From assembly GCA_023384105.1 (NCBI GenBank), contig JAHDXR010000007.1, forward strand, positions 62,001 through 126,000: DNA of 64,000 bases, read 5' to 3'. Below are positions 1 through 64,000 of the stretch, in pieces. Source of the stretch: Hyphomonadaceae bacterium. GTDB lineage: Bacteria > Pseudomonadota > Alphaproteobacteria > Caulobacterales > Aquidulcibacteraceae. The notes below the pieces were generated by a model. It was not told where the DNA came from and did no database searches. It was given only the letters and a program-made list of their open reading frames with translations. The translations under genes and the position numbers were made by a program. The first letter of the stretch is position 1. Every line of letters begins with the position of its first letter.

Positions 1-1
1 G

Positions 2-115
2 GGCGCCAGCCACATGCTGCCGATGGAGCGTCCCGACCGCGCCCGCACCGCGATCGAAACGGCGCTGCTGCTGGCGCGGGCCGGCCGCAAGTACCACGAC
101 GCGGTGCTGGAATAG
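2..115 (+). CDS. C-terminal end of an alpha/beta-hydrolase-like protein (partial)
   Basis: The window opens inside this gene: 37 codons and a TAG stop are visible. The peptide starts GASHMLPMERPD, which resembles the catalytic-histidine segment of alpha/beta-fold hydrolases (G-x-x-H-x-x-x-x-E-x-P), followed by a C-terminal amphipathic helix ending KYHDAVLE. The rest lies outside the window, so the substrate cannot be named. The reading frame was chosen because it is open to the window edge and carries the H-x4-E-x-P motif. A palindromic repeat follows about ten bases after the stop. Confidence 0.5.
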   Translation, partial: GASHMLPMERPDRARTAIETALLLARAGRKYHDAVLE

Positions 116-125
116 CGCGCGGCTC

Positions 126-227
126 TATGGAGCGCCGGCGCCCTCGCCGGCGCGGCGCGACAGCTACCGACAGGTGTTGGCGTTTGTTCGATAGGGCGCA
201 TGCCGGCGAGGACGCCGACGCTCCATA
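126..227. repeat. Intergenic palindromic repeat, family A
   Basis: Two arms of about 32 bases (126-157 and 196-227) are near-perfect reverse complements. Both begin TATGGAGCG and share a CCGGCG-x-CCTCGCCGGC core; 38 unrelated bases lie between them. The same core occurs in frame inside ileS at 27451-27512 and 28996-29040. It lies between two convergent genes and could fold into a long hairpin, but it has no T-run like a terminator. It accounts for most of the gap between the hydrolase fragment and the thioesterase. Confidence 0.85.
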
Positions 228-236
228 GGCGCAGCA

Positions 237-1166
237 CTACACCGACATGGGCCGGAGCAATTGTTCGATGCGCTGGCGCGCTTCGGGGCTTGGCGCGATG
301 GCTTTGCGCGTGACGGTGTCGAACGTCAGCGCCACCGCTTCCATGCCGCCCCAGCAGCCGCCGGTTTCCGGATCGATCAGCCAATGGACCAGGCGCAGCG
401 TCTTGTCGCCGAGTTCGACGATGCCGGAATGCACTTCGATCAGTTCGCCCGGACGCGGGAAGCGGCGATAGATCACGCGCGCTTCGACCACCGCGCCGGC
501 GGGCGAAACGCCGTCGCTCGCCGCGGCCTGGCGCCAGCGGCCGAGCAGGTTGGGGACGGAGTCCGAGATGCGGCCGACGAAATGTTCGCCGCGCAGCCGG
601 CCGAAGGCGTCGCACTGATCGGGCGTCACCAGCGCGCCGCCGATGCGCTGGGCGCCAAGCTCGCGGGCGCGCGCGAGCGACGCGTCGACCGGCGGCTTGT
701 TGATGTCGATCGAGCGCGGCCGGGCGTGCGCGGGAAGCGCGACCTTCAGCCGTTCGGCGGCTTCGCGCGTGCGCGCCGACCACGGAAAGGCGCGCAGGCC
801 GCGGGTCTCGGCGTGTGCGACCTTGAGGTTGAAGCAGGCGGCGGGCGCGCCGTCGGCATGGCGCATGTCGAGCACGAAGCGCGCCGTGGTCTCGTCGATG
901 CCGGCGACGCCGCCGTGCATGGCGAGCGGGGCGCCGGGGCGCGCCTCCTTCAGGAAGCGCGCATGCAGTTCGAGCGGAATCAGCGTCGCGTTGGCGGCGT
1001 GAGTGAAGGCGCGCGGCAGGCCGATTGCGGCGGCCATGTGCGCAAGCCCCGAGAAGGCGCGCTCGACATGGAAGCGTATGTTCAGATGGCCGCCGTCGTC
1101 GCACTCCCAGGTGTTGACGCTGCCCTGGTAAAGCGGCGCGGGCAGAGGCGCTGGATGTGCGCTCAT
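237..1166 (-). CDS. Thioesterase-family protein, probable double hotdog fold
   Basis: 309 residues. The N-terminal half (about 10-150) contains YQGSVNTWECDDGGHLNIRFHV, like the D-x-x-G-H-x-N segment of hotdog acyl-CoA thioesterases. The second half (about 185-300) has a similar DQCDAFGRLRGEHFVGR segment, suggesting two fused hotdog domains acting on acyl-CoA or acyl-ACP thioesters. The frame stays open to 1733, but the ATG at 1166 was chosen because it overlaps the stop of the upstream zur-like gene (ATGA), so the two are translationally coupled. No signal peptide is visible, so it is probably cytoplasmic. Substrate unknown. Confidence 0.72.
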   Translation of the reverse strand: MSAHPAPLPAPLYQGSVNTWECDDGGHLNIRFHVERAFSGLAHMAAAIGLPRAFTHAANATLIPLELHARFLKEARPGAPLAMHGGVAGIDETTARFVLDMRHADGAPAACFNLKVAHAETRGLRAFPWSARTREAAERLKVALPAHARPRSIDINKPPVDASLARARELGAQRIGGALVTPDQCDAFGRLRGEHFVGRISDSVPNLLGRWRQAAASDGVSPAGAVVEARVIYRRFPRPGELIEVHSGIVELGDKTLRLVHWLIDPETGGCWGGMEAVALTFDTVTRKAIAPSPEARQRIEQLLRPMSV

Positions 1167-1630
1167 GCGGCGCGCTGGCAGGCCGAGCACAGGCCCGACG
1201 CTTCGATCATGGTGCGGCGGATGGCGAAACCGTCCTTGCTGGCGGCTTCGGCGAGGTCGACCAGGGCGTGGCCGGCGTCGAACTCCTCGGCGGCGCCGCA
1301 CTTTTCGCAGATGAGGAAGATGGTCGAGCGCGCGCAGGCGCCGACATCGCAGGCGACGAAGGCGTTCAAGCTCTCGATGCGATGGGCGAGGCCCATGCGG
1401 ACGAGGAAGTCGAGCGCGCGGTAGATGGTCGGCGGCTTGGCGGTCTTTTCGTCGTTCAGCAGCGGCAGGAGATCGTAGGCCTTGGCCGGGCCGTGCTGAT
1501 CCAGCAGCAGGTCGAGCACGCGCCTGCGCAGCGGCGTCAGGCTTTCGCCCGCCGCGGCGCAGCGCTGTTCGGCTTCGGCAAGTTGCGCGGCGCGCTCGGT
1601 TGCGCCGTGATGATGATGCATGACCGTCAT
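1163..1630 (-). CDS. zur: Fur-family transcriptional regulator, Zur-like
   Basis: 155 residues with an N-terminal winged-helix DNA-binding domain (about 25-90, with the TIYRALDFLVRMGL recognition region of Fur proteins) and a C-terminal dimerisation domain. Two CxxC pairs, CEKC and CSAC, form the structural zinc site, and the NAFVACDVGACA segment suits the Zur branch, which represses zinc uptake genes when zinc is plentiful. A His-rich start (MHHHHG) could bind metal. An SD-like GGAG lies about 7 bases upstream of the ATG at 1630; an in-frame ATG at 1621 is an alternative. The stop overlaps the downstream thioesterase start. Zur rather than Fur or PerR is inferred. Confidence 0.8.
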   Translation of the reverse strand: MTVMHHHHGATERAAQLAEAEQRCAAAGESLTPLRRRVLDLLLDQHGPAKAYDLLPLLNDEKTAKPPTIYRALDFLVRMGLAHRIESLNAFVACDVGACARSTIFLICEKCGAAEEFDAGHALVDLAEAASKDGFAIRRTMIEASGLCSACQRAA

Positions 1631-1732
1631 GATCGCAGGCTCCGCCCTGATGCGAAAGGTGGGGATGCGGGCGAGCGAATTTGAGACCGCGCGCGCGACA
1701 GAACTTTACAAGAACATCTGACTCGCGTATCA

Positions 1733-1767
1733 ATCTGGAACATACAGCGAACGATGTGGTTCCAGAT
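1733..1767. promoter_or_regulatory. Perfect 9-bp inverted repeat, candidate operator
   Basis: ATCTGGAAC (1733-1741) and GTTCCAGAT (1759-1767) are exact reverse complements separated by 17 bases. The element sits in the divergent gap between the zur-like gene and the gene starting at 1781, and ends just before that gene's SD (GGGGGCG). The placement suits a repressor site. It does not resemble the usual AT-rich Zur box, so the binding protein is unknown. A transcript hairpin is the alternative. Confidence 0.5.
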
Positions 1768-1780
1768 CCGGGGGCGTCCG

Positions 1781-2164
1781 ATGTCCGAAGCTATTTTCCG
1801 TGGAATTTCAGGCCGGTTGCATCGCTTCAGCGTGCACCGCCCGCATGCGCAGTTCGCCGGCGCGCCGGCCGTGTACTGCTTCGCGCGGCCGGGGCCGGGC
1901 GGCCGCGGCTGGACGCCGCTGTTCCTGTCGCGGACGGGCGATCTGGCCAAGCGGCTGGCGAGCCACGAACAATGGCCGGAAGCCGAGCTGCTGGGCGCGA
2001 CCCACATCCTGATCCATGAGCACGAGGAGCGCGACGCGCGCGAATATGTCGAGGCCGATCTGGCCGCGGCGCTGCGGCCGGTGATGAACGGCCCGTTCCT
2101 GGAAGCCGAGGCCGAGGAAGACGCCGCGCCGGAGCAGGCCCCGCGCCTGATCTGGGCGGCGTGA
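1781..2164 (+). CDS. GIY-YIG-like domain protein (divergent)
   Basis: 127 residues. From about 30 to 105 the pattern resembles divergent GIY-YIG domains: VYCFARPG, then PLFLSRTGDLAKRLASHE with the conserved Arg, a GATHILIH strand, then EADLAAALRPVMNGPF carrying the Glu and Asn positions. The classic GIY and YIG tripeptides are degraded. An acidic tail (EAEAEEDAAPE) ends the protein. ATG 1781 was chosen over ATG 1754 because of the SD about 5-10 bases upstream. The next gene, four bases downstream, encodes a canonical GIY-YIG protein, so the two are probably co-transcribed. Whether this protein cuts DNA is unknown. Confidence 0.6.
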   Translation: MSEAIFRGISGRLHRFSVHRPHAQFAGAPAVYCFARPGPGGRGWTPLFLSRTGDLAKRLASHEQWPEAELLGATHILIHEHEERDAREYVEADLAAALRPVMNGPFLEAEAEEDAAPEQAPRLIWAA

Positions 2165-2168
2165 GGCG

Positions 2169-2525
2169 ATGCGCGAGGAAGCTGGCGGCTGGATCTACAT
2201 CCTCGCCAGCGGACGCAACGGAACGCTGTACACGGGCTCGACGCGGAATCTGATTGCGCGCGTCGCTCGGCATCGTGACGGGCTGGGGTGCGAGTTCACG
2301 CGCAAGTACGGCGTGACGCGGCTGGTCTGGTTCGAGGCGCATGACTCGATTGCCGCCGCCTACCATCGCGAACAGCTCATCAAGCGATGGCGGCGCGCAT
2401 GGAAGATCGCGCTGATCGAGGAGAAGAATCCCTTCTGGGATGATCTTTTCCTGCCGCTTTCCAATCACACGCTTCCCGGCCGGAGGCCCCGCGGAAGCGG
2501 GGCGGAGAGCCGGGACCCACGATAA
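2169..2525 (+). CDS. GIY-YIG superfamily nuclease (YhbQ/UPF0213-like)
   Basis: 118 residues. The GIY-YIG domain spans about 6-90: WIYILASGRNGTLYTGSTRN (Tyr strands), then LIARVARHRDG with the catalytic Arg, and YHREQLIKRWRRAWKIALIE with the catalytic Glu, as in small stand-alone UPF0213 proteins. The ancestral C-terminus is probably near FWDDLF (about residue 94); the remaining tail, including LPGRRPRGSGAESRDPR, is encoded by the left arm of a palindromic repeat that begins at 2468. It sits four bases after the previous GIY-YIG-like gene. The family cuts or processes DNA, but no specific role is established. Confidence 0.82.
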   Translation: MREEAGGWIYILASGRNGTLYTGSTRNLIARVARHRDGLGCEFTRKYGVTRLVWFEAHDSIAAAYHREQLIKRWRRAWKIALIEEKNPFWDDLFLPLSNHTLPGRRPRGSGAESRDPR

Positions 2526-2615
2526 GGGCTTGGCTTTGGATTGTCCGCGCTTGCGCCTGCGCTGGGTCCCGGATCGCACCCCGGCTTTCGCCGGGGCTGC
2601 GTCCGGGAGGCGTGG
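2468..2615. repeat. Palindromic repeat, family C (copy 1)
   Basis: The left arm (2468-2519, CACGCTTCCCGG to CCGGGACCCA) and right arm (2561-2615, TGGGTCCCGG to GGGAGGCGTGG) are reverse complements with mismatches, and each holds an inner small hairpin. Copies with the same ends lie at 47862-47982 and, more divergent, 59778-59877. The left arm overlaps the end of the GIY-YIG gene and provides its last codons. Confidence 0.8.
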
Positions 2616-2644
2616 TTTTAGCTCATGCGCTAGCTCACACGTGG

Positions 2645-4372
2645 TCAGCGCGCTGGCCGGGGGCGCGGGTGCGGGTCGGGGGTGGCGGCGCCGGTTTGCA
2701 GGGCGGGGAGCGCGGCGGCGGATTGGGCGTTGCGGGCGAGTTGGATGAACTCGGCGCGCCAGCCGAACTCGTCGTCGCCGCGCGCGCCCTGGGCGAGGCT
2801 GATCACGTCGCTCCAGCCATAGCCCTGGCTGAGATAGGGATCGCCGCGCAGAAGCTGGCCGTAGCCGGCGACGGCGGCGGCCCAGCGCGTGGAGGCCGGG
2901 GCGCGATCGATGTCGGCGACGTAGTCGGCGCTGGTGATCGGCCGTTCGATCAGGCGCGAGCGCTCCTCGCCCGGCAGCTTGTAGCGGATGCGCAGGAAGG
3001 CGTACTCGTTCGCCGTCCCGCCCGCCGCCGGCGCGTTCTGGTAGCGCAGCGGATCGTTGAACGTCGCCGCGCCCACCGGCACGATCTCGTAGATCGCGGT
3101 GACCGCATGGCCCGCGCCGATCTCGCCGGCGTCGACCTGATCGTTGTTGAAGTCCTCGCGGCGCAGCATGCGGGTCTCATAGCCGATCAGGCGATACTCG
3201 GCGACGCGCGCCGGATTGAACTCGACCTGGATCTTCACGTCGTTGGCGATCGAGAACATGTTCGAGGCCATCTCGTCGCGCAGCACGCGGCGGGCTTCGT
3301 TCAGCGTGTCGATATAGGCGGCGACGCCGTTGCCGTTCTGGGCCAGGCGCTGCATCAGCGCGTCGTTGTAGTTGCCGCCGCCGAAGCCGAACACCGACAG
3401 ATAGACGCCGGTCTCGCGCTTGCGCGAGACGAAGTCCTGCAATTGCTGCGGATCGTTGATGCCGACATTGAAGTCGCCGTCGGTGGCGATGATCACGCGG
3501 TTGACGGCGTTGCGGTTGAAGTTCTGCTCGGCCAGCGCATAGGCTTGGCGCAGGCCTTCGGCGCCGGCGGTGGAGCCGCCGGGGCGCAAGCTGTCGAGCG
3601 CGGCGAGAATGCGCGCGTGCTCGTTGCCCGGCGTCGGTTCGAGCACCGTGCCGGCCGCGCCGGCATAGACGACGATGGCGACGCGGTCGCGCGCGTTGAG
3701 CTGGTCGATCAGCAGGCGAAAGCTCTGTTGCAGCAGCGGCAGCTTGTTCGGCGCGTTCATCGAGCCGGAGACGTCGAGCAGCAGCACGAGGTTCAGCGGC
3801 GGGCGTTCGCGCGGGACGATGTTGTAGCCCTGCAGGCCGATATGCACGAGTTGGCGGCCCTCGGCCCAGGGCGAGGGCGCGACCGTCACATTGGTGGAGA
3901 AGGGCTGCGCGCGATCGCGCGGCAGCGGGTATTCGTAGCGGAAATAGTTGATCAGCTCCTCGATCCGCACCGCGTCGCGCGGCGGCAGCCGGCCTTCGCT
4001 CAGGAAGCGGCGCACGTTGGAATAGGAGGCGGTGTCGACGTCGATCGAGAAGGTCGAGACCGGGTCTTCGGCGACGACGTGGATCGGATTGACCTCGACA
4101 TCCTCGTAGCGCTCGGTGTCGACCGTACCCGGCATGGGCTGCGGCGCGGTCTGCGCATAGGGCGCGACGCGCTGCATGGCGCCGATTTCGGCCGCCATCA
4201 TCGGCGGCGGCGGCGGCGCGGGCGGCGGCGCGATCACCGGGCTGGCGGCGTCTTGCGCGCGCGAGCCGGCGACGATCACCTGATCCTCTTGGCTTACGGT
4301 TGAAGATTGCGCGCAGGCGGCGAGCAGGAGCGCGCACAGCATGAAGCCTGCGCGCTTGGCGTAGTTGAGCAT
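2645..4372 (-). CDS. von Willebrand factor type A domain lipoprotein (YfbK-like)
   Basis: 575 residues. A lipoprotein signal ends LLLAAC at about residue 20. A Pro-rich linker follows, then a conserved N-terminal vWA-associated domain (about 95-190), and a vWA domain (about 193-370) with the metal-binding MIDAS motif DVSGSM and the later ATDGDFNVG. A C-terminal YfbK-type domain (DUF3520-like) ends the protein. The family is anchored in the envelope and thought to mediate metal-dependent protein contacts; no substrate is known. It lies upstream of, and on the same strand as, nothing obviously coupled: 153 bases separate it from the DUF885 gene. Confidence 0.85.
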   Translation of the reverse strand: MLNYAKRAGFMLCALLLAACAQSSTVSQEDQVIVAGSRAQDAASPVIAPPPAPPPPPMMAAEIGAMQRVAPYAQTAPQPMPGTVDTERYEDVEVNPIHVVAEDPVSTFSIDVDTASYSNVRRFLSEGRLPPRDAVRIEELINYFRYEYPLPRDRAQPFSTNVTVAPSPWAEGRQLVHIGLQGYNIVPRERPPLNLVLLLDVSGSMNAPNKLPLLQQSFRLLIDQLNARDRVAIVVYAGAAGTVLEPTPGNEHARILAALDSLRPGGSTAGAEGLRQAYALAEQNFNRNAVNRVIIATDGDFNVGINDPQQLQDFVSRKRETGVYLSVFGFGGGNYNDALMQRLAQNGNGVAAYIDTLNEARRVLRDEMASNMFSIANDVKIQVEFNPARVAEYRLIGYETRMLRREDFNNDQVDAGEIGAGHAVTAIYEIVPVGAATFNDPLRYQNAPAAGGTANEYAFLRIRYKLPGEERSRLIERPITSADYVADIDRAPASTRWAAAVAGYGQLLRGDPYLSQGYGWSDVISLAQGARGDDEFGWRAEFIQLARNAQSAAALPALQTGAATPDPHPRPRPAR

Positions 4373-4525
4373 CCGACAAACCCTCCCTTTGGCCCGGACA
4401 CCGCTAAAGGACGCGGTAAAGGAGCGCGCCGAACGCGGCCAAGATGAGGCGAGCGCACGGCGTTTTGCGCGTGCGCCTCCGTTTCACGCGCTTGTGTGCG
4501 AAATGGGCGCGCGCCGCCGGGAGCG

Positions 4526-6397
4526 TTAGCCGGTGCGGCCGCTCGCGCGCTGGCGCGGAATCCATTCGCGCACCAGCCGTTCGAGCACGGGCAGCGGGAC
4601 TTCGCCGCGCAGCAGCACGGCGTCGTGGAAGCCGCGCAGGTCGAAATCGGGGCCGAGTTCGTTGCGGGCGATCTCGCGCAGGCGCGCGATCTCGCGGCGG
4701 CCAAGCTCGTAGCCGCAGGCCTGGCCCGGCCAGACGATATAGCGGTCGACCTCGGTGGCGACGACGCCGGGCGCATCGCCGGTGACCTGCAGCAGGTAGT
4801 CGATCGCCTGCTGGCGCGACCAGTCCTGCGCGTGCAGGCCGGTGTCGACGACGAGGCGCGCGGCGCGCCAGAGCTGCCAGCGCAGATAGCCGATGCGGCC
4901 GATCGGATCGCCGTCATAGAAGCCCAGCTCGTCGGCCAGTTCTTCGGCGTAAAGGCCCCAGCCTTCGCTGTAGGCGTTGAACGCCATCAGCCGCCGCAGC
5001 AGCGGCGCATCGGGAATCTCCTGCGCCAGCGCGGTCTGGAAATGATGGCCGGGGACGGCTTCGTGATAATCCTGCGTCGGCAGGTCGATCCGGGTCATTT
5101 CGCCGAGATCGCGCAGGTTGATGTAGTAGATTCCGGGCGTCCGGCCGTCGATCGACGGCGGCGCGTAATAGGCGCCGGGCGAACCCGCTTCCGCGAACGC
5201 GGGCACGCGGCGCACTTCAAGCGGCGCGGACGGCAAGCGGCCGAACCATTGCGGCGCGCGCTCGAGCATGCGGTTCACGCGCGCTTCGACGTCGGCGATC
5301 AGCTGGGCGCGGCCTTCGTCGGTGTCGGGATAGGCGTATTGCGGATCGGCCGTCATCTGCCGCAGCCGCTCGCCGACCGTCCCGGCGGTGAGGCCGACGC
5401 GCCTGAGCGCGATGTCGAGCTGAGTGTTGAGCGCGGCCACGCGCTCGCGGCCGATGCGGTGAATCTGCGCCGGCGTGAGGGTGGTGGTGGTCTCGATGCG
5501 CAGCGCCGCGGCGTAGAACGCGGCGCCGCCGGGCAGGCGGGCGACGGAAGGCGCGTCGTCGGCGTTGGCGCGGTCGGCGCGCAGGAACGCGGCGGCGCGC
5601 GCATGCGCCGGCAGCACGTGATCGCGCACGATCGCTTCGGCGCGGGCGACGTAGGCGAGGTTGCGCCGCTCGATCGCGGCGCGCGCGGCGGGATCGGTCT
5701 CCGCGGCGGCGAGCTGGTCGAGTTTGCGGCGGAAGCTGACGACATAGGGCTGCGCCAGCGCCGGCTGCCGCAGCACGTCCTGCAGCATCGCGTAGGTCGC
5801 ATCGATGATGAAGCCGGGCGGACGCACGCCGTTCCCGGCGTCGCTGCGCGCGCGCTCCGTTTCCCGGTCGATCGCGTCGGCGGCCGCGCGCAGGCGGCGC
5901 AGATAGGCCTCGGCGTCCGCCGGTGTGCGCACCGGATGACGCTCGTCCAGGAACGAGGGCAGCGTGATGAAGGCGCTGTCGAGCTGGTTGAGGACGTAGG
6001 GCGCGACGCCGCCGAGCGGGGTGAAAACGCCATAGTCGAAGCGCGCGGCGTTGGCGCTCGCCTCGAACTGCTGCGTCAGCACGTCGTAGCTGAGACGGTC
6101 TTCGGCGCCGAGATCGCTCGCATCGAGCGCGCGCAGCTCCGCGAGGCGCCGCAGCGCCGCGCCGCGGCGCGCTTCGACCGCAAGCGCGGAACGGTCGTCG
6201 AGGCGATCATCGTAGCGGCCGCCGGCGGCCTCTTCGGCGACGCTCGCCTGCGACGCCAGTTCGGGGCTGTCGGCGAGGATTTCCTGCGTCCAATCGTCCA
6301 GGCGGCCGTGGAACGCGCTCAAGGGCTGCGCCTGGCGCGGCCCGCAGGCCGCGACCGCGCCCAGCGCGAGCGCCATGATCCAGTGGATTGGCTTCAT
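4526..6397 (-). CDS. DUF885-family putative metallopeptidase lipoprotein
   Basis: 623 residues. A signal peptide ends at AVAAC (Cys 19), consistent with a lipoprotein exported to the periplasm or outer membrane. The DUF885 signature HEAVPGHHFQ (an HExxH-like zinc site) is in the C-terminal third, followed by YSEGWGLYAEELADELGFY, which supplies the next conserved Glu residues. The family is related to zinc carboxypeptidase-like enzymes; the peptide substrate is unknown. Divergent from sapC across a 158-base gap. Confidence 0.83.
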   Translation of the reverse strand: MKPIHWIMALALGAVAACGPRQAQPLSAFHGRLDDWTQEILADSPELASQASVAEEAAGGRYDDRLDDRSALAVEARRGAALRRLAELRALDASDLGAEDRLSYDVLTQQFEASANAARFDYGVFTPLGGVAPYVLNQLDSAFITLPSFLDERHPVRTPADAEAYLRRLRAAADAIDRETERARSDAGNGVRPPGFIIDATYAMLQDVLRQPALAQPYVVSFRRKLDQLAAAETDPAARAAIERRNLAYVARAEAIVRDHVLPAHARAAAFLRADRANADDAPSVARLPGGAAFYAAALRIETTTTLTPAQIHRIGRERVAALNTQLDIALRRVGLTAGTVGERLRQMTADPQYAYPDTDEGRAQLIADVEARVNRMLERAPQWFGRLPSAPLEVRRVPAFAEAGSPGAYYAPPSIDGRTPGIYYINLRDLGEMTRIDLPTQDYHEAVPGHHFQTALAQEIPDAPLLRRLMAFNAYSEGWGLYAEELADELGFYDGDPIGRIGYLRWQLWRAARLVVDTGLHAQDWSRQQAIDYLLQVTGDAPGVVATEVDRYIVWPGQACGYELGRREIARLREIARNELGPDFDLRGFHDAVLLRGEVPLPVLERLVREWIPRQRASGRTG

Positions 6398-6555
6398 TTT
6401 CCCCCATGTCCATGACGCGCCGCATCGCGCAGAGAAGAGGACATAGCATGCGTCGGCGGGGCCGAAAGAGCCGCCCTGACGGCGCAGGGCTGTTGCGGAA
6501 AGTCCGCATTCGTGGTTGGAAAGCCGCCTCTATTAGGGAACTCGCGGAGATACCC

Positions 6556-7368
6556 ATGACGACCGCCAGCGGCGGCCAGCAGACGCTGGGCACCGTCCTT
6601 TTCTATCGCCAGCTTGAGCCGCTCTCGATCGAGAAGCACCGTTCGCTGGGCGTGAGCCAAGTCTCCAACCCGTTCTCCTTCCTGGCCGACACCCACCTCG
6701 TGCCGCTGACTGTCGACGAATTCGGCCTGGCGGCAGTATGCTACCCCATCATTTTCGACACCCAGTCGAAGACGCCGCTCGCCGTGATGGGCCTGCGCCC
6801 GGGCATGAACGTGTTCCTGGGCGCGGACGGTTCGCTCGATCCGGAAGTCTATCTGCCGGCGTTCGCGCGCCGCTATCCGTTCCTGCCGGTGCTGGCGGGC
6901 AATTCGGAGCAGCAGCAGGCGCCGGCGCAGGACGGCGACCGCATCCTGGTCTGCATCGACCGCGCCGCGAAGATGCTGTCGAGCACGCCGGAACTGCCGT
7001 TCTTCGAGGGCGACCAGCCGTCGCGCTACACGCAGGAAGCCATTCAGTTCTGCCGCGAATTCGACGTGCTCGGGCGCCGCACGCAGGAATTCGTGAAGCT
7101 GATGGACGAACACGACCTGTTCGAGCTGACGCCGCTGGCGCTGCCGCGCGCGAACGCCGACGGCACCCCGGGCGAGCCGCAGAAGATCGGCGAATATCTC
7201 CGCATCTCGGAGAAGAAGCTGAACGCGCTGCCGCAGGACAAGTACATGGAGCTGCGCGACCGCGGCGTCACCGCGGTGATGCACGCGCACCTGCTCTCGC
7301 TCGGCCTCTGGCCGAAGATTCTGAGCCGCGCGGCCCGCATCCAGGCTGCGACCCCGCTCAGCAATTGA
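6556..7368 (+). CDS. SapC family protein
   Basis: 270 residues matching the SapC family: FYRQLEPLSIEKHRSLGV near the N-terminus, PLAVMGLRPGMNVFLGADG, and YLPAFARRYPFLPV, all typical of the family. No signal peptide or membrane segment is visible. Members were first linked to S-layer loci, but the biochemical role is not established. ATG 6556 was chosen over the longer open frame because a GGAGA SD lies about 6 bases upstream and family similarity starts just after. A strong terminator follows, so it is probably monocistronic. Confidence 0.8.
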   Translation: MTTASGGQQTLGTVLFYRQLEPLSIEKHRSLGVSQVSNPFSFLADTHLVPLTVDEFGLAAVCYPIIFDTQSKTPLAVMGLRPGMNVFLGADGSLDPEVYLPAFARRYPFLPVLAGNSEQQQAPAQDGDRILVCIDRAAKMLSSTPELPFFEGDQPSRYTQEAIQFCREFDVLGRRTQEFVKLMDEHDLFELTPLALPRANADGTPGEPQKIGEYLRISEKKLNALPQDKYMELRDRGVTAVMHAHLLSLGLWPKILSRAARIQAATPLSN

Positions 7369-7390
7369 GCGGCGGCATCATGATCCGAGG

Positions 7391-7427
7391 AAAAGCGCCT
7401 CTCCCGGCCGGAGGGGCGCTTTTCTTT
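7391..7427 (+). terminator. Rho-independent terminator of sapC
   Basis: AAAAGCGCC (7391-7399) pairs with GGCGCTTTT (7415-7423) around a GC-rich loop, followed by CTTTT. It lies about 20 bases after the sapC stop and 50 bases before the dsbD-like start. Confidence 0.85.
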
Positions 7428-7477
7428 TGCCGGCGCCGCATTGGCGCGGGCTTGCGTTAGAGGCTATCTCGCTGACG

Positions 7478-9592
7478 ATGCTGAGGTTCTTGATTTCCGT
7501 CTGGATCGCGCTGGCGGCGTTGACGCTGCCGGCGGCGGCGCAACCGGCGCGCACGGACAATGTCGAGGCCGAGTTGCACGCCGCGCGCGCCTCGGCGGCG
7601 CCGGGCGAGACCTTCACCATCGTCCTGCGCCAGTCGATCCGCGAGCACTGGCACACCTACTGGCGCAATCCGGGAGACAGCGGCGAGCCGACCGAACTGA
7701 CATGGACTGTCCCCGACGGCGCGCGCGTCGGCGAGATCCAGTGGCCGACGCCCGAAGCGATCCCGTTCGCGATGCTGGTCAATTACGGCTACGAGGGCGA
7801 GGTGCTGTTCCCGATCGAGGTGACGGCGCCGGCCAGTGCGCGCCCCGGCGAAACGCTGACCTTCATCGCCGATGCGTACTGGCTCGTCTGCTCCGACATC
7901 TGCATTCCCGAGGAAGCGCAGCTCAGGCTTGCGATCCCCGTTGCGGCGCAGGGGAGCGACGATCCGCGCTGGGCGGCGCGGATCGCGGATGCGGTGGCGC
8001 AGCTGCCGAAACGCGAGCCGGGCGTCGAAGCGCGCATCGGCGCGGACGGCGTGCTCTCGGTCGCGCTGCCGAACATGGGCGAGGCGCGCAATCCGCGTTT
8101 CTTCCCGTTCAGCCGCGACGTGGTGCGCGCGGGCGAAGCGCAGCGGCCGCGCAGCGGCGCGAACGGCGTCAGCTTCACGCTGACGCCCGGCGTGGCGGAC
8201 AATCTCGGCCGCGCGGCGCTCGAAGGCGTGGTCGCGTACGAGACGCGCGCCAACGGCCGCTGGGTGCAGCGCGGCGTCGAGATCGCGGCCGAGCCCGGCG
8301 AACCCATCGCCGGCACGACGGATCAGCCGGCGACGATCTCAGACTCGTATCCGTTGGCTGAGCTTGAGCGCGAAGCGGGCGGCGTATCCGCGCCGGCCAT
8401 GCAGAGCATGACGCCGGCGGCGGTGCTGCTCGCGCTCGGACTGGCCTTCCTCGGCGGGCTCATTCTCAACGTGATGCCGTGCGTGCTGCCGGTGCTTTCT
8501 GTAAAGGCGCTCGCATTCGCGGGCGGCGTGCGGGCCGGCGAGGCGCGCCGCCACGGGCTGCTCTATTGCGCCGGCGTGATGGCGACATTCCTGGCGCTGG
8601 CGGTGCTGTTGATCGTGCTGCGCGAAGCGGGAGAAGCGGTCGGCTGGGGATTCCAGCTTCAGGCGCCTTGGGTGACGAGCGCGCTGGCGCTGCTGTTCTT
8701 CGTCATCGGCCTCAATCTGATCGGCGCGTTTTCGGTCGGCGGCTCGTTGCAGAACGCCGGCGGCGCGCTCACCTCGCGCAACGGCGACGCCGGCGCGTTC
8801 TTCACCGGCGCGCTCGCGGTGGTGGCGGCGACGCCGTGCACGGCGCCGTTCATGGCCGGCGCCATCGGCGCGGCGCTGACCCAGTCGAGCGGCGTGACCG
8901 TGGCGATCTTCGCGGCGCTGGCGCTGGGCTTTGCGCTGCCGCTGACGTTGCTGCACTTCGCGCCGGGCCTGCAGCGGGCGATCCCGAAGCCGGGCCCATG
9001 GATGGAGCGTGTGCGCAACGTGCTGGCGTTTCCGATGTTCGGCGCGGCGATCTGGCTGGCCTGGGTGCTGACGGAGCAGGCCGGGCCGATGGGAACGCTG
9101 GCGCTGCTCAGCGTTGCGGCCGCGCTTGGGTTTGCGGTGTTCGTGGCGCGCTGGGGCCGCGCTTGGATGATTGCAGGCGCTGCCGTGCTGGCGCTGACCG
9201 CAGCGTTCTCGTGGCGCCCGCTCGTGGGCGCGGAGCGGCAGGCGGTTCTGGTCTCGCAGGCGTGGAGCGCCGCGCGCGTGGCGGCGCTGCGCGAGGAGGG
9301 GCGCGCCGTGTTCGTGAATTTCACCGCGGCGTGGTGCGTGACCTGCAAGGTCAACGAGGCGACCTCGCTGGCGACGCCGCAGGTGGCTGAGGCGTTCGCC
9401 GATGCGAACGTGGCCTATCTCGTCGGCGACTGGACCAACCGGGACGAGGCGATCGCGGCGGCGCTGGCCGAACATGGCCGTGCAGGCGTGCCGCTTTATG
9501 TTTATTATCCGCCCGAAGGGAACGCGGTGGTGCTGCCGCAGATTCTGAGCCGGGAACTGGTCATCGAAACGGTCATGGGAGAACGCGAATGA
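7478..9592 (+). CDS. DsbD/ScsB-like protein-disulfide reductase
   Basis: 704 residues. A signal peptide (MLRFLISVWIALAALTLPAAA) precedes a periplasmic N-terminal domain (about 22-280) with a Cys pair in LVCSDICIPEE. A multi-spanning membrane domain (about 315-585) carries the electron-carrying cysteines in NVMPCVLPVLSVKAL and ATPCTAPFMAGAIG. A C-terminal thioredoxin-like domain has AAWCVTCK. The protein would carry electrons from cytoplasmic thioredoxin to periplasmic partners, for disulfide repair or metal tolerance. An upstream in-frame start at 7427 falls in the sapC terminator, so ATG 7478 was taken; its SD is weak. The stop overlaps the redoxin start. Confidence 0.88.
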   Translation: MLRFLISVWIALAALTLPAAAQPARTDNVEAELHAARASAAPGETFTIVLRQSIREHWHTYWRNPGDSGEPTELTWTVPDGARVGEIQWPTPEAIPFAMLVNYGYEGEVLFPIEVTAPASARPGETLTFIADAYWLVCSDICIPEEAQLRLAIPVAAQGSDDPRWAARIADAVAQLPKREPGVEARIGADGVLSVALPNMGEARNPRFFPFSRDVVRAGEAQRPRSGANGVSFTLTPGVADNLGRAALEGVVAYETRANGRWVQRGVEIAAEPGEPIAGTTDQPATISDSYPLAELEREAGGVSAPAMQSMTPAAVLLALGLAFLGGLILNVMPCVLPVLSVKALAFAGGVRAGEARRHGLLYCAGVMATFLALAVLLIVLREAGEAVGWGFQLQAPWVTSALALLFFVIGLNLIGAFSVGGSLQNAGGALTSRNGDAGAFFTGALAVVAATPCTAPFMAGAIGAALTQSSGVTVAIFAALALGFALPLTLLHFAPGLQRAIPKPGPWMERVRNVLAFPMFGAAIWLAWVLTEQAGPMGTLALLSVAAALGFAVFVARWGRAWMIAGAAVLALTAAFSWRPLVGAERQAVLVSQAWSAARVAALREEGRAVFVNFTAAWCVTCKVNEATSLATPQVAEAFADANVAYLVGDWTNRDEAIAAALAEHGRAGVPLYVYYPPEGNAVVLPQILSRELVIETVMGERE

Positions 9593-10212
9593 ACACGACC
9601 TCAAGACGCGCACTTCTGATCGCCGCCGCCGTGGGCGCTGCATTGCTGCGCGGCGGCGAAGCGATGGCGGCGGTAGCGACGGGCGCGCAGGCGCCGGCGT
9701 TCTCGGCGCCGGACGCGGACGGGCGAGCGCGCGCGCTTGAAGAGTTCCGCGGCCGGCTGGTGGTGCTGGAATGGACCAATCACGGCTGCCCGTACGTCCG
9801 CAAGCACTATGACAGCCGCAACATGCAGACGCTGCAGCAGGAGGCGACGTCGGACGGCGCCGTCTGGCTGCAGATCATATCGTCGGCGCCGGGCGAGCAA
9901 GGCTATCTCGACGCCGACGGCGCGCGGGCGCGGGTGGCGACGGATGCGGCGCACCCGACCGCGACGCTGCTCGATCCGTCCGGCGTGATCGGGCGCGCGT
10001 ATGGCGCGCTGACGACGCCGCACATGTTCATCATCAGCCCCGAGGGCGCGATCCTGTATCAGGGCGCGATCGACGACCGCCCCTCGGCGCGGCCGGCTTC
10101 GCTCGAAGGCGCAAACAATTATGTGCGCGCCGCACTGGCGGACATCGCCGCAGGCCGGTCCGTACGCACGGCGCAAACCACGCCGTACGGCTGCAACGTG
10201 AAGTACGTCTGA
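9589..10212 (+). CDS. Redoxin (AhpC/TSA-like thioredoxin fold) protein, exported
   Basis: 207 residues. An N-terminal SRRALLIAAAVG stretch looks like a Tat (twin-arginine) signal, predicting periplasmic export. The redoxin fold (about 33-180) has EWTNHGCPYVRKHYDS, where a single Cys replaces a CxxC pair, and TPHMFIISPEGAILYQGAIDD with the cis-Pro region. A second Cys is near the C-terminus in TTPYGCNVKY. It overlaps the dsbD-like stop by 4 bases (ATGA), so it is probably the periplasmic partner or client of that reductase. Peroxidase activity is not shown. Confidence 0.8.
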   Translation: MNTTSRRALLIAAAVGAALLRGGEAMAAVATGAQAPAFSAPDADGRARALEEFRGRLVVLEWTNHGCPYVRKHYDSRNMQTLQQEATSDGAVWLQIISSAPGEQGYLDADGARARVATDAAHPTATLLDPSGVIGRAYGALTTPHMFIISPEGAILYQGAIDDRPSARPASLEGANNYVRAALADIAAGRSVRTAQTTPYGCNVKYV

Positions 10213-10223
10213 GCTGAAGGACC

Positions 10224-10241
10224 GCGGGTCTTCGGACCCGC
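10224..10241. terminator. Hairpin between convergent genes, possible terminator
   Basis: GCGGGTC (10224-10230), loop TTCG, GACCCGC (10235-10241): a perfect 7-bp stem with a stable UUCG tetraloop, placed between the redoxin gene and the convergent small gene. There is no real T-run, so its strength as an intrinsic terminator is doubtful. Confidence 0.5.
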
Positions 10242-10250
10242 CGTCCGTTA

Positions 10251-10631
10251 TTAGCGCCGTTCGGCCATGTCGGCGGCGGCGCCGGCGGCCATGGGCGCGA
10301 TCAGGGCCGCGTCGTCCAGCAGAACGCGCAGATTGGCGAAGGCGGCTTCGCGCTCGGCGCCGGTGTCGGCGGCGCGCAATTCGGCGGCGCGTTCGCGCGC
10401 GTCCTCGGCAATGCCGGAGAAGATGCACGGCAGGTCCTGCTCGACGCCGGCCTGGCGCAGCCCCGCCGAGAGGCGCTCGGCGTCGGCGGAGAAGTCCGCG
10501 AGGCCGGACAGAAGGGCCGGCGTGATGTCCGTGTGCGCCGACAGTGCGCGGGCTTCGGTTTCGACCTCGGCCGCGAGCGAGGGCAGCTCGGCGAGGTTAA
10601 CGCTGAGTACGAAAGCGACACAGGTGAGCAT
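10251..10631 (-). CDS. Small hypothetical protein
   Basis: 126 residues, not recognised. It begins with a short hydrophobic stretch (MLTCVAFVLSVNLA) that may be a weak signal peptide or membrane anchor. The rest is Ala- and Glu-rich and predicted helical, with Cys 4 and Cys 69. The ATG at 10631 was chosen because it starts the hydrophobic segment; the same frame is open much further upstream only because it runs antisense to the ammonia-lyase gene. It lies convergent with the redoxin gene and divergent from the ammonia-lyase. No function assigned. Confidence 0.45.
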   Translation of the reverse strand: MLTCVAFVLSVNLAELPSLAAEVETEARALSAHTDITPALLSGLADFSADAERLSAGLRQAGVEQDLPCIFSGIAEDARERAAELRAADTGAEREAAFANLRVLLDDAALIAPMAAGAAADMAERR

Positions 10632-10745
10632 GGGCTTCGTCCTTCGCCGGTGGGCGAGGGACCAAGCAGCAAGAGCGGCGCCGCGCCCGGCTCGCCTTGA
10701 CGGAGGGTTTACGCTAGGGCTTCGGCCAAAGGGCGAGGAGCTGAC

Positions 10746-12380
10746 GTGACGCAGACGGTGACGCTGAGCCAGGCGGGAAATCTCAGCATCGAGGACATCG
10801 AGGCGGTGGCGTTCGGGCGCGCCGAGGTGGCGCTCGATCCGGCTGCGCGCGCGCGGATGGCGGCGTTCCGGGCGCGTGCGGAGAGCGACCTGGCGGCGGC
10901 GCTGGAGCGCGACGCCAACAAGCGCGTCTACGGGCTCAACACCGGCTTCGGCTCGAATTTCAAGGACTATGTCAGCCCCGACGATCTGCGCCGGCTGCAG
11001 GAGAACCTGATCGTCTCCCACTGCGCGGGGATGGGCGAGCCGGCGCCGGCGGCGGTGGTGCGGGCGACCATGCTGCTGCGCGCGGCCTCGCTGGCGCGCG
11101 GGCATTCGATCGCCCGGCCGGTGATCGTCGAGACGCTGCTGGACATGCTGAACAACGGCGTGACGCCGGCCGTGCCGCGCCACGGCAGCGTCTCCGCCAG
11201 CGGCGACCTTGCCCCGCTTTCGCACATCGCCGTGGTGCTGATCGGCCAGGGGCGGGTGCTGGACGAAAGCGGCCGCGCGATTCCGACGGCGGAGTTCCTC
11301 AAGCGCAAGCCGGGCGCGTTCGCGCCGGTGCGGCTCGAGATGAAGGAAGGGCTCGCGCTCAATAATGGCTGCCAATACGCCAATGCCTGGGGCGTGCTGG
11401 CGACGGCGCGGATGCGGCGGCTGCTGGAGACCGCCGCGGTGAGCACGGCGGTGGGCGTGCAGGTGATGCGCGGCATGGGCCGCCCGTTCCGCGCCGACCT
11501 GCATGCGCTCAGGCCGCATCCGGGCCAGCGGAAGATGGCCGCCTGGGTGTTCGACCTGCTCGACGGCTACCGGTTCCGCGACGTCGGCGCGGACGAGAAG
11601 TACGACTATGACGGCCGGATCCAGGACCCGTACAATCTGCGCTGCGCGGCCCAGGCGCTGGGGCCGTGCGTGGACCTGATCGAGCGCGCCGAGGCGACGA
11701 TGACGATCGAGGCGCGCAGCGTCACCGACAATCCGATCGATCTCAACGACAGCCTCGACGGCTACGATCTCGATCTCATCACCTCGGGCGGACATTTCCA
11801 CGGCATGGCGCTGGCGGTCGATGCGTTCGGTCTGCTGCAGGCGGCGGGGATCATGGCGCGGCTGTCGAACATGCGCTGCGCGCGCATCGTCGACGCCAAG
11901 CACAATAAGGGGCTGGGGCCGCAGGTGCGCGGCAATTCCCCGGACGCGACGACGTCGGGGCTGATGATCGCCGAGTACACCACGGCGGGCCTGTGCAACC
12001 ACATCTGGGGCCTGGCCTCGCCCTCGCACCTGTTCTCGATCTCGACCGACAGCGGTCAGGAGGATCACGTCAGCATGGCCGCCAACATCGCCATGCGCGC
12101 CTACGAGGCGGCCGAGCGGCTGGCCGAGCTGTTCGCGATCGAGCTGGCGTTCGCGAGCCAGGCCGAGCACGTGCGCACGGCGGAGGCCGGCAGGCACGCG
12201 GCGGCGCTGCCGGCGGTGGCGCTTGGCAAGGCCACGCAGGCTGCCCTAAGAGAGGTGGCGCAGACGTTCCCGCTGGTCGAAGGCGACCGGGAGCTCTCCT
12301 GGGACATGATGAACTTGGCCGCCAAAGTGCTCTCCGGCGATATCGCCCAAGCGACCGGCTACGGCTTCGGGCGACATTGA
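10746..12380 (+). CDS. hutH: Aromatic amino acid ammonia-lyase, histidine ammonia-lyase-like
   Basis: 544 residues of the HAL/PAL/TAL family, which removes ammonia from His, Phe or Tyr with an MIO cofactor formed from Ala-Ser-Gly. A151-S152-G153 lie in SVSASGDLAPLSH. The catalytic Tyr is in VYGLNTGFGS (Y62). The selectivity position reads Ser91-His92 in NLIVSHCAGMG, as in histidine lyases (HAL) rather than Phe or Tyr lyases, and QDPYNLRC also resembles HAL. However, SGGHFHGMALA differs from the usual HAL SGGNFH. GTG start with GAGGA about 6 bases upstream. No hutU or hutI nearby; hisS follows 76 bases downstream. Substrate unproven. Confidence 0.8.
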   Translation: MTQTVTLSQAGNLSIEDIEAVAFGRAEVALDPAARARMAAFRARAESDLAAALERDANKRVYGLNTGFGSNFKDYVSPDDLRRLQENLIVSHCAGMGEPAPAAVVRATMLLRAASLARGHSIARPVIVETLLDMLNNGVTPAVPRHGSVSASGDLAPLSHIAVVLIGQGRVLDESGRAIPTAEFLKRKPGAFAPVRLEMKEGLALNNGCQYANAWGVLATARMRRLLETAAVSTAVGVQVMRGMGRPFRADLHALRPHPGQRKMAAWVFDLLDGYRFRDVGADEKYDYDGRIQDPYNLRCAAQALGPCVDLIERAEATMTIEARSVTDNPIDLNDSLDGYDLDLITSGGHFHGMALAVDAFGLLQAAGIMARLSNMRCARIVDAKHNKGLGPQVRGNSPDATTSGLMIAEYTTAGLCNHIWGLASPSHLFSISTDSGQEDHVSMAANIAMRAYEAAERLAELFAIELAFASQAEHVRTAEAGRHAAALPAVALGKATQAALREVAQTFPLVEGDRELSWDMMNLAAKVLSGDIAQATGYGFGRH

Positions 12381-12456
12381 AGCGCGAGGCGCCGCGCCGC
12401 AGGGCGCGACGCACGCATCCGTCTCAGCTTCACACGCATCCCGAAAGTTCCCGCCC

Positions 12457-13941
12457 ATGAGCAAATCCGAATCCAAACTGGTCGCCGCCGAGAAGCCGCG
12501 CGGCTTCGCCGACAAGCTGGGCGACGCAGCCTCCGCCGAGGAGCGCGTGGTGCAGGCGGTCGGGCGCATCTACGAGCAGTGGGGCTTCGACCGGCTGGAG
12601 ACGCCGGCGATCGAATACACCGGCGCGCTGGGCAAGTTCCTGCCGGATACGGACCGGCCGAACGAAGGCGTGTTCTCGTTCCTCGACGACGAGCGGTGGG
12701 TGTCGCTGCGCTACGATCTGACCGCGCCGCTGGCGCGGTTCGCAGCGGAGGAATGGACCAATCTCCCGAAGCCGTTCCGGCGCTGGCAGACGGGGCCGGT
12801 GTGGCGCAACGAAAAGCCGGGGCCGGGGCGCTTTCGCCAGTTCATCCAGTGCGACGCGGACACGGTGGGCGCCGACAATCCGGCGTCTGACGCGGAGATC
12901 GTGGCGATGGGGGCGCAGGCGCTCGAAGCCGTGGGCGTGCCGCGCGACGGCTACCTGTTCAAGATCAATTCGCGGCGCATTCTGAACGGCGTGCTCGGCG
13001 GCGTCGGCCTGACCGGCGACCGCGCCGAGAAGACCCGCCTCATCGTCATGCGCGCGATCGACAAGCTCGACCGCCTCGGCGTCGACGGCGTCGCGGCGCT
13101 GTTGGGCGCGGGACGCAAGGACGAATCCGGCGACTTCACCAAGGGCGCGGAGCTGGAGCCCGCCGCCGTGAAGCGCGTGATCGATTTCGTCACGCTGCCG
13201 ACCGACACGCGCCAAGGCGTGCTCGCGGGCCTTGAGCGCATCGTCGGCGACACCGACGAAGGCCGCGCCGGGATCGCCGAGCTTGCGGCGATCGATGCGG
13301 TGCTGAGCGCGCTCGGCGTGGGTGACGCGCGCGCGCGCATCGATCCTTCCGTGGTGCGCGGGCTCGAATATTACACCGGCGCCGTGTTCGAAGCGGAGCT
13401 GACGCTGACGGTCGGCGAGAGCGGCAAGCCGGTGAAGTTCGGCTCCGTCGGCGGCGGCGGGCGCTATGACGACCTGATCGCACGCTTCACCGGCGAGCGG
13501 GTGCCGGCGACCGGGTTCTCGATCGGCGTGAGCCGGCTGGTGGCGGCGCAGCAGGTGCTGGGCATCGGCGCCGAGCGCGTCTCGCAGCCGCCGGTCGTGG
13601 TGCTGGCGCTCGACCGCGAGCGGATGGGCGATTACTTCGCCATCGCCAGCGAGTTGCGGGCCGGCGGCGTGCGGGCGGAGGTCTATCTCGGCGGCGCGGG
13701 CATGAAGGCGCAGCTCAAATACGCCGACAAGCGCAACGCCCCCGTGGCCGTGATCCAGGGCGGCGACGAACTGGCCAAGGGTGTAGTTACGCTCAAGGAC
13801 CTCAGACTCGGGGCAAGGATCGCCGGCGATCTGGGCGAGGACCGGGAAGCTTATGCGCGGGCTCGGGCTCAGGTGCAGCAGGAAGTCCCGCGCGCTCAAG
13901 TTGTCGCTGCGGTGCAGCAAATGCTTGCGCGTCCGGATTAA
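12457..13941 (+). CDS. hisS: Histidyl-tRNA synthetase, non-canonical alphaproteobacterial type
   Basis: 494 residues. A class II catalytic core (about 15-350) precedes an anticodon-binding domain (about 390-490). Motif 2 reads VWRNEKPGPGRFRQF where the usual bacterial enzyme has FRHERPQKGRYRQF. The histidine-binding GLEYYTGAVFEAE and motif 3 region ATGFSIGVSRL are present. This motif 2 is the form seen in alphaproteobacteria whose tRNA-His lacks the extra G at position -1 (established for that group; here inferred). It charges tRNA-His in the cytoplasm. It follows the ammonia-lyase on the same strand and ends before a terminator. Confidence 0.95.
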   Translation: MSKSESKLVAAEKPRGFADKLGDAASAEERVVQAVGRIYEQWGFDRLETPAIEYTGALGKFLPDTDRPNEGVFSFLDDERWVSLRYDLTAPLARFAAEEWTNLPKPFRRWQTGPVWRNEKPGPGRFRQFIQCDADTVGADNPASDAEIVAMGAQALEAVGVPRDGYLFKINSRRILNGVLGGVGLTGDRAEKTRLIVMRAIDKLDRLGVDGVAALLGAGRKDESGDFTKGAELEPAAVKRVIDFVTLPTDTRQGVLAGLERIVGDTDEGRAGIAELAAIDAVLSALGVGDARARIDPSVVRGLEYYTGAVFEAELTLTVGESGKPVKFGSVGGGGRYDDLIARFTGERVPATGFSIGVSRLVAAQQVLGIGAERVSQPPVVVLALDRERMGDYFAIASELRAGGVRAEVYLGGAGMKAQLKYADKRNAPVAVIQGGDELAKGVVTLKDLRLGARIAGDLGEDREAYARARAQVQQEVPRAQVVAAVQQMLARPD

Positions 13942-14061
13942 CCTCCGGATGCGACGTTACGCGCTTGACCGGACGCGATGCAGGCGTAATTTCGCCGTGA
14001 TCGTCGGCGTCGCGGGCGGTCGCGTTTCGGGGAGGAGACGCCTTCATAATTGCGACGTGAA

Positions 14062-14094
14062 GCGGCCGCGCCAGGGACTGGTGCGGCCGTTTTT
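14062..14094 (+). terminator. Rho-independent terminator after hisS
   Basis: GCGGCCGC (14062-14069) pairs with GTGCGGCCG (14081-14089), followed by TTTTT on the + strand. It lies 120 bases after hisS and touches the stop codon of the convergent nhaA gene. The 120 bases between hold no convincing gene. Confidence 0.75.
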
Positions 14095-15367
14095 AATTCC
14101 GGCGCTCGGGCCGGTCCGGCTGCGCCGGCGGATCGATGTCTTCGATCAATCCCCGCTCCTCGGCGCGGTCTTCGTCCGGACCCAGCGTTTCGTGCGCGCC
14201 GCCGATCGTGCGGCATGACCACCATAGCATCGCCAGCCCCAGCGCCGCCGAGACCAGCGAGCCGCCGAGCACGCCGAACCGCACCGGCGTTGCGAGGTCG
14301 CCCGAGCCGAAGGCGAGGTTGCCGATGAACAGGCTCATGGTGAAGCCGATGCCGGCGAGCATGCCCATGCCGATCATCTGCGCCAGATTGCCGGGCGCGC
14401 GCTGCTTGAGCGCGGCGCAGGCGATGTAGGACGCGAGCGTGATCCCGATCGGCTTGCCGAGCACAAGTCCCGCGGCAATGCCGAGCGCGACCGGATGCAG
14501 CAACGTTTCAACGCCCGCGCCATGCAGCACGACGCCCGCATTGACCAGCGCGAAAATCGGCATGATGCCGAACTGCACCCAGTATTTCAGCGTGTGCTCG
14601 GCCGCGATCAGCGGCGAGCGGCCGTCGGGCTGGCGCATCGGCACGGTCATCGCCGTCAGCACGCCGGCGATGGTGGCGTGTACGCCGGAAAGCAGCATAA
14701 AGCCCCACATCGCCGCGCCCAGAATCCAGAAGGGCGGAAGGGCCTTCACGCCGGCCCGGTTCATCAGCAGCATGACGCCGAACGTCACCGCCGCGCCGCC
14801 GAGCGCCCAGCCCGTCAGGTGCGTCGAGTAGAACAGCGCGATCACCACGATCGCGCCGAGATCGTCGATGATGGCGAGCGCGAGCAGGAAGAGGCGCAAC
14901 CCGCTCGGCACGCGCGGGCCGAGCAGCGACATCACGCCGATGGCGAAGGCGATGTCGGTGGCCGAAGGGATCGCCCAGCCGCGCAGGTAGGCGGGTTCGT
15001 GCGCGTTGAACGCGATATAGATCAGCGCCGGCGCGGCCATGCCGCCGAGCGCGCCCACCATCGGCAAGGCGGCCTCGCGCGGGTTCTTGAACGGCCCCTC
15101 GACGGTCTCGCGCTTCAGTTCGAGGCCGACATAGAGGAAGAAGACCACCATCAGGCCGTCATTGATGACCAGATGCAGATTGACCGGGTGCGCCGCCGCG
15201 CCCAGGCCGACGCTGAGGCCGGCGATCTGGTCTTCGAGCAGATGATGGAAGGCTTCGCCGGTAGGGCCGTTCAGCAGCAGGAACGAGAGAACGGTCGCGG
15301 CGAGGAGGATGTAGCCGGGGGCGGTGTCGCGCTCCCACCAGCGTTGTGCTTCGCCGCCTGCCGCCAT
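14093..15367 (-). CDS. nhaA: Na+/H+ antiporter NhaA
   Basis: 424 residues, about 12 membrane segments. NhaA landmarks: LVINDGLMVVFFLYVGLELKRE, WAIPSATDIAFAIGVMSLLG (the unwound TM IV with T-D) and LALAIIDDLGAIVVIALFYS, which holds the paired Asp residues that bind Na+/H+. It exchanges Na+ for H+ in the inner membrane for pH and salt homeostasis. The C-terminal tail is charged and cytoplasmic. Family similarity starts at MAAGGEAQRWWE, so ATG 15367 was chosen; ATG 15409 and TTG 15424 are upstream alternatives without clear SDs. Confidence 0.93.
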   Translation of the reverse strand: MAAGGEAQRWWERDTAPGYILLAATVLSFLLLNGPTGEAFHHLLEDQIAGLSVGLGAAAHPVNLHLVINDGLMVVFFLYVGLELKRETVEGPFKNPREAALPMVGALGGMAAPALIYIAFNAHEPAYLRGWAIPSATDIAFAIGVMSLLGPRVPSGLRLFLLALAIIDDLGAIVVIALFYSTHLTGWALGGAAVTFGVMLLMNRAGVKALPPFWILGAAMWGFMLLSGVHATIAGVLTAMTVPMRQPDGRSPLIAAEHTLKYWVQFGIMPIFALVNAGVVLHGAGVETLLHPVALGIAAGLVLGKPIGITLASYIACAALKQRAPGNLAQMIGMGMLAGIGFTMSLFIGNLAFGSGDLATPVRFGVLGGSLVSAALGLAMLWWSCRTIGGAHETLGPDEDRAEERGLIEDIDPPAQPDRPERRN

Positions 15368-15586
15368 CGTTCCGAACGCTCCGAACTGGATCGGGCAACC
15401 TAGCGTCATGCGCCGGTTTGGCAACCGATACCGGCCAAACGCGCGTCTTGGCCGCGGCGTCCACGACCGCGCCTGTGGACTGACACATAAGTTTCAGATC
15501 GCCTTCGCAGCGTTTTCAAACAGCGGCTCTAGCAGCGCCCTGCGGAAGGGGCGCAAGAGGGTGCGGCCCCTGCACTGGGGGTTTCC

Positions 15587-17980
15587 ATGTTTTCCAAGAA
15601 GTTCTTATCCGGCGCCGCGCTGACGGCGCTCACGATGTCGATGGGCGGCGCCGCTTACGCCCAATCCACCGGTTCGCAGGAATTCGAAACCGAGATCATC
15701 GTCACGGGTCGTGCGGCGACCATCGACGGCGCGGTCCGTGCGGAAACCGCACCCAAGGCGGTTGCGACGATCACGTCGGAATATATCGAAACGCAGGTTC
15801 CGGGGCAGACTTTTCTCAACTCGATCGCGATCCTGCCGGGCGTCAACTTCTCCAATAACGATGCCTATGGGTCCGCCGGCGGCGAACTCAGCTTGCGCGG
15901 CCTCGATAGCGCCCGCGTATCGCTGACGATCGACGGCGTCCCGCTGAACGATTCCGGCAACTACGCCATCTACCCCAACCAGATGCCCGATTCCGAAATT
16001 CTGGAGCGCGTCAGCGTCAATCTCGGCGCGACCGACGTCGACAGCCCGACGGCGGCGGCTTCAGGCGGCACGGTCAACGCCGTGGTACGCACGCCGCGTG
16101 AAAATTTCGGCGGCATCCTGCAATACGGCTATGGCGGTCAAGACGATTACAGCCGCCTGCTCGTCGCCATCGATAGCGGCGAGATCGGTCCGTTCGGCAC
16201 GCGCGCGCTCGTTGCTTTGTCAAACACGGAATACGACCATTTCAACAATCCGGGCGGCGTCGACAAGAACCAGTTCAACGCCCGCGTCTATCAGCCGATC
16301 GGCGCGAACGGCGATTTCGTCAGCGTTTCGCTGCACTATAATGAAAACCGCAACAACTTCCTCCGCAACTACAGCGTCGCCCAGTTCAACGCGGTCGGCC
16401 TCGACAACTATCAGCCGAACGGCACGGTCTGCGCGCCGCAGGCGCGCACCCCGGGCGTGGCGGATACCGTCCAGCGCAATTGCTCGAACTTCTACGGGCT
16501 CGCCACGAACCCGTCGAACACCGGCAATATCCGCGTCCAGTCGCGCTTCGGCCTCACCGACCGGATTACGCTGACGGTCGACCCGACCTTCCAATACGTG
16601 CTCGCCAACGGCGGCAGCACGCGGGTGATGAACGAGGTCAATCCGAACCTCGTCTCCGGCGGGGTCGTGAACTTCAACGCCGACCTGAACGGCGACGGCG
16701 ACTTCCTCGATTCGAACGTCATGGTGTTCCGTCCGAACACCACCAATACCCAGCGCTACGGGCTGACCAGTTCACTGATCTTCGACCTGAACGACGATCA
16801 TCGCGTGCGCTTCGCCTACGCCTGGGACCGCGCCCGGCACCGTCAAACCGGCGAGACGACCTACATTCTCGACGACGGTCACCCGGACGACGTGTTCGCG
16901 GGCAAGGGCGGCTATGGCCGGCGGATCGAAACCACCGACGGCTCGATCCTCCGCCGCCGCGACCGTCTGTCGATCGCCTCGCTGAACCAGATTTCGGCCG
17001 AATATCGCGGCAATTTCTGGGACGACACCGTGACCTTGGTCGCCGGCGTGCGCGCGCCCTTCTTCGAGCGCGAGCTGAACAATTATTGCTGGCAGCTCGT
17101 GGGCGGCGATCCGCTCTGCAGCGGGAATACGCCGACCCTCAGCAACCCCGCGAATTGGGTCGCGCCGTTCACGGGCGAGGAGGTCGAATATGACGATATC
17201 CTGCCGAACGTTGGCGTGACCTATCGTCCGGCCGAAAACCACCAAGTCTATTTCTCCTACGCGGAAAATCTCTCTGCGCCGCGCACGGACGACCTCTACG
17301 GCGTGCGTCTGGAGAACCTGGACAAGGTGCAGCCGGAAACGACGCAGAATTTCGACGTGGGCTATCGCTTCTCGGCGTCGAACGTGATCGCCTCGGTGGG
17401 CGCCTGGTACAAGATTTTCGACGGCCGGATCGAGCGCGGCTACGATCAAGACACGGGCGACTCCATATCCCTCAACATCGGCGAGGTGGATCAGTGGGGC
17501 TTCGACGCCCAGATCGGGATCGCGCCGTTTGAAGGTTTCAGCGTCATCGCGTCGGCGTCCTGGCAGGACAGCGAACTCCAGAACGACATCCAGACGGGTG
17601 TGTCGGGCGGCGTTCCGGTATTTGCCGGCGTGGAGGGCAACCGACTCTGGAACGCGCCGGAATGGATTCTCTCGGGCCGCCTGAACTACAGCGTCGGCAA
17701 TTTCGATTTCGGCCTCCAAAGCACCTACAAAGGCGAGCGCTTCACGAACCTCACCAACACGGAGACGGTCCCCGACTATGTTACGGTCGACGCCGATCTT
17801 CGCTGGAACTTCGGCCGCCTGATCAGGCGCGAGGACACTTACTTCCAGCTCAACGTGGTCAACCTGTTCGACGAGGAATACCTCTCGACCATCTCGATCC
17901 CGTTCAGCCCCAGCGGCTTGGCCAACGCCCAGGTCGGCGCGCCGCGCACGATCATCGGCACGCTCCGCACCTCGTTCTAA
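15587..17980 (+). CDS. TonB-dependent outer-membrane receptor
   Basis: 797 residues. The signal peptide ends GGAAYAQS, followed by a TonB-box-like stretch (ETEIIVTGR), a plug domain (about 55-165) and a 22-strand beta-barrel ending in Phe (LRTSF), the outer-membrane insertion signal. The plug has LSLRGLDSARVSLTIDGVPLN; the C-terminal region has VNLFDEEYLSTISIP, both typical. It imports a ligand powered by TonB; the ligand (siderophore, sugar, other) cannot be told. No transport partner or regulator is adjacent. GGGGG SD just upstream of ATG; strong terminator downstream. Confidence 0.9.
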   Translation: MFSKKFLSGAALTALTMSMGGAAYAQSTGSQEFETEIIVTGRAATIDGAVRAETAPKAVATITSEYIETQVPGQTFLNSIAILPGVNFSNNDAYGSAGGELSLRGLDSARVSLTIDGVPLNDSGNYAIYPNQMPDSEILERVSVNLGATDVDSPTAAASGGTVNAVVRTPRENFGGILQYGYGGQDDYSRLLVAIDSGEIGPFGTRALVALSNTEYDHFNNPGGVDKNQFNARVYQPIGANGDFVSVSLHYNENRNNFLRNYSVAQFNAVGLDNYQPNGTVCAPQARTPGVADTVQRNCSNFYGLATNPSNTGNIRVQSRFGLTDRITLTVDPTFQYVLANGGSTRVMNEVNPNLVSGGVVNFNADLNGDGDFLDSNVMVFRPNTTNTQRYGLTSSLIFDLNDDHRVRFAYAWDRARHRQTGETTYILDDGHPDDVFAGKGGYGRRIETTDGSILRRRDRLSIASLNQISAEYRGNFWDDTVTLVAGVRAPFFERELNNYCWQLVGGDPLCSGNTPTLSNPANWVAPFTGEEVEYDDILPNVGVTYRPAENHQVYFSYAENLSAPRTDDLYGVRLENLDKVQPETTQNFDVGYRFSASNVIASVGAWYKIFDGRIERGYDQDTGDSISLNIGEVDQWGFDAQIGIAPFEGFSVIASASWQDSELQNDIQTGVSGGVPVFAGVEGNRLWNAPEWILSGRLNYSVGNFDFGLQSTYKGERFTNLTNTETVPDYVTVDADLRWNFGRLIRREDTYFQLNVVNLFDEEYLSTISIPFSPSGLANAQVGAPRTIIGTLRTSF

Positions 17981-18004
17981 GAACCTCCCCCCCGAGGCGC
18001 CTTC

Positions 18005-18038
18005 AAGGAGCGGTTCTGACGAACCGCTCCTTTCTTTT
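18005..18038 (+). terminator. Strong rho-independent terminator after the TonB-dependent receptor
   Basis: AAGGAGCGGTTC (18005-18016), loop TGAC, GAACCGCTCCTT (18021-18032): a perfect 12-bp stem followed by TCTTTTTC. It lies between the receptor stop and the stop of the convergent DUF2272 gene. Confidence 0.92.
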
Positions 18039-19052
18039 TCAGCGGAAGCGCGGCGGCGGCTGCGGCGGGCGCGCGGCGAGGGCGGGCGCGCGTGCAAGCG
18101 CCGCTTCGCTCGCGGGCGCGTCGAGCGCGAGCACGGCGAACAGGCGCTCGTCGGCGCAGATTTTCTCGCCGCGGCAGACCGAGCGGACGCGATAGGCGCC
18201 GCCAATGTAAGTGAGGCGATAGGGGACGAGCGAGACGGCGTTGTCGACATTGCCGCCGATAGCGAGGATGAGGCCCGTGGCCGCATCGCGCGCGACGACG
18301 AGATCGCAGTGCATTTCCGCTTCGTCCACCGGCGCCGCGCGCCGGCCGGCGACGCCGTTGGGGCGATAGCCGGCGCGGCCGCTGCAGAGCAGGTCGCCCA
18401 CGCGCGGCGCGCGGTCGGCGTCGTAGGCGCGGTAGGGATGAGCCGCTTGCCCGTCGCCGGCGGCGATGGCGGCGTCGACATAGTCGCGATGCGCCCAGGA
18501 GCGGCGGAAGCCCTCGGCGCCGGCCTCGCACATCAGCCAGGAAATGAACGCCGCCGACCACGGCGTGCGCCAGCCGGGATTGGCGCGGTACTGGCCGGCG
18601 TAATCGGCCCAGAGCGCGTTGGCGGCGGCGATCTCTTGGCCGCCCGTGTCGGCGACATCGCCGCTGGCGACGCCGCTCAGCGCCGCCCAATAGCCGCCGA
18701 TCGCCTGCAGCATCAGCGGATCGTGTTCGACATAGGGCGGCGTCTTGGCGCGCGCGAGTTCGGGAAAGACGGCGCGCAGCGCGCGCGCATCGGCGCGCTG
18801 CGACAGCGGATAGCCGAACCGCGCCCATTCCTGCGCGGCGAGATCGACCAGGCGCTGGCGCAGGTCGCCTTCGTGCGCGGGCGCGCAGGTTTGTGTGCGA
18901 TGCGCGGCGTAGGCGGGATGCTGGAGGCCGTTGGCGTGATGGCGAAATGTGACTTCGCCGCGCGCAAGCGGCGACGGCGCGTTGGCCCGCGCCGGCGTTG
19001 CCGCAAGCGCGGCGGCGCAGAGGGTGGCGAAGAGGACTCTCATCGTCTGCAT
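18039..19052 (-). CDS. DUF2272 domain protein, exported
   Basis: 337 residues. A signal peptide (MRVLFATLCAAALAATPARA) is followed by a DUF2272 domain (about 150-300): TPWSAAFISWLMCEAG, the FRRSWAHRDYVDAAI segment, and RVGDLLCSGRAGYRP. DUF2272 resembles NlpC/P60-like amidase folds, so a cell-wall-linked role is possible, but no activity is established. A start at 19043 (MRVLF) is a slightly shorter alternative. It lies convergent with the receptor and downstream of the groEL terminator. Confidence 0.72.
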   Translation of the reverse strand: MQTMRVLFATLCAAALAATPARANAPSPLARGEVTFRHHANGLQHPAYAAHRTQTCAPAHEGDLRQRLVDLAAQEWARFGYPLSQRADARALRAVFPELARAKTPPYVEHDPLMLQAIGGYWAALSGVASGDVADTGGQEIAAANALWADYAGQYRANPGWRTPWSAAFISWLMCEAGAEGFRRSWAHRDYVDAAIAAGDGQAAHPYRAYDADRAPRVGDLLCSGRAGYRPNGVAGRRAAPVDEAEMHCDLVVARDAATGLILAIGGNVDNAVSLVPYRLTYIGGAYRVRSVCRGEKICADERLFAVLALDAPASEAALARAPALAARPPQPPPRFR

Positions 19053-19080
19053 TCAAGGCGGCGGTCGCCGCGTGCGCAAA

Positions 19081-19108
19081 CAAAAAGGGCGGAGCTTGCG
19101 CTCCGCCC
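19081..19108 (-). terminator. Rho-independent terminator of groEL
   Basis: GGGCGGAGC (19087-19095), loop TTGC, GCTCCGCCC (19100-19108). Read on the minus strand this is a 9-bp GC stem followed by TTTTTG, about 97 bases after the groEL stop. Confidence 0.85.
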
Positions 19109-19123
19109 CTCGGTAGTTGTGAG

Positions 19124-19196
19124 GGCGATCCCGGATCGCCGCTGACGCGCCGTCCGGGATGACGCTCCGCGCTCACGCCGCGTGCGCGACGTGAGC
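19124..19196. repeat. Short inverted repeat, family C-like, plus hairpin after groEL
   Basis: GATCCCGGATCGCC and GGCGCGTCAG-type halves (19124-19163) form an imperfect inverted repeat with CGTCCGGGATGAC, like the CCGGAATGAC ends of the 59778-59877 element. A second small stem, GCTCACG/CGTGAGC (19171-19177, 19190-19196), lies directly after the groEL stop. These are probably small intergenic repeat remnants. Confidence 0.5.
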
Positions 19197-19204
19197 GCTT
19201 CGCG

Positions 19205-20971
<1,767 letters not shown>

Positions 20972-20988
20972 CGGCGCGCGGAGCGCGC

Positions 20989-21306
20989 TTAGGCCGCTTC
21001 CTTCTTCGCCTTCTTGGTTTCGATGACGCCCATGATGTCGGACTCCTTCATGATCAGGAGTTCCTCGCCGTCGATCTTCACTTCCGTGCCCGACCATTTG
21101 CCGAACAGGATGCGATCGCCGACCTTCACGTCCGGCTTGATGTACTCGCCGTCGTCGTCGCGGGCGCCCGGGCCGACGGCGATCACTTCGCCTTCCTGCG
21201 GCTTCTCTTGAGCCGTTTCCGGAATGATGATGCCGCCCTTGGTCTTTTCCTCTTCCTTCACGCGCTTCACCAGCACGCGATCATGCAGGGGACGAAAGCT
21301 CGCCAC
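20989..21306 (-). CDS. groES: Co-chaperonin GroES
   Basis: 105 residues: [20 protein letters not shown], the mobile-loop segment [18 protein letters not shown], and [20 protein letters not shown]. It forms the heptameric lid of GroEL. It starts with GTG (21306-21304), 7 bases after a GGGAG SD. Promoter and CIRCE-like operator lie just upstream, so heat-shock control by HrcA is expected. Confidence 0.97.
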
Positions 21307-21353
21307 TATCTTACTCCCTTGTTTTAAAAGGCCTTTCTAGCCTCCGGCAGCCT

Positions 21354-21380
21354 TTGGCACTCGCCGACGCCGGTTGCTAA
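21354..21380 (-). promoter_or_regulatory. CIRCE-like HrcA operator upstream of groES
   Basis: TTGGCACTC - nine bases - GGTTGCTAA (plus strand). The CIRCE consensus is TTAGCACTC-N9-GAGTGCTAA; the left arm differs at one position and the right arm at two, with the exact 9-base spacer. It lies just downstream of the predicted -10, where HrcA would block transcription. Confidence 0.85.
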
Positions 21381-21387
21381 CGGCGGC

Positions 21388-21416
21388 GATGTAGGCGGGC
21401 GGCCCGAAGCCGTCAA
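21388..21416 (-). promoter_or_regulatory. Probable groES-groEL promoter
   Basis: On the minus strand a TTGACG -35 (21416-21411) and a TACATC -10 (21393-21388) are separated by 17 bases, directly upstream of the CIRCE-like element. This suits a housekeeping-sigma promoter under HrcA control. Confidence 0.7.
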
Positions 21417-21522
21417 GCCCGGACGCCCGCCTCTGGGGCCGCAATTTGGCTTGCTGCTGCGCTCTGCCGCGGCGATGGATCGCCGGTGAGGGGGAGGTGT
21501 CGGGCTCGGCTCGGCGGCTGCA

Positions 21523-21562
21523 AGAAAGAGAGCCGCCCCGTCGCCGGGGCGGCTCGATTTTT
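21523..21562 (-). terminator. Rho-independent terminator of the RcnB-like gene
   Basis: GAGCCGCCCCG (21530-21540), loop TCGC, CGGGGCGGCTC (21545-21555): perfect 11-bp stem. T-rich on both sides (TCTTTCTTG on the minus strand, GATTTTTC on the plus strand), so it may work in both directions. It lies about 24 bases after the rcnB-like stop; 21381-21520 otherwise holds the groES promoter and no gene. Confidence 0.88.
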
Positions 21563-21578
21563 CTGCTCGGATGCAGCC

Positions 21579-22619
21579 TCAGTAGTACAGCAGCGCGTCG
21601 AGGATCAGGCCGGTCGACACCGCGATCAGCAGGATGTCGCGGTCGACCATCACATAACGGCAGCCATAAGGAGCGGGCGGCAGCCGATAGTAGAGATCGT
21701 ACGGGATCGGCTGCCAATAGATGTCGTACGGCAGCACATAGCCGACGCGCCACGGGCGGTACGGACGCCGCCAGCCGTCATAGCCCCACCAGTAATAGGT
21801 GTGGCCCCAGAAGCCGCCGACGATGATGGCGTAGCCGCGATCGAAATAGTAGCCGTGGCGGATGTGGCGCCAGTCGCTGTAGCGCGGGCGGTCCCAGTCG
21901 CGGTGGGTATGGCGGTAGCGGCGCCAGCGGTCGTCGTCGCGGCGATGATCGCGGTTCCAGTCGCCGCGCGAGAAATCGCGTCCGCCGCCGCGGCTGTTCC
22001 AGTCGCCGCGATTGTTGCGATCGCCGCGGTTTGCGTCTCCGCGCTGGTTGCGGTCGCCCCGGTTCCAATCGCCGCGATTGTCGCCCTGGTTGCCGCGGAG
22101 ATCGCGACCGCCGCGGTTCCAGTCGCCCTGATTGTCGCGATTGCGGTCGCCCCGGCTGTCGCGCTGATCGCGGCCGCCGCGGTTCCAATCGCCCCGGTTA
22201 TTGTTGTCGCGGTTCCAATCGCTTCGACCGTCTTGATCCCTGCGATCGCCGCCGCGATTGCCATTCCAATCGCCGCGGCTTTCGCCGCCCCGATTCCTGT
22301 TGCTTCGATCGGCGCCGCCACGCTGGACTTGCGGTGGCGGCTGCGTCTGTTGCGCCTGCTGCGCGGGCGGCTGCGCGCGCGGGCCGCCGCGAAGCGCGTC
22401 GTCGTTGCGGCTCTCTTGCGGACGATCGCCACGGCGAGCGTCGCCGCGATCGCGGTTCCAGTCGCCGCGGCTGCGCTGGTGGTCGTTGCTGTGGCCGCGC
22501 TGGCCCCGGCTGTCGCCGCGTTCATGCCTGCCGCGGTCGTCGCGCTGAGCATAGGCAGGCGTTGCTACCCAGGCTGTCGCGCTCAAAGCGGCTATCGCCG
22601 CAATGAGGGCTTTCTTCAT
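21579..22619 (-). CDS. RcnB-family periplasmic protein with RGDWNR-type repeats
   Basis: 346 residues. Signal peptide MKKALIAAIAALSATAWVA to PAYAQ. The central part (about 30-235) is Arg/Asp/Asn/Gly-rich low complexity with repeated RGDWNRG and RDQR-type units. The C-terminal RcnB-like domain (about 250-346) ends RDILLIAVSTGLILDALLYY, typical of the family, which is linked to nickel/cobalt homeostasis in enterobacteria; other members are of unknown role. ATG 22619 chosen for the GGGAG SD 7 bases upstream and the signal peptide. Terminator at 21523-21562. Whether it handles metal here is unknown. Confidence 0.78.
   Translation of the reverse strand: MKKALIAAIAALSATAWVATPAYAQRDDRGRHERGDSRGQRGHSNDHQRSRGDWNRDRGDARRGDRPQESRNDDALRGGPRAQPPAQQAQQTQPPPQVQRGGADRSNRNRGGESRGDWNGNRGGDRRDQDGRSDWNRDNNNRGDWNRGGRDQRDSRGDRNRDNQGDWNRGGRDLRGNQGDNRGDWNRGDRNQRGDANRGDRNNRGDWNSRGGGRDFSRGDWNRDHRRDDDRWRRYRHTHRDWDRPRYSDWRHIRHGYYFDRGYAIIVGGFWGHTYYWWGYDGWRRPYRPWRVGYVLPYDIYWQPIPYDLYYRLPPAPYGCRYVMVDRDILLIAVSTGLILDALLYY
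21960..22280 (-). repeat. Coding tandem repeats, RGDWNR-like, in the RcnB-like gene
   Basis: Within the gene, short units encoding RGDWNR/G are repeated about ten times with irregular spacing (for example RGDWNRGGRDQR, QGDWNRGGRDLR, RGDWNRGDRNQR). At DNA level CGGTTCCAATCGCC-type blocks recur. The units are degenerate, not a CRISPR-like array. Confidence 0.8.
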
Positions 22620-22725
22620 GTGAGGCTCCCTGTGTGTCTCGCGGACACACCCTCGCAAGGCTGACAGTGAGGCCTATGGCCTGAACGGCGCCTGAATCGC
22701 TGCTGAACGCCCGGCTCAGGCGGGG

Positions 22726-23361
22726 TCAGTAGCGCTTGAGTCCGTTCACCAGGAAGCGCACCGAGTGGGCGACGTACTGGCGGAGGTCGTCGTCGCTCAA
22801 GGCGTACGTATCGTCCGCCAAGGCGCGGTACTGATGGCGGCTGCGCAGCAGTTCGAGGAAGTAGGAGGCGGCGATGTCGTGGTCGCCTTCGAACTCGGGC
22901 GCGGCGCGGCGCAGATGGTTCGCCACCACCTCGCGGACCTTGTCGGCGCCGCTGAAGACATAGCGCTGCACCGATTGCGGAAACTTGCGGCCCTCGCCGA
23001 CGACGAGGCGGAAGAAGGCGAGGTTTTCGCGCGTCAGAATGGTGCGCAGGAATTGTTCGCCGATCTGTTGCAGGCCCTGCTCCAGCGGCGCGTCATCGGC
23101 GAACCTGGGCGTCATGGCTTCGGTGAGCCGCTCATGTTCGTCCTGAATGACCGCCAGGAACAGGCCTTCCTTGTTGCCGAACTGGGAATAGAGCGTGGCC
23201 AGCGATCCGCCGGCCAGACGCACGACGTCGTTGACGCTGGCGGCCTCGTAGCCCTGATCCAGAAAGACGTTGCGCGCGGCCTGGAGAAACGCTTGACGTC
23301 GCGCAACGCCGCGATCCGGAGTGCGTGCCACCAGCTTTTCGTAAGGCGCGCTTGCGTTCAT
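22726..23361 (-). CDS. TetR-family transcriptional regulator
   Basis: 211 residues. The N-terminal HTH (about 22-65) contains AASVNDVVRLAGGSLATLYSQFGNKEGLF, the classic TetR recognition helix and following helix. The C-terminal helical ligand domain (about 85-205) resembles TetR_C members tied to efflux. ATG 23361 chosen over the upstream 23406 because the HTH follows at the usual distance. It is divergent from the emrA-emrB-like operon across 121 bases, so it probably represses that pump and itself. No operator palindrome is obvious by eye in the gap. Confidence 0.87.
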   Translation of the reverse strand: MNASAPYEKLVARTPDRGVARRQAFLQAARNVFLDQGYEAASVNDVVRLAGGSLATLYSQFGNKEGLFLAVIQDEHERLTEAMTPRFADDAPLEQGLQQIGEQFLRTILTRENLAFFRLVVGEGRKFPQSVQRYVFSGADKVREVVANHLRRAAPEFEGDHDIAASYFLELLRSRHQYRALADDTYALSDDDLRQYVAHSVRFLVNGLKRY

Positions 23362-23482
23362 GTTTACCGTCAATGGGCACAATAGACGTGCGGAAATAGG
23401 GCGCAAGCTCTGCTTGAATGGAACGTAACCGTGGCTACATTGGCGGCGTCCGGCGCTTCCGCGCCTTGGGAAACACTTTTTA

Positions 23483-24454
23483 ATGCCAGATGACGCCGCC
23501 TATCGGCAGGACACGGCCCGCGCCGGCGCTCAGGTCCGCGCCATGGCGCGCGCCCTTGGCCGGCGCGGGCTCGCCCTGATAGGCGCGGGCGCTGCGCTGC
23601 TTCTCATCCTCGTCTTCGCCGTGAACTGGCTGGTCAGCGGCCGGTTCCACGAGACCACCGACAACGCCTATGTGCGCGCCGACATCTCGCTGATCTCGGC
23701 GAAGATCGAAGGCTATGTGCGCGCCGTTCCCGCCGGGGAGAACCAAAGCGTTCACGCCGGCGACGTGCTGGTCGAGATCGACGACACCGATTACGCGGCG
23801 CGCGTGCAGGAAGCGCGCGCGGCGCTGGCGCAGGCGCTTGCGGCGCGCGAAGCGGAGCAGGCCGGCCGCGCGCTGGCGGCGTCCGACGTGCAGCGCTACC
23901 GGCCGCTGGCCGAGCGCGGACTGCTTTCGCCCGCGCGCATGGAGCAGCTGGAGATTCAATCCCGCCAGGCGCGCGGCGGCTATGACGCGGCGGCCGCGGG
24001 CGTCGAGGCGGCGCGGGCGCAGCTGGCGGCGGCCGAACTCAATCTGCGACGCACTGTGGTGCGCGCGCCGATCGACGGCGTCGTCGGCGACCGGCAAGTG
24101 CAGGTGGGCCAGCTGGTCCGCACCGGCACGCCGCTGATGTCGGTGGTGCCGCTGCAGTCTGTGTACGTCGTCGCGAACTTCAAGGAGACGCAGATCGAGC
24201 GCTTCCGTCCCGGCCAGCGGGCGACGATCCGGCCGGACGTCGCGCATGGGCTTCGCTTGCGCGGGACGGTGGAGTCGATCGCGCCGGCGTCGGGCTCGGA
24301 GTTCTCGATCATCCCGACCGACACCGCGACCGGCAATTTCACAAAGATCGTGCAGCGGGTGCCGGTGCGCATCCGGCTGGAGCCGAGGCAGGATGGGCTG
24401 GAGCTGCTGCGGCCCGGGCTCTCTGCGGCCGTCACGGTGGACACACGCGAATGA
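23483..24454 (+). CDS. emrA: HlyD/EmrA-family membrane fusion protein
   Basis: 323 residues. One membrane helix (about 28-50, ALIGAGAALLLILVFAVNWLV), then ETTDNAYVRADISLISAKIEGYV, the EmrA-type lipoyl-domain start, a helical hairpin (about 95-190), the second lipoyl half RTVVRAPIDGVVGDR, and a beta-barrel domain (FKETQIERFRPGQ). It bridges the inner-membrane pump to an outer-membrane channel. The stop overlaps emrB (ATGA). Under probable control of the divergent TetR gene. No TolC-like gene is adjacent. Confidence 0.9.
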   Translation: MPDDAAYRQDTARAGAQVRAMARALGRRGLALIGAGAALLLILVFAVNWLVSGRFHETTDNAYVRADISLISAKIEGYVRAVPAGENQSVHAGDVLVEIDDTDYAARVQEARAALAQALAAREAEQAGRALAASDVQRYRPLAERGLLSPARMEQLEIQSRQARGGYDAAAAGVEAARAQLAAAELNLRRTVVRAPIDGVVGDRQVQVGQLVRTGTPLMSVVPLQSVYVVANFKETQIERFRPGQRATIRPDVAHGLRLRGTVESIAPASGSEFSIIPTDTATGNFTKIVQRVPVRIRLEPRQDGLELLRPGLSAAVTVDTRE

Positions 24455-26049
24455 CCGCCGCCGCGGCCGCGGCTCGACCGGACGATGCGCCGCCGCTCCA
24501 TATCTGGATCGGCTTCGTCGCCATGGTCGTCGGCCAGTTCATGGCCATTCTCGACATCCAGATCGTCGCCAGCGCGATCGGCTCGATTCAGGCCGGCGTG
24601 AGCGCAAGCCGCGACGAAATCTCCTGGGTGCAGACGGCCTACCTGATCGCCGAAGTGATCGGCATTCCGCTGTCGGGCTTTCTCGGCCGGGCGCTGGGCA
24701 CGCGGCTGCTGTTCTGCATCTCGTCGCTGAGCTTCTCGGCGGCGAGCCTGTTGTGCGCCTTCGCGTGGGACATCCACTCGCTGATCATCTTCCGCGCGCT
24801 GCAGGGCTTCTGCGGCTCGGCGATGATCCCCACCGTGATGGCGACGCTCTATCTCGTCTTCCCGCAGCGGCTGCAGCCGATGACGGGGGCGATCATGGGC
24901 ATGGTGATAACGCTCGCCCCGTCGCTGGGGCCGACCATCGGCGGCTATGTCGCGGAGATGCTGGGCTGGCGGGCGCTGTTCTGGATCAACCTCGCGCCCG
25001 GCCTGCTGATCACTTTGGTCATCTGGAACACGATGGCCTCGCTCGACAAGCCGAACTTCAGCCTGCTGAAGAAGATCGACGTGATCGGGCTGATCGGGCT
25101 GGCGATGTTCCTCGGCGCGGCGGAATACACGCTCGAGGAAGGGCCGGCCAACGAATGGTTCGCATCGTCCGAAGTGGTGATGTGGGCGCTCGTTTCCGGC
25201 GCCGGCGCGGTGCTGTTCTTCCATCGCGCGTTCAAGGTCGAAACGCCCGTCGTCGATCTCAAGCCGTTCGGCACGCCGACGTTTGCAGTCGGCGCCTTGC
25301 TCGGTTTCATCCTCGGCTTCGGCCTGTTCAGCTCGGTGTTCCTGACGCCGCTCTTCCTGGGCTCGGTGCGCGGCTACAGCGCGCTGCAGATCGGGCACAC
25401 CATGTTCGTGCAGGGCGCGGTGATGTTCGTGACCGCGCCGCTTATCGGCAGGCTCGGGCGCACATTGCCGGATACGCGCCCGCTCGGCGCCCTGGGCTTT
25501 CTGATGGTCGCGGCGAGCTGCTGGATGCAGGCGCGCCTCACCGCGGAGGCCGGGTTCTGGGAGCTGGCCTGGCCGCAAGTGCTGCGCGGGCTCGGCCTGA
25601 TGATGACCTTCAACGCGGTGATGCAGCCGGCGCTGCAATCGCTGCCGCCCAATCTGGTCCATGCGGGTGCGGCGCTGTTCAACACCGTGCGCAATCTGGG
25701 CGGCGCGTTCGGGATCGCGGCGCTGGCGACGGTGCAGTCGCACTCGTTCGCGCTGCACCGGCAGGAGCTGTACGCCGCCGCCGACCCGAGCAATCCGCAC
25801 ATCGCCGGCATGATCGAAGGCGCGCGCGCCTACCTGGAGCAGGCGGGGGCGATCGATCCGGAGCGGCAGGCGCTGATGCATTACGCCGCGCTGCTCGACC
25901 GCGAAGCGCTGGTGATGACGTTCAACGACCAGTTCCTGCTGATGGCGGTGGTGATCGGGCTATCGGCGTTCGCGATGCTGCTGCTGAAGCCCCGCCCGCG
26001 CCTGGCGGGCGTGCGCTCCGCGCTGGCCGAGGAGGCGATGGCGCACTAG
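24451..26049 (+). CDS. emrB: DHA2-family (EmrB-like) drug efflux MFS transporter
   Basis: 532 residues, 14 predicted membrane segments. Motifs: GQFMAILDIQIVASAIGSIQ (TM1 region), the A-like motif LSGFLGRALGTR, and the motif C region GMVITLAPSLGPTIGGYV of antiporters. It would export toxic compounds in exchange for protons, with EmrA. Start overlaps the emrA stop. Its TAG stop shares the palindrome CTAG with the stop of the convergent glutathione peroxidase gene. Substrates unknown. Confidence 0.92.
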   Translation: MTAAAAAARPDDAPPLHIWIGFVAMVVGQFMAILDIQIVASAIGSIQAGVSASRDEISWVQTAYLIAEVIGIPLSGFLGRALGTRLLFCISSLSFSAASLLCAFAWDIHSLIIFRALQGFCGSAMIPTVMATLYLVFPQRLQPMTGAIMGMVITLAPSLGPTIGGYVAEMLGWRALFWINLAPGLLITLVIWNTMASLDKPNFSLLKKIDVIGLIGLAMFLGAAEYTLEEGPANEWFASSEVVMWALVSGAGAVLFFHRAFKVETPVVDLKPFGTPTFAVGALLGFILGFGLFSSVFLTPLFLGSVRGYSALQIGHTMFVQGAVMFVTAPLIGRLGRTLPDTRPLGALGFLMVAASCWMQARLTAEAGFWELAWPQVLRGLGLMMTFNAVMQPALQSLPPNLVHAGAALFNTVRNLGGAFGIAALATVQSHSFALHRQELYAAADPSNPHIAGMIEGARAYLEQAGAIDPERQALMHYAALLDREALVMTFNDQFLLMAVVIGLSAFAMLLLKPRPRLAGVRSALAEEAMAH

Positions 26050-26534
26050 GCGGCGAGCGCGTGGTCGATCGCTTCCAGCATGTCCGGGCCGAGCGGCGCG
26101 GCCTTGGAGGGGAACGCTTCGAGCAGCGCGCCGTCCTTGCCGATCAGGTACTTGTGGAAGTTCCAGCGCGGCAGCGCGCCGTCGCCCAGCTCCTCGGCGA
26201 CCCACTGGTAGAAGGGATGGCGCCGCTGCGCCGGGACGATCTCGACCTTCGACGTCATCGGGAAGGTGACGTGATAGGAATTGTCGCAGAACTCGCGGAT
26301 TTCGCGCTCCGACCCGGATTCCTGATGGCCGAAATCGTTGCAGGGCACGCCGACGACGACGAGGCCCTTGCCGGCCTTGGCCTCGTAGAGCGCTTCGAGG
26401 TCGCGGTACTGCGAGGTGAAGCCGCAGGCTGAGGCCACGTTCACCACCAGCACGGCCTTGCCGGCGTAATCGGCCAGCTTGATCTCGCCGGGTTCATCCA
26501 GCTTGGCGAAGGTGAAGTCGTGGGCGGTGGTCAT
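26046..26534 (-). CDS. Glutathione peroxidase family protein (Cys type)
   Basis: 162 residues. NVASACGFTSQYRDLEALY carries the peroxidatic Cys37 (in place of selenocysteine), FGHQESGSE holds the conserved Gln, and PRWNFHKYLIGKDG the conserved Trp-Asn. These form the catalytic set of Cys-type glutathione peroxidases, which reduce peroxides, often using thioredoxin. ATG 26534 gives the normal family length; ATG 26570 is an upstream alternative. Convergent with emrB, stops overlapping. Confidence 0.92.
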   Translation of the reverse strand: MTTAHDFTFAKLDEPGEIKLADYAGKAVLVVNVASACGFTSQYRDLEALYEAKAGKGLVVVGVPCNDFGHQESGSEREIREFCDNSYHVTFPMTSKVEIVPAQRRHPFYQWVAEELGDGALPRWNFHKYLIGKDGALLEAFPSKAAPLGPDMLEAIDHALAA

Positions 26535-26762
26535 GGCGATCGTCGCAGCTCTCAGCGGGCGGCGGGGCATGTAAACCTCTTGGCGCTCCCGAGCAATGCA
26601 TGTGGCGTTCCGCGAACGGGAATGTTACAGCCCAACGCATGGCCGCCGCTTTGCGTTTCTTTAGCATAGCCTCGCGAATTTGAGGCCCGGCCCGCGTTGA
26701 GCCCTCGCTCCGCGGGACCGGGATCGGCTACATCACATTCGCTTCACCGGAGAAAAGACCCG

Positions 26763-29700
26763 ATGGCCGATGCGCCTGCCGGTCGCGACTATCGCGAGAC
26801 CGTTTTCCTGCCCGACCTGCCGGGCGATCCTTTTCCGCTGCGCGCGGGCCTGCCGAAGAAGGAGCCCGAGCGGGTCAAGCACTGGGTCGACATCGGCCTC
26901 TACCACCTGCTGCGCAAGGCGGCGGCGGATTGGCCGAAGGTCGTGTTCCACGACGGCCCGCCCTACGCCAACGGACCGATCCATATCGGCCACGCCGAGA
27001 ACAAGATCCTCAAGGACTTCGTCGTCCGCACCAAGCAGATGGCGGGCTACGATTGCGATTACGTGCCGGGCTGGGACTGCCACGGCCTGCCGATCGAGTG
27101 GAAGGTCGAGGAGGATTTCCGCAAGCAGGGCCGCAAGAAGCCTGACGTGCCGGCGGTCGAGTTTCGCAAGGCGTGCCGCGAATATGCCGATAAGTGGATT
27201 CCGCTGCAGCGCGACGAGTTCAAGCGCCTCGGCATCGAAGCCGACTGGGACAATTACTACACGACGATGAGCTTCGACGCCGAAGCGGCGATTGCGGCCG
27301 AGTTCTTGCGCGTGGTGCGCACGGGGCTGGTGTATCGCGGCTCGAAGCCGGTGATGTGGAGCCCGGTGGAACGGACTTCGCTGGCGGAAGCGGAAGTGGA
27401 GTACGCGGAAAAGACGAGCCCGACGATCTGGGTGAAGTTTCCCGCGCTTCATGGACCGCCGGCGTCCTCGCCGGCCGGCGCGGCGCATGCCGGCGAGGCG
27501 CCGGCGGTCCATATTGTGATCTGGACGACGACGCCGTGGACGATCCCGGGCAACCGCGCGATCTCGTATTCGCCGTCGATCAGCTATGGCGTCTTTGAAG
27601 TCGAGAGCATCGAGCACGGCTTGGCGTTCGAGCCGTGGGTGAAGGTCGGCGAGAGACTCGCGATCGCCGACAAGCTCGCCGAGGACGTGATGCGCGCGGC
27701 GAAGGCGGCGTCGTGGAAGCGCGTTGGCGATTTCGATCCGAACGGCGTTGTGTGCGCGCATCCGTTGCGGAATTGGCGACCCTCCTCCCTTGCGGGGGAA
27801 GGCGGGGGAGTCGCTTACGCCTTCCCTGTCCCGCTGCTCGCGGGCGATCACGTCACCGACGATGCGGGCACGGGCTTCGTGCACACGGCGCCGGGGCATG
27901 GCCAGGACGACTTCGAAATCTGGGTGAAGCATTTCGGCCAGGACGGCATCCCGTTCACGGTCGACGAGGACGGCCGTTTCACCAAGGAAGCGCCGGGCTT
28001 TGAAGGGCTCGAAATCCTGCAGCTTGAGGGCAAGAACCTCGGCAAGGACGGGCCGGCGAACAAGGCGGTGATCGATGCGCTGATCGAGGCCGGCGCGCTG
28101 CTGGCGCGCGGGCAGCTGAAGCACCAGTATCCGCACTCGTGGCGCTCGAAGGCGCCGCTGATCTTCCGCAACACGCCGCAATGGTTCATCGCGCTCGACA
28201 AGCCGTATCGCAACGGCAAGACGCTGCGCCAGGTCGCGCTCGAAGAGATCGACCGCGTCGATTGGGGCCAGAAGCGCACCGGCGAGACCAAGGACTACAA
28301 CCGCATCCGCGGCATGATCGAGGATCGCCCCGATTGGCTGGTGTCGCGCCAGCGCGCCTGGGGCGTGCCGCTGCCGATCTTCGTGAAGAAGAGCGACGGC
28401 TCGATTCTGCAGGACGCTGAAGTCGATGCGCGCATCGTCGCCGCGATGAAGCGAGGCGGCGCTGATGTGTGGTGGGCGACGCCAGCGCAGGACTTTCTGG
28501 GCGATAGATACAAGGCTGGTGAGTTCGAGAAGGTCGAGGACATCCTGGATGTCTGGTTCGACTCAGGCTCCACGCATGCGTTCGTGATCGGCAACCCCGA
28601 AGCGCCGACGCGGGCCTCGTTCGCGAACCCGGTCTCGACCATCTATCTCGAAGGCTCGGACCAGCACCGCGGCTGGTTCCATTCCTCGCTGCTGGAAAGC
28701 TGCGCCACGCGCGGGCGCGCGCCCTATGACGAGGTCATCACGCACGGCTTCGCCATGGACGAGGAGGGCAGGAAGATGTCCAAGTCCCTCGGCAATGTGG
28801 TGGAGCCGCAGAAGATCGCGCAGCAGAACGGCGTTGAAATCCTGCGTCTGCTGATCGCGGCGGCGGAGTACGGCGACGATCTGCGTTTGGGCAAAATCAT
28901 GCTCGACCAGTCGAGCGAGATGTACCGCAAGCTGCGCAACACGCTGCGCTATCTGCTGGGAGCGCTGAAGAATTTCGAGGAGAGCGAGCGCGTTCCTTGG
29001 ACCGCCGGCGTCCTCGCCGGCGAGACGCCGGCGATCCAAGAACGGCTGCCTTTGCTGGAGCGCTGGCTGCTGCATCGGCTGTGGGAGCTGGATCGCGCCG
29101 TGCGCGGCGCCTACGGGACCTACCAGTTCCGCATTGCGCTGCAGGCTATCGTCGAGTTCTGCAATGTCGATCTTTCGGCGTTCTATGTCGACGTGCGCAA
29201 GGACGCGCTCTATTGCGACGCGCCGTCCTCGTTCCGCCGCCGCGCCTGCCGCACGGCGCTCGACGAGACGTTCTCGCGGCTGACCGCATGGCTCGCGCCG
29301 ATCCTGCCGTTCACGGCGGAGGAAGCATGGCTGACGCGTTTCCCGGACACCGTCTCGGTGCATCTGCGCACGTTCCCGGAGACGCCCGACAGCTGGCGGG
29401 ACGATTTCGCCGGCGAGGAAATGGCGAGGCTCCGTGAAGCGCGCGCGGTGGTGACGGGGGCGCTCGAAGTGGCGCGGCGCGAGAAGGTGATCGGCGCGGC
29501 GCTGGAAGCGGCGCCGCGCGTGTTCGTCGCCGACGACGGCCTGCGGGCTTCGCTGCAGGCGGTCGATTTCGCCGAACTGTGCATCACCAGCGGCGTGATC
29601 ATCGAGGCGGGCGAAGGCTCGGACGAGGCGTTCCGCCTGCCGGAGACGCCGGGGGTTGCGGTGGCGGTGGAAAAGGCGCCGGGCGTGAAGTGCGCGCGGT

Positions 29701-29801
29701 CGTGGAAGTATTTCGACCCCGCCACCGCCGACCCGCGCTACCCCGACATCACGCCGCGCGACGCGGAAGCGGTGGCTGCCTGGGACGCCGCGCGCAGGTA
29801 G
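26763..29801 (+). CDS. ileS: Isoleucyl-tRNA synthetase with in-frame repeat insertions
   Basis: 1012 residues, longer than the usual roughly 940. HIGH motif at H74 (HIGHAENK), KMSKS at about 671 (KMSKSLGN), and CP1 editing domain with IWTTTPWTIPGNRA. Three low-complexity inserts are encoded by palindromic DNA: residues 230-250 and 337-350 in the editing region, and 745-759 (PWTAGVLAGETPAIQ) near the start of the anticodon domain. At the C-terminus the usual zinc-binding Cys set is mostly lost (KCARSWKYFDP; no second CxxC). ATG 26763 has GGAGA about 9 bases upstream. It charges tRNA-Ile. Confidence 0.95.
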   Translation: MADAPAGRDYRETVFLPDLPGDPFPLRAGLPKKEPERVKHWVDIGLYHLLRKAAADWPKVVFHDGPPYANGPIHIGHAENKILKDFVVRTKQMAGYDCDYVPGWDCHGLPIEWKVEEDFRKQGRKKPDVPAVEFRKACREYADKWIPLQRDEFKRLGIEADWDNYYTTMSFDAEAAIAAEFLRVVRTGLVYRGSKPVMWSPVERTSLAEAEVEYAEKTSPTIWVKFPALHGPPASSPAGAAHAGEAPAVHIVIWTTTPWTIPGNRAISYSPSISYGVFEVESIEHGLAFEPWVKVGERLAIADKLAEDVMRAAKAASWKRVGDFDPNGVVCAHPLRNWRPSSLAGEGGGVAYAFPVPLLAGDHVTDDAGTGFVHTAPGHGQDDFEIWVKHFGQDGIPFTVDEDGRFTKEAPGFEGLEILQLEGKNLGKDGPANKAVIDALIEAGALLARGQLKHQYPHSWRSKAPLIFRNTPQWFIALDKPYRNGKTLRQVALEEIDRVDWGQKRTGETKDYNRIRGMIEDRPDWLVSRQRAWGVPLPIFVKKSDGSILQDAEVDARIVAAMKRGGADVWWATPAQDFLGDRYKAGEFEKVEDILDVWFDSGSTHAFVIGNPEAPTRASFANPVSTIYLEGSDQHRGWFHSSLLESCATRGRAPYDEVITHGFAMDEEGRKMSKSLGNVVEPQKIAQQNGVEILRLLIAAAEYGDDLRLGKIMLDQSSEMYRKLRNTLRYLLGALKNFEESERVPWTAGVLAGETPAIQERLPLLERWLLHRLWELDRAVRGAYGTYQFRIALQAIVEFCNVDLSAFYVDVRKDALYCDAPSSFRRRACRTALDETFSRLTAWLAPILPFTAEEAWLTRFPDTVSVHLRTFPETPDSWRDDFAGEEMARLREARAVVTGALEVARREKVIGAALEAAPRVFVADDGLRASLQAVDFAELCITSGVIIEAGEGSDEAFRLPETPGVAVAVEKAPGVKCARSWKYFDPATADPRYPDITPRDAEAVAAWDAARR
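27451..27512. repeat. Family A palindrome inside ileS (copy 2)
   Basis: ATGGACCGCCGGCG (from 27451) and its reverse complement ending GGCGGTCCAT (27512) frame a 62-base near-perfect palindrome with a CCTCGCCGG core shared with 126-157. It encodes IleS residues 230-250 (HGPPASSPAG to EAPAVH) and sits just before the conserved VIWTTTPWTIPGN editing segment, adding an Ala/Pro-rich loop. Confidence 0.88.
27771..27812. repeat. Second-type small palindrome inside ileS
   Basis: CGACCCTCC and GGGGGAGTCG outer halves with an inner TCCC-TTGCG-GGGGA hairpin. It encodes about NWRPSSLAGEGGGV (residues 337-350), between HPLR and YAFPVPLLAGDHVTDDAGTG, which are adjacent or nearly so in ordinary IleS. CCTCC-type GC hairpins of this kind are usually intergenic. 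Confidence 0.7.
28996..29040. repeat. Family A palindrome inside ileS (copy 3)
   Basis: CTTGGACCGCCGGCGTCCTC and the reverse complement ending GGCGATCCAAG form a 45-base palindrome with the same core as the 27451 copy. It encodes PWTAGVLAGETPAIQ (IleS 745-759) between the catalytic and anticodon-binding parts. Confidence 0.88.
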
Positions 29802-29843
29802 GTTCGCTCCGGAGCGCCTGCGTTGGATTTAACGCATGGCGCT

Positions 29844-31079
29844 TTAGCTGCGATAATCGCCGTTGATCTCGACGTAGCGCTTGGTCAGGTCGCACGTATA
29901 CATGCGCGCGCGGCCAGAGCCTGGGCCGACCGTCACCGTGATCTCCAGCTCCGGGCGCTTCATGTAGGCGCTCATCGCCGCTTCGTCGTATTCGGCGCTG
30001 ACCATGCCGTCGCGCGCGGCGTAGAGATCGCCGAAGCGCACGCCGATCATCTCTTTCTTCACCGGCTGATCGGCGCGCCCGATCGCCATGACGATGCGGC
30101 CCCAATTGGCGTCCTCGCCGGCGATGGCGGTCTTCACCAGCGGGCTTTCGCAGATCGTGCGCGCAATGGCTTTTGCCGATGCGTCGCTCGCTGCGCCTTC
30201 GACATTGACCGCGACAAGCTTGGTCGCGCCTTCGCCGTCGCGCACGATCTGGATGGCGAGACCGGCCAGCACCTGGCTCAGCGCGGCGCGGAACGGCGCC
30301 AGCCGTTCGTCCTTCGCGTCGGGAATCGGCGGAACCTTGGCCTGGCCGGTGGCGAACAAGAGCACGCAATCATTGGTCGAACGGTCGCCGTCGACTGTGA
30401 TCGAGTTGAAGCTGGTTTCGGTTTCCTGGCGCAGCAGCGTCTTCAGGATCGGCGCCGAGAGCGCGGCGTCGGTGAACACGAACGCCAGCATCGTCGCCAT
30501 GTTCGGCGCGATCATGCCCGAGCCCTTGGCGACGCCGGCGATGTTGACCTTCGCGCCGTCGATCTCGCAGTTTGCGCCCGCGCCTTTCGCGAACGTGTCC
30601 GTCGTCATGATCGCGGCGGCGGCCTTGGGCCAGTCCACGGGCGCAAGCTGCATCTTCGGCAGCGCCGCGGCGATCTTGGAATCGTCCAGCACCACGCCGA
30701 TCACGCCGGTGGAGGCGGCGAGCATTTCGCGAGTCTCCACCCCGATCGCCGCGCCGGCTTCCTCCAGCGCGCGCTTGCACGCCGCATCGCCGGCGGGCCC
30801 GGTGAACGAGTTGGCGCAGCCGGCGTTCACCAGCAGCCCGCGCGCGCTGCCGCGCGTCGCCGCCAGCGCCTGCTTGCACCAGTCGGTCGGCGCCGAGCCC
30901 ACGGCGTTGGTGGTGAACACGCCCGCCGCGCGCGTGCCCGCGGGCATGCGCATCAGCAGCAGGTCCGGCCGTTCGTGCTTGTAGAAGCCTGCGCGGCCGA
31001 CCGCGGCGTCTAGGCCGGCGATCGGCGGAAGATCGGGGAAACGGTCGGGCGCGAGCGGCGAGACCGCATCGATCTTCAT
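29844..31079 (-). CDS. argJ: Bifunctional ornithine acetyltransferase / N-acetylglutamate synthase
   Basis: 411 residues. The autoprocessing site KGSGMIAPNMATMLAF gives T196 (Ala-Thr-Met-Leu) as the nucleophile after self-cleavage. C-terminal EDANWGRIVMAIGRA and RYVEINGDYRS are typical. It transfers acetyl between N-acetylornithine and glutamate in arginine synthesis. Its ATG overlaps the stop of the upstream PPIase lipoprotein gene (ATGA at 31076-31079); this PPIase-argJ order beside secA is common in alphaproteobacteria. It is convergent with ileS across a 42-base gap. Confidence 0.96.
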   Translation of the reverse strand: MKIDAVSPLAPDRFPDLPPIAGLDAAVGRAGFYKHERPDLLLMRMPAGTRAAGVFTTNAVGSAPTDWCKQALAATRGSARGLLVNAGCANSFTGPAGDAACKRALEEAGAAIGVETREMLAASTGVIGVVLDDSKIAAALPKMQLAPVDWPKAAAAIMTTDTFAKGAGANCEIDGAKVNIAGVAKGSGMIAPNMATMLAFVFTDAALSAPILKTLLRQETETSFNSITVDGDRSTNDCVLLFATGQAKVPPIPDAKDERLAPFRAALSQVLAGLAIQIVRDGEGATKLVAVNVEGAASDASAKAIARTICESPLVKTAIAGEDANWGRIVMAIGRADQPVKKEMIGVRFGDLYAARDGMVSAEYDEAAMSAYMKRPELEITVTVGPGSGRARMYTCDLTKRYVEINGDYRS

Positions 31080-32173
31080 TCTAGCGTTCCGTTTTCAGCC
31101 GGCGTTTCGGCCGGCGCGGGTGCTGAGGCGGGTTGCGTTGACGCCGGCGCTGAGGGCGGGGCCTGCTGCGTCACGATCGGCGGAGCGGCGTTGGGGAACG
31201 GGAAGGGCGGCGGCGGCGCGCCGGTCTGCGGCGTCGCCGGCTCCGGCTGCGGAGTCGGCGCGCTTGGCGTGGCGTCCGCCGGCGCGGTCACTTCGCCCGC
31301 CGGCGCCATGCCCGGCTCCGGCTCGCGCAGCCGCTCGACCCGCGCATCGCGCTGCAGCCGCTCCATCAGTTGCGTGGTTTCCTGCCACGCCAGCCATTGG
31401 GTGATGCGCGGACGCAGCTGTTCGAGGCTCGGGCCGCCGATGGTGCGGCGGTCGTCGACGCGGAACAGGTGCCAGCTGCCGTCGTCGAGCTGGAGCGGGC
31501 CGATCAGCTGGCCGACGCCCGAGCGCTCGATTTCCTGGCGCATCTGCGGCGTCAGGTCGGAGATGGCGCGGAAGCCCAGATCGCCGCCGTCGGGGGCGGT
31601 GTCGCGCTCCACCGACAGCTCGAACGCCAGGGCTTCGAACCGCTCGCCTTGATCGAGCCTTCTTTTGGCCGCGTCGGCAGCCTCACGTGTCGAGAACTGG
31701 ATATGGCGCAGATGCACCTCGTCGCCCTGGCCGAGCCGGCTGGAATTCTCGCGGTAGAGCCGTTCGATGGTCGTGGGATCGGCCGCTTTCTGGGCGATTT
31801 CTTCGTAGATCGCCGCCGCCAGAACCCGTTCGCGCGCGTTTTCCAGCTGACGGCGGATGTCGGGCTGGCGGTCGAGGCCGCGCGCCTCGGCTTCCATGGA
31901 GAAGAGGCGGATTTGGATCAGTTCTTCGAGCGCCAGCGTGGCGGCGTCGGAATTGGCGTCGAGATCCTCGGTCTCGCCGATCCAGCCGCGCGAGACCGCG
32001 TGCGCGCGCACGTCCTCGACATAGATTGGCCGGCCGTTGACGGTGGCGGCGACGATCGGGTCGCGCACGCCTTCGCCCTGTCCGCCGGAGGTGCGGCCAA
32101 GCCCGCAGCCTGCCAGTGCCACCAGCGCCGCGGCCAGCATCGCCTTAAGGGAAACACGCTTCAGCGACGTCAT
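31076..32173 (-). CDS. Parvulin-type peptidyl-prolyl isomerase lipoprotein
   Basis: 365 residues. Lipoprotein signal MLAAALVALAGC. SurA-like N-terminal helices (about 35-135: ALEELIQIRLFSMEAEARGL), a parvulin/rotamase domain (about 140-235: HLRHIQFSTREAADAAKRRL ... DGGDLGFRAISDLTPQM), and a Pro/Ala-rich C-terminal tail. It probably folds envelope proteins in the periplasm, complementing the Sec machinery encoded by the divergent secA. ATG 32173 chosen because the signal peptide follows; the open frame extends upstream without support. Its stop overlaps argJ. Confidence 0.85.
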   Translation of the reverse strand: MTSLKRVSLKAMLAAALVALAGCGLGRTSGGQGEGVRDPIVAATVNGRPIYVEDVRAHAVSRGWIGETEDLDANSDAATLALEELIQIRLFSMEAEARGLDRQPDIRRQLENARERVLAAAIYEEIAQKAADPTTIERLYRENSSRLGQGDEVHLRHIQFSTREAADAAKRRLDQGERFEALAFELSVERDTAPDGGDLGFRAISDLTPQMRQEIERSGVGQLIGPLQLDDGSWHLFRVDDRRTIGGPSLEQLRPRITQWLAWQETTQLMERLQRDARVERLREPEPGMAPAGEVTAPADATPSAPTPQPEPATPQTGAPPPPFPFPNAAPPIVTQQAPPSAPASTQPASAPAPAETPAENGTLE

Positions 32174-32394
32174 GCGTTCTGCTCTTTCGCTCAGGGCGCG
32201 TGCAAATCCTGCGCCCCTGAGGTCGCATTGACACCGCCCAGGGCCGCTCTTAAGTCTCGCCAGCGCACAAGTCGAGAGTGTTTCCGCACCTGGGCGCACG
32301 TCGGTGGGACGCAAAAAATACAACAACTTCAACGCTCTCGTCGCTCTTTCACGCGCCCTGTCCAGAACGGCGCATCAACCTTAAGATCGCGCCC

Positions 32395-35100
<2,706 letters not shown>

Positions 35101-35114
35101 AGCGCGAGCCGCTA

Positions 35115-35213
35115 CGGACCGCCGGCGTCTCAGCTTCGAGCCGTCTGCGGGATGAAACGGGGTTGCCGGCTTCCAGCCGGCATGCGGCGTCTCAACGTCT
35201 CATCCGCATGCAG
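35115..35213. repeat. Mosaic palindromic region after secA
   Basis: It begins CGGACCGCCGGCGTCTC, like the left arm of the family A element. It then holds an imperfect inverted repeat CTGCGGGATGA (35145-35155) / TCATCCGCATGCAG (35200-35213) around a perfect GCCGGC-TTCCA-GCCGGC hairpin (35165-35181). It fills most of the 169-base gap between secA and the convergent vapC-like gene; no gene seen here. Confidence 0.65.
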
Positions 35214-35269
35214 GATGAAATGAAACGCAAGCGCCACAGGACGACGCATCCGATATTCGGCACGCCGCT

Positions 35270-35659
35270 TTAAGGTTTCCGCACTTCGAGCGCGCCGGCG
35301 CGTTTCGCAGCCTTCGCCAAGTCGCCATCGAAGCCGACGAACGCATCGCAGTCGGCCGCGCTTGCCATGTGCAGCGCGTCGGCGAAGTCCATGCCGTGGA
35401 GCGCCCAGTCGAACGCTCGGGCGATCCGCGCGGGTTGATCGAGGCTGACGGTCGGCAATCCTGAGAACGCGCGGAGCGCATCGACAGAATCGCTTCGCGC
35501 GTATTTGTAAGTGCTGCGAAGCACCCAATCGGCTTCCAGCAGAACCGTGGCGCTGAGAAGAATTGCGTTGTTGTTGATAAGGCTGCGGGCGCGCGCGCAT
35601 TGCTGCGCATCGTCGTTGGTCAGGTAGCGCACGACAACGTTAGTATCGACCGCGAGCAT
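35270..35659 (-). CDS. vapC: VapC-like PIN-domain toxin
   Basis: 129 residues, a single PIN domain: LAVDTNVVVRYLTNDD with the first Asp (D5), ATVLLEADWVLRS with the conserved Glu, FADALHMASA with an Asp, and FVGFDGDLAKAAKRAG with the last Asp. This four-acid set binds Mg2+ for ribonuclease activity; VapC toxins cut RNA, often tRNA or rRNA. ATG 35659 overlaps the antitoxin-like gene by 20 bases, typical of TA operons. The RNA target cannot be told. Confidence 0.88.
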   Translation of the reverse strand: MLAVDTNVVVRYLTNDDAQQCARARSLINNNAILLSATVLLEADWVLRSTYKYARSDSVDALRAFSGLPTVSLDQPARIARAFDWALHGMDFADALHMASAADCDAFVGFDGDLAKAAKRAGALEVRKP

Positions 35660-35873
35660 GCCGACGTCTTGCTTCTTCCAGGACCCCGGCGTCCATCTCC
35701 TTCAGCGTCTTCGGCTTGCCCTTGTACTTGAGCATGCCGAACACCTCGTCCGGATCGGTTCGGGGAATACTCCGCTCTTCCTTCAACAAGACGCCCGCCT
35801 CGGTCCGTTCGACCGTCAGCCGCGTGCCTTCGGTCCAGCTGAGCTCATCGCGGATCGCCTTCGGCAGGATCAC
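35640..35873 (-). CDS. vapB: VapB-like (AbrB/MazE-type) antitoxin, no normal start codon
   Basis: 77 residues from the only possible start, a GTG at 35873-35871. The AbrB swapped-hairpin domain, however, continues upstream: the 18 codons before the GTG read PKGKGKPTPTTTVSTKGQ, giving the conserved TTTVSTKGQVILPKAIRDEL start of AbrB-type antitoxins. Those codons contain no ATG, GTG or TTG and begin just after the TGA stop (35930-35928) of the upstream M20 peptidase gene, in the same frame. So the 5' end has been lost or is translated in an unusual way. The C-terminal part (about 40-77) would bind VapC. Confidence 0.6.
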   Translation of the reverse strand: MILPKAIRDELSWTEGTRLTVERTEAGVLLKEERSIPRTDPDEVFGMLKYKGKPKTLKEMDAGVLEEARRRHARGRY

Positions 35874-35927
35874 CTGGCCTTTGGTCGAAACCGTAGTGGT
35901 GGGTGTGGGCTTGCCTTTGCCCTTAGG

Positions 35928-37331
35928 TCAAGTCCTCGGCCCCGCCAGCTCCGTCAGCAGCACGCGCCAGTGCGTCAGGCCCTGGTAGAAGCTCGTCACC
36001 GGCACGCGTTCGTTGAGGCCGTGGGCGTAGTCGTCGTCATCGCCGATGAATACGGCGCCGACGCCGTAGGTCGGGACGCCGGCGGCGCGGAAGAACAGGC
36101 CATCGGTCGCGCCGGCGGACATATAGGGCGTAATCATCACGCCCGGATGCACCGCGTGCACGGCGCGCGCCGTCGCCTGCATCACGTCGGCGCGCAACGG
36201 CGAGGCGTCGGAGAAATTCGCTGGCCCCAGCTGCGCCACGTCCACGTTCGGCCCGGCGATCGCGCGCAACTCGCTTTCGACCTGGCTCACCGGCACGCCG
36301 GGGAAGATGCGGCAGTTCACCGTCGCCGCCGCCGTCTGCGGCAGCGCGTTCTCGGCGTGGCCGCCGGAGAGCATCGTCGCCACGCAGGTGGTGCGCAGCA
36401 GCGTCGAGAGGTTGGGGTTCTGCGACAGCGTGCGCGCCGCCACCCGGTCGCCGGGCCGTTCCGCGAAGCGGCGCAGCGCCTGCGCCTCCGCGCCGCGAAA
36501 CACGGCCGACGCATTGCGGAAGCTCTCGATCGTGGTGTCGTTCCACATCACCGGGAACTGGAATGCGCGCAGACGCGCCAGCGCGTCGGCGAGTTCGTAG
36601 ATCGCATTGTCCGCGCGCGGCGCCGAGGAATGGCCGCCCGGATTGCGCGCGGTGAAGGTGAAGCTCGCATAGGTCTTCTCGGCCGTCTGCAAGGCGAAGG
36701 AGATGGCGCGGCCATTGCCGTCGAGCTGGCCGCCGCCAGCGTCCGAATTGAGCGCGAACTCCGCATCGCCGATCAGTGCGCGGTGTTCGCCCAGCAGCGC
36801 TTGCGTGGTCGCGCCGGTGGTTTCTTCGTCGCCGGAGAACCACAGGATCAGGTCGCGCGTCGGCGTGAAGCCCTCGCGGCGCAGCGTCAGGAAGGTGGAG
36901 GCGAGGTGGGCCACGCCCGCCTTGTTGTCGAGCGAGCCGCGGCCGAAGAAGAAGCCGTTCTCCTCCACCATCGTGAACGGATCGCGCTCCCAGTCCGCGC
37001 GCAGCGCCGGCACCACGTCCATATGCGCGAGCAGCACAATCGGACGTCCGCCCGAGCCGTCGCCGCGATAGCGCACCAGGAGGCCCGCCGTGTCGTTCGC
37101 GCTGACGATGTGTACGTCGTCCGCCGCGAAGCCGCCGGCGCGGAAGCGTTCGGCGAGATCGTTCGCCATCGTCACGTTCTGCGCGCCGGACGAGGTGTCG
37201 TAGCCGACGATGCGCTGATAGAGGTCGCGCGCCTGCGCCCGCTCGACCTCGCTCGGCGCCTGCGCGTGCGCCGCCGCCGCAAAGCAGAACAAGGCCGCGC
37301 CAATCAGCCCGGTGCGCCAGTTGCGAAGCAT
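35928..37331 (-). CDS. M20-family metallopeptidase, exported
   Basis: 467 residues. Signal peptide ends AAAAHAQAP. M20 zinc ligands are visible: LLAHMDVVPA (His, then Asp), RGSLDNKAGVAHL (Asp bridging), FSGDEETTGATTQ (catalytic Glu pair) and YAHGLNERV (C-terminal His). A dimerisation domain lies in the middle (about 205-320). Family members hydrolyse peptide or acyl-amino acid bonds; substrate unknown. Its TGA is followed in the same frame by the antitoxin-like sequence. Divergent from ruvC. Confidence 0.9.
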   Translation of the reverse strand: MLRNWRTGLIGAALFCFAAAAHAQAPSEVERAQARDLYQRIVGYDTSSGAQNVTMANDLAERFRAGGFAADDVHIVSANDTAGLLVRYRGDGSGGRPIVLLAHMDVVPALRADWERDPFTMVEENGFFFGRGSLDNKAGVAHLASTFLTLRREGFTPTRDLILWFSGDEETTGATTQALLGEHRALIGDAEFALNSDAGGGQLDGNGRAISFALQTAEKTYASFTFTARNPGGHSSAPRADNAIYELADALARLRAFQFPVMWNDTTIESFRNASAVFRGAEAQALRRFAERPGDRVAARTLSQNPNLSTLLRTTCVATMLSGGHAENALPQTAAATVNCRIFPGVPVSQVESELRAIAGPNVDVAQLGPANFSDASPLRADVMQATARAVHAVHPGVMITPYMSAGATDGLFFRAAGVPTYGVGAVFIGDDDDYAHGLNERVPVTSFYQGLTHWRVLLTELAGPRT

Positions 37332-37460
37332 GAATTCCCCCGTTTCTCGGCGGCCATGCTGGGCGGCGGTTAGCGCTTTGGCAAGGGATTGGGCGCAAGG
37401 GCTAAATCCCATGTCGCCGCCGGCCCGACTCGTTCTTGATGTATGCGTAGGAAGGCGCGC

Positions 37461-37958
37461 ATGACCGCAACGCTCATCCTCGGCGTTGATCCCGGCCTCA
37501 ACCGTTGCGGCTGGGGACTGGTCCTGAGCGACGGCGCGCGGCTGACGCACGTCGCCCACGGCGTGATCAAGCCGCCGCCGCAGCAGCAACTCGCCTCGCG
37601 CCTGCATGACCTGTTCGAGGGCCTCTGCGCCGTGATCGAGCGGCACAATCCGCACGAAGCGGCGGTGGAGGAAACCTTCGTCAATTCCAACGCTCGCGCC
37701 GCGCTCGCGCTCGGACAGGCGCGTGGCGTGGCGTTGGCCGCCGCCGCCCGGCGCGGGCTCGACGTCGCCGAATACGCGCCGGCCACGATCAAGAAGGCCA
37801 TCGTCGGCTCCGGCGCCGCCGACAAGACCCAGATCGCCTTCATGGTGCGCCGCCTCCTGCCTACCGCTGGAGACGTCGCCGCCGACGCCGCCGACGCGCT
37901 CGGCGTCGCGCTCTGCCACGCCGCCCATGGCGGCTTCCGCCGGCGCGCCGGCGCCTGA
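37461..37958 (+). CDS. ruvC: Holliday junction resolvase RuvC
   Basis: 165 residues. RNase H-like fold: ILGVDPGLNRCGWG (catalytic D10), AAVEETFVNSNARAAL (catalytic Glu), and ADAADALGVALCHA (C-terminal Asp pair). It cuts Holliday junctions resolved with RuvAB. ATG 37461 has GGAAGG about 7 bases upstream. ruvA follows 75 bases downstream on the same strand; ruvB is not in the window after ruvA. Confidence 0.96.
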   Translation: MTATLILGVDPGLNRCGWGLVLSDGARLTHVAHGVIKPPPQQQLASRLHDLFEGLCAVIERHNPHEAAVEETFVNSNARAALALGQARGVALAAAARRGLDVAEYAPATIKKAIVGSGAADKTQIAFMVRRLLPTAGDVAADAADALGVALCHAAHGGFRRRAGA

Positions 37959-38033
37959 GCCGCCTTATCCACAGCGGCAAATCGTTCCGCTCCGCGCCGA
38001 ATCCGGCCACGACGGAGGCTGGAGCGGAAGCGC

Positions 38034-38648
38034 ATGATCGGCAGTCTGAACGGCACAGTGGGCGCGGCGGGCGAAGACACCGCGCTGATCGACGTCGGCG
38101 GCGTCGGCTATCTGGTCCAGGCCGGCGGGCGCACGCTGGCGCGGCTCACCATCGGCGCGCCCGTTAAGCTCTTCATCGAGACGCACGTGCGTGAAGACGC
38201 GATCCGGCTCTACGGCTTCTCCAGCGAGGAAGAGCGCGCCTGGTTCGCGCATCTGCAGACCATTCCCGGCGTCGGCGCCAAGGTCGCGCTCGGCATTCTC
38301 GACGCGATGCCGCCCGAAGCGCTCGTCGACGCTATCGCGCTGCAGGACAAGGCCGCGTTCGCGCGCGCCAACGGCGTCGGCCCCAAGCTCGCCGCGCGCC
38401 TCGCCACCGAACTGGCGGCGAAGCAGGGCCCCAAGGGCTTCGTGACGCTGAGCGGCAACGGCGCGCGCGGCGCGGGCGCGGCGGCGCCGGTTCACGGCGC
38501 GCGGGCTGAAGCGGTGTCGGCGCTGGTCAATCTCGGCATCGATCAGTCGAGCGCCGCGCGCGCCGTCGCCAACGCCGCCAAGCAGGTCGAAGCCGACGCC
38601 CCCGCGCCCGAACTGATCCGCGCTGCGCTGAAGGAAGTCAGCCGCTAA
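38034..38648 (+). CDS. ruvA: Holliday junction DNA helicase subunit RuvA
   Basis: 204 residues. OB-fold N-terminus (MIGSLNGTVGAAGEDTALID), tetramer/HhH domain with FAHLQTIPGVGAKVALGILDAM and ANGVGPKLAARLATEL (two helix-hairpin-helix motifs), and C-terminal domain III (AVSALVNLGIDQSSAARAV) that contacts RuvB. It binds four-way junctions. ruvC is just upstream; the gene that normally follows, ruvB, is replaced here by two unknown genes. Confidence 0.95.
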   Translation: MIGSLNGTVGAAGEDTALIDVGGVGYLVQAGGRTLARLTIGAPVKLFIETHVREDAIRLYGFSSEEERAWFAHLQTIPGVGAKVALGILDAMPPEALVDAIALQDKAAFARANGVGPKLAARLATELAAKQGPKGFVTLSGNGARGAGAAAPVHGARAEAVSALVNLGIDQSSAARAVANAAKQVEADAPAPELIRAALKEVSR

Positions 38649-38715
38649 GCGAGCGAGCCTCGCTCTTCCACTGTAGGTGGAATGTGGTATTATCCGCCCG
38701 ATTGCGGAGGGCTGC

Positions 38716-39471
38716 ATGGTCGGCGTCGCTCCAAGCGTCGATGCGGAGATCGCCGAGGCGATCCTCGACATTCTCGATGGACCCTGGACGGTTGCGTTTG
38801 GCGGTCCCACCCCCGCAATGGTGCGCTCAGACTTCGCACGGCGGCTCTCAAACGCCGGCGTCGCGCTCGATTTCGACCAAAGCGTTTTCACGGCGCTAGG
38901 GGAGAGCGTGCAGGTGCGCGTCACCGTCCGCTGCAAGAACCTGATCCACGAAGCGGAGATGAGCGGCAGGCTGGAACTGCCGCTGTACGTTTACGACGAG
39001 ACGATCGTAGGCATTTTCGACTGGCACAATCCCGGCGCGCTCGGCGCGCTCGACAATTGGGCCTCGTCGCCGACTGATTTTGTCATGCTGTGGGGCAAGA
39101 GTCCGCCGCCGCATCCGCGCAACGGCTCGAGGCTTGAATGGCTCGACATCAAGAACGCCAAGCGCCTGTTTGCGGACGGCGTGGGCCGTTCGATGACGTC
39201 GAACGGGCAAGTCTCGCCAACCGGGCAGCTCATCATTTCCGCACGGCGTTACACCGTAGATTCGCAGCAGCACAATTATCGCGTGTTGTGGAGTTATCCG
39301 TATTTCATGAGCCCGCACAGTTTCGGCGCACACTTGTCGCGGCCCGTCACCGATTTCATGGAGGACGGCACGTATTGTTTCGGCGGCGAGCAGGGGTCGA
39401 TCGAGGTATGGGACAAAGCGCGGCACGACGTGTCCGCCGTCAGAACATCGACGTTGGTGTCCGCTTTCTGA
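38716..39471 (+). CDS. Hypothetical protein after ruvA
   Basis: 251 residues, not recognised. No signal peptide or membrane segment is evident. Start ATG 38716 was chosen for the GGAGG SD at 38706-38710, 5 bases away, over an upstream in-frame start. Visible features: an N-terminal helical stretch, RVTVRCKNLIHEAEMSGRL with a Cys, a Trp/Pro-rich middle (FDWHNPGALGALDNWASSP), and FGAHLSRPVTDFMEDGTYCF with a Cys near the C-terminus. It sits where ruvB usually lies and is followed 15 bases later by an unknown membrane protein gene, so the two may form an inserted module. Confidence 0.55.
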   Translation: MVGVAPSVDAEIAEAILDILDGPWTVAFGGPTPAMVRSDFARRLSNAGVALDFDQSVFTALGESVQVRVTVRCKNLIHEAEMSGRLELPLYVYDETIVGIFDWHNPGALGALDNWASSPTDFVMLWGKSPPPHPRNGSRLEWLDIKNAKRLFADGVGRSMTSNGQVSPTGQLIISARRYTVDSQQHNYRVLWSYPYFMSPHSFGAHLSRPVTDFMEDGTYCFGGEQGSIEVWDKARHDVSAVRTSTLVSAF

Positions 39472-39486
39472 GCGAAAGGCGCGCCC

Positions 39487-40092
39487 ATGCAACTTGCAGA
39501 TTATGGTCAGTTCGCGCCGTGGGTGGCGATAGCGGGGAGCCTCGCAGCCGCCGTTGGCGCGTTCCGAATGCTTGCCTTCGGACGCGGCGTCTTCGACCCC
39601 AAGGTGGAGCTTGCGCCTGTCCTCACGCGGGCGGCCGGCGTAGTGGTCATGATCGGCGCGGCGATCGCCTATTTCACAACGCGCGGCGACACGGCGCTGT
39701 TTCCCATCGCCGGTTGGGCCATTGGCGCCGGCGTGCTGCTGGTGGTTGCGCTGCTGGTCGACCTCGGGCTGCGAACCGGACTTACCGTCCACTGCAAGAA
39801 CCCTGATGCAACGGTGATCGGCGGCCTCGCACTGACCGCGCGGGCGAAGGGGATGCTCGCTGGCGACACCAAATTCATCGTGCCCGGCCAGCCGCCTCCC
39901 GCCTCGGTAAGCGAGCTGTATTGCTTAAGCGGGCGCAAGGCGGATCAGGTTTGGGAGCCGGGATCGATCGCGCTTGCTCACGCAGCGGTTGCGCTGTTCT
40001 TTGTGCTGTGGACCGCCGCTGGCGTATTCGGCGTCGCGGCTGCGTCGATCGTGGCCGAGAAAGCGCTTCTGATCGGCGCCGCAAATCCGTGA
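39487..40092 (+). CDS. Hypothetical membrane protein
   Basis: 201 residues, not recognised. About four hydrophobic segments: near 12-28, 48-65 (AAGVVVMIGAAIAYF), 74-93 (AGWAIGAGVLLVVALLVDLG) and 165-190 (AVALFFVLWTAAGVFGVAAA), with a roughly 70-residue soluble loop between the third and fourth. That loop contains LTVHCKNPDATVI, whose VxCKN piece echoes VTVRCKN in the preceding gene. It follows that gene by 15 bases, probably co-transcribed. 40093-40208 holds only a small GCGCGC hairpin. Confidence 0.55.
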   Translation: MQLADYGQFAPWVAIAGSLAAAVGAFRMLAFGRGVFDPKVELAPVLTRAAGVVVMIGAAIAYFTTRGDTALFPIAGWAIGAGVLLVVALLVDLGLRTGLTVHCKNPDATVIGGLALTARAKGMLAGDTKFIVPGQPPPASVSELYCLSGRKADQVWEPGSIALAHAAVALFFVLWTAAGVFGVAAASIVAEKALLIGAANP

Positions 40093-40208
40093 TCCCTGCG
40101 TCGCGCGCGTTGAGCGCGCTCAGGAAATCAACCTCTGAAGGTAGCGTAATACCCCGGTAACACCTCGCCGTCTAAACGTGCGCCACAGCCGGCCCGGGGT
40201 TTGGTTCG

Positions 40209-41435
40209 ATGGCGAGACGATCAGCTGACCTCTTCGATGCGTCGGAGATCCACTTCGCTTTCGATGAGCTGTTCTTTTCGCGCACCGACGCCGCGGGCGT
40301 GATCCAGTTCGGCAACAGCGTCTTCCAGCGCGTCAGCATCTACGGCTGGGACGAACTGCTCGGCCGGCCGCACAAGATCGTGCGCCATCCCGATACGCCG
40401 CGCGCGGCGTTCTGGCTGCTGTGGGACGCAGTCAAGGCGGGCCGCCCGTTCGGCGCCTATGTGAAGAACAGGTCCAAGGACGGCCGCTACTATTGGGTGT
40501 TCGCCATCGTGACGCCCATCGACGGCGGCTATCTCTCGGTGCGGCTGCGTCCGAGCACCGAATTGCTGGCGGTGATCAAGCGCGAGTATCCGGCGTTCTC
40601 CGCGCTTGAGCGCAAGGAGAATCTCGCCCCCGCCGACAGCGCGCCGCTGCTGCTCGACCGGCTCAAGACGCTCGGCTTCCCGGATTATCCCACTTTCATG
40701 GCGGCGGCGCTCGGCCAGGAGCTTGCGGCGCTGGACGCGCGCCTCGGCCGTCCGCACGATCCGACCATCGCGCATTTCCAGGGCCTGCACGAGACGGCCA
40801 AAACGCTGCTGCAGAAGGCCGACATCATCGCCGACGCATACGTCACCAACGAAAACGTGCCGTTCAATTTCCGCGTGCTCGCCGCCCAGTTGGGCCAGGA
40901 CGGCGCCGCCATCAGCGTCATCTCGACCAATTACACGCTGCTGTCGGTCGAGATCCGCGGCATCCTCGCCGATTTCACCGCGGCCGCGCACGACGTTTTC
41001 CGCACCATCAGCGAAGGCTACTTCCTCGCCTGCACCGCGCGGGTGCAGCGCGAAGTGCTGAACCAGTTCCGCAATGAGGCCGGCGCCGCCGGCGAGGCGC
41101 GCGAGCAGGAGGAGCTGCTGCTGGACCGTCAGCAGGTCGAATACAGCGCCAAGGCCGAGACGGGCCTGCGCGAAATCGCGCGCAAGGCCAAGGGATTCCG
41201 GCAGGCCTGCCTCGACATGGAGCGGCTCGCCGCCGCGCTCGAGGTGACGCGCGTGATGGGCAAGGTCGAGTGCTCGCGCCACATCAGCGTCAAGGACCGC
41301 CTCGACGAGCTGCTGGCGCGGCTGGAGCATTTCCAGGCCACGGTCGCCGCCGCGCTCAGGGACATCGACGTGATCAACGAGCACATTCAAAGCGAAGCCG
41401 GCCACCTGCTGGCGCGGGCCAGGCGCGCGGCCTGA
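40209..41435 (+). CDS. Aer-like PAS-domain protein without a transmitter
   Basis: 408 residues. The N-terminal PAS domain (about 10-120) has the Aer-type pattern FFSRTDAAGVIQFGNSVFQRVS, LLGRPHKIVRHPDTPRAAFWLLWD and AGRPFGAYVKNRSKDGRYYWV, a fold that binds FAD in Aer. The rest (about 150-408) is long, helical and possibly coiled-coil, without an HPxxE methyl-accepting hairpin, kinase or GGDEF domain. No membrane segment, so cytoplasmic. The output partner is unknown. It stands alone downstream of the unknown membrane protein gene. Confidence 0.68.
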   Translation: MARRSADLFDASEIHFAFDELFFSRTDAAGVIQFGNSVFQRVSIYGWDELLGRPHKIVRHPDTPRAAFWLLWDAVKAGRPFGAYVKNRSKDGRYYWVFAIVTPIDGGYLSVRLRPSTELLAVIKREYPAFSALERKENLAPADSAPLLLDRLKTLGFPDYPTFMAAALGQELAALDARLGRPHDPTIAHFQGLHETAKTLLQKADIIADAYVTNENVPFNFRVLAAQLGQDGAAISVISTNYTLLSVEIRGILADFTAAAHDVFRTISEGYFLACTARVQREVLNQFRNEAGAAGEAREQEELLLDRQQVEYSAKAETGLREIARKAKGFRQACLDMERLAAALEVTRVMGKVECSRHISVKDRLDELLARLEHFQATVAAALRDIDVINEHIQSEAGHLLARARRAA

Positions 41436-41518
41436 AGCGCCGCGGTTGGGAGACCGAACGCCGGCGGGTTCGGCGGGGCGCTTGCGGGCGCCGCGCCGGG
41501 CCGCCATAAGCGCAGCCC

Positions 41519-42088
41519 ATGTTGCGCTTCGGCCTCTCCATTTCGGCGCTCGTCTTCGTCGTCGATCAGATCAGCAAGTGGATCGTCCTGGGGCCGGCGC
41601 GGTTCAGCCCGCCGGGGTGCCTGGAGGCGGGCTATGGCTGCCGCTTCATCGAGCTTTCGCCCATCTTCGATCTGCAGATGGTCTGGAACCGGGGCGTGAG
41701 CTTTGGCCTCCTGCGCGCCAACGAGGATTTGGCGCGCTGGGGGCTGGTGGCGCTTTCCTTCGTGATTTCCGGCGTCTTTCTGTGGTGGCTGAAGGGCGCG
41801 GAACGGAAGCTGACGGCTGTGGCGCTGGGGCTGGTGATCGGGGGCGCGCTCGGCAACGTCGTCGACCGGATTCGGTTCGGCGCCGTGGCCGATTTTCTGG
41901 ACTTCAACGGCCTCTGGTTCCCCTGGGTGTTCAATGTCGCCGACGCGGCCATCACCGTCGGGGCGATCCTCCTGGCGGTCGACATGATCTTCCTGACCGA
42001 ATCCGAGCCGGGCAAGGGCGCCGCCTGGGGCCAGATCAAAACCTGGTGGCGTAGGGTCCGCGGCGGTTCGGGCGGGACAGGCGGCTGA
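41519..42088 (+). CDS. lspA: Prolipoprotein signal peptidase II
   Basis: 189 residues, about four membrane segments. Catalytic Asp pair: VVDRIRFGAVADFLDF and FNVADAAITVG; the start SALVFVVDQISKWIV is also typical. It removes the signal peptide from lipoproteins after lipid modification, in the inner membrane. It opens a block with bamF and two M16 proteases, an order common in alphaproteobacteria. The C-terminal tail is basic and Gly-rich. Confidence 0.95.
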   Translation: MLRFGLSISALVFVVDQISKWIVLGPARFSPPGCLEAGYGCRFIELSPIFDLQMVWNRGVSFGLLRANEDLARWGLVALSFVISGVFLWWLKGAERKLTAVALGLVIGGALGNVVDRIRFGAVADFLDFNGLWFPWVFNVADAAITVGAILLAVDMIFLTESEPGKGAAWGQIKTWWRRVRGGSGGTGG

Positions 42089-42216
42089 AATGAGGGGCGA
42101 ATTCGCCCCAGAACGGACAAACTGCCGGGCGATGCCTCGCCGCTGCTGTCCGGCTTGGCTTGAGGCGCGCGGCTCAGCTAGAACCGGCCTGGAGATTTGA
42201 GGGAGGCGGACGTCCG

Positions 42217-42753
42217 ATGTCCAAACCAATCGCACTGTTGGCGGTCCTGGCCGCGGCGACCGCGGCGAGCGGCTGCGCGAGCGTGTCGCGCGCCGTCGGC
42301 GCCACCAGAACCGCGCCGGACGAATTCCGCGTCGTCACGCAAGCGCCGCTGACGCTGCCGCCGGACTACAATTTGCGTCCGCCGCGTCCGGGCGAGCCGC
42401 GTCCACAGGAGCTGCAGCCGACCGACGAAGCGCGCGTGGCGCTGTTCGGCGAGACGGTCGGTCAGCGCGCCAGCCAGGGCGAGCGCACGCTCGTCGCCGC
42501 CGCCGGCGCCGACGCCGCGGACGCGAGCATCCGCGACACCATCGATTACGAAAGCCAAGGCGTGGTTCGTCGCAACGAGGGCTTCGTGAACCGCTTGCTC
42601 GCGTTCGGCGGTTCGAGCGCGGCGGCTTCGCCGCTCAGCGCGGAAGAGGAAGCGCGCCGTCTCGAGGAAGACGAAGCGATCCGCCGCGCCACTGGCGGAG
42701 GCCAGGTCGTGATCGAGCGCGATCGCGGCGGCTTCAAACTGCCGGGCACCTAA
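42217..42753 (+). CDS. bamF: BamF-like lipoprotein (DUF3035)
   Basis: 178 residues. Lipoprotein signal LAVLAAATAASGC. The following stretch DEFRVVTQAPLTLPPDYNLR matches the BamC-like motif of BamF, an alphaproteobacterial subunit of the BAM complex that inserts outer-membrane proteins. C-terminal half is charged. ATG 42217 chosen because GGGAGG lies 10-15 bases upstream and the signal follows. It follows lspA, which would process its signal peptide. The TTG-start M16 gene begins 5 bases after its stop. Confidence 0.82.
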   Translation: MSKPIALLAVLAAATAASGCASVSRAVGATRTAPDEFRVVTQAPLTLPPDYNLRPPRPGEPRPQELQPTDEARVALFGETVGQRASQGERTLVAAAGADAADASIRDTIDYESQGVVRRNEGFVNRLLAFGGSSAAASPLSAEEEARRLEEDEAIRRATGGGQVVIERDRGGFKLPGT

Positions 42754-42758
42754 GCGCC

Positions 42759-44108
42759 TTGCGGAAGGCGGACATTCGCGCACTCATCGCTGCATGCTTG
42801 GCGCTGATCGCTTTGGCGTCGGGCGCGTATGCGCGCGAGCTGCCGCGGCCGGAGACGTTCACGCTGCGCAACGGCCTGCAGGTGGTGGTGATCACCGATC
42901 GGCGCGCGCCGGTCGTCACCCACATGCTCTGGTACCGGGTCGGCGCGGCCGACGAGCCGCGCGGCGCCTCGGGCGTGGCGCACTTCTTCGAGCACTTGAT
43001 GTTCAAGGGCACGCGCCAGATCGCGCCCGGCGAGTTTTCGCGCACCATCGCCAGAAACGGCGGCGACGACAACGCGTTCACCTCGTGGGACTACACCGCC
43101 TATTACGAGCGCATCGCCCGCGACCGGCTCGACCTGGTGATGCGGATGGAGGCCGACCGGATGCGCAGCCTGCGCTTCTCGGACGAAACCTTCGCGTCCG
43201 AACGCGACGTGATCGCCGAAGAGCGCCGCCAGCGCATCGACAACAATCCCGGTGCGGTGATGGGCGAGCGGATGCGGGCGATGCTGTGGCCGCACCATCC
43301 GTACGGCACGCCGATCATCGGCTGGCTGCACGAGATCAACGCGTTGGACCGGGAGACGGCGCTTCGGTTCTACCGCACCTGGTACGCCCCGAATAACGCG
43401 ATCCTGGTGGTTGCCGGCGATGTCGATGCGGCGGAGCTGCGGCCGCTGGTCGAGCGCCATTACGGCCGGCTGCAGCCGACACGGGACTTGCCGGCGCGGA
43501 CCTGGGTGCAGGACCCGCCGAGCGTCGGGCCGATGCGGGTGACGCATCGCGACGCCAAGGTGCGTCAGCCTTCGCTGTCGCGTCTCTATCGCGCCATCAG
43601 CTACGGCACGGACGAGGGCCGCGAGGCGCATGCGCTCGATGTCGCCGTCGAGATCCTGGGCGGATCGGAAACCAGCCGGCTCTATCGCGCCCTAGTGGAG
43701 GAGCAGCGCATCGCCGTCAGCGCGGGCGCGAGTTCCAATACGGGCGGCCTCGGCGGCGGCAGCGTCTCCGTGTACGCAACGCCGGTGGAAGGCGTTTCGC
43801 TGGAGCGGCTTGAAGCCGCGGTGGATGAGGTCGTCGCCGCGTTTCTGCGCGAGGGGCCGAGCGAAGCGGAGTTGGCGCGGGCGAAGTCGTCGATGTCGGC
43901 GGCGGCGATCTATTCGCGCGACAGCCAGGAAAGCCTCGCCAACATCTACGGCGCCTCGCTGGCGCAGGGCGAAAGCATCGACGATGTCGTCAACTGGCCG
44001 CGCGATATCGAGGCGGTCACGCGCGAGGACGCGCTGGCGCTGGCACGCCGGACGCTGGACATCGACGCTTCCGTGACCGGCTGGCTGATGCCGGAGCGCG
44101 AAGAATGA
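42759..44108 (+). CDS. M16 zinc protease, active subunit
   Basis: 449 residues. Signal peptide ALIALASGAYARE. The inverted zinc motif H-x-x-E-H is in SGVAHFFEHLMFKGT, with the distal Glu in SERDVIAEERRQRIDNNP. R/Y region FGxx-type C-terminal domain present. Together with the next gene it should form a periplasmic heterodimeric M16 protease. Start is TTG 42759 (no ATG precedes the signal peptide); SD is weak, and it lies 5 bases after bamF, so coupling is likely. The 3' end overlaps the partner gene (ATGA). Confidence 0.9.
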   Translation: MRKADIRALIAACLALIALASGAYARELPRPETFTLRNGLQVVVITDRRAPVVTHMLWYRVGAADEPRGASGVAHFFEHLMFKGTRQIAPGEFSRTIARNGGDDNAFTSWDYTAYYERIARDRLDLVMRMEADRMRSLRFSDETFASERDVIAEERRQRIDNNPGAVMGERMRAMLWPHHPYGTPIIGWLHEINALDRETALRFYRTWYAPNNAILVVAGDVDAAELRPLVERHYGRLQPTRDLPARTWVQDPPSVGPMRVTHRDAKVRQPSLSRLYRAISYGTDEGREAHALDVAVEILGGSETSRLYRALVEEQRIAVSAGASSNTGGLGGGSVSVYATPVEGVSLERLEAAVDEVVAAFLREGPSEAELARAKSSMSAAAIYSRDSQESLANIYGASLAQGESIDDVVNWPRDIEAVTREDALALARRTLDIDASVTGWLMPEREE

Positions 44109-45547
44109 GCAGCGTCGGTCGTTCGTCCTGCGCTGTGAGGCGCGTGACAGCTCCCGCTGTCGGGGGAGTGCGGGCGTGGGCCGTAGCCGCCTTGACGGTC
44201 CTGGCGCCGCTCGCGCTTGCGCCTGATGCCTACGCGCAGCGCGCGACGGCTGAGAGCGCGGCGGCGCAGCACGGCGTCGACGTGCGCGAGATTACGTCGC
44301 CCGGCGGACTCAGCGCCTGGCTCGTCTCGGACTCCACGGTCCCGATCGTTGTCATGCGCGCGTACTGGCGCGGCGGATCGGTGATCGAACCCGATAATCT
44401 CGTCGGCGTCACCAGCGTGATGGCCGACATGATGACGGAAGGCTCCGGCGCGCTGGACGCCAATGCGTTCAAGGAGCGGCTGCAGGACCTCAACATGTCG
44501 GTCGGCTTCGGCTCCGGCTGGGACGGCGTCGCCATGAGCATGTCGACGCTGAGCGAAAACCTGGCGCCGGCGATCGAGATGGCGCGCCTAGCGCTGAACG
44601 AGCCGCGCTTCGACGCCGAGCCGCTGGCGCGGATCAAGCGGCAGATGCAGGTCGGCCTGCGCACGCGCGAGACCAATCCGAGCTACATCGCCAATCTGGC
44701 GCTCGACCGGGCGCTCTATCCCGATCACCCGTACGCACGGCGCACCTCGCGCGACAGCGTCGAGGCGATCGACCGCGCGGCGCTGCAGGCGCGGCGCGCG
44801 GCGGTGTTCAACCGCGCCACGCTTCAGGCGACTATTGTCGGCGACATCGACGAAGCGGCGGCCGGGCGGATGCTCGACGCGATCTTCGGCGCGCTGCCGC
44901 AAGGCGCGCCGCCGCCGGCGCCGGCGCAAACCGAGTTTCGTCCGCCCACGCCTTTGATCGTGCGCGAGCTGCCGCAGCCGCAGAGCCTGGTGCTGTTCGC
45001 CGCGCCGGGCATCCAGGACGAGGATCCGGACTGGGTTCCGCTGGCGGTCGCGAACTATATTTTCGGCGGCGGCGGATTTTCCTCGCGGCTGATGAGCGAG
45101 GTGCGCGAGCGGCGCGGTCTCGTCTACGGCATCGGCACAAGCCCGTCGGTGCGCGAGTATTCGGCCGCCATCCGCGGCTCGGCGCAGAGCGAGAACGGCG
45201 ACGTGCGCGAGGCGATCGAGCTGACGCGCGCGGAGATGGCGCGGCTCTACGCCGAGGGCGCAACCCAGCAGGAGGTGAACGACGCCATCACCTACCTCAC
45301 AGGCTCGTTCGCGCTCGATCTCGACTCCAACGTCAAGATCGCCAGCGTGGCGCACGGCTACCAGGTGGCCGGTCGCGATATCGGCTACATCAACCGCCGC
45401 AACGATCTGATCCGCGCCGTGACGCGCGAGGATGTGAACCGCGTGATCCGCCGGCTGTTCAACCCGGACAACTTCACCTTCGTAGTGGTGGGGCAGCCGG
45501 TGGGGCTGGAGAGCGGCGCAGCGCCGCAGGCTGACGGAACGGAATAG
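44105..45547 (+). CDS. M16-family partner subunit, catalytically inactive
   Basis: 480 residues. Signal region about 24-45 (AVAALTVLAPLALAPDAYAQ). M16 fold, but the zinc motif is replaced by SVMADMMTEGSG (no HxxEH). The C-terminal half retains IFGGGGFSSRLMSEVRERRGLVYGIG, the R/Y pair that binds substrate in the partner. Such active/inactive pairs are typical of bacterial M16B enzymes. ATG overlaps the upstream protease stop. The N-terminal 23 residues are encoded by a GC-hairpin-rich stretch and may be an extension. Confidence 0.88.
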   Translation: MSSVGRSSCAVRRVTAPAVGGVRAWAVAALTVLAPLALAPDAYAQRATAESAAAQHGVDVREITSPGGLSAWLVSDSTVPIVVMRAYWRGGSVIEPDNLVGVTSVMADMMTEGSGALDANAFKERLQDLNMSVGFGSGWDGVAMSMSTLSENLAPAIEMARLALNEPRFDAEPLARIKRQMQVGLRTRETNPSYIANLALDRALYPDHPYARRTSRDSVEAIDRAALQARRAAVFNRATLQATIVGDIDEAAAGRMLDAIFGALPQGAPPPAPAQTEFRPPTPLIVRELPQPQSLVLFAAPGIQDEDPDWVPLAVANYIFGGGGFSSRLMSEVRERRGLVYGIGTSPSVREYSAAIRGSAQSENGDVREAIELTRAEMARLYAEGATQQEVNDAITYLTGSFALDLDSNVKIASVAHGYQVAGRDIGYINRRNDLIRAVTREDVNRVIRRLFNPDNFTFVVVGQPVGLESGAAPQADGTE

Positions 45548-45595
45548 TGACGTACACTGCTGCATGGTGCTAACTCGCGCGCGAGGAAACGCGCG

Positions 45596-46783
45596 ATGAC
45601 ACAAGATCTGGAAGCTTTCCGCGCCGAGACGCGGGCCTGGCTGGAAACGAACTGCCCCCAATCCATGCGCCAGCCGATCGCAGGCGATGAGGACTACGTC
45701 TGGGGCGGACGGGCCTACAAATTCCCGAGCGAAGACGCCAAGCTCTGGCTCGAGCGCATGGGCGCGAAGGGATGGACGGCGCCGACCTGGTCGGCGGAGT
45801 ACGGCGGCGGCGGTCTGAGCGGCGCCGAGAACGCGGTGCTGCAGCAGGAGCTGAAGCGCATCAATGCGCGCCCGGCGCTGTTCTCGTTCGGCGTCTGGAT
45901 GCTGGGACCGGTGCTGCTCGAATACGCCAGCGAAGAGCAGAAGCGGGAGCACCTGCCGAAGATCGTGCGCGGCGAGATTCGCTGGTGCCAGGGCTATTCC
46001 GAACCGGGCGCGGGCTCCGACCTCGCCGGCCTGCAGACCAAGTGCGAGGACAAGGGCGACCACTGGCTGATCAACGGCCAGAAGGTGTGGACCTCCTACG
46101 CCAATTACGCCGACTGGTGCTTCTGCCTGGTGCGGACCGATACGAACGTGAAGCACGAGGGCATCTCCTTCGTGCTGATCGACATGACGACGCCGGGCGT
46201 CGAGACGCGTCCGATAAAGCTGATCTCCGGCTCGTCGCCGTTCTGCGAGACGTTCTTCACCGACGTCAAAGTGCCGAAAGGCAACATGGTGGGGCGCCTC
46301 AATGGCGGCTGGGAAATCGCCAAGCGGCTGCTGCAATACGAGCGCACCAACATTTCTGGTTTCGGCTCGGGCGCGCGCGTCGACGTAGTGGACATCGCCA
46401 AGCAGCATGTCGGCTTGGAAGACGGCGCGCTGGCGGACCGCGATCTGCGCGCGCGCATCGCCGGCCACAAAATGTTCGAGCGCGCCTGTGCGCTGACGGT
46501 GCAGCGGGCGCAGGAAGAGGCGAAGGCGGGCGGCAATGTCAGCCACATGGCCTCGATGTTCAAGGTCGCGGGCGCGACCCTGAACCAGGAACGCTGCGAG
46601 CTGATGGTGGAAGCGGCCGGCAACCGCGCGCTGGGCTGGGCCGGCGAAGGCTTCACGCCGGACGATCTCGCCGTCACCCGCGGCTGGCTGCGCTCGAAGG
46701 GCAATTCGATCGAGGGCGGCACCACCGAAATCAATCTCAACGTCGTCGCCAAGCGCGTGCTGGGCCTGAGGGACACGCAATGA
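45596..46783 (+). CDS. Acyl-CoA dehydrogenase subunit (two-gene type, first subunit)
   Basis: 395 residues of the acyl-CoA dehydrogenase fold: N-terminal helical domain, middle domain with QGYSEPGAGSDLAGLQTK and WTSYANYADWCFCLVRT, and C-terminal helices ending SIEGGTTEINLNVVAKRVLGL. It lacks an RQ-F-G-Q type FAD Arg in the C-terminal domain; the second gene has it. This suits the heterotetrameric (alpha2beta2) enzymes of steroid or aromatic-acid CoA degradation. The stop overlaps the partner gene. Confidence 0.88.
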   Translation: MTQDLEAFRAETRAWLETNCPQSMRQPIAGDEDYVWGGRAYKFPSEDAKLWLERMGAKGWTAPTWSAEYGGGGLSGAENAVLQQELKRINARPALFSFGVWMLGPVLLEYASEEQKREHLPKIVRGEIRWCQGYSEPGAGSDLAGLQTKCEDKGDHWLINGQKVWTSYANYADWCFCLVRTDTNVKHEGISFVLIDMTTPGVETRPIKLISGSSPFCETFFTDVKVPKGNMVGRLNGGWEIAKRLLQYERTNISGFGSGARVDVVDIAKQHVGLEDGALADRDLRARIAGHKMFERACALTVQRAQEEAKAGGNVSHMASMFKVAGATLNQERCELMVEAAGNRALGWAGEGFTPDDLAVTRGWLRSKGNSIEGGTTEINLNVVAKRVLGLRDTQ

Positions 46784-47856
46784 CCTTCACCTTGAATGAC
46801 GAACAGCGCATGCTGAAAGACGCCGCGCGGGATTTCTTCCGCGAACAGGCGCCGGTGACGCGTCTGCGCAAACAGCGCGACGAGAAGAAGAACGGCCGCG
46901 ATCCTGAGCTGTGGACGGAGATGGCCGCACTGGGCTTCGCCGGCGTGATCGTCCCGGAAGAGTATGGCGGCGCGGGGCTCGGTTATGTCGCGCTCGGCGC
47001 GGTGCTGGAGGAGAGCGGGCGCACGCTCGTCGCGTCGCCGCTGCACTCGTCCGCGCTCGCGGGCGCGAGCGCGCTGCTGCTTGCGGGCACGGACGCGCAG
47101 AAGCGGGAATGGCTGCCGAAGATCGCTTCGGGCGAAGCGATTGCGACCCTGGCGGTCGACGAAGGGGCGCATCACGCGCCGGCCCGGTCGAAGCTCAAGA
47201 TCGAGGGCGGCAAGCTGACGGGCGAGAAGCGATACGTCGCCGACGGCCACATCGCCGATCTCATCATCGTCGCCGGCGCCGATGCGCTCTATCTGGTGAA
47301 GGCGGATGCTGCGGGCCTCGCGCGTCGCGAACTGGTCACCGCCGACAGCCGCGGCGCGGCTGACCTCAAGTTTGAGGCGACGCCGGCCGAGAGGATGAAC
47401 GGCGGCGCCGACGTGATCGACGCCATCCTCGATCGCGCCCGTATCGGCCTCGCCGCCGAAATGGTCGGCGCGGCCAGCGAGGCGTTCGAGATCACCAGCG
47501 AGTATCTCAAGACCCGCCGCCAGTTCGGCCAGGTCATCGGCGGCTTCCAGGCGCTGCAGCACCGCGCCGCCAAGCTGTTCACGGACCTCGAACTCACGCG
47601 CTCGTGCGTGCTGGCCGCGCTCGACGCGCTCGACCGCGGCGACAAGCGCATCGCCGAATACGCAAGCCTCGCCAAGGCGCGCGCCTCGGAGACGGCGCAT
47701 CTGGCGTCGAACGAGATGGTGCAACTGCACGGCGGCATCGGCATGACCGACGCGCACGATGCGGGGCTGTATCTGAAGCGTGCGCGTGCAACGGAAGCGC
47801 TCTATGGCGGCGCCAGCTTCCACCGCGATCGCTACGCGACGCTGGTGGGGTTCTAG
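46780..47856 (+). CDS. Acyl-CoA dehydrogenase subunit (two-gene type, second subunit)
   Basis: 358 residues. Shorter ACAD: middle domain shortened, C-terminal TRRQFGQVIGGFQALQHRAAKLF with the FAD-binding Arg-Gln, and LHGGIGMTDAHDAGLYLKRA with the partner-type terminus. Acts with the preceding subunit as one enzyme that dehydrogenates an acyl-CoA; the chain or ring substrate is unknown. Starts inside the upstream stop (ATGA). A family C palindrome follows directly after its stop. Confidence 0.88.
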   Translation: MTFTLNDEQRMLKDAARDFFREQAPVTRLRKQRDEKKNGRDPELWTEMAALGFAGVIVPEEYGGAGLGYVALGAVLEESGRTLVASPLHSSALAGASALLLAGTDAQKREWLPKIASGEAIATLAVDEGAHHAPARSKLKIEGGKLTGEKRYVADGHIADLIIVAGADALYLVKADAAGLARRELVTADSRGAADLKFEATPAERMNGGADVIDAILDRARIGLAAEMVGAASEAFEITSEYLKTRRQFGQVIGGFQALQHRAAKLFTDLELTRSCVLAALDALDRGDKRIAEYASLAKARASETAHLASNEMVQLHGGIGMTDAHDAGLYLKRARATEALYGGASFHRDRYATLVGF

Positions 47857-47861
47857 CACTC

Positions 47862-47982
47862 CCGCTTCCCGGCCGGATGCCCCGCGAAAGTGGGGCGAAG
47901 AGCCGGGACCTAGGGGATGGCAAGCGCTGTGCGTTCGCCCCTGGGTCTCGGCTCTCCGCTGCGCTCCGGCCGGGAAGCGTGG
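47862..47982. repeat. Palindromic repeat, family C (copy 2)
   Basis: CCGCTTCCCGGCCGG on the left and CCGGCCGGGAAGCG on the right, with inner CCGGGACC and CTGGGTCTCGG halves, closely matching the 2468-2615 element. It fills the gap between the dehydrogenase genes and the convergent metal-hydrolase gene. No gene inside. Confidence 0.82.
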
Positions 47983-47985
47983 GGC

Positions 47986-48891
47986 TTACGCTGTAGCCGG
48001 CGCCGCAATATCGGCGTCGAACTCCGCCTTCCATTCCGCCACCAGGGCGCGGTTGTCTTGGTCCCACGGATGGAAGCCGGGGCGATACCAGGCGAAGTAG
48101 GTCTTCGCGTTGCGGCTGAAGAGGCCCGGCGTGCGCCAGACGTAGGTCTTCACCGCCTTCGCCGCGTCCTTGTACGAATAGCCGTCCGCTTCGAGCAGAC
48201 GGGCGGCGTAGTGGGTGATGTTGCGGGTGAAGAAGTAGGTGATCAGCGCCATTGCCAGCGTGCGTCGGAAGTAGCGCTTCCATGGCGCCCAGTTGCGCGT
48301 GGCGTGCATGAACACGTCATAGGCGATGGCCTTGTGTTCGGTCTCCTCGACCGCGTGCCAGCGCCACATCCGCTCGATGCCGGGATCGACGTTCTCGAAC
48401 AGGTTGCGGTGGCGCGCGTGCGCTTCGGCCATCATGGCGGTGAAGTGCTCGAGCGCGATGGTCGCGATCAGCATGCGCATCGGCCCGCGCGAGCGCGAGA
48501 AGGCGATGCGCTCTCTGATCGCCGCTTCGATCTCGCCGACAAGATAGCGCGTGCGGTCGATTAGCTGGTTCAGCTGGTGGTGCTCGCGCGAGTGGATCGC
48601 CTCCTGGGCGATGAAGCCTTTCACGTCCTCCGCCAGCTTGCCGCCGACCTCGCCGCGGTAATGGCGCACGGCGTCGATGAACATGCGCTCGCCGTCCGGG
48701 AAGGTGAGCGACATGGCGTTGAACACGGCTGTGCCGACCGGGTCGCCGCCGAGCCAGTGGCCGCTTCCGGCGGCGGCGACGTCGAAATGGATGTCGCGCG
48801 GCGGGACGGAGACATCGGCAGGGGTGGTCTTTGCGGTCATGCGGGCGGCCCCTCGGGTGGACCCGCGCCGGGCAGTGATGTAGCGCTTCAT
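47986..48891 (-). CDS. Diiron-like metal-dependent hydrolase family protein (PF10118-like)
   Basis: 301 residues, helical, with the metal-ligand pattern EAIHSREHHQLNQ, IALEHFTAMMAEA and AVEETEHKAIAYDV, matching the predicted metal-dependent hydrolase family related to carboxylate-bridged diiron (ferritin-like) enzymes. The reaction is not established. Two starts are plausible: ATG 48891 (GGAGGG 5 bases upstream, chosen) and ATG 48840 (GAGGGG 8 bases upstream). It is convergent with the dehydrogenase genes. Confidence 0.75.
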   Translation of the reverse strand: MKRYITARRGSTRGAARMTAKTTPADVSVPPRDIHFDVAAAGSGHWLGGDPVGTAVFNAMSLTFPDGERMFIDAVRHYRGEVGGKLAEDVKGFIAQEAIHSREHHQLNQLIDRTRYLVGEIEAAIRERIAFSRSRGPMRMLIATIALEHFTAMMAEAHARHRNLFENVDPGIERMWRWHAVEETEHKAIAYDVFMHATRNWAPWKRYFRRTLAMALITYFFTRNITHYAARLLEADGYSYKDAAKAVKTYVWRTPGLFSRNAKTYFAWYRPGFHPWDQDNRALVAEWKAEFDADIAAPATA

Positions 48892-48957
48892 CGACGCCCT
48901 CCGTGGCTGGCGCGTTTATCGCACTGGAGCACAGAGCGGGCCAGTCACAATTGGCGC

Positions 48958-49761
48958 TCACATATCACGCGCGATGTCGACGTCGAAATCCTCCAGGCCG
49001 ACTTCGAGGCCTTGCTCGACCAGCGCCTCCCAGGCCGCTTCGGCGGTGTCGGCGAAACGGAACAGCGTCAGGTCCGCCCCGTTGATGACGTCGTGCTTCA
49101 CCATCGCATCGAAATTGACGATCTCGCGCCAATAGCCTTCGTCGAACAGGACGATGGGCAGATCGGTGACCTTGCGCGTCTGGCGCAGAGTGAGAATTTC
49201 GAACAGCTCGTCTAGCGTGCCGAAACCGCCCGGGAAGATGACGAGCGCCTTGGCGCGCATCGCCAGGTGCATTTTGCGCATGGCGAAGTAGTGGAAATTG
49301 AACGTCAGCTCGGGCGTGGTGTAGGCGTTCGGCTCCTGCTCGTAGGGCAGCGTGATGTTGAAGCCGATCGCCGGCGCGCCGACTTCGCGGGCGCCGCGGC
49401 AGGCCGCTTCCATCGCGCCGGGGCCGCCGCCGGTGGCGATCACATGCCGGCGGAAGCCGCCTTCGCGCGTCAGCGCGCCGCCGCGCTGCGAGGCGATGCG
49501 GCCGAACTTGCGCGCTTCGGCGTACCAGCGCACCTGCTCGGGCGGGCCGTCCTCGCGCGTGCGCGCCGATCCGAACACGACGATGGTGGAGACGATCTTC
49601 GCCTGACGCAGCAGGTTTTCGGCCTTGTAGTACTCCAGCATGAAGCGCACGCCGCGCATGGAATCGCTCAGCAGGAAGTCCTGGTCGAGCGCGGCGAGCT
49701 GAAATGAGGGGCTCGCCATCTGCTCGGAGTTGGCTGGCCGGGGAGGCATATCGTTCTTCAT
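48958..49761 (-). CDS. LOG family nucleotide N-glycosidase-like protein
   Basis: 267 residues. [21 protein letters not shown] binds the phosphate and [16 protein letters not shown] is the LOG signature of nucleoside 5'-monophosphate phosphoribohydrolases. N-terminal extension (about 60 residues) precedes the fold. The frame continues upstream over mutL; starts at 49761 (chosen) or 49749 (MPPRP) give the compact protein. It is divergent from mutL over about 35 bases. Role in bacteria: purine nucleotide breakdown, sometimes cytokinin-like products. Confidence 0.85.
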
Positions 49762-49795
49762 GCTGCTATGGTCGGCGCTCGAATCCCGAATCGCA

Positions 49796-51664
49796 ATGCC
49801 TATCCGCCGCCTCCCCCCAGAAGCTGTGAACCGCATCGCCGCGGGCGAGGTGATCGAGCGCCCGGCCGCGGCGGTGAAGGAGCTGGTGGAGAACGCGCTG
49901 GACGCCGGCGCGAAGCGGATCGCGGTGCGAATCGAGCGCGGCGGCCTCGGGCTCATTTCGGTCGAGGACGATGGCTGCGGCGTTTCGCGCGAGGAATTGC
50001 CGCTGGCGGTGGAGCGGCACGCGACCTCGAAGCTGCAGGCGGGCGAGGGCGGCGACGTCGATCTGCTGAACATCCACACGATGGGTTTCCGCGGCGAGGC
50101 GCTGCCGTCGATCGGCGCGGTGGCGCGGCTGTCGATCACCTCGCGGGCGCAGGGTGCGGCGGAAGCGTGGACGCTCGACGTCGAAGGCGGCGCGCTGCAT
50201 CCGGCGCGCCCGGCGGCGTGGGCGGCGCTGAGCGAAAGCGGCACGCGCGTGGAGGTGCGCGATCTCTTCTTCGCGACGCCGGCGCGGCTCAAGTTCATGA
50301 AGTCCGAACGCGCGGAGATGATGGCGGTCTCCGAAGTGCTGAAGCGCTTGGCGATGGCGCGCCCGGACGTCGCGTTTTCGCTCGAGCACGACGGGCGCGT
50401 GTCGTTCCGCTATGCGGCGGAGGCCGATCCGGAGAACGAAGGCCGCCGAGCACGGCTCGCGGCGATCCTCGGCGCCGATTTCGCGCCCAACTGCATCGCG
50501 CTCGACCAGAGGCGCGCCGACGTGCGGCTCTCGGGCTTCGCCGGCCTGCCGACGTTTCATCGCGGCACGCGCGAATATCAGCATCTGTTCGTCAACGGAC
50601 GGCCGGTGAAGGACAAGCTGATCGTCGGCGCGGTGCGCGCGGCGTATCAGGATCTGCTGGCGCGCGACCGCCATCCGGTGGCGGCGCTGTTCCTGGATTT
50701 GCCGGCGGGCGATGTCGACGTGAACGTGCATCCGGCTAAGACGGAAGTGCGCTTCCGCGACGCGGCCCTGGTGCGCGGGCTGATCGTGGGGGCGCTGTCG
50801 CATGCGCTGGCGGGCGCCGGCCATCGGGCTTCCACCACGACGTCGGCGACGATTTTCACCGCCGCGCGGCCGCACTATGCGCCGCAGCCGGCGCTGCGCG
50901 CGTGGGGCGCCGCGGAGGAGGCGGTCGCGCCCGGCGACTTCATCATGCCGAGCGCGCGCGTGGAGCACGGACCGGCGGCGTCTCCGCGCGCCGGCGCAGC
51001 ATTCGACGCCGGCGTGCTCGCGGAAGCTGCCGCGCTGGTCGGCGAGACGCCGGCGCTCCACAGCGATCCAGAGGACGCGCAATTTTTTCCGCTCGGCGCC
51101 GCGCGCGCGCAGGTCCACGAAACCTATATCGTTGCGCAGACTGAAGACGGCATCGTCATCGTCGATCAGCACGCGGCGCATGAACGGCTGGTCTATGAGC
51201 GCATGAAGCAGATGCTGGCGGCCGGCGGCGTGCGCCGTCAGGCGCTGCTGATCCCGGAAGTGGTGGAACTCGATCCGAGCGAAGCCGAAGCGCTGACGGC
51301 GCGTGCGGAAGAGCTGGCGCAGCTGGGGCTGGTGATCGAGCCGTTCGGGCCGGGCGCGATCCTGGTGCGCGAAACGCCGGCGCTGCTCGGCCACATCGAT
51401 GCGGCGGGGCTGCTGAAGGATCTGGTCGACGACATCACCGAGCTGGGAGAGGCGCATGCGCTGAAGGAGCGGCTGGAAGAGGTCTGTTCCTCGATGGCCT
51501 GCCGTGGCTCGGTGCGGGCGGGACGGCGGCTCACAGCCGACGAAATGAACGCTTTGCTTCGCCAGATGGAGGCGACGCCGTTTTCGGGCCAATGCAATCA
51601 CGGCCGCCCTACCTACGTCGAGTTGAAGCTGGCCGACATCGAGAAGCTGTTCGGCCGGCGCTGA
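49796..51664 (+). CDS. mutL: DNA mismatch repair protein MutL with intrinsic endonuclease motif
   Basis: 622 residues. N-terminal GHKL ATPase: [30 protein letters not shown], and ATSKLQ. A linker (about 360-440) then the C-terminal domain with [14 protein letters not shown] (D457), the Mg/Mn endonuclease motif found in MutL of bacteria lacking MutH, and [20 protein letters not shown] plus [11 protein letters not shown]. It nicks DNA for mismatch repair. The linker carries sequence like the family A repeat (see 50960-51061). ATG 49796 fits the family start. Confidence 0.96.
50960..51061. repeat. Decayed family A-like repeat in the mutL linker
   Basis: The linker DNA starts GTGGAGCACGGACC and ends GGCGAGACGCCGGCGCTCCA, the latter matching the right arm of the ileS 28996 copy with few changes. 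The protein reads [12 protein letters not shown] and later GETPALH, close to HGPPASSPAGAA and GETPAIQ in IleS. The palindrome is imperfect, so this may be one or two old copies, or chance in a low-complexity linker. Confidence 0.5.
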
Positions 51665-51755
51665 CGCCGTTCGGGGGCAGGCGGCCCGATTTGGCTTGCC
51701 TTCGCACGCGCGCGGCAGATGATGCGCCCGCGAGCGGATTCTAGAGGGGACCCTC

Positions 51756-52679
51756 ATGAAAACAGTAGGACGCGTAGTGGGCGCGGCGGCGGTTCTGGCG
51801 CTGCTGACGGCGCCGGCGCAGGCGCAAAATCTCAACAGCGGGGCGACGGGCAGCTATGGGCAGGTCCAGCTGCGCGCGGGGTTCGAGCCCGATCCGCATA
51901 ACGTGACGGTGAATGCGGGCGGCGGCTACGACGCGTCCCGCATCAACGAGTCCTGCCGCGGCTATATCGACACTCGTCCGAGTTTTTCGCTGCGCTATCG
52001 GGCGGGCGAATTGCCGCTTTATATCGCGGCGGTATCGGACGCGGATGCAACGATCGTCGTGCGCGCGCCGGACGGGTCGTGGCATTGCGATGACGACAGC
52101 GCCGGCAATCTGAACCCGATCGTCAGCTGGGAGACGCCGCGCAACGGCCGCTATCAGATCTGGGTCGGCCGTTTCGGCGTGCAGAGCGAGACGTCGCCGG
52201 CGGTTCTGCACATCTCCGAGATCGGCGGCCCGAGCCAGCAGCAGGCCGGCGGCGGGCCGGACTATTCGCTCGATCCGGCTTATGGCGCGGTCGATCTCGC
52301 GGCCGGCTTCCTGCCCGACCCGCACACAATCGGCATCGCCGCCGGCGGCGGCTTTGACGCTTCGGCCATCTCTGGCTGCGTCGGCTGGATCGCGCAGGCG
52401 CCGGACTATCGCGTGCACTGGACCGCGGGCTCGGGCCAGCTGCCGCTGACGTTCCACGTCACGTCGGATGCGGACACTACGCTTGTGATCAACGACGCGC
52501 ACGGCAACTGGGTCTGCAACGACGACGGCGAAGGCCTCGACCCGGTGGTGTCGTTCGAGAGCGCGCCGAGCGGGCAATACGACGTGTGGGTCGGCACCTA
52601 TGCGCAGGGCGACCTGCAACAGTCGGCGCTGCACGTGACGGAAGTGTACTCGGCCAACGGGCACAGCCACCAGCACTAA
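51756..52679 (+). CDS. Exported protein with two tandem PPC-like domains
   Basis: 307 residues. Signal peptide ends APAQAQ. Two copies of a roughly 105-residue domain follow (about 33-140 and 175-280): each has GFxPDPHx(2-3)xAGGG-[YF]-DAS, a central S-DAD-T-[IV]-V step, W-x-C-[ND]-DD and a YxxWVG[RT] end. Each domain carries two Cys (one near the start, one in WHC/WVC), suggesting a disulfide. The pattern resembles pre-peptidase C-terminal-like beta-sandwiches. It ends GHSHQH, a possible metal site. A good terminator follows. Function unknown. Confidence 0.65.
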   Translation: MKTVGRVVGAAAVLALLTAPAQAQNLNSGATGSYGQVQLRAGFEPDPHNVTVNAGGGYDASRINESCRGYIDTRPSFSLRYRAGELPLYIAAVSDADATIVVRAPDGSWHCDDDSAGNLNPIVSWETPRNGRYQIWVGRFGVQSETSPAVLHISEIGGPSQQQAGGGPDYSLDPAYGAVDLAAGFLPDPHTIGIAAGGGFDASAISGCVGWIAQAPDYRVHWTAGSGQLPLTFHVTSDADTTLVINDAHGNWVCNDDGEGLDPVVSFESAPSGQYDVWVGTYAQGDLQQSALHVTEVYSANGHSHQH

Positions 52680-52698
52680 GCCCTTCCGCGTCAGCATG

Positions 52699-52736
52699 AA
52701 GAGGCCGCGTTCCGAAGGGAGCGCGGCCTCTTTCTC
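52699..52736 (+). terminator. Rho-independent terminator after the PPC-like protein gene
   Basis: AAGAGGCCGCG (52699-52709) pairs with CGCGGCCTCTT (52722-52732), followed by TCT. It lies between this gene and the convergent glyoxalase gene. Confidence 0.85.
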
Positions 52737-53175
52737 ACCAGTTGCCGGTGTTCGGCATCGACGCCCACGGCTCCTGCGGCGGCAACCGCTCGCCCTCCTG
52801 CAGCAGCTCGATGGAGATGCCGTCCGGCGAGCGCACGAACGCCATGTGCCCGTCGCGCGGCGGACGATTGATGGTGACGCCGCCGTCCATCAGCTTGCGG
52901 CAGGTCGCGTAGATGTCCTTCACGCGATAGGCGAGGTGGCCGAAATTGCGCCCGCCGGCATATTCGTGCTCGTCCCAATTGTAGGTGAGTTCGACCATCG
53001 GCGCTTTCTTCGCGCGCGCGAGTTCGACGTCGTCCGGCGCGGCGAGGAACACCAGCGTGAAGCGGCCGGCCTCGTTCTCCGTCCGGTACATCTCGACCAG
53101 GCCGAGCTTGCTGCAGAAGAAGTCGAGCGCCTTTTCGAGGTCGCCGACGCGGATCATGGTGTGCAGGTAGCGCAT
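52735..53175 (-). CDS. gloA: Lactoylglutathione lyase (glyoxalase I)
   Basis: 146 residues. Metal ligands: [18 protein letters not shown] (H5), [12 protein letters not shown] (Glu), [10 protein letters not shown] (His), and GISIELLQ (Glu). It converts the hemithioacetal of methylglyoxal and glutathione to S-lactoylglutathione. Its ATG overlaps the stop of the upstream methyltransferase by one base (TGATG), so the two are coupled. Confidence 0.9.
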
Positions 53176-53840
53176 CAGGCCGTCACCTTGCGTCCCGCAA
53201 TCGCCGAGACTTTGTAGTTGTTGTAGAGCCAGTACAGCTTCCTCATCGAGCGTTTCCACTGTTTCCAGCCGAGAAACGGGAACCAGAAGCGCAGGAAATG
53301 GCGGAAGAACAGCGTCACCGGGCGCTTCCTGATGTGCACCCAGTAGTTTTCGCCGATCAGCTCGCGCTTATCGACGATCTCCTGGCCCGGGAAGAGCGCC
53401 GCGAGTTCGTCGGGCGAGGGACGGAACATGGTGTCGATCGGATCGTTGTGCTGGTGGTAGCTCGACGGCACGGTGACGAAGAAATAGCCGCCTTCCGGAA
53501 TCATGCCGAGGATGCGGCGGGTGAGTTCGTCGCGGTCGACCACGTGCTCGTACATGTGCGTGCAGATGACGGCTTTCGGCGCCGTCGCGCGGATGCGGGC
53601 GAAATCCTCGTCGTTGAAGATGTCGCCGGCGATGTCGACGCCGTCCGCTGCTTTGAGGTCGGCGTGTATCACCTTCACGCCGCGCGCTTCGAGCGGGTCG
53701 AACACCAGTTCGTTGACGTACGGCTGCTCCTTTTCGCGGTACGCTCGCGTCGAGCTGCCCAGATTGAGCGCCGGCGATATGTCCTTGGGGTCGAGCCGCT
53801 GCAGCGTTTCGCCCAGCCAGGCCGCGTCACATTTCATCAT
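53175..53840 (-). CDS. Class I SAM-dependent methyltransferase-like protein
   Basis: 221 residues. A Rossmann-type SAM site is visible: [12 protein letters not shown] (motif I, weak, where VDLGCGxG would be), [12 protein letters not shown] (acidic position), and [17 protein letters not shown] (motif IV region, like HVLEHV). The C-terminus is aromatic and basic and may attach to a membrane ([20 protein letters not shown]). Substrate unknown. Coupled with gloA, which might suggest a linked detoxification or modification role, but that is speculation. Confidence 0.7.
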
Positions 53841-53908
53841 GGGTCAGGATGCGCTCCAGGTTTCGGCGGCGCACGATAGGGATGACGCGGAATCCAGGCA
53901 AGCAGGGG

Positions 53909-54382
53909 TCACCAGCAATCGCTTTGCCGCGCGCCTTCGAACACTTCCGCCAGCCGCCGCTGCGTGCCTTTGGTGACGCCCTCCGGCAGCGCGTCGAGCG
54001 CGAAGAAGCCGCGCTCGGCGATCTCGTGATCGGCCTTCGGCGCGCATGCGCGCCAACGATCGAAGCGGTAAAGCGCGATGTGATCGTTCGGGAAGTTCGC
54101 GTGGTTGGCGTAGAACCCGATCAGCACCGGCGGTTCGCACGCCTCGACGCCGCCTTCCTCCGCCATTTCGCGCACGGCCGCTTCGACCGCGGTTTCGCCA
54201 TGTTCGACGCCGCCGCCGGGAAAGTGCCAGCCCTCGGCATAAGTGTGCCGCACCAGCAGCACCCGGCCCGCTTCGTCGCAGGCAAGGCCGCGCACGCCCA
54301 GCGTCGCGCTGCGCCGCAAGCGCCACCAGGCGCGGAAGACAGGTGTGATCACCGGCTCGAATCTGATGCGCCAGCTGCTCAC
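53909..54382 (-). CDS. Nudix hydrolase
   Basis: 157 residues. Nudix box GGGVEHGETAVEAAVREM followed by AEEGG matches the GX5EX7REUXEEXGU pattern and follows LACDEAGRVLLVRHTY. It hydrolyses a nucleoside diphosphate linked to another moiety; the substrate is not evident. GTG start at 54382. It lies divergent from folP. 53841-53908 holds no gene. Confidence 0.9.
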   Translation of the reverse strand: MSSWRIRFEPVITPVFRAWWRLRRSATLGVRGLACDEAGRVLLVRHTYAEGWHFPGGGVEHGETAVEAAVREMAEEGGVEACEPPVLIGFYANHANFPNDHIALYRFDRWRACAPKADHEIAERGFFALDALPEGVTKGTQRRLAEVFEGARQSDCW

Positions 54383-54475
54383 GCGTAGTGCAATCCCGAT
54401 CGTGTGACGTGGAGTGCGGCACCTGCGCGGCGCCGGCGCCGTACGTCAAGCTTGCGCGGAGGTTGCAGCTTTGGC

Positions 54476-55315
54476 ATGCGCTTCGCCATGGGTGAGTTTC
54501 AGCTGCCGCCGCCGAAGCTGGCGGGTGGGCCGTACATAATGGGCGTCCTCAACGTAACGCCCGATTCCTTTTCCGATGGCGGCGAGCGGCAGGGCGGAGC
54601 GGCGGCGCCGCATGCGCTGGCGATGCTGGAGGCGGGCGCGGACATCATCGACATCGGCGGCGAGTCGACCCGTCCCGGCGCGGAGGCCGTGGACATCGCC
54701 GAGGAGATCGCGCGGGTGGCGCCGGTGATCGCCGCCTTGCGCGCGATGACGGCCGCGCCGATCTCAATCGACACGATGAAGCCGCAGGTGGCCACCGCGG
54801 CGATCGCCGCCGGCGCTTCGATCTGGAACGATGTGGCGGCGCTACGCGAACCCGGCGCGCTCGAAACGGCGGCCTCGCTGCAGCGGCCGGTGGTGCTGAT
54901 GCACATGCAGGGCGAGCCGCGCACGATGCAGGACAACCCGCACTATGACGACGTCGTGGCGGAGGTGACCGCGTTCCTGCGCGAACGCGCCGCGGCGGCG
55001 CGCGCCAAGGGCGTTCAAACCCTCTGGGTCGATCCCGGCATCGGCTTCGGCAAGACGCTGGATCACAATCTGGCGCTGCTGCGCAACCTGGACCGCATTG
55101 CCGAGGAGACCGGCTGCCCGGTGCTGATCGGCGCCTCGCGCAAGCGTTTCATCCAGGCGCTGGACGCGCGCGCGACAGACGCACGTACGGGCAGGCTCGG
55201 CGGTTCGCTCGCCGCGGCGCTGTCGGCGGCGCAGCAAGGCGCGGCCATCGTGCGCGTCCACGACGTGGCGGAGACGGCGCAGGCGCTGAAGGTGTGGCGC
55301 GCGCTTCAGCGCTAG
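54476..55315 (+). CDS. folP: Dihydropteroate synthase
   Basis: 279 residues. TIM-barrel motifs: YIMGVLNVTPDSFSDGG, DIIDIGGESTRPGAEAV, and GFGKTLDHNLALLRNL. It joins p-aminobenzoate to dihydropterin pyrophosphate in folate synthesis and is the sulfonamide target. ATG 54476 (MRFAMGEF) was chosen; ATG 54488 is equally plausible. A GGAGG lies about 12 bases upstream of the first. thiD follows 15 bases later. Confidence 0.95.
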   Translation: MRFAMGEFQLPPPKLAGGPYIMGVLNVTPDSFSDGGERQGGAAAPHALAMLEAGADIIDIGGESTRPGAEAVDIAEEIARVAPVIAALRAMTAAPISIDTMKPQVATAAIAAGASIWNDVAALREPGALETAASLQRPVVLMHMQGEPRTMQDNPHYDDVVAEVTAFLRERAAAARAKGVQTLWVDPGIGFGKTLDHNLALLRNLDRIAEETGCPVLIGASRKRFIQALDARATDARTGRLGGSLAAALSAAQQGAAIVRVHDVAETAQALKVWRALQR

Positions 55316-55329
55316 CCTATGTGAAGCGC

Positions 55330-56142
55330 ATGGCAAGCAAACCCAAGGGCCGCGTTCTGATCGTCGCCGGTTCGGATTCCGGCGGCGGCGCAGGCATCCA
55401 GGCGGATATCAAGACGGTGACGGCGCTCGGCGGCTACGCCATGACGGCGATCACCGCCGTCACCGTGCAGAACACGATCGGCGTCACCAACGTGCACGAG
55501 ATTCCGTCGGCGATCGTGCGCGAGCAGATCGAAGTGGTGATGGGCGACCTCGGCGCCGATGCGTGGAAGCTCGGCATGCTGGGCTCGGCCGCGCATGTAC
55601 GGACCGTGCTGGACGCTTGGCAGGCTGTGGGTGCGGGCGCGCCGGTGGTGCTCGATCCGGTGATGATCGCCAAGGGCGGCGCGTCGCTGCTGGCGGGCGA
55701 CGCCGTCGCCGTGATCCGCGACGACCTGATGCCGCTCGCCGCCATCGTCACGCCCAACGCGCCGGAGGCTGAAGCGCTGACCGGGATCGAGGTGAAGGGC
55801 CTCGACGGCCAGATCGAGGCGGCCGAGATCCTGGTCGAACAGCTCGGCGCCTATTCCGCGCTGGTGAAGGGCGGGCATATCGAGGGCGGGACCATCCGCG
55901 ACGTGCTGCTGACCCGCGAGGGCTACCGCGTGTTCGAGAGCCCCCGCATCGAAACCCGCGCCACTCACGGCACCGGCTGCACGCTGGCCTCGGCGATCGC
56001 CGCGCACATGGCGCAGGGCCGCGCGATCGAGCAGGCGGTGGAGCAGGCGCGGCTCTATCTGATGGAAGCGATCCGCCAAGCGCCGGGGCTCGGCCAGGGC
56101 CATGGGCCGCTCGGGCACAATTGGCGGTTCCGGGAAGGGTGA
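55330..56142 (+). CDS. thiD: Hydroxymethylpyrimidine (phosphate) kinase
   Basis: 270 residues. Ribokinase-fold motifs: VLIVAGSDSGGGAGIQADIK (substrate/glycine motif), DPVMIAKGGASLL and THGTGCTLASAIAAHMAQG (anion hole and catalytic region). It phosphorylates HMP and HMP-P for thiamin synthesis. It follows folP closely and is probably co-transcribed. Confidence 0.95.
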   Translation: MASKPKGRVLIVAGSDSGGGAGIQADIKTVTALGGYAMTAITAVTVQNTIGVTNVHEIPSAIVREQIEVVMGDLGADAWKLGMLGSAAHVRTVLDAWQAVGAGAPVVLDPVMIAKGGASLLAGDAVAVIRDDLMPLAAIVTPNAPEAEALTGIEVKGLDGQIEAAEILVEQLGAYSALVKGGHIEGGTIRDVLLTREGYRVFESPRIETRATHGTGCTLASAIAAHMAQGRAIEQAVEQARLYLMEAIRQAPGLGQGHGPLGHNWRFREG

Positions 56143-56254
56143 GGCTTTTCCCCAGCCGCGCGAACGCCGCGCACGCTTAACCGGTGTTGGCGCTGGCGAG
56201 GGCCCGCCGCAGCGGCCATATCTCGCCGGCAACACGAGGACAACCGCGCGGGCC

Positions 56255-57265
56255 ATGAAAATCTGGATCGTCCACGCCTTCACGGACCGCGTCTTCAGCG
56301 GCAACCCGGCTGCCGTGGCGCCGCTCGAACGCTGGCTGCCGGACCCGGTGCTGCAGGCGATCGCCACCGAGAACAGGCTGAGCGAAACCGCGTTCGTCGT
56401 GCCGACCGGGCTCAAGGGTAGTTACCAGCTGCGCTGGTTCACGCCGACCACCGAAGTGCCGCTGTGCGGCCACGCCACTTTGGCGGCGGGCGCCGTGCTG
56501 CTGAGCGAAGTCGAGCCCGATCTCGAGCTTGTCGTGTTCGACAGCCATGCCGGCGCGCTGATCGTGCGCCGCACGCCGGAGGGCTACACGCTGGATTTGC
56601 CGCGCAAGCAGCGCAATCCATGGACGCCGCCGGAAGAGCTGGCGAAGGCCCTTGGCGTCGACGGTTTCGCCGACGCCTATATCGCCGAATATGCCAATGT
56701 CGTGCTGGAAAACGAGGCCGCGCTCGTCGCCATGAAGCCGAACATCGAGGCCATCAACGAACTGGTGCGCGGGCCGCGCCAGGGCATGCTGGTGGTGAGC
56801 GCCCCCGCGGACGAGGGCAAGCCCTACGATTTCGTGCAGCGCTTCTTCTGTCCCAGCGTCGGCGTCGACGAGGATCCAGTCACTGGTTCGGCCTTCGCCG
56901 ACGCTGCGCCCTATTGGTGCGACCGCTTCGATCTCGAAAGCGTGGTCGGTTACCAGGCTTCCAGGCGCGGCGGCTATATGCGCGCGGTGCAGACGCTGTC
57001 GAGCGTGCGGCTGCTCGGGCAGGTCGCGGTGTATCTGCGCGGCGAACTCGACGGCTCGCTGGCGCGGCTGCACAACCGGCTCGAAGAGCATCCCGAAGCG
57101 CCGCGGCGCAGGAAGCGCCGCTCGGGCAAGGCCAAACAGATGCCGGCGCTGTTCGAGGACCCGCTGTTGCCCGGTTTCGAGGCGCCGCCGCCGCCAACTT
57201 CGCATCCCGCGCCGCCGGACGACGAGGCGCCGCCGGCGCCGCGCATCGTCGTCACCGGCGAATAG
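56255..57265 (+). CDS. PhzF-family isomerase-like protein with a C-terminal extension
   Basis: 336 residues. PhzF fold: AFTDRVFSGNPAAVAPLE near the N-terminus, TENRLSETAFV with the catalytic Glu, and SVGVDEDPVTGSAFADAAP. Enzymes of the family do isomerase/epimerase steps on small acids. After the fold (ends near residue 282) a 50-residue basic then Pro-rich tail ends PRIVVTGE, unlike usual PhzF. The start ATG 56255 fits the family; the frame is open further upstream over thiD. Confidence 0.85.
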   Translation: MKIWIVHAFTDRVFSGNPAAVAPLERWLPDPVLQAIATENRLSETAFVVPTGLKGSYQLRWFTPTTEVPLCGHATLAAGAVLLSEVEPDLELVVFDSHAGALIVRRTPEGYTLDLPRKQRNPWTPPEELAKALGVDGFADAYIAEYANVVLENEAALVAMKPNIEAINELVRGPRQGMLVVSAPADEGKPYDFVQRFFCPSVGVDEDPVTGSAFADAAPYWCDRFDLESVVGYQASRRGGYMRAVQTLSSVRLLGQVAVYLRGELDGSLARLHNRLEEHPEAPRRRKRRSGKAKQMPALFEDPLLPGFEAPPPPTSHPAPPDDEAPPAPRIVVTGE

Positions 57266-58441
57266 TCAAAGGTACTGATCTTCGCCGTTTTCGGCGAGAC
57301 AGACCATCGCGTCCAGGGTCGCTTCAAAGTCGGCGTACAGTTCGAGCGCGTCCTCGGCCGAGAAGACGCGCGGCGCGCCGGGCGGGAAGCGGAAGCGCCA
57401 CACGCATTCGATGTGTTCGAGCACGCCGATGGCTTCGCCGACCGGGATGAAGAGCGAGGGCGCGCGCAGCAGGAAGCCGCGGAAATCGGCGGCGTTGCCG
57501 TCGACCAGCGATGCGAACGCGACGCCGTACTCGGTCAGCGCCGACTGCACGTGCTGCGCGGCCTGGTTGGCCATGTCGAGAATGCGCGCGCGCATGCGCG
57601 CGATCTCAAGGCGCAGGCGCTCGTCTGCGCCGCTGACGCGCGCGGTCAGCATTTCCTGATGGAACACGGCGAGCCGCGGCAGCAGGGATTCGACCGCCCA
57701 TTTGTAGTAGAGGAAGCCCTTCCACGCGAAAACGCCTTCGCCGTACTCTTCCGGCGAAAGCCGCAGCGTGACCCGCAGCGGTTCGAGCGGTTCGGCGGTC
57801 GCGTCCGACATCAGCTTGTCGGCGAGCCGCTGGGAGAGATCGCGCGCGGCGCTGCCGCCGTTGGAATAGGCGAGCCCCACCAATTGCTCGATCTCGCGCG
57901 CGACGAACATGTGCATGCGCGTGATGTCGGCGGGAGAAAGATCGAAATAGCAGCGCGCGGGCTCGAAGCCGTTCTGGCGCAGCCGCTCGCGTATCAGAAA
58001 CGGATCGAACGACGGCAGCGCGTCCAGCACGCGCAGGGCGGCGAGGTCGGCTTCGAACTTCTGGCCGTCGTTGACGTCGTAGAAATCGCGCAGGACGCGT
58101 TCGAAGCGGCGCTCGTGGAACAGCAGCGAGCGCCCGCCCAGTTCGAGTTCGCGGGTGGAGTAGGGAAACACGATCTTGGTCGTGTTCAGCCGCCGGCTTT
58201 GCAGCAGATGCTGTTCCTCGGGCTTGACCACGTGCTTCAGCACCAGCGCCCGGTTGAGCGCGGCGTTACGAAAAAAGGGCTGCTCCTGGTGCTCGGGCTC
58301 GCCGTTGCAGCGGTCATAGACGATGGCGAGGTTGAGCACGCGCGCAGTCGAGCCGCTGGCGCGGATGAGCGCCAGGCTGCGCACGGCTGCGTCGGCCTTC
58401 TGACCCATGTTCTCGTCCCGGTCCCGCTTGTAGCCGGCCAT
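57266..58441 (-). CDS. Hypothetical protein, mostly helical
   Basis: 391 residues, not recognised. No signal peptide or clear membrane segment. The sequence is mostly charged and helical. Segments: a Cys in the N-terminal LAIVYDRCNG, LPSFDPFLIRERLRQNGFE, and FAWKGFLYYKWAVESLLPRL. Its last base touches the phzF stop (57265/57266), so they are convergent neighbours. Start ATG 58441 has no SD; ATG 58408 (MGQKADAAV) with GGGA about 10 bases upstream is an alternative. Divergent from the serC leader. Nothing suggests a partner. Confidence 0.6.
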   Translation of the reverse strand: MAGYKRDRDENMGQKADAAVRSLALIRASGSTARVLNLAIVYDRCNGEPEHQEQPFFRNAALNRALVLKHVVKPEEQHLLQSRRLNTTKIVFPYSTRELELGGRSLLFHERRFERVLRDFYDVNDGQKFEADLAALRVLDALPSFDPFLIRERLRQNGFEPARCYFDLSPADITRMHMFVAREIEQLVGLAYSNGGSAARDLSQRLADKLMSDATAEPLEPLRVTLRLSPEEYGEGVFAWKGFLYYKWAVESLLPRLAVFHQEMLTARVSGADERLRLEIARMRARILDMANQAAQHVQSALTEYGVAFASLVDGNAADFRGFLLRAPSLFIPVGEAIGVLEHIECVWRFRFPPGAPRVFSAEDALELYADFEATLDAMVCLAENGEDQYL

Positions 58442-58486
58442 TCTAGGCGAGGACGGCTACCTAAGAATGAATGGCGGCGCTGCGTT

Positions 58487-58600
58487 TGCGGCGCCGTTAA
58501 CCTAACGGCGTGGATTGCGTTTTGGCTCAAACGGGAGCACTTACGTCGGCGGGCCATCCGCTCCCAACGGCGGACGCCCATCTGTGAGGATGGGAGACAA
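58487..58600 (+). promoter_or_regulatory. Structured serC leader RNA, probable serC motif
   Basis: Three hairpins precede serC. (1) CGCCGTTA-ACC-TAACGGCG (58492-58510), perfect. (2) GGGAGC (58533-58538) with GCTCCC (58560-58565). (3) CCCATC (58577-58582) with GATGGG (58589-58594), which overlaps the SD GGGAG (58592-58596). CTCCC of hairpin 2 could instead pair with the SD. A conserved serC leader motif is known in alphaproteobacteria; identity here is inferred from position and architecture. Confidence 0.6.
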
Positions 58601-58604
58601 GTTG

Positions 58605-59774
58605 ATGAATACCCCCGCCAAGCCGGCCGTGCGCCCGGCTGACCCCCGTTTTTCTTCGGGACCCACCAAAAAACGCCCTGGCTGGACCACCGACGCGTTG
58701 AAAGACGCCGCGCTCGGCCGTTCGCACCGCGCCAAGCCGGGTAAAGCAAAGCTGAAAGAAGCTATCGACCGGACCCGCGCCATTCTGGGCGTCCCGGCCG
58801 AGCACAAGATCGGCATCGTCCCGGCCTCGGACACCGGCGCCGTCGAAATGGCGATGTGGTCGATGCTGGGCGCGCGCCCGGTCGACATCTTCGCCTGGGA
58901 GAGTTTCGGCGAGGAATGGGTCGCCGACGCCAAGCAGCTCAAGCTGGATTTCGCCGCCCATAAGGCCGGCTACGGCGCGCTGCCGGACCTCGCCGCCGCC
59001 CGCAAGGACGCCGACATCATCTTCACCCAGAACGGCACCACATCGGGCGTGAAAATCCCCAACTTCGATTGGATCGCCGCCGACCGCGAAGGTCTCACCA
59101 TCAACGACGCCACCAGCGCCGCGTTCGCGCAAGCCGTCGACTGGGCCAAGTGCGACGTGGTGACGTTCTCGTGGCAGAAGGTGCTGGGCGGCGAAGGCGC
59201 CCACGGCATGCTGATTTTGAGCCCCCGCGCCATCGCCCGGCTGGAGAGCTACGCGCCGGATCGCCCGCTGCCGAAGATTTTCCGCCTCACCAAGAAGGGC
59301 AAGGTCGATCTTGAAATCTTCGAGGGCTCGACCATCAACACGCCCTCGCTGCTCGCCACCGAAGATTACATCGACGCGCTCAAATGGGCGGAAAGCATCG
59401 GCGGGCTCGCGGCGCTTCAGGCGCGCGCCGACGCCAACACCAAGGTGCTGGCGGACTGGGCGGCGCGCACGCCGTGGGTGGATTTCCTCGCCGCCGATCC
59501 GGCCACGCGGTCGAACACCAGCGTCTGCCTCAAAGTGGTCGATCCGCGCGTTGCGGCGCTGAGCGCCGAGGCGCAGGCCGAGTTCGCTAAAAAGTTCGCG
59601 TCGCTGCTGGAAAAGGAGGGCGCCGCGCTTGACGTCGGCTCCTACCGCGCCGCGCCGCCGGGCTTGCGCATCTGGTGCGGCGGCACGGTCGACGCCGCTG
59701 ACGTCGAAGCGCTGACGCCCTGGCTCGACTGGGCGTTTGAAGCGCTCGTCGCCGAACTGAAGCAAGCCGCCTGA
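58605..59774 (+). CDS. serC: Phosphoserine aminotransferase (alphaproteobacterial type)
   Basis: 389 residues, fold type I aminotransferase. PLP-Lys segment [18 protein letters not shown], the [13 protein letters not shown] segment and [19 protein letters not shown]. It makes 3-phosphoserine in serine synthesis, and also acts in the PLP pathway. ATG 58605 has GGGAGA about 8 bases upstream, inside the leader's third hairpin. Next gene is serA, after an intergenic palindrome. Regulation by the leader is suggested. Confidence 0.95.
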
Positions 59775-59777
59775 CCC

Positions 59778-59877
59778 GTCATTCCGGGGCTTCGCGGAGC
59801 GAAGAACCCGGAACCCACGGCCAATACACCATCACTTGCCCTGGGTTCCGGATCGCGTTCCGCGCGTCCGGAATGAC
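59778..59877. repeat. Palindromic repeat between serC and serA, family C-like
   Basis: GTCATTCCGG (59778-59787) and CCGGAATGAC (59868-59877) are exact ends, with inner CCCGGAACCCA and TGGGTTCCGGA halves. It resembles the 2468 and 47862 elements in its centre. It is transcribed between serC and serA. Confidence 0.82.
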
Positions 59878-59904
59878 AAGCTAGATTTTTAAGGGAATGC
59901 TCCA

Positions 59905-61485
59905 ATGCCAAAAGTTCTGATCAGCGATGAACTGTCGCCCGCTGCTGTCGAGATTTTCCGTTCGCGCGGCATCGAGGTGGATTTCCAACCGCAGCTCGGC
60001 CCCGATGCGGCGAAGCTGAAGGAAATCATCGGCAATTACGATGGCCTCGCCATCCGCTCGGCCACGAAGGTGAAGCCTGACATCATCGCCGCGGCGAAGA
60101 ACCTCAAGGTGATCGGCCGCGCCGGCATCGGCGTCGACAATGTCGATATTCCCGCGGCGACGGCGCGCGGCATCGTCGTCATGAACACGCCGTTCGGCAA
60201 TTCGATCACCACCGCCGAACACGCTATCGCGCTCATGTTCGCCGCGGCGCGCCAGCTGGCGACGGCGGACGTCTCGACCCAGGCCGGCAAGTGGGAGAAG
60301 AACCGCTTCATGGGCGTCGAGCTGTACGCCAAGACGCTGGGCCTCATCGGCTGCGGCAATATCGGCTCTATCGTCGCCGACCGCGCGCTCGGGCTGAAGA
60401 TGAAGGTGATCGCCTACGATCCGTTCCTCTCGCCCGAGCGCGCCGTCGATATCGGCGTGGAGAAGGTCGAGCTGGACGAGTTGCTGGCGCGCGCCGACGT
60501 GATCTCGCTGCACGTGCCGATGACGGAGAAGACCAAGAACATCCTCTCGCGCGAGAACCTGGCTAAAACCAAGAGGGGCGTGATGATCGTCAACGCCGCG
60601 CGCGGCGGTCTGGTGGACGAGGCGGCGCTGCGCGAGGCGCTGGAGAGCGGCCACGTCTCGGCGGCGGCGTTCGACGTGTTCACGGCCGAGCCGGCCAAGG
60701 AGAACGTGCTGTTCGGCGCGCCCAACTTCACCGCGACGCCCCACCTCGGCGCCTCGACCAACGAGGCGCAGGAGAACGTCGCGCTGCAGGTGGCCGAGCA
60801 GATGAGCGACTATCTGCTCACGGGCGCCGTCACCAACGCGCTCAACATGCCCTCGATCACGGCGGAAGAAGCGCCGCGCCTCAAGCCGTTCGCGGCGCTG
60901 GCGGAGAAGCTCGGCGCCTTCGCCGGCCAGATCGTCGACGATGGGCTGGACGAAGTCGAGATCGAGTACGAAGGCGACGTCGCCAAGCTCAACATGAAGC
61001 CGCTCACCGCTTCGGTGCTGGCCGGCATGTTGCGCCCGCTGCTCCAGGACGTGAACGTCGTCTCCGCACCGGCGCTGCTCAAGGAGCGCGGCGTGGCGCT
61101 GACCGAAAGCACGCGCGAGACCAGCCCGATCTACGACAGCCTGATCCGCATCAAGGTGAAAACCGGCGGCAAGTGGCGCTCGCTCGCAGGCACGGTGATC
61201 GCCGGCGCGCCGAAGATCGCCGAAGTGAAGATGATGCAGCTCGAAGCGCCGTTCCATCCGGTGATGCTGTTCGTCAACAACTCGGACAAGCCGGGCTTCA
61301 TCGGCGCCCTGGGCACGATGCTGGCGGAGGCGGGCGTCAACATCGCCACTTTCCACCTCGGCCGCGAAGCCGAAGGCGCGGATGCGATCGCGCTGGTCGG
61401 CGTCGATCAGGTGATCTCGGACGAGCTGATCGCGCGCATCAAGGCGCTGCCGCAGGTCCGCTACGCGAAGGTGTTGCGGTTCTGA
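59905..61485 (+). CDS. serA: D-3-phosphoglycerate dehydrogenase
   Basis: 526 residues, the long form with ASB and ACT domains. NAD-binding domain with GLIGCGNIGSIVADRALG, GRAGIGVDNVDIPAAT, and catalytic His in TATPHLGASTNEAQENVA. C-terminal regulatory half (about 315-526) with an ACT domain (MLFVNNSDKPGFIGALGTML) likely binding serine for feedback control. First step of serine synthesis from 3-phosphoglycerate. AAGGGA SD about 8 bases upstream. Confidence 0.96.
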   Translation: MPKVLISDELSPAAVEIFRSRGIEVDFQPQLGPDAAKLKEIIGNYDGLAIRSATKVKPDIIAAAKNLKVIGRAGIGVDNVDIPAATARGIVVMNTPFGNSITTAEHAIALMFAAARQLATADVSTQAGKWEKNRFMGVELYAKTLGLIGCGNIGSIVADRALGLKMKVIAYDPFLSPERAVDIGVEKVELDELLARADVISLHVPMTEKTKNILSRENLAKTKRGVMIVNAARGGLVDEAALREALESGHVSAAAFDVFTAEPAKENVLFGAPNFTATPHLGASTNEAQENVALQVAEQMSDYLLTGAVTNALNMPSITAEEAPRLKPFAALAEKLGAFAGQIVDDGLDEVEIEYEGDVAKLNMKPLTASVLAGMLRPLLQDVNVVSAPALLKERGVALTESTRETSPIYDSLIRIKVKTGGKWRSLAGTVIAGAPKIAEVKMMQLEAPFHPVMLFVNNSDKPGFIGALGTMLAEAGVNIATFHLGREAEGADAIALVGVDQVISDELIARIKALPQVRYAKVLRF

Positions 61486-61585
61486 CGCACCGGGATGACG
61501 ACGTGGCGGCGCGCGCCGGAACCGGGCCGGAACCGCCGCGTTTCCAACGCGCGCCGCCTGTAGGAGCGGCCTCCGAGGGACGCCG

Positions 61586-62182
61586 ATGAAACTCAAGCTG
61601 CTGTGCTCGACGCTGTTGCTGGCGACCGCCGGGCTCGTTGCGCCGGCGCAGGCCAAGGTCGATGAGATCCGCCTCGCCGCCGTCGACAATATCCGCCTCG
61701 ACCACGGCGACATCGTCGAAGGCAAGGAGGAAGGCGCCAATATCGAGATCGACATCGTCTCCAACTCGCCGGACTTCCTGAACCTGATCGGGTCGCCGCG
61801 GCCGTACGTGATGGCCTCGCTGAACACGGACGACGGTGTGTCGTTCGCCGGCGTGGGCGTCGTCTGGCGCTGGGAGTTCGCCGACGGCTGGGCGTTCGAG
61901 CCCGGGTTCGGCTACATCGTCCACGACGGCGAACTGGACAATCCGTACCCATCGCTCTCGCCCGAGGCGGTTGCGTTCGAGCGGGAGAACCAGCTGCTCG
62001 GCTCGCGCGACCTGTTCCGCAGTTCCTTCGCGCTGGAGCGCGAATTCGGCCCCCACCACGCGCTGCAACTCTATTGGGCGCATATGAGCCACGGCCAGAT
62101 CCTCGACACCGGCCGCAATCAGGGGCTGGATTTCGTCGGCCTGCGCTATCTCTACCGGTTCGACGCGGACGCCGCAGATTAA
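61586..62182 (+). CDS. PagL-like lipid A 3-O-deacylase / acyloxyacyl hydrolase family (1)
   Basis: 198 residues. Signal peptide ends LVAPAQAK. An 8-strand beta-barrel is likely, ending YRFDADAAD. The conserved block WAHMSHGQILDTGRNQGLD (about 168-186) resembles the His-Ser catalytic region of PagL. The family removes a 3-O-acyl chain from lipid A in the outer membrane. It is followed 57 bases later by a close paralog with the same blocks (GSRDLFR, SHGQIL, GRNQGLD). Confidence 0.72.
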   Translation: MKLKLLCSTLLLATAGLVAPAQAKVDEIRLAAVDNIRLDHGDIVEGKEEGANIEIDIVSNSPDFLNLIGSPRPYVMASLNTDDGVSFAGVGVVWRWEFADGWAFEPGFGYIVHDGELDNPYPSLSPEAVAFERENQLLGSRDLFRSSFALEREFGPHHALQLYWAHMSHGQILDTGRNQGLDFVGLRYLYRFDADAAD

Positions 62183-62239
62183 CCCGCTTTCATCGGTTCC
62201 CTCCGCGCGCTAGGCTCGACGCGCCTTGGGGGAGAATCG

Positions 62240-62824
62240 ATGCGGGGAGCGGCGGCAGGGCTGGCGGTCTGCGGCGCGGCCATGATGTTGGCGCCGCAAG
62301 CGCGCGCCGGCGTGGACGAGGTCCACGCTGGCGTCATGCAGCACAACATCTGCGTCACCAATTGCAAGAACGCCGACAAGGAAGACGGCCCCAACATCGA
62401 ACTGCAGCTTTCCTTCGACTCGCCCGGCTTCCTGAACTGGGCCGGTTCGCCGCAGCCCTACATCGTGGCCTCGTTCAATACCGGGGGCGACACCAGCTTC
62501 GCCGGTTTCGGCCTCGAATGGCGGTGGAATTTCGCCGAGAACTGGGCGCTGCAGCCGGGCGTCGGCTACGTGGTGCACGACGGCGAACTGGAGAACCCGT
62601 ATCCGGGCGGCGGCCCGGACGGGGTGGCGTTCGCAGCCGAGCACGTCCTGTACGGCTCACGCGATCTGTTCCGCACCTCGCTTGGCCTCACCTACGATGT
62701 CGAGGGGCCGTATGAAGCCCAGCTGCTCTACGAACATCTGAGCCACGGCCAAATTCTCGGCGAGGGCCGCAACCAGGGCCTCGACCAGATCGGCGTCCGG
62801 ATCGGCTACCGGTTCGGCGGCTGA
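62240..62824 (+). CDS. PagL-like lipid A 3-O-deacylase / acyloxyacyl hydrolase family (2)
   Basis: 194 residues. Signal peptide ends APQARAG. Same architecture as the previous gene: ELxNPYP, GSRDLFRTSLGL, YEHLSHGQILGEGRNQGLDQ, ending IGYRFGG. Two Cys near the N-terminus (ICVTNC) are unique to this copy and could form a disulfide. A GGGGGAG SD lies 6 bases before the ATG. The pair is probably a tandem duplication in one unit. Confidence 0.72.
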   Translation: MRGAAAGLAVCGAAMMLAPQARAGVDEVHAGVMQHNICVTNCKNADKEDGPNIELQLSFDSPGFLNWAGSPQPYIVASFNTGGDTSFAGFGLEWRWNFAENWALQPGVGYVVHDGELENPYPGGGPDGVAFAAEHVLYGSRDLFRTSLGLTYDVEGPYEAQLLYEHLSHGQILGEGRNQGLDQIGVRIGYRFGG

Positions 62825-62926
62825 GCTGTTCCGCCGCTGCCGTTTTGGCCGCGCAATGCTTGCGTGAATCCATGATTGGGGCCAGGAAACCGCACGGCGG
62901 GCGGATGGGCCCGGCGAGGAGTTTCC

Positions 62927-64000
62927 ATGTCTGCTGTGGTGGTCGTCGGCGCTCAGTGGGGCGACGAAGGCAAGGGCAAGATCGTCGACTGGCTGTGTAA
63001 CCGCGCCGATGTCGTGGTGCGGTTCCAGGGCGGGCATAACGCCGGCCACACGCTGGTGGTCGGCAATGTCACCTACAAGCTGGCGCTGCTGCCGTCCGGC
63101 GTGGTGCAGGGCAAGCTCTCGATTATCGGCAACGGCGTCGTCGTCGATCCGTGGGCGCTGGCCGGCGAGATCGAGAAGATCGAAGCGCAAGGGGTGAAGA
63201 TCTCGCCGGAAAAGCTGGTGCTGTCGGACCAGGCCTGCCTCATCCTGCCGTTCCACCGCGACCTCGACGCCGCGCGCGAAGCCCAGGCCGGCGCCGCCTC
63301 GATCGGCACCACCAAGCGCGGCATCGGCCCGGCCTACGAAGACAAGGTGGGCCGCCGCGCGCTGCGCGTCGCCGATCTCGCCGATCCGGACGCGATCGCC
63401 TGGAAGATCGAGCGCCTCACCGCGCACCACAACGCGCTGCGCAAGGGGCTCGATCTGCCCGAGATCGACGTGCCCGCGCTGAAGCGCGAACTGGCCGAGA
63501 TCGCGCCGAAAGTGCTGCCGTATGCGCGCCCGGCGTGGCGCGTGCTCAATGCCGCGTTCGAGGATTCCAAGCGCGTGCTGTTCGAGGGCGCGCAGGGCGT
63601 GCTGCTCGACGTCGACCACGGCACCTATCCGTTCGTCACCTCGTCGAACGTCGTTGCAGGGCAGGCGGCGGCGGGTTCCGGCGTCGGCCCGCGCGCGATC
63701 ACCTACGTGCTCGGCCTCGTGAAGGCCTACACGACCCGCGTCGGCAGCGGCCCGTTCCCCACCGAACTCGACGACGACACGGGCGGAAGGCTCGCGCAGA
63801 TCGGCCACGAAGTCGGCACCAATACCGGCCGTGCGCGCCGCTGCGGCTGGTTCGATTCCGTGCTGGTGCGCCAGTCGGTGGCGCTGTCCGGCGCCGATGG
63901 CGTGGCGCTTACCAAGCTCGACGTGCTCGACACGTTCGGCGAGATCAAGATCTGCACCGGCTACAAGCTCGGCGGCAAGACGATCGACTACCTGCCGGCC
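62927..64000 (+). CDS. purA: Adenylosuccinate synthetase (partial, runs off the window)
   Basis: 358 codons visible. P-loop [45 protein letters not shown], and [19 protein letters not shown], all PurA-specific. It condenses IMP and aspartate using GTP in AMP synthesis. ATG 62927 has CGAGGA about 6 bases upstream. The window ends before the C-terminus. Its place after serC and serA fits alphaproteobacterial order. Confidence 0.97.

Follow-up and report, generated by a model that had tools for sequence, protein, structure and literature searches.

How do several palindromic repeats come to lie within the reading frame of an essential aminoacyl-tRNA synthetase gene, and do they belong to a family of elements that moves? 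The question is raised by an ileS gene in the window, a term used here for the whole 64,000-nucleotide stretch of DNA that was analysed; the window's genome (G000) is a 3.67 Mb draft in 28 contigs. A first-pass annotation had proposed that an amplified intergenic element entered this essential gene at least twice, with the Rickettsia palindromic elements as the precedent. The relevant features of the window are the following.

26763-29801, + strand: ileS, isoleucyl-tRNA synthetase of 1012 aa, host of the insertions (from translation, Pfam and IleRS alignment)
27451-27512, + strand: family A palindrome (REPIN-like) at IleS site 1, residues 230-250 (HGPPASSPAGAAHAGEAPAVH); fold z -8.6
27771-27812, + strand: collapsed family B palindrome at IleS site 2, residues 337-350; full two-arm copies in congeners
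28996-29040, + strand: family A palindrome at IleS site 3, residues 745-760 (core WTAGVLAGETPAIQ, 746-759); fold z -5.6
126-227, no strand assigned: family A doublet outside ileS, two inverted arms with a 96-nt core at 129-224, read as intergenic; fold z -5.4

Palindromes within ileS

The ileS product matches the Pfam families tRNA-synt_1 (E 6.9e-126) and Anticodon_1 (E 1.2e-26, beginning at residue 766), and its alignment with a solved IleRS (8c9e) covers residues 9-1004, with gaps in all three palindrome stretches. The site 1 palindrome occupies the loop preceding the VIWTTTPWTIPGN motif, and that of site 3 precedes the anticodon-binding domain. As had been stated, the frame remains open through the palindromes on translation. 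The palindromes of sites 1 and 3 had also been read as members of a single family, and this is confirmed; both are strong hairpins, with DNA folds that none of 200 shuffles equalled in stability. The 27771-27812 palindrome, previously described as a third one of another type, folds no better than shuffles (z +0.4) and is not significant on fold alone; it is confirmed by comparison, since four congeners (G014, G009, G027 and G018) carry a full two-arm family B element at site 2, and the window copy accordingly reads as collapsed.

An AF2 model of IleS built from 40 sequences has a mean pLDDT of 84.6; it was used in place of a single-sequence model, which was discarded (mean pLDDT 35.8). Besides the N-terminus (1-6, 14-22), the segments of at least three residues with pLDDT below 50 are 232-246, 342-349, 598-600 and 750-759, and three of these four are encoded by palindromes (sites 1, 2 and 3 for the first, second and last). 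Sparse alignment at inserts lowers pLDDT by itself, so that these low values support a loop-like character of the inserts without proving it.

The protein had been described as about 70 residues longer than usual. It is longer, and the figure was overstated: the excess is 29-40 residues over two element-free congeners (matched residues 983 or 972 in G016, 979 in G017), 27 over the median of 985 in 21 more distant sequences (matched ranges rather than true starts), and more than 90 over solved IleRS chains of 917-921 aa, so that any length figure depends on the yardstick. Not every palindrome contributes to it. In the congeners printed, site 1 consists of unrelated loops of varying length, and in the sister-branch congener G013 the loop is equally long without a palindrome, from which it follows that the site 1 copy represents no net addition.

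Family A across the genome and within other genes

The family A core (CGGCGTCCTCGCCGG, with up to one mismatch) has 162 matches in G000 versus 11 for the reversed pattern, and is thus far commoner in the genome than expected; a 22-nt arm has 165 matches versus a single reversed one. The arms start with GGACCGCC or GGAGCGCC, giving a GGAC/GGAG head, and neither a GTAG nor a CGTC head is present in them. Across 30 genomes of the same genus the 22-nt arm occurs 0 to 201 times per genome, with a match in 29 of the 30 and at most two reversed matches in any one. An order-wide sample contains arm matches in 69 of 150 genomes; outside the genus, high counts are confined to one other genus of the family, in which two genomes have 69 and 32 arms, and every other genome in the sample has 11 or fewer.

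At least 88 family A elements were delimited in G000, around exact matches to CGGCGYCCTCGCCGG and GCGGGCGYCCTCGCCCGC and some one-mismatch places among the first 100 of the 162 matches listed. Many are doublets of two inverted arms, 90-98 nt long, and the copy previously reported between genes at 126-227 is such a doublet. It is extremely improbable that these sequences are not mobile DNA but GC-rich palindromes formed by chance or loops expanded through local slippage. A GC-rich genome, loops that accept changes in length, the shuffle-like fold at site 2 and the moderate enrichment of the family B core pattern in G000 (89 versus 33 reversed) would all suit such an origin, whereas the recurrence of family A in near-identical form at dozens of positions and in genes unrelated to one another, in large excess over the reversed control, would not; for family A, the genome counts already contradict it.

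Several further repeats and features were observed. The bases just outside the GGA...TCC ends of family A are mutually complementary, with copy-specific letters; at least four complementary outer bases are found in 17 of 73 elements, where about 0.3 of 73 would be expected if random. A different 48-nt repeat with palindromic parts is present at 2470-2517 and 47863-47910 (copies 92% identical), and similar text adjoins a family A element at another locus (L010). Two 107-nt direct repeats, 78% identical and 654 bases apart from start to start, lie at 61844-62604 and are possibly a duplicated gene.

At least nine of the 88 elements are in frame in Pfam-recognised genes: two in ileS, and one each in carB, rsmA, trmD, a 2-oxoacid dehydrogenase E2 gene, gltB, an acyl-CoA synthetase gene and a YhhN gene. 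This number is a lower bound, as the protein context was read for 15 of the 88. An automatic coding-score test on both flanks yielded eight clear and three possible in-frame elements among the 88, one of the possible calls (C22:60134) having a low coding score. The E2 copy lies between the E3-binding and catalytic domains. The gltB copy is near the N-terminus (residues 7-26), so that the gltB start may be misplaced; its coding score is low because the upstream flank is outside the gene, and other copies near gene starts may have been missed in the same way. Weaker in-gene cases are thiC, with one arm, and a class III aminotransferase, with a short core. In-gene family A copies use three reading frames, yielding peptides of the WTAGV, GPPASSP and LDRRRLAGED types.

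Two possible marks of in-gene copies were considered and set aside. The nine are shorter (p 0.009), but the YhhN copy is clipped to 28 nt while its peptide is far longer, many single-arm entries are ill delimited, and compact 60-nt elements are common outside genes in a sample from G003. Selection for coding capacity is unsupported: an open frame exists in all 64 elements of at least 50 nt outside the nine, and in 63 of 64 shuffled ones, indicating that frame tolerance stems from base composition. In the G003 sample of 20 family A elements, many of them compact at about 60 nt, none is clearly in a gene and one is borderline; the rsmA gene of G003 nonetheless carries a family A element.

Occupied and empty sites among congeners

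The comparison with congeners covers ileS, carB, rsmA and trmD. In carB, family A is present in G000, G027 and G029, and 22 of the 25 genomes counted have no insert (G006 and G013 are left out). In trmD it is present in G000 and G020, with a remnant in G012, and the other 25 of 28 loci have none. The rsmA gene is more varied, with family A in one frame in G000 and in another in G003, G012 and G019, a truncated family A copy in G014, a B-like insert in G001 and no insert in 18 of the 24 counted (G010, G023 and G024 are left out). Assignments to family B were made by eye, on the basis of DNA and peptide text, and the weakest is that of G001 rsmA.

At ileS site 2, family B occurs in five genomes, those with the four two-arm copies and the window's own, and is absent in 19 of 24. 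At site 3, family A occurs in three (G000, G027 and G029) and family B in G003, G012, G014, G018 and G019, the G012 and G014 copies being truncated. No such residues are found there in 15 of the 23 genomes of the genus that were counted, and the palindrome-derived residues of site 3 are in this sense absent from relatives. The counts for both sites leave out G006, G015 and G022, which are partial or missing, and that for site 3 also leaves out G010, whose ileS (L047) has a long non-palindromic insert at that position, which suggests that site 3 tolerates other additions too. Some cases counted as having none are perhaps decayed (G012 and G024 at ileS site 2, a G029 rsmA remnant, and G026 carB). 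Neither a target duplication nor an exact empty site was readable, since the flanking codons also differ. Palindrome-type ileS inserts are also found, from peptide text, in other genera of the family, at site 3 in L268 and at sites 2 and 3 in L270 and L272.

Over five sites (carB, trmD, rsmA, and ileS sites 2 and 3), at least 22 state changes are needed on a four-protein tree, which was built from alignment columns with residues in 80% or more of the rows, lacks G008, G011 and G020, and has 8 weak inner branches among 28. An older origin, with one ancestral entry per site followed by in-frame deletion in most lineages, is unlikely. Such a history would be possible at ileS site 2, where the HPLR(D/N)WRP flank and B-like inserts recur in G014, G018, G027 and other genera (L270, L272), and it could draw on the weak branches and on copies that look decayed (trmD in G012, carB in G027). 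A single ancestral insertion could hardly have given rise to the differing family A frames and the two families at rsmA and ileS site 3, and the carB inserts are shared by G000 and a distant pair, G027 and G029.

The same counts bear on two other explanations. If the extra residues had been selected for a function in the enzymes, as adaptors or regulatory loops, sites common to several species and the conserved housekeeping role of the affected enzymes would make sense. This is very unlikely, given that the same peptide types appear in unrelated enzymes and in several reading frames, that most counted congeners are without them, and that the open-frame capacity of elements outside the nine is about that of shuffled sequence. 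An artefact of assembly or gene calling is scarcely credible: most of the genomes are drafts, many of them MAGs, and at some of these genes the G023 and G024 matches are divided between frames, but several separate assemblies, the single-contig G003 among them, have elements at the same sites.

A candidate transposase and known systems

The sole Y1_Tnp gene found in G000 (L061) matches PF01797 at 45.8 bits, above the cut-off. Its ORF is open and contains an HVH motif within MPTHVHVL, and the product is a predicted HUH transposase. A family A doublet lies on either side of the gene; that on the left, which lacks one base and so escaped the search pattern, was identified by eye. Among the 30 genomes of the genus, 16 contain a total of 34 Y1_Tnp matches, and the flanks of 30 of these loci were analysed. 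Inverted family A arms are found on both sides at 10 of the 30 loci, in nine genomes (G000, and nine loci in eight congeners). One further locus has arms in one orientation, three have an arm on one side, and 16 of the 30 have no family A arm nearby.

Arm number is higher in the nine genomes with a flanked Y1_Tnp gene than in the other 21 (one-sided Mann-Whitney p 0.0012, relatedness ignored); the same test with any Y1_Tnp gene is weaker (p 0.026, relatedness again ignored). There are exceptions: G018 has a flanked gene yet only 5 arms, and G014 and G024 have 85 and 82 arms without a gene so flanked. The single-contig G003 has 56 family A arms and no Y1_Tnp match. At a separate locus (L111, 1216-1836), two REP arms encode the N- and C-terminal residues of the transposase ORF itself.

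According to the available part of one study (PMC2817692), inverted flanking REPs are a constant feature of RAYT genes (RAYT: REP-associated Y1/HUH transposase). The inverted arm pairs, the high copy number, the location mostly outside genes, the Y1/HUH transposase gene between inverted arms and the greater number of arms in genomes with such a gene are all shared between family A and REPIN-RAYT systems. Unlike these, family A, known here from its sequence, has a GGAC/GGAG head, and at least nine of the 88 G000 elements are in frame in genes. A GTAG head is described as characteristic of RAYT-linked REPs in the accessible portion of another study (PMC3733652), and because its arms are without that head, family A is named REPIN-like and is not filed as a GTAG REP.

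The resemblance to the Rickettsia palindromic elements (RPEs) lies in palindromes that occur both in frame in unrelated housekeeping genes and between genes. The differences are that in-gene copies of family A are mostly shorter than the 105-146 bp given for RPEs in the part of the 2007 review seen (PMC2229807), that several reading frames are used, and that the hosts, known largely from environmental assemblies, are probably free-living. RPE-4 and RPE-6 are assigned to the CGTC-class REPs, with a CGTC head and a CCA-type tail, in the portion of PMC3733652 that was available, and that class, including the two Rickettsia elements, is there said to be apparently without a dedicated transposase; family A is without the CGTC head, and it is not filed as an RPE.

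REPs inside genes have been reported before. As far as the text available to us goes, Di Nocera et al. 2013 (PMC3733652) describe them in several species, in ORFs of known proteins that include tRNA synthetases, as is the case here. In recB of two Xanthomonas a REP lies at about the same site, and other genes of one functional class are described there as having REPs at different sites, whereas among the congeners compared here a single site holds two families and several frames. What distinguishes family A from the Rickettsia elements and from the known intragenic REPs is a candidate transposase beside the same arms, together with a head that is neither CGTC nor GTAG. The shared sites and the link to a transposase are what is new here, as judged against the available part of PMC3733652. 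A literature search found no report of such palindromic repeats in this genus.

Family A is most probably a REPIN-like non-autonomous element, with a RAYT as its likely mover, and some of its in-gene copies persist in tolerant loops. Each element would consist of two inverted REP arms of about 22-28 nt separated by a variable spacer, with a length that in G000 is often about 96 nt. The RAYT, whose gene lies between the same arms, would mobilise it, presumably through single-strand transposition. Most landings would be between genes and some inside coding sequence, where a copy that preserves the frame and lies in a loop, or in a linker between domains, may survive as extra residues, survival being expected only if both frame and fold are kept. 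Surviving copies would be neutral or nearly so, and may later shrink or decay. The second palindrome family, B, uses some of the same sites, and tolerant loops, as opposed to DNA targeting, would explain why sites are shared. A broader proposal, that RAYT-driven REPINs and a second palindrome family repeatedly enter the same positions of orthologous essential genes, whose loops act as standing landing sites, stands at about even odds of being correct.

The first-pass proposal, two or more entries of an amplified intergenic element into an essential gene in the manner of Rickettsia, is supported by the genome-wide excess and by the many congeners with an unoccupied site 3, with the qualification already made for site 1. 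The picture is wider than the one first drawn: other housekeeping genes are affected as well, two families occupy sites in common, and there is a likely transposase. In the part of the 2007 review available (PMC2229807), the means by which small mobile sequences of this kind move was named as a question for future work. In the present case a similar outcome is accompanied by a candidate transposase, by sites that stand empty in congeners, and by positions in ileS and rsmA that several species have in common. The mover, the choice of target and the cost to the protein become testable. The case also illustrates one way in which essential enzymes can gain residues from mobile DNA. If the broader proposal is true, the 'palindromes inside proteins' of the Rickettsia type would come with a mobilising enzyme that can be seen, in a host that is probably free-living.
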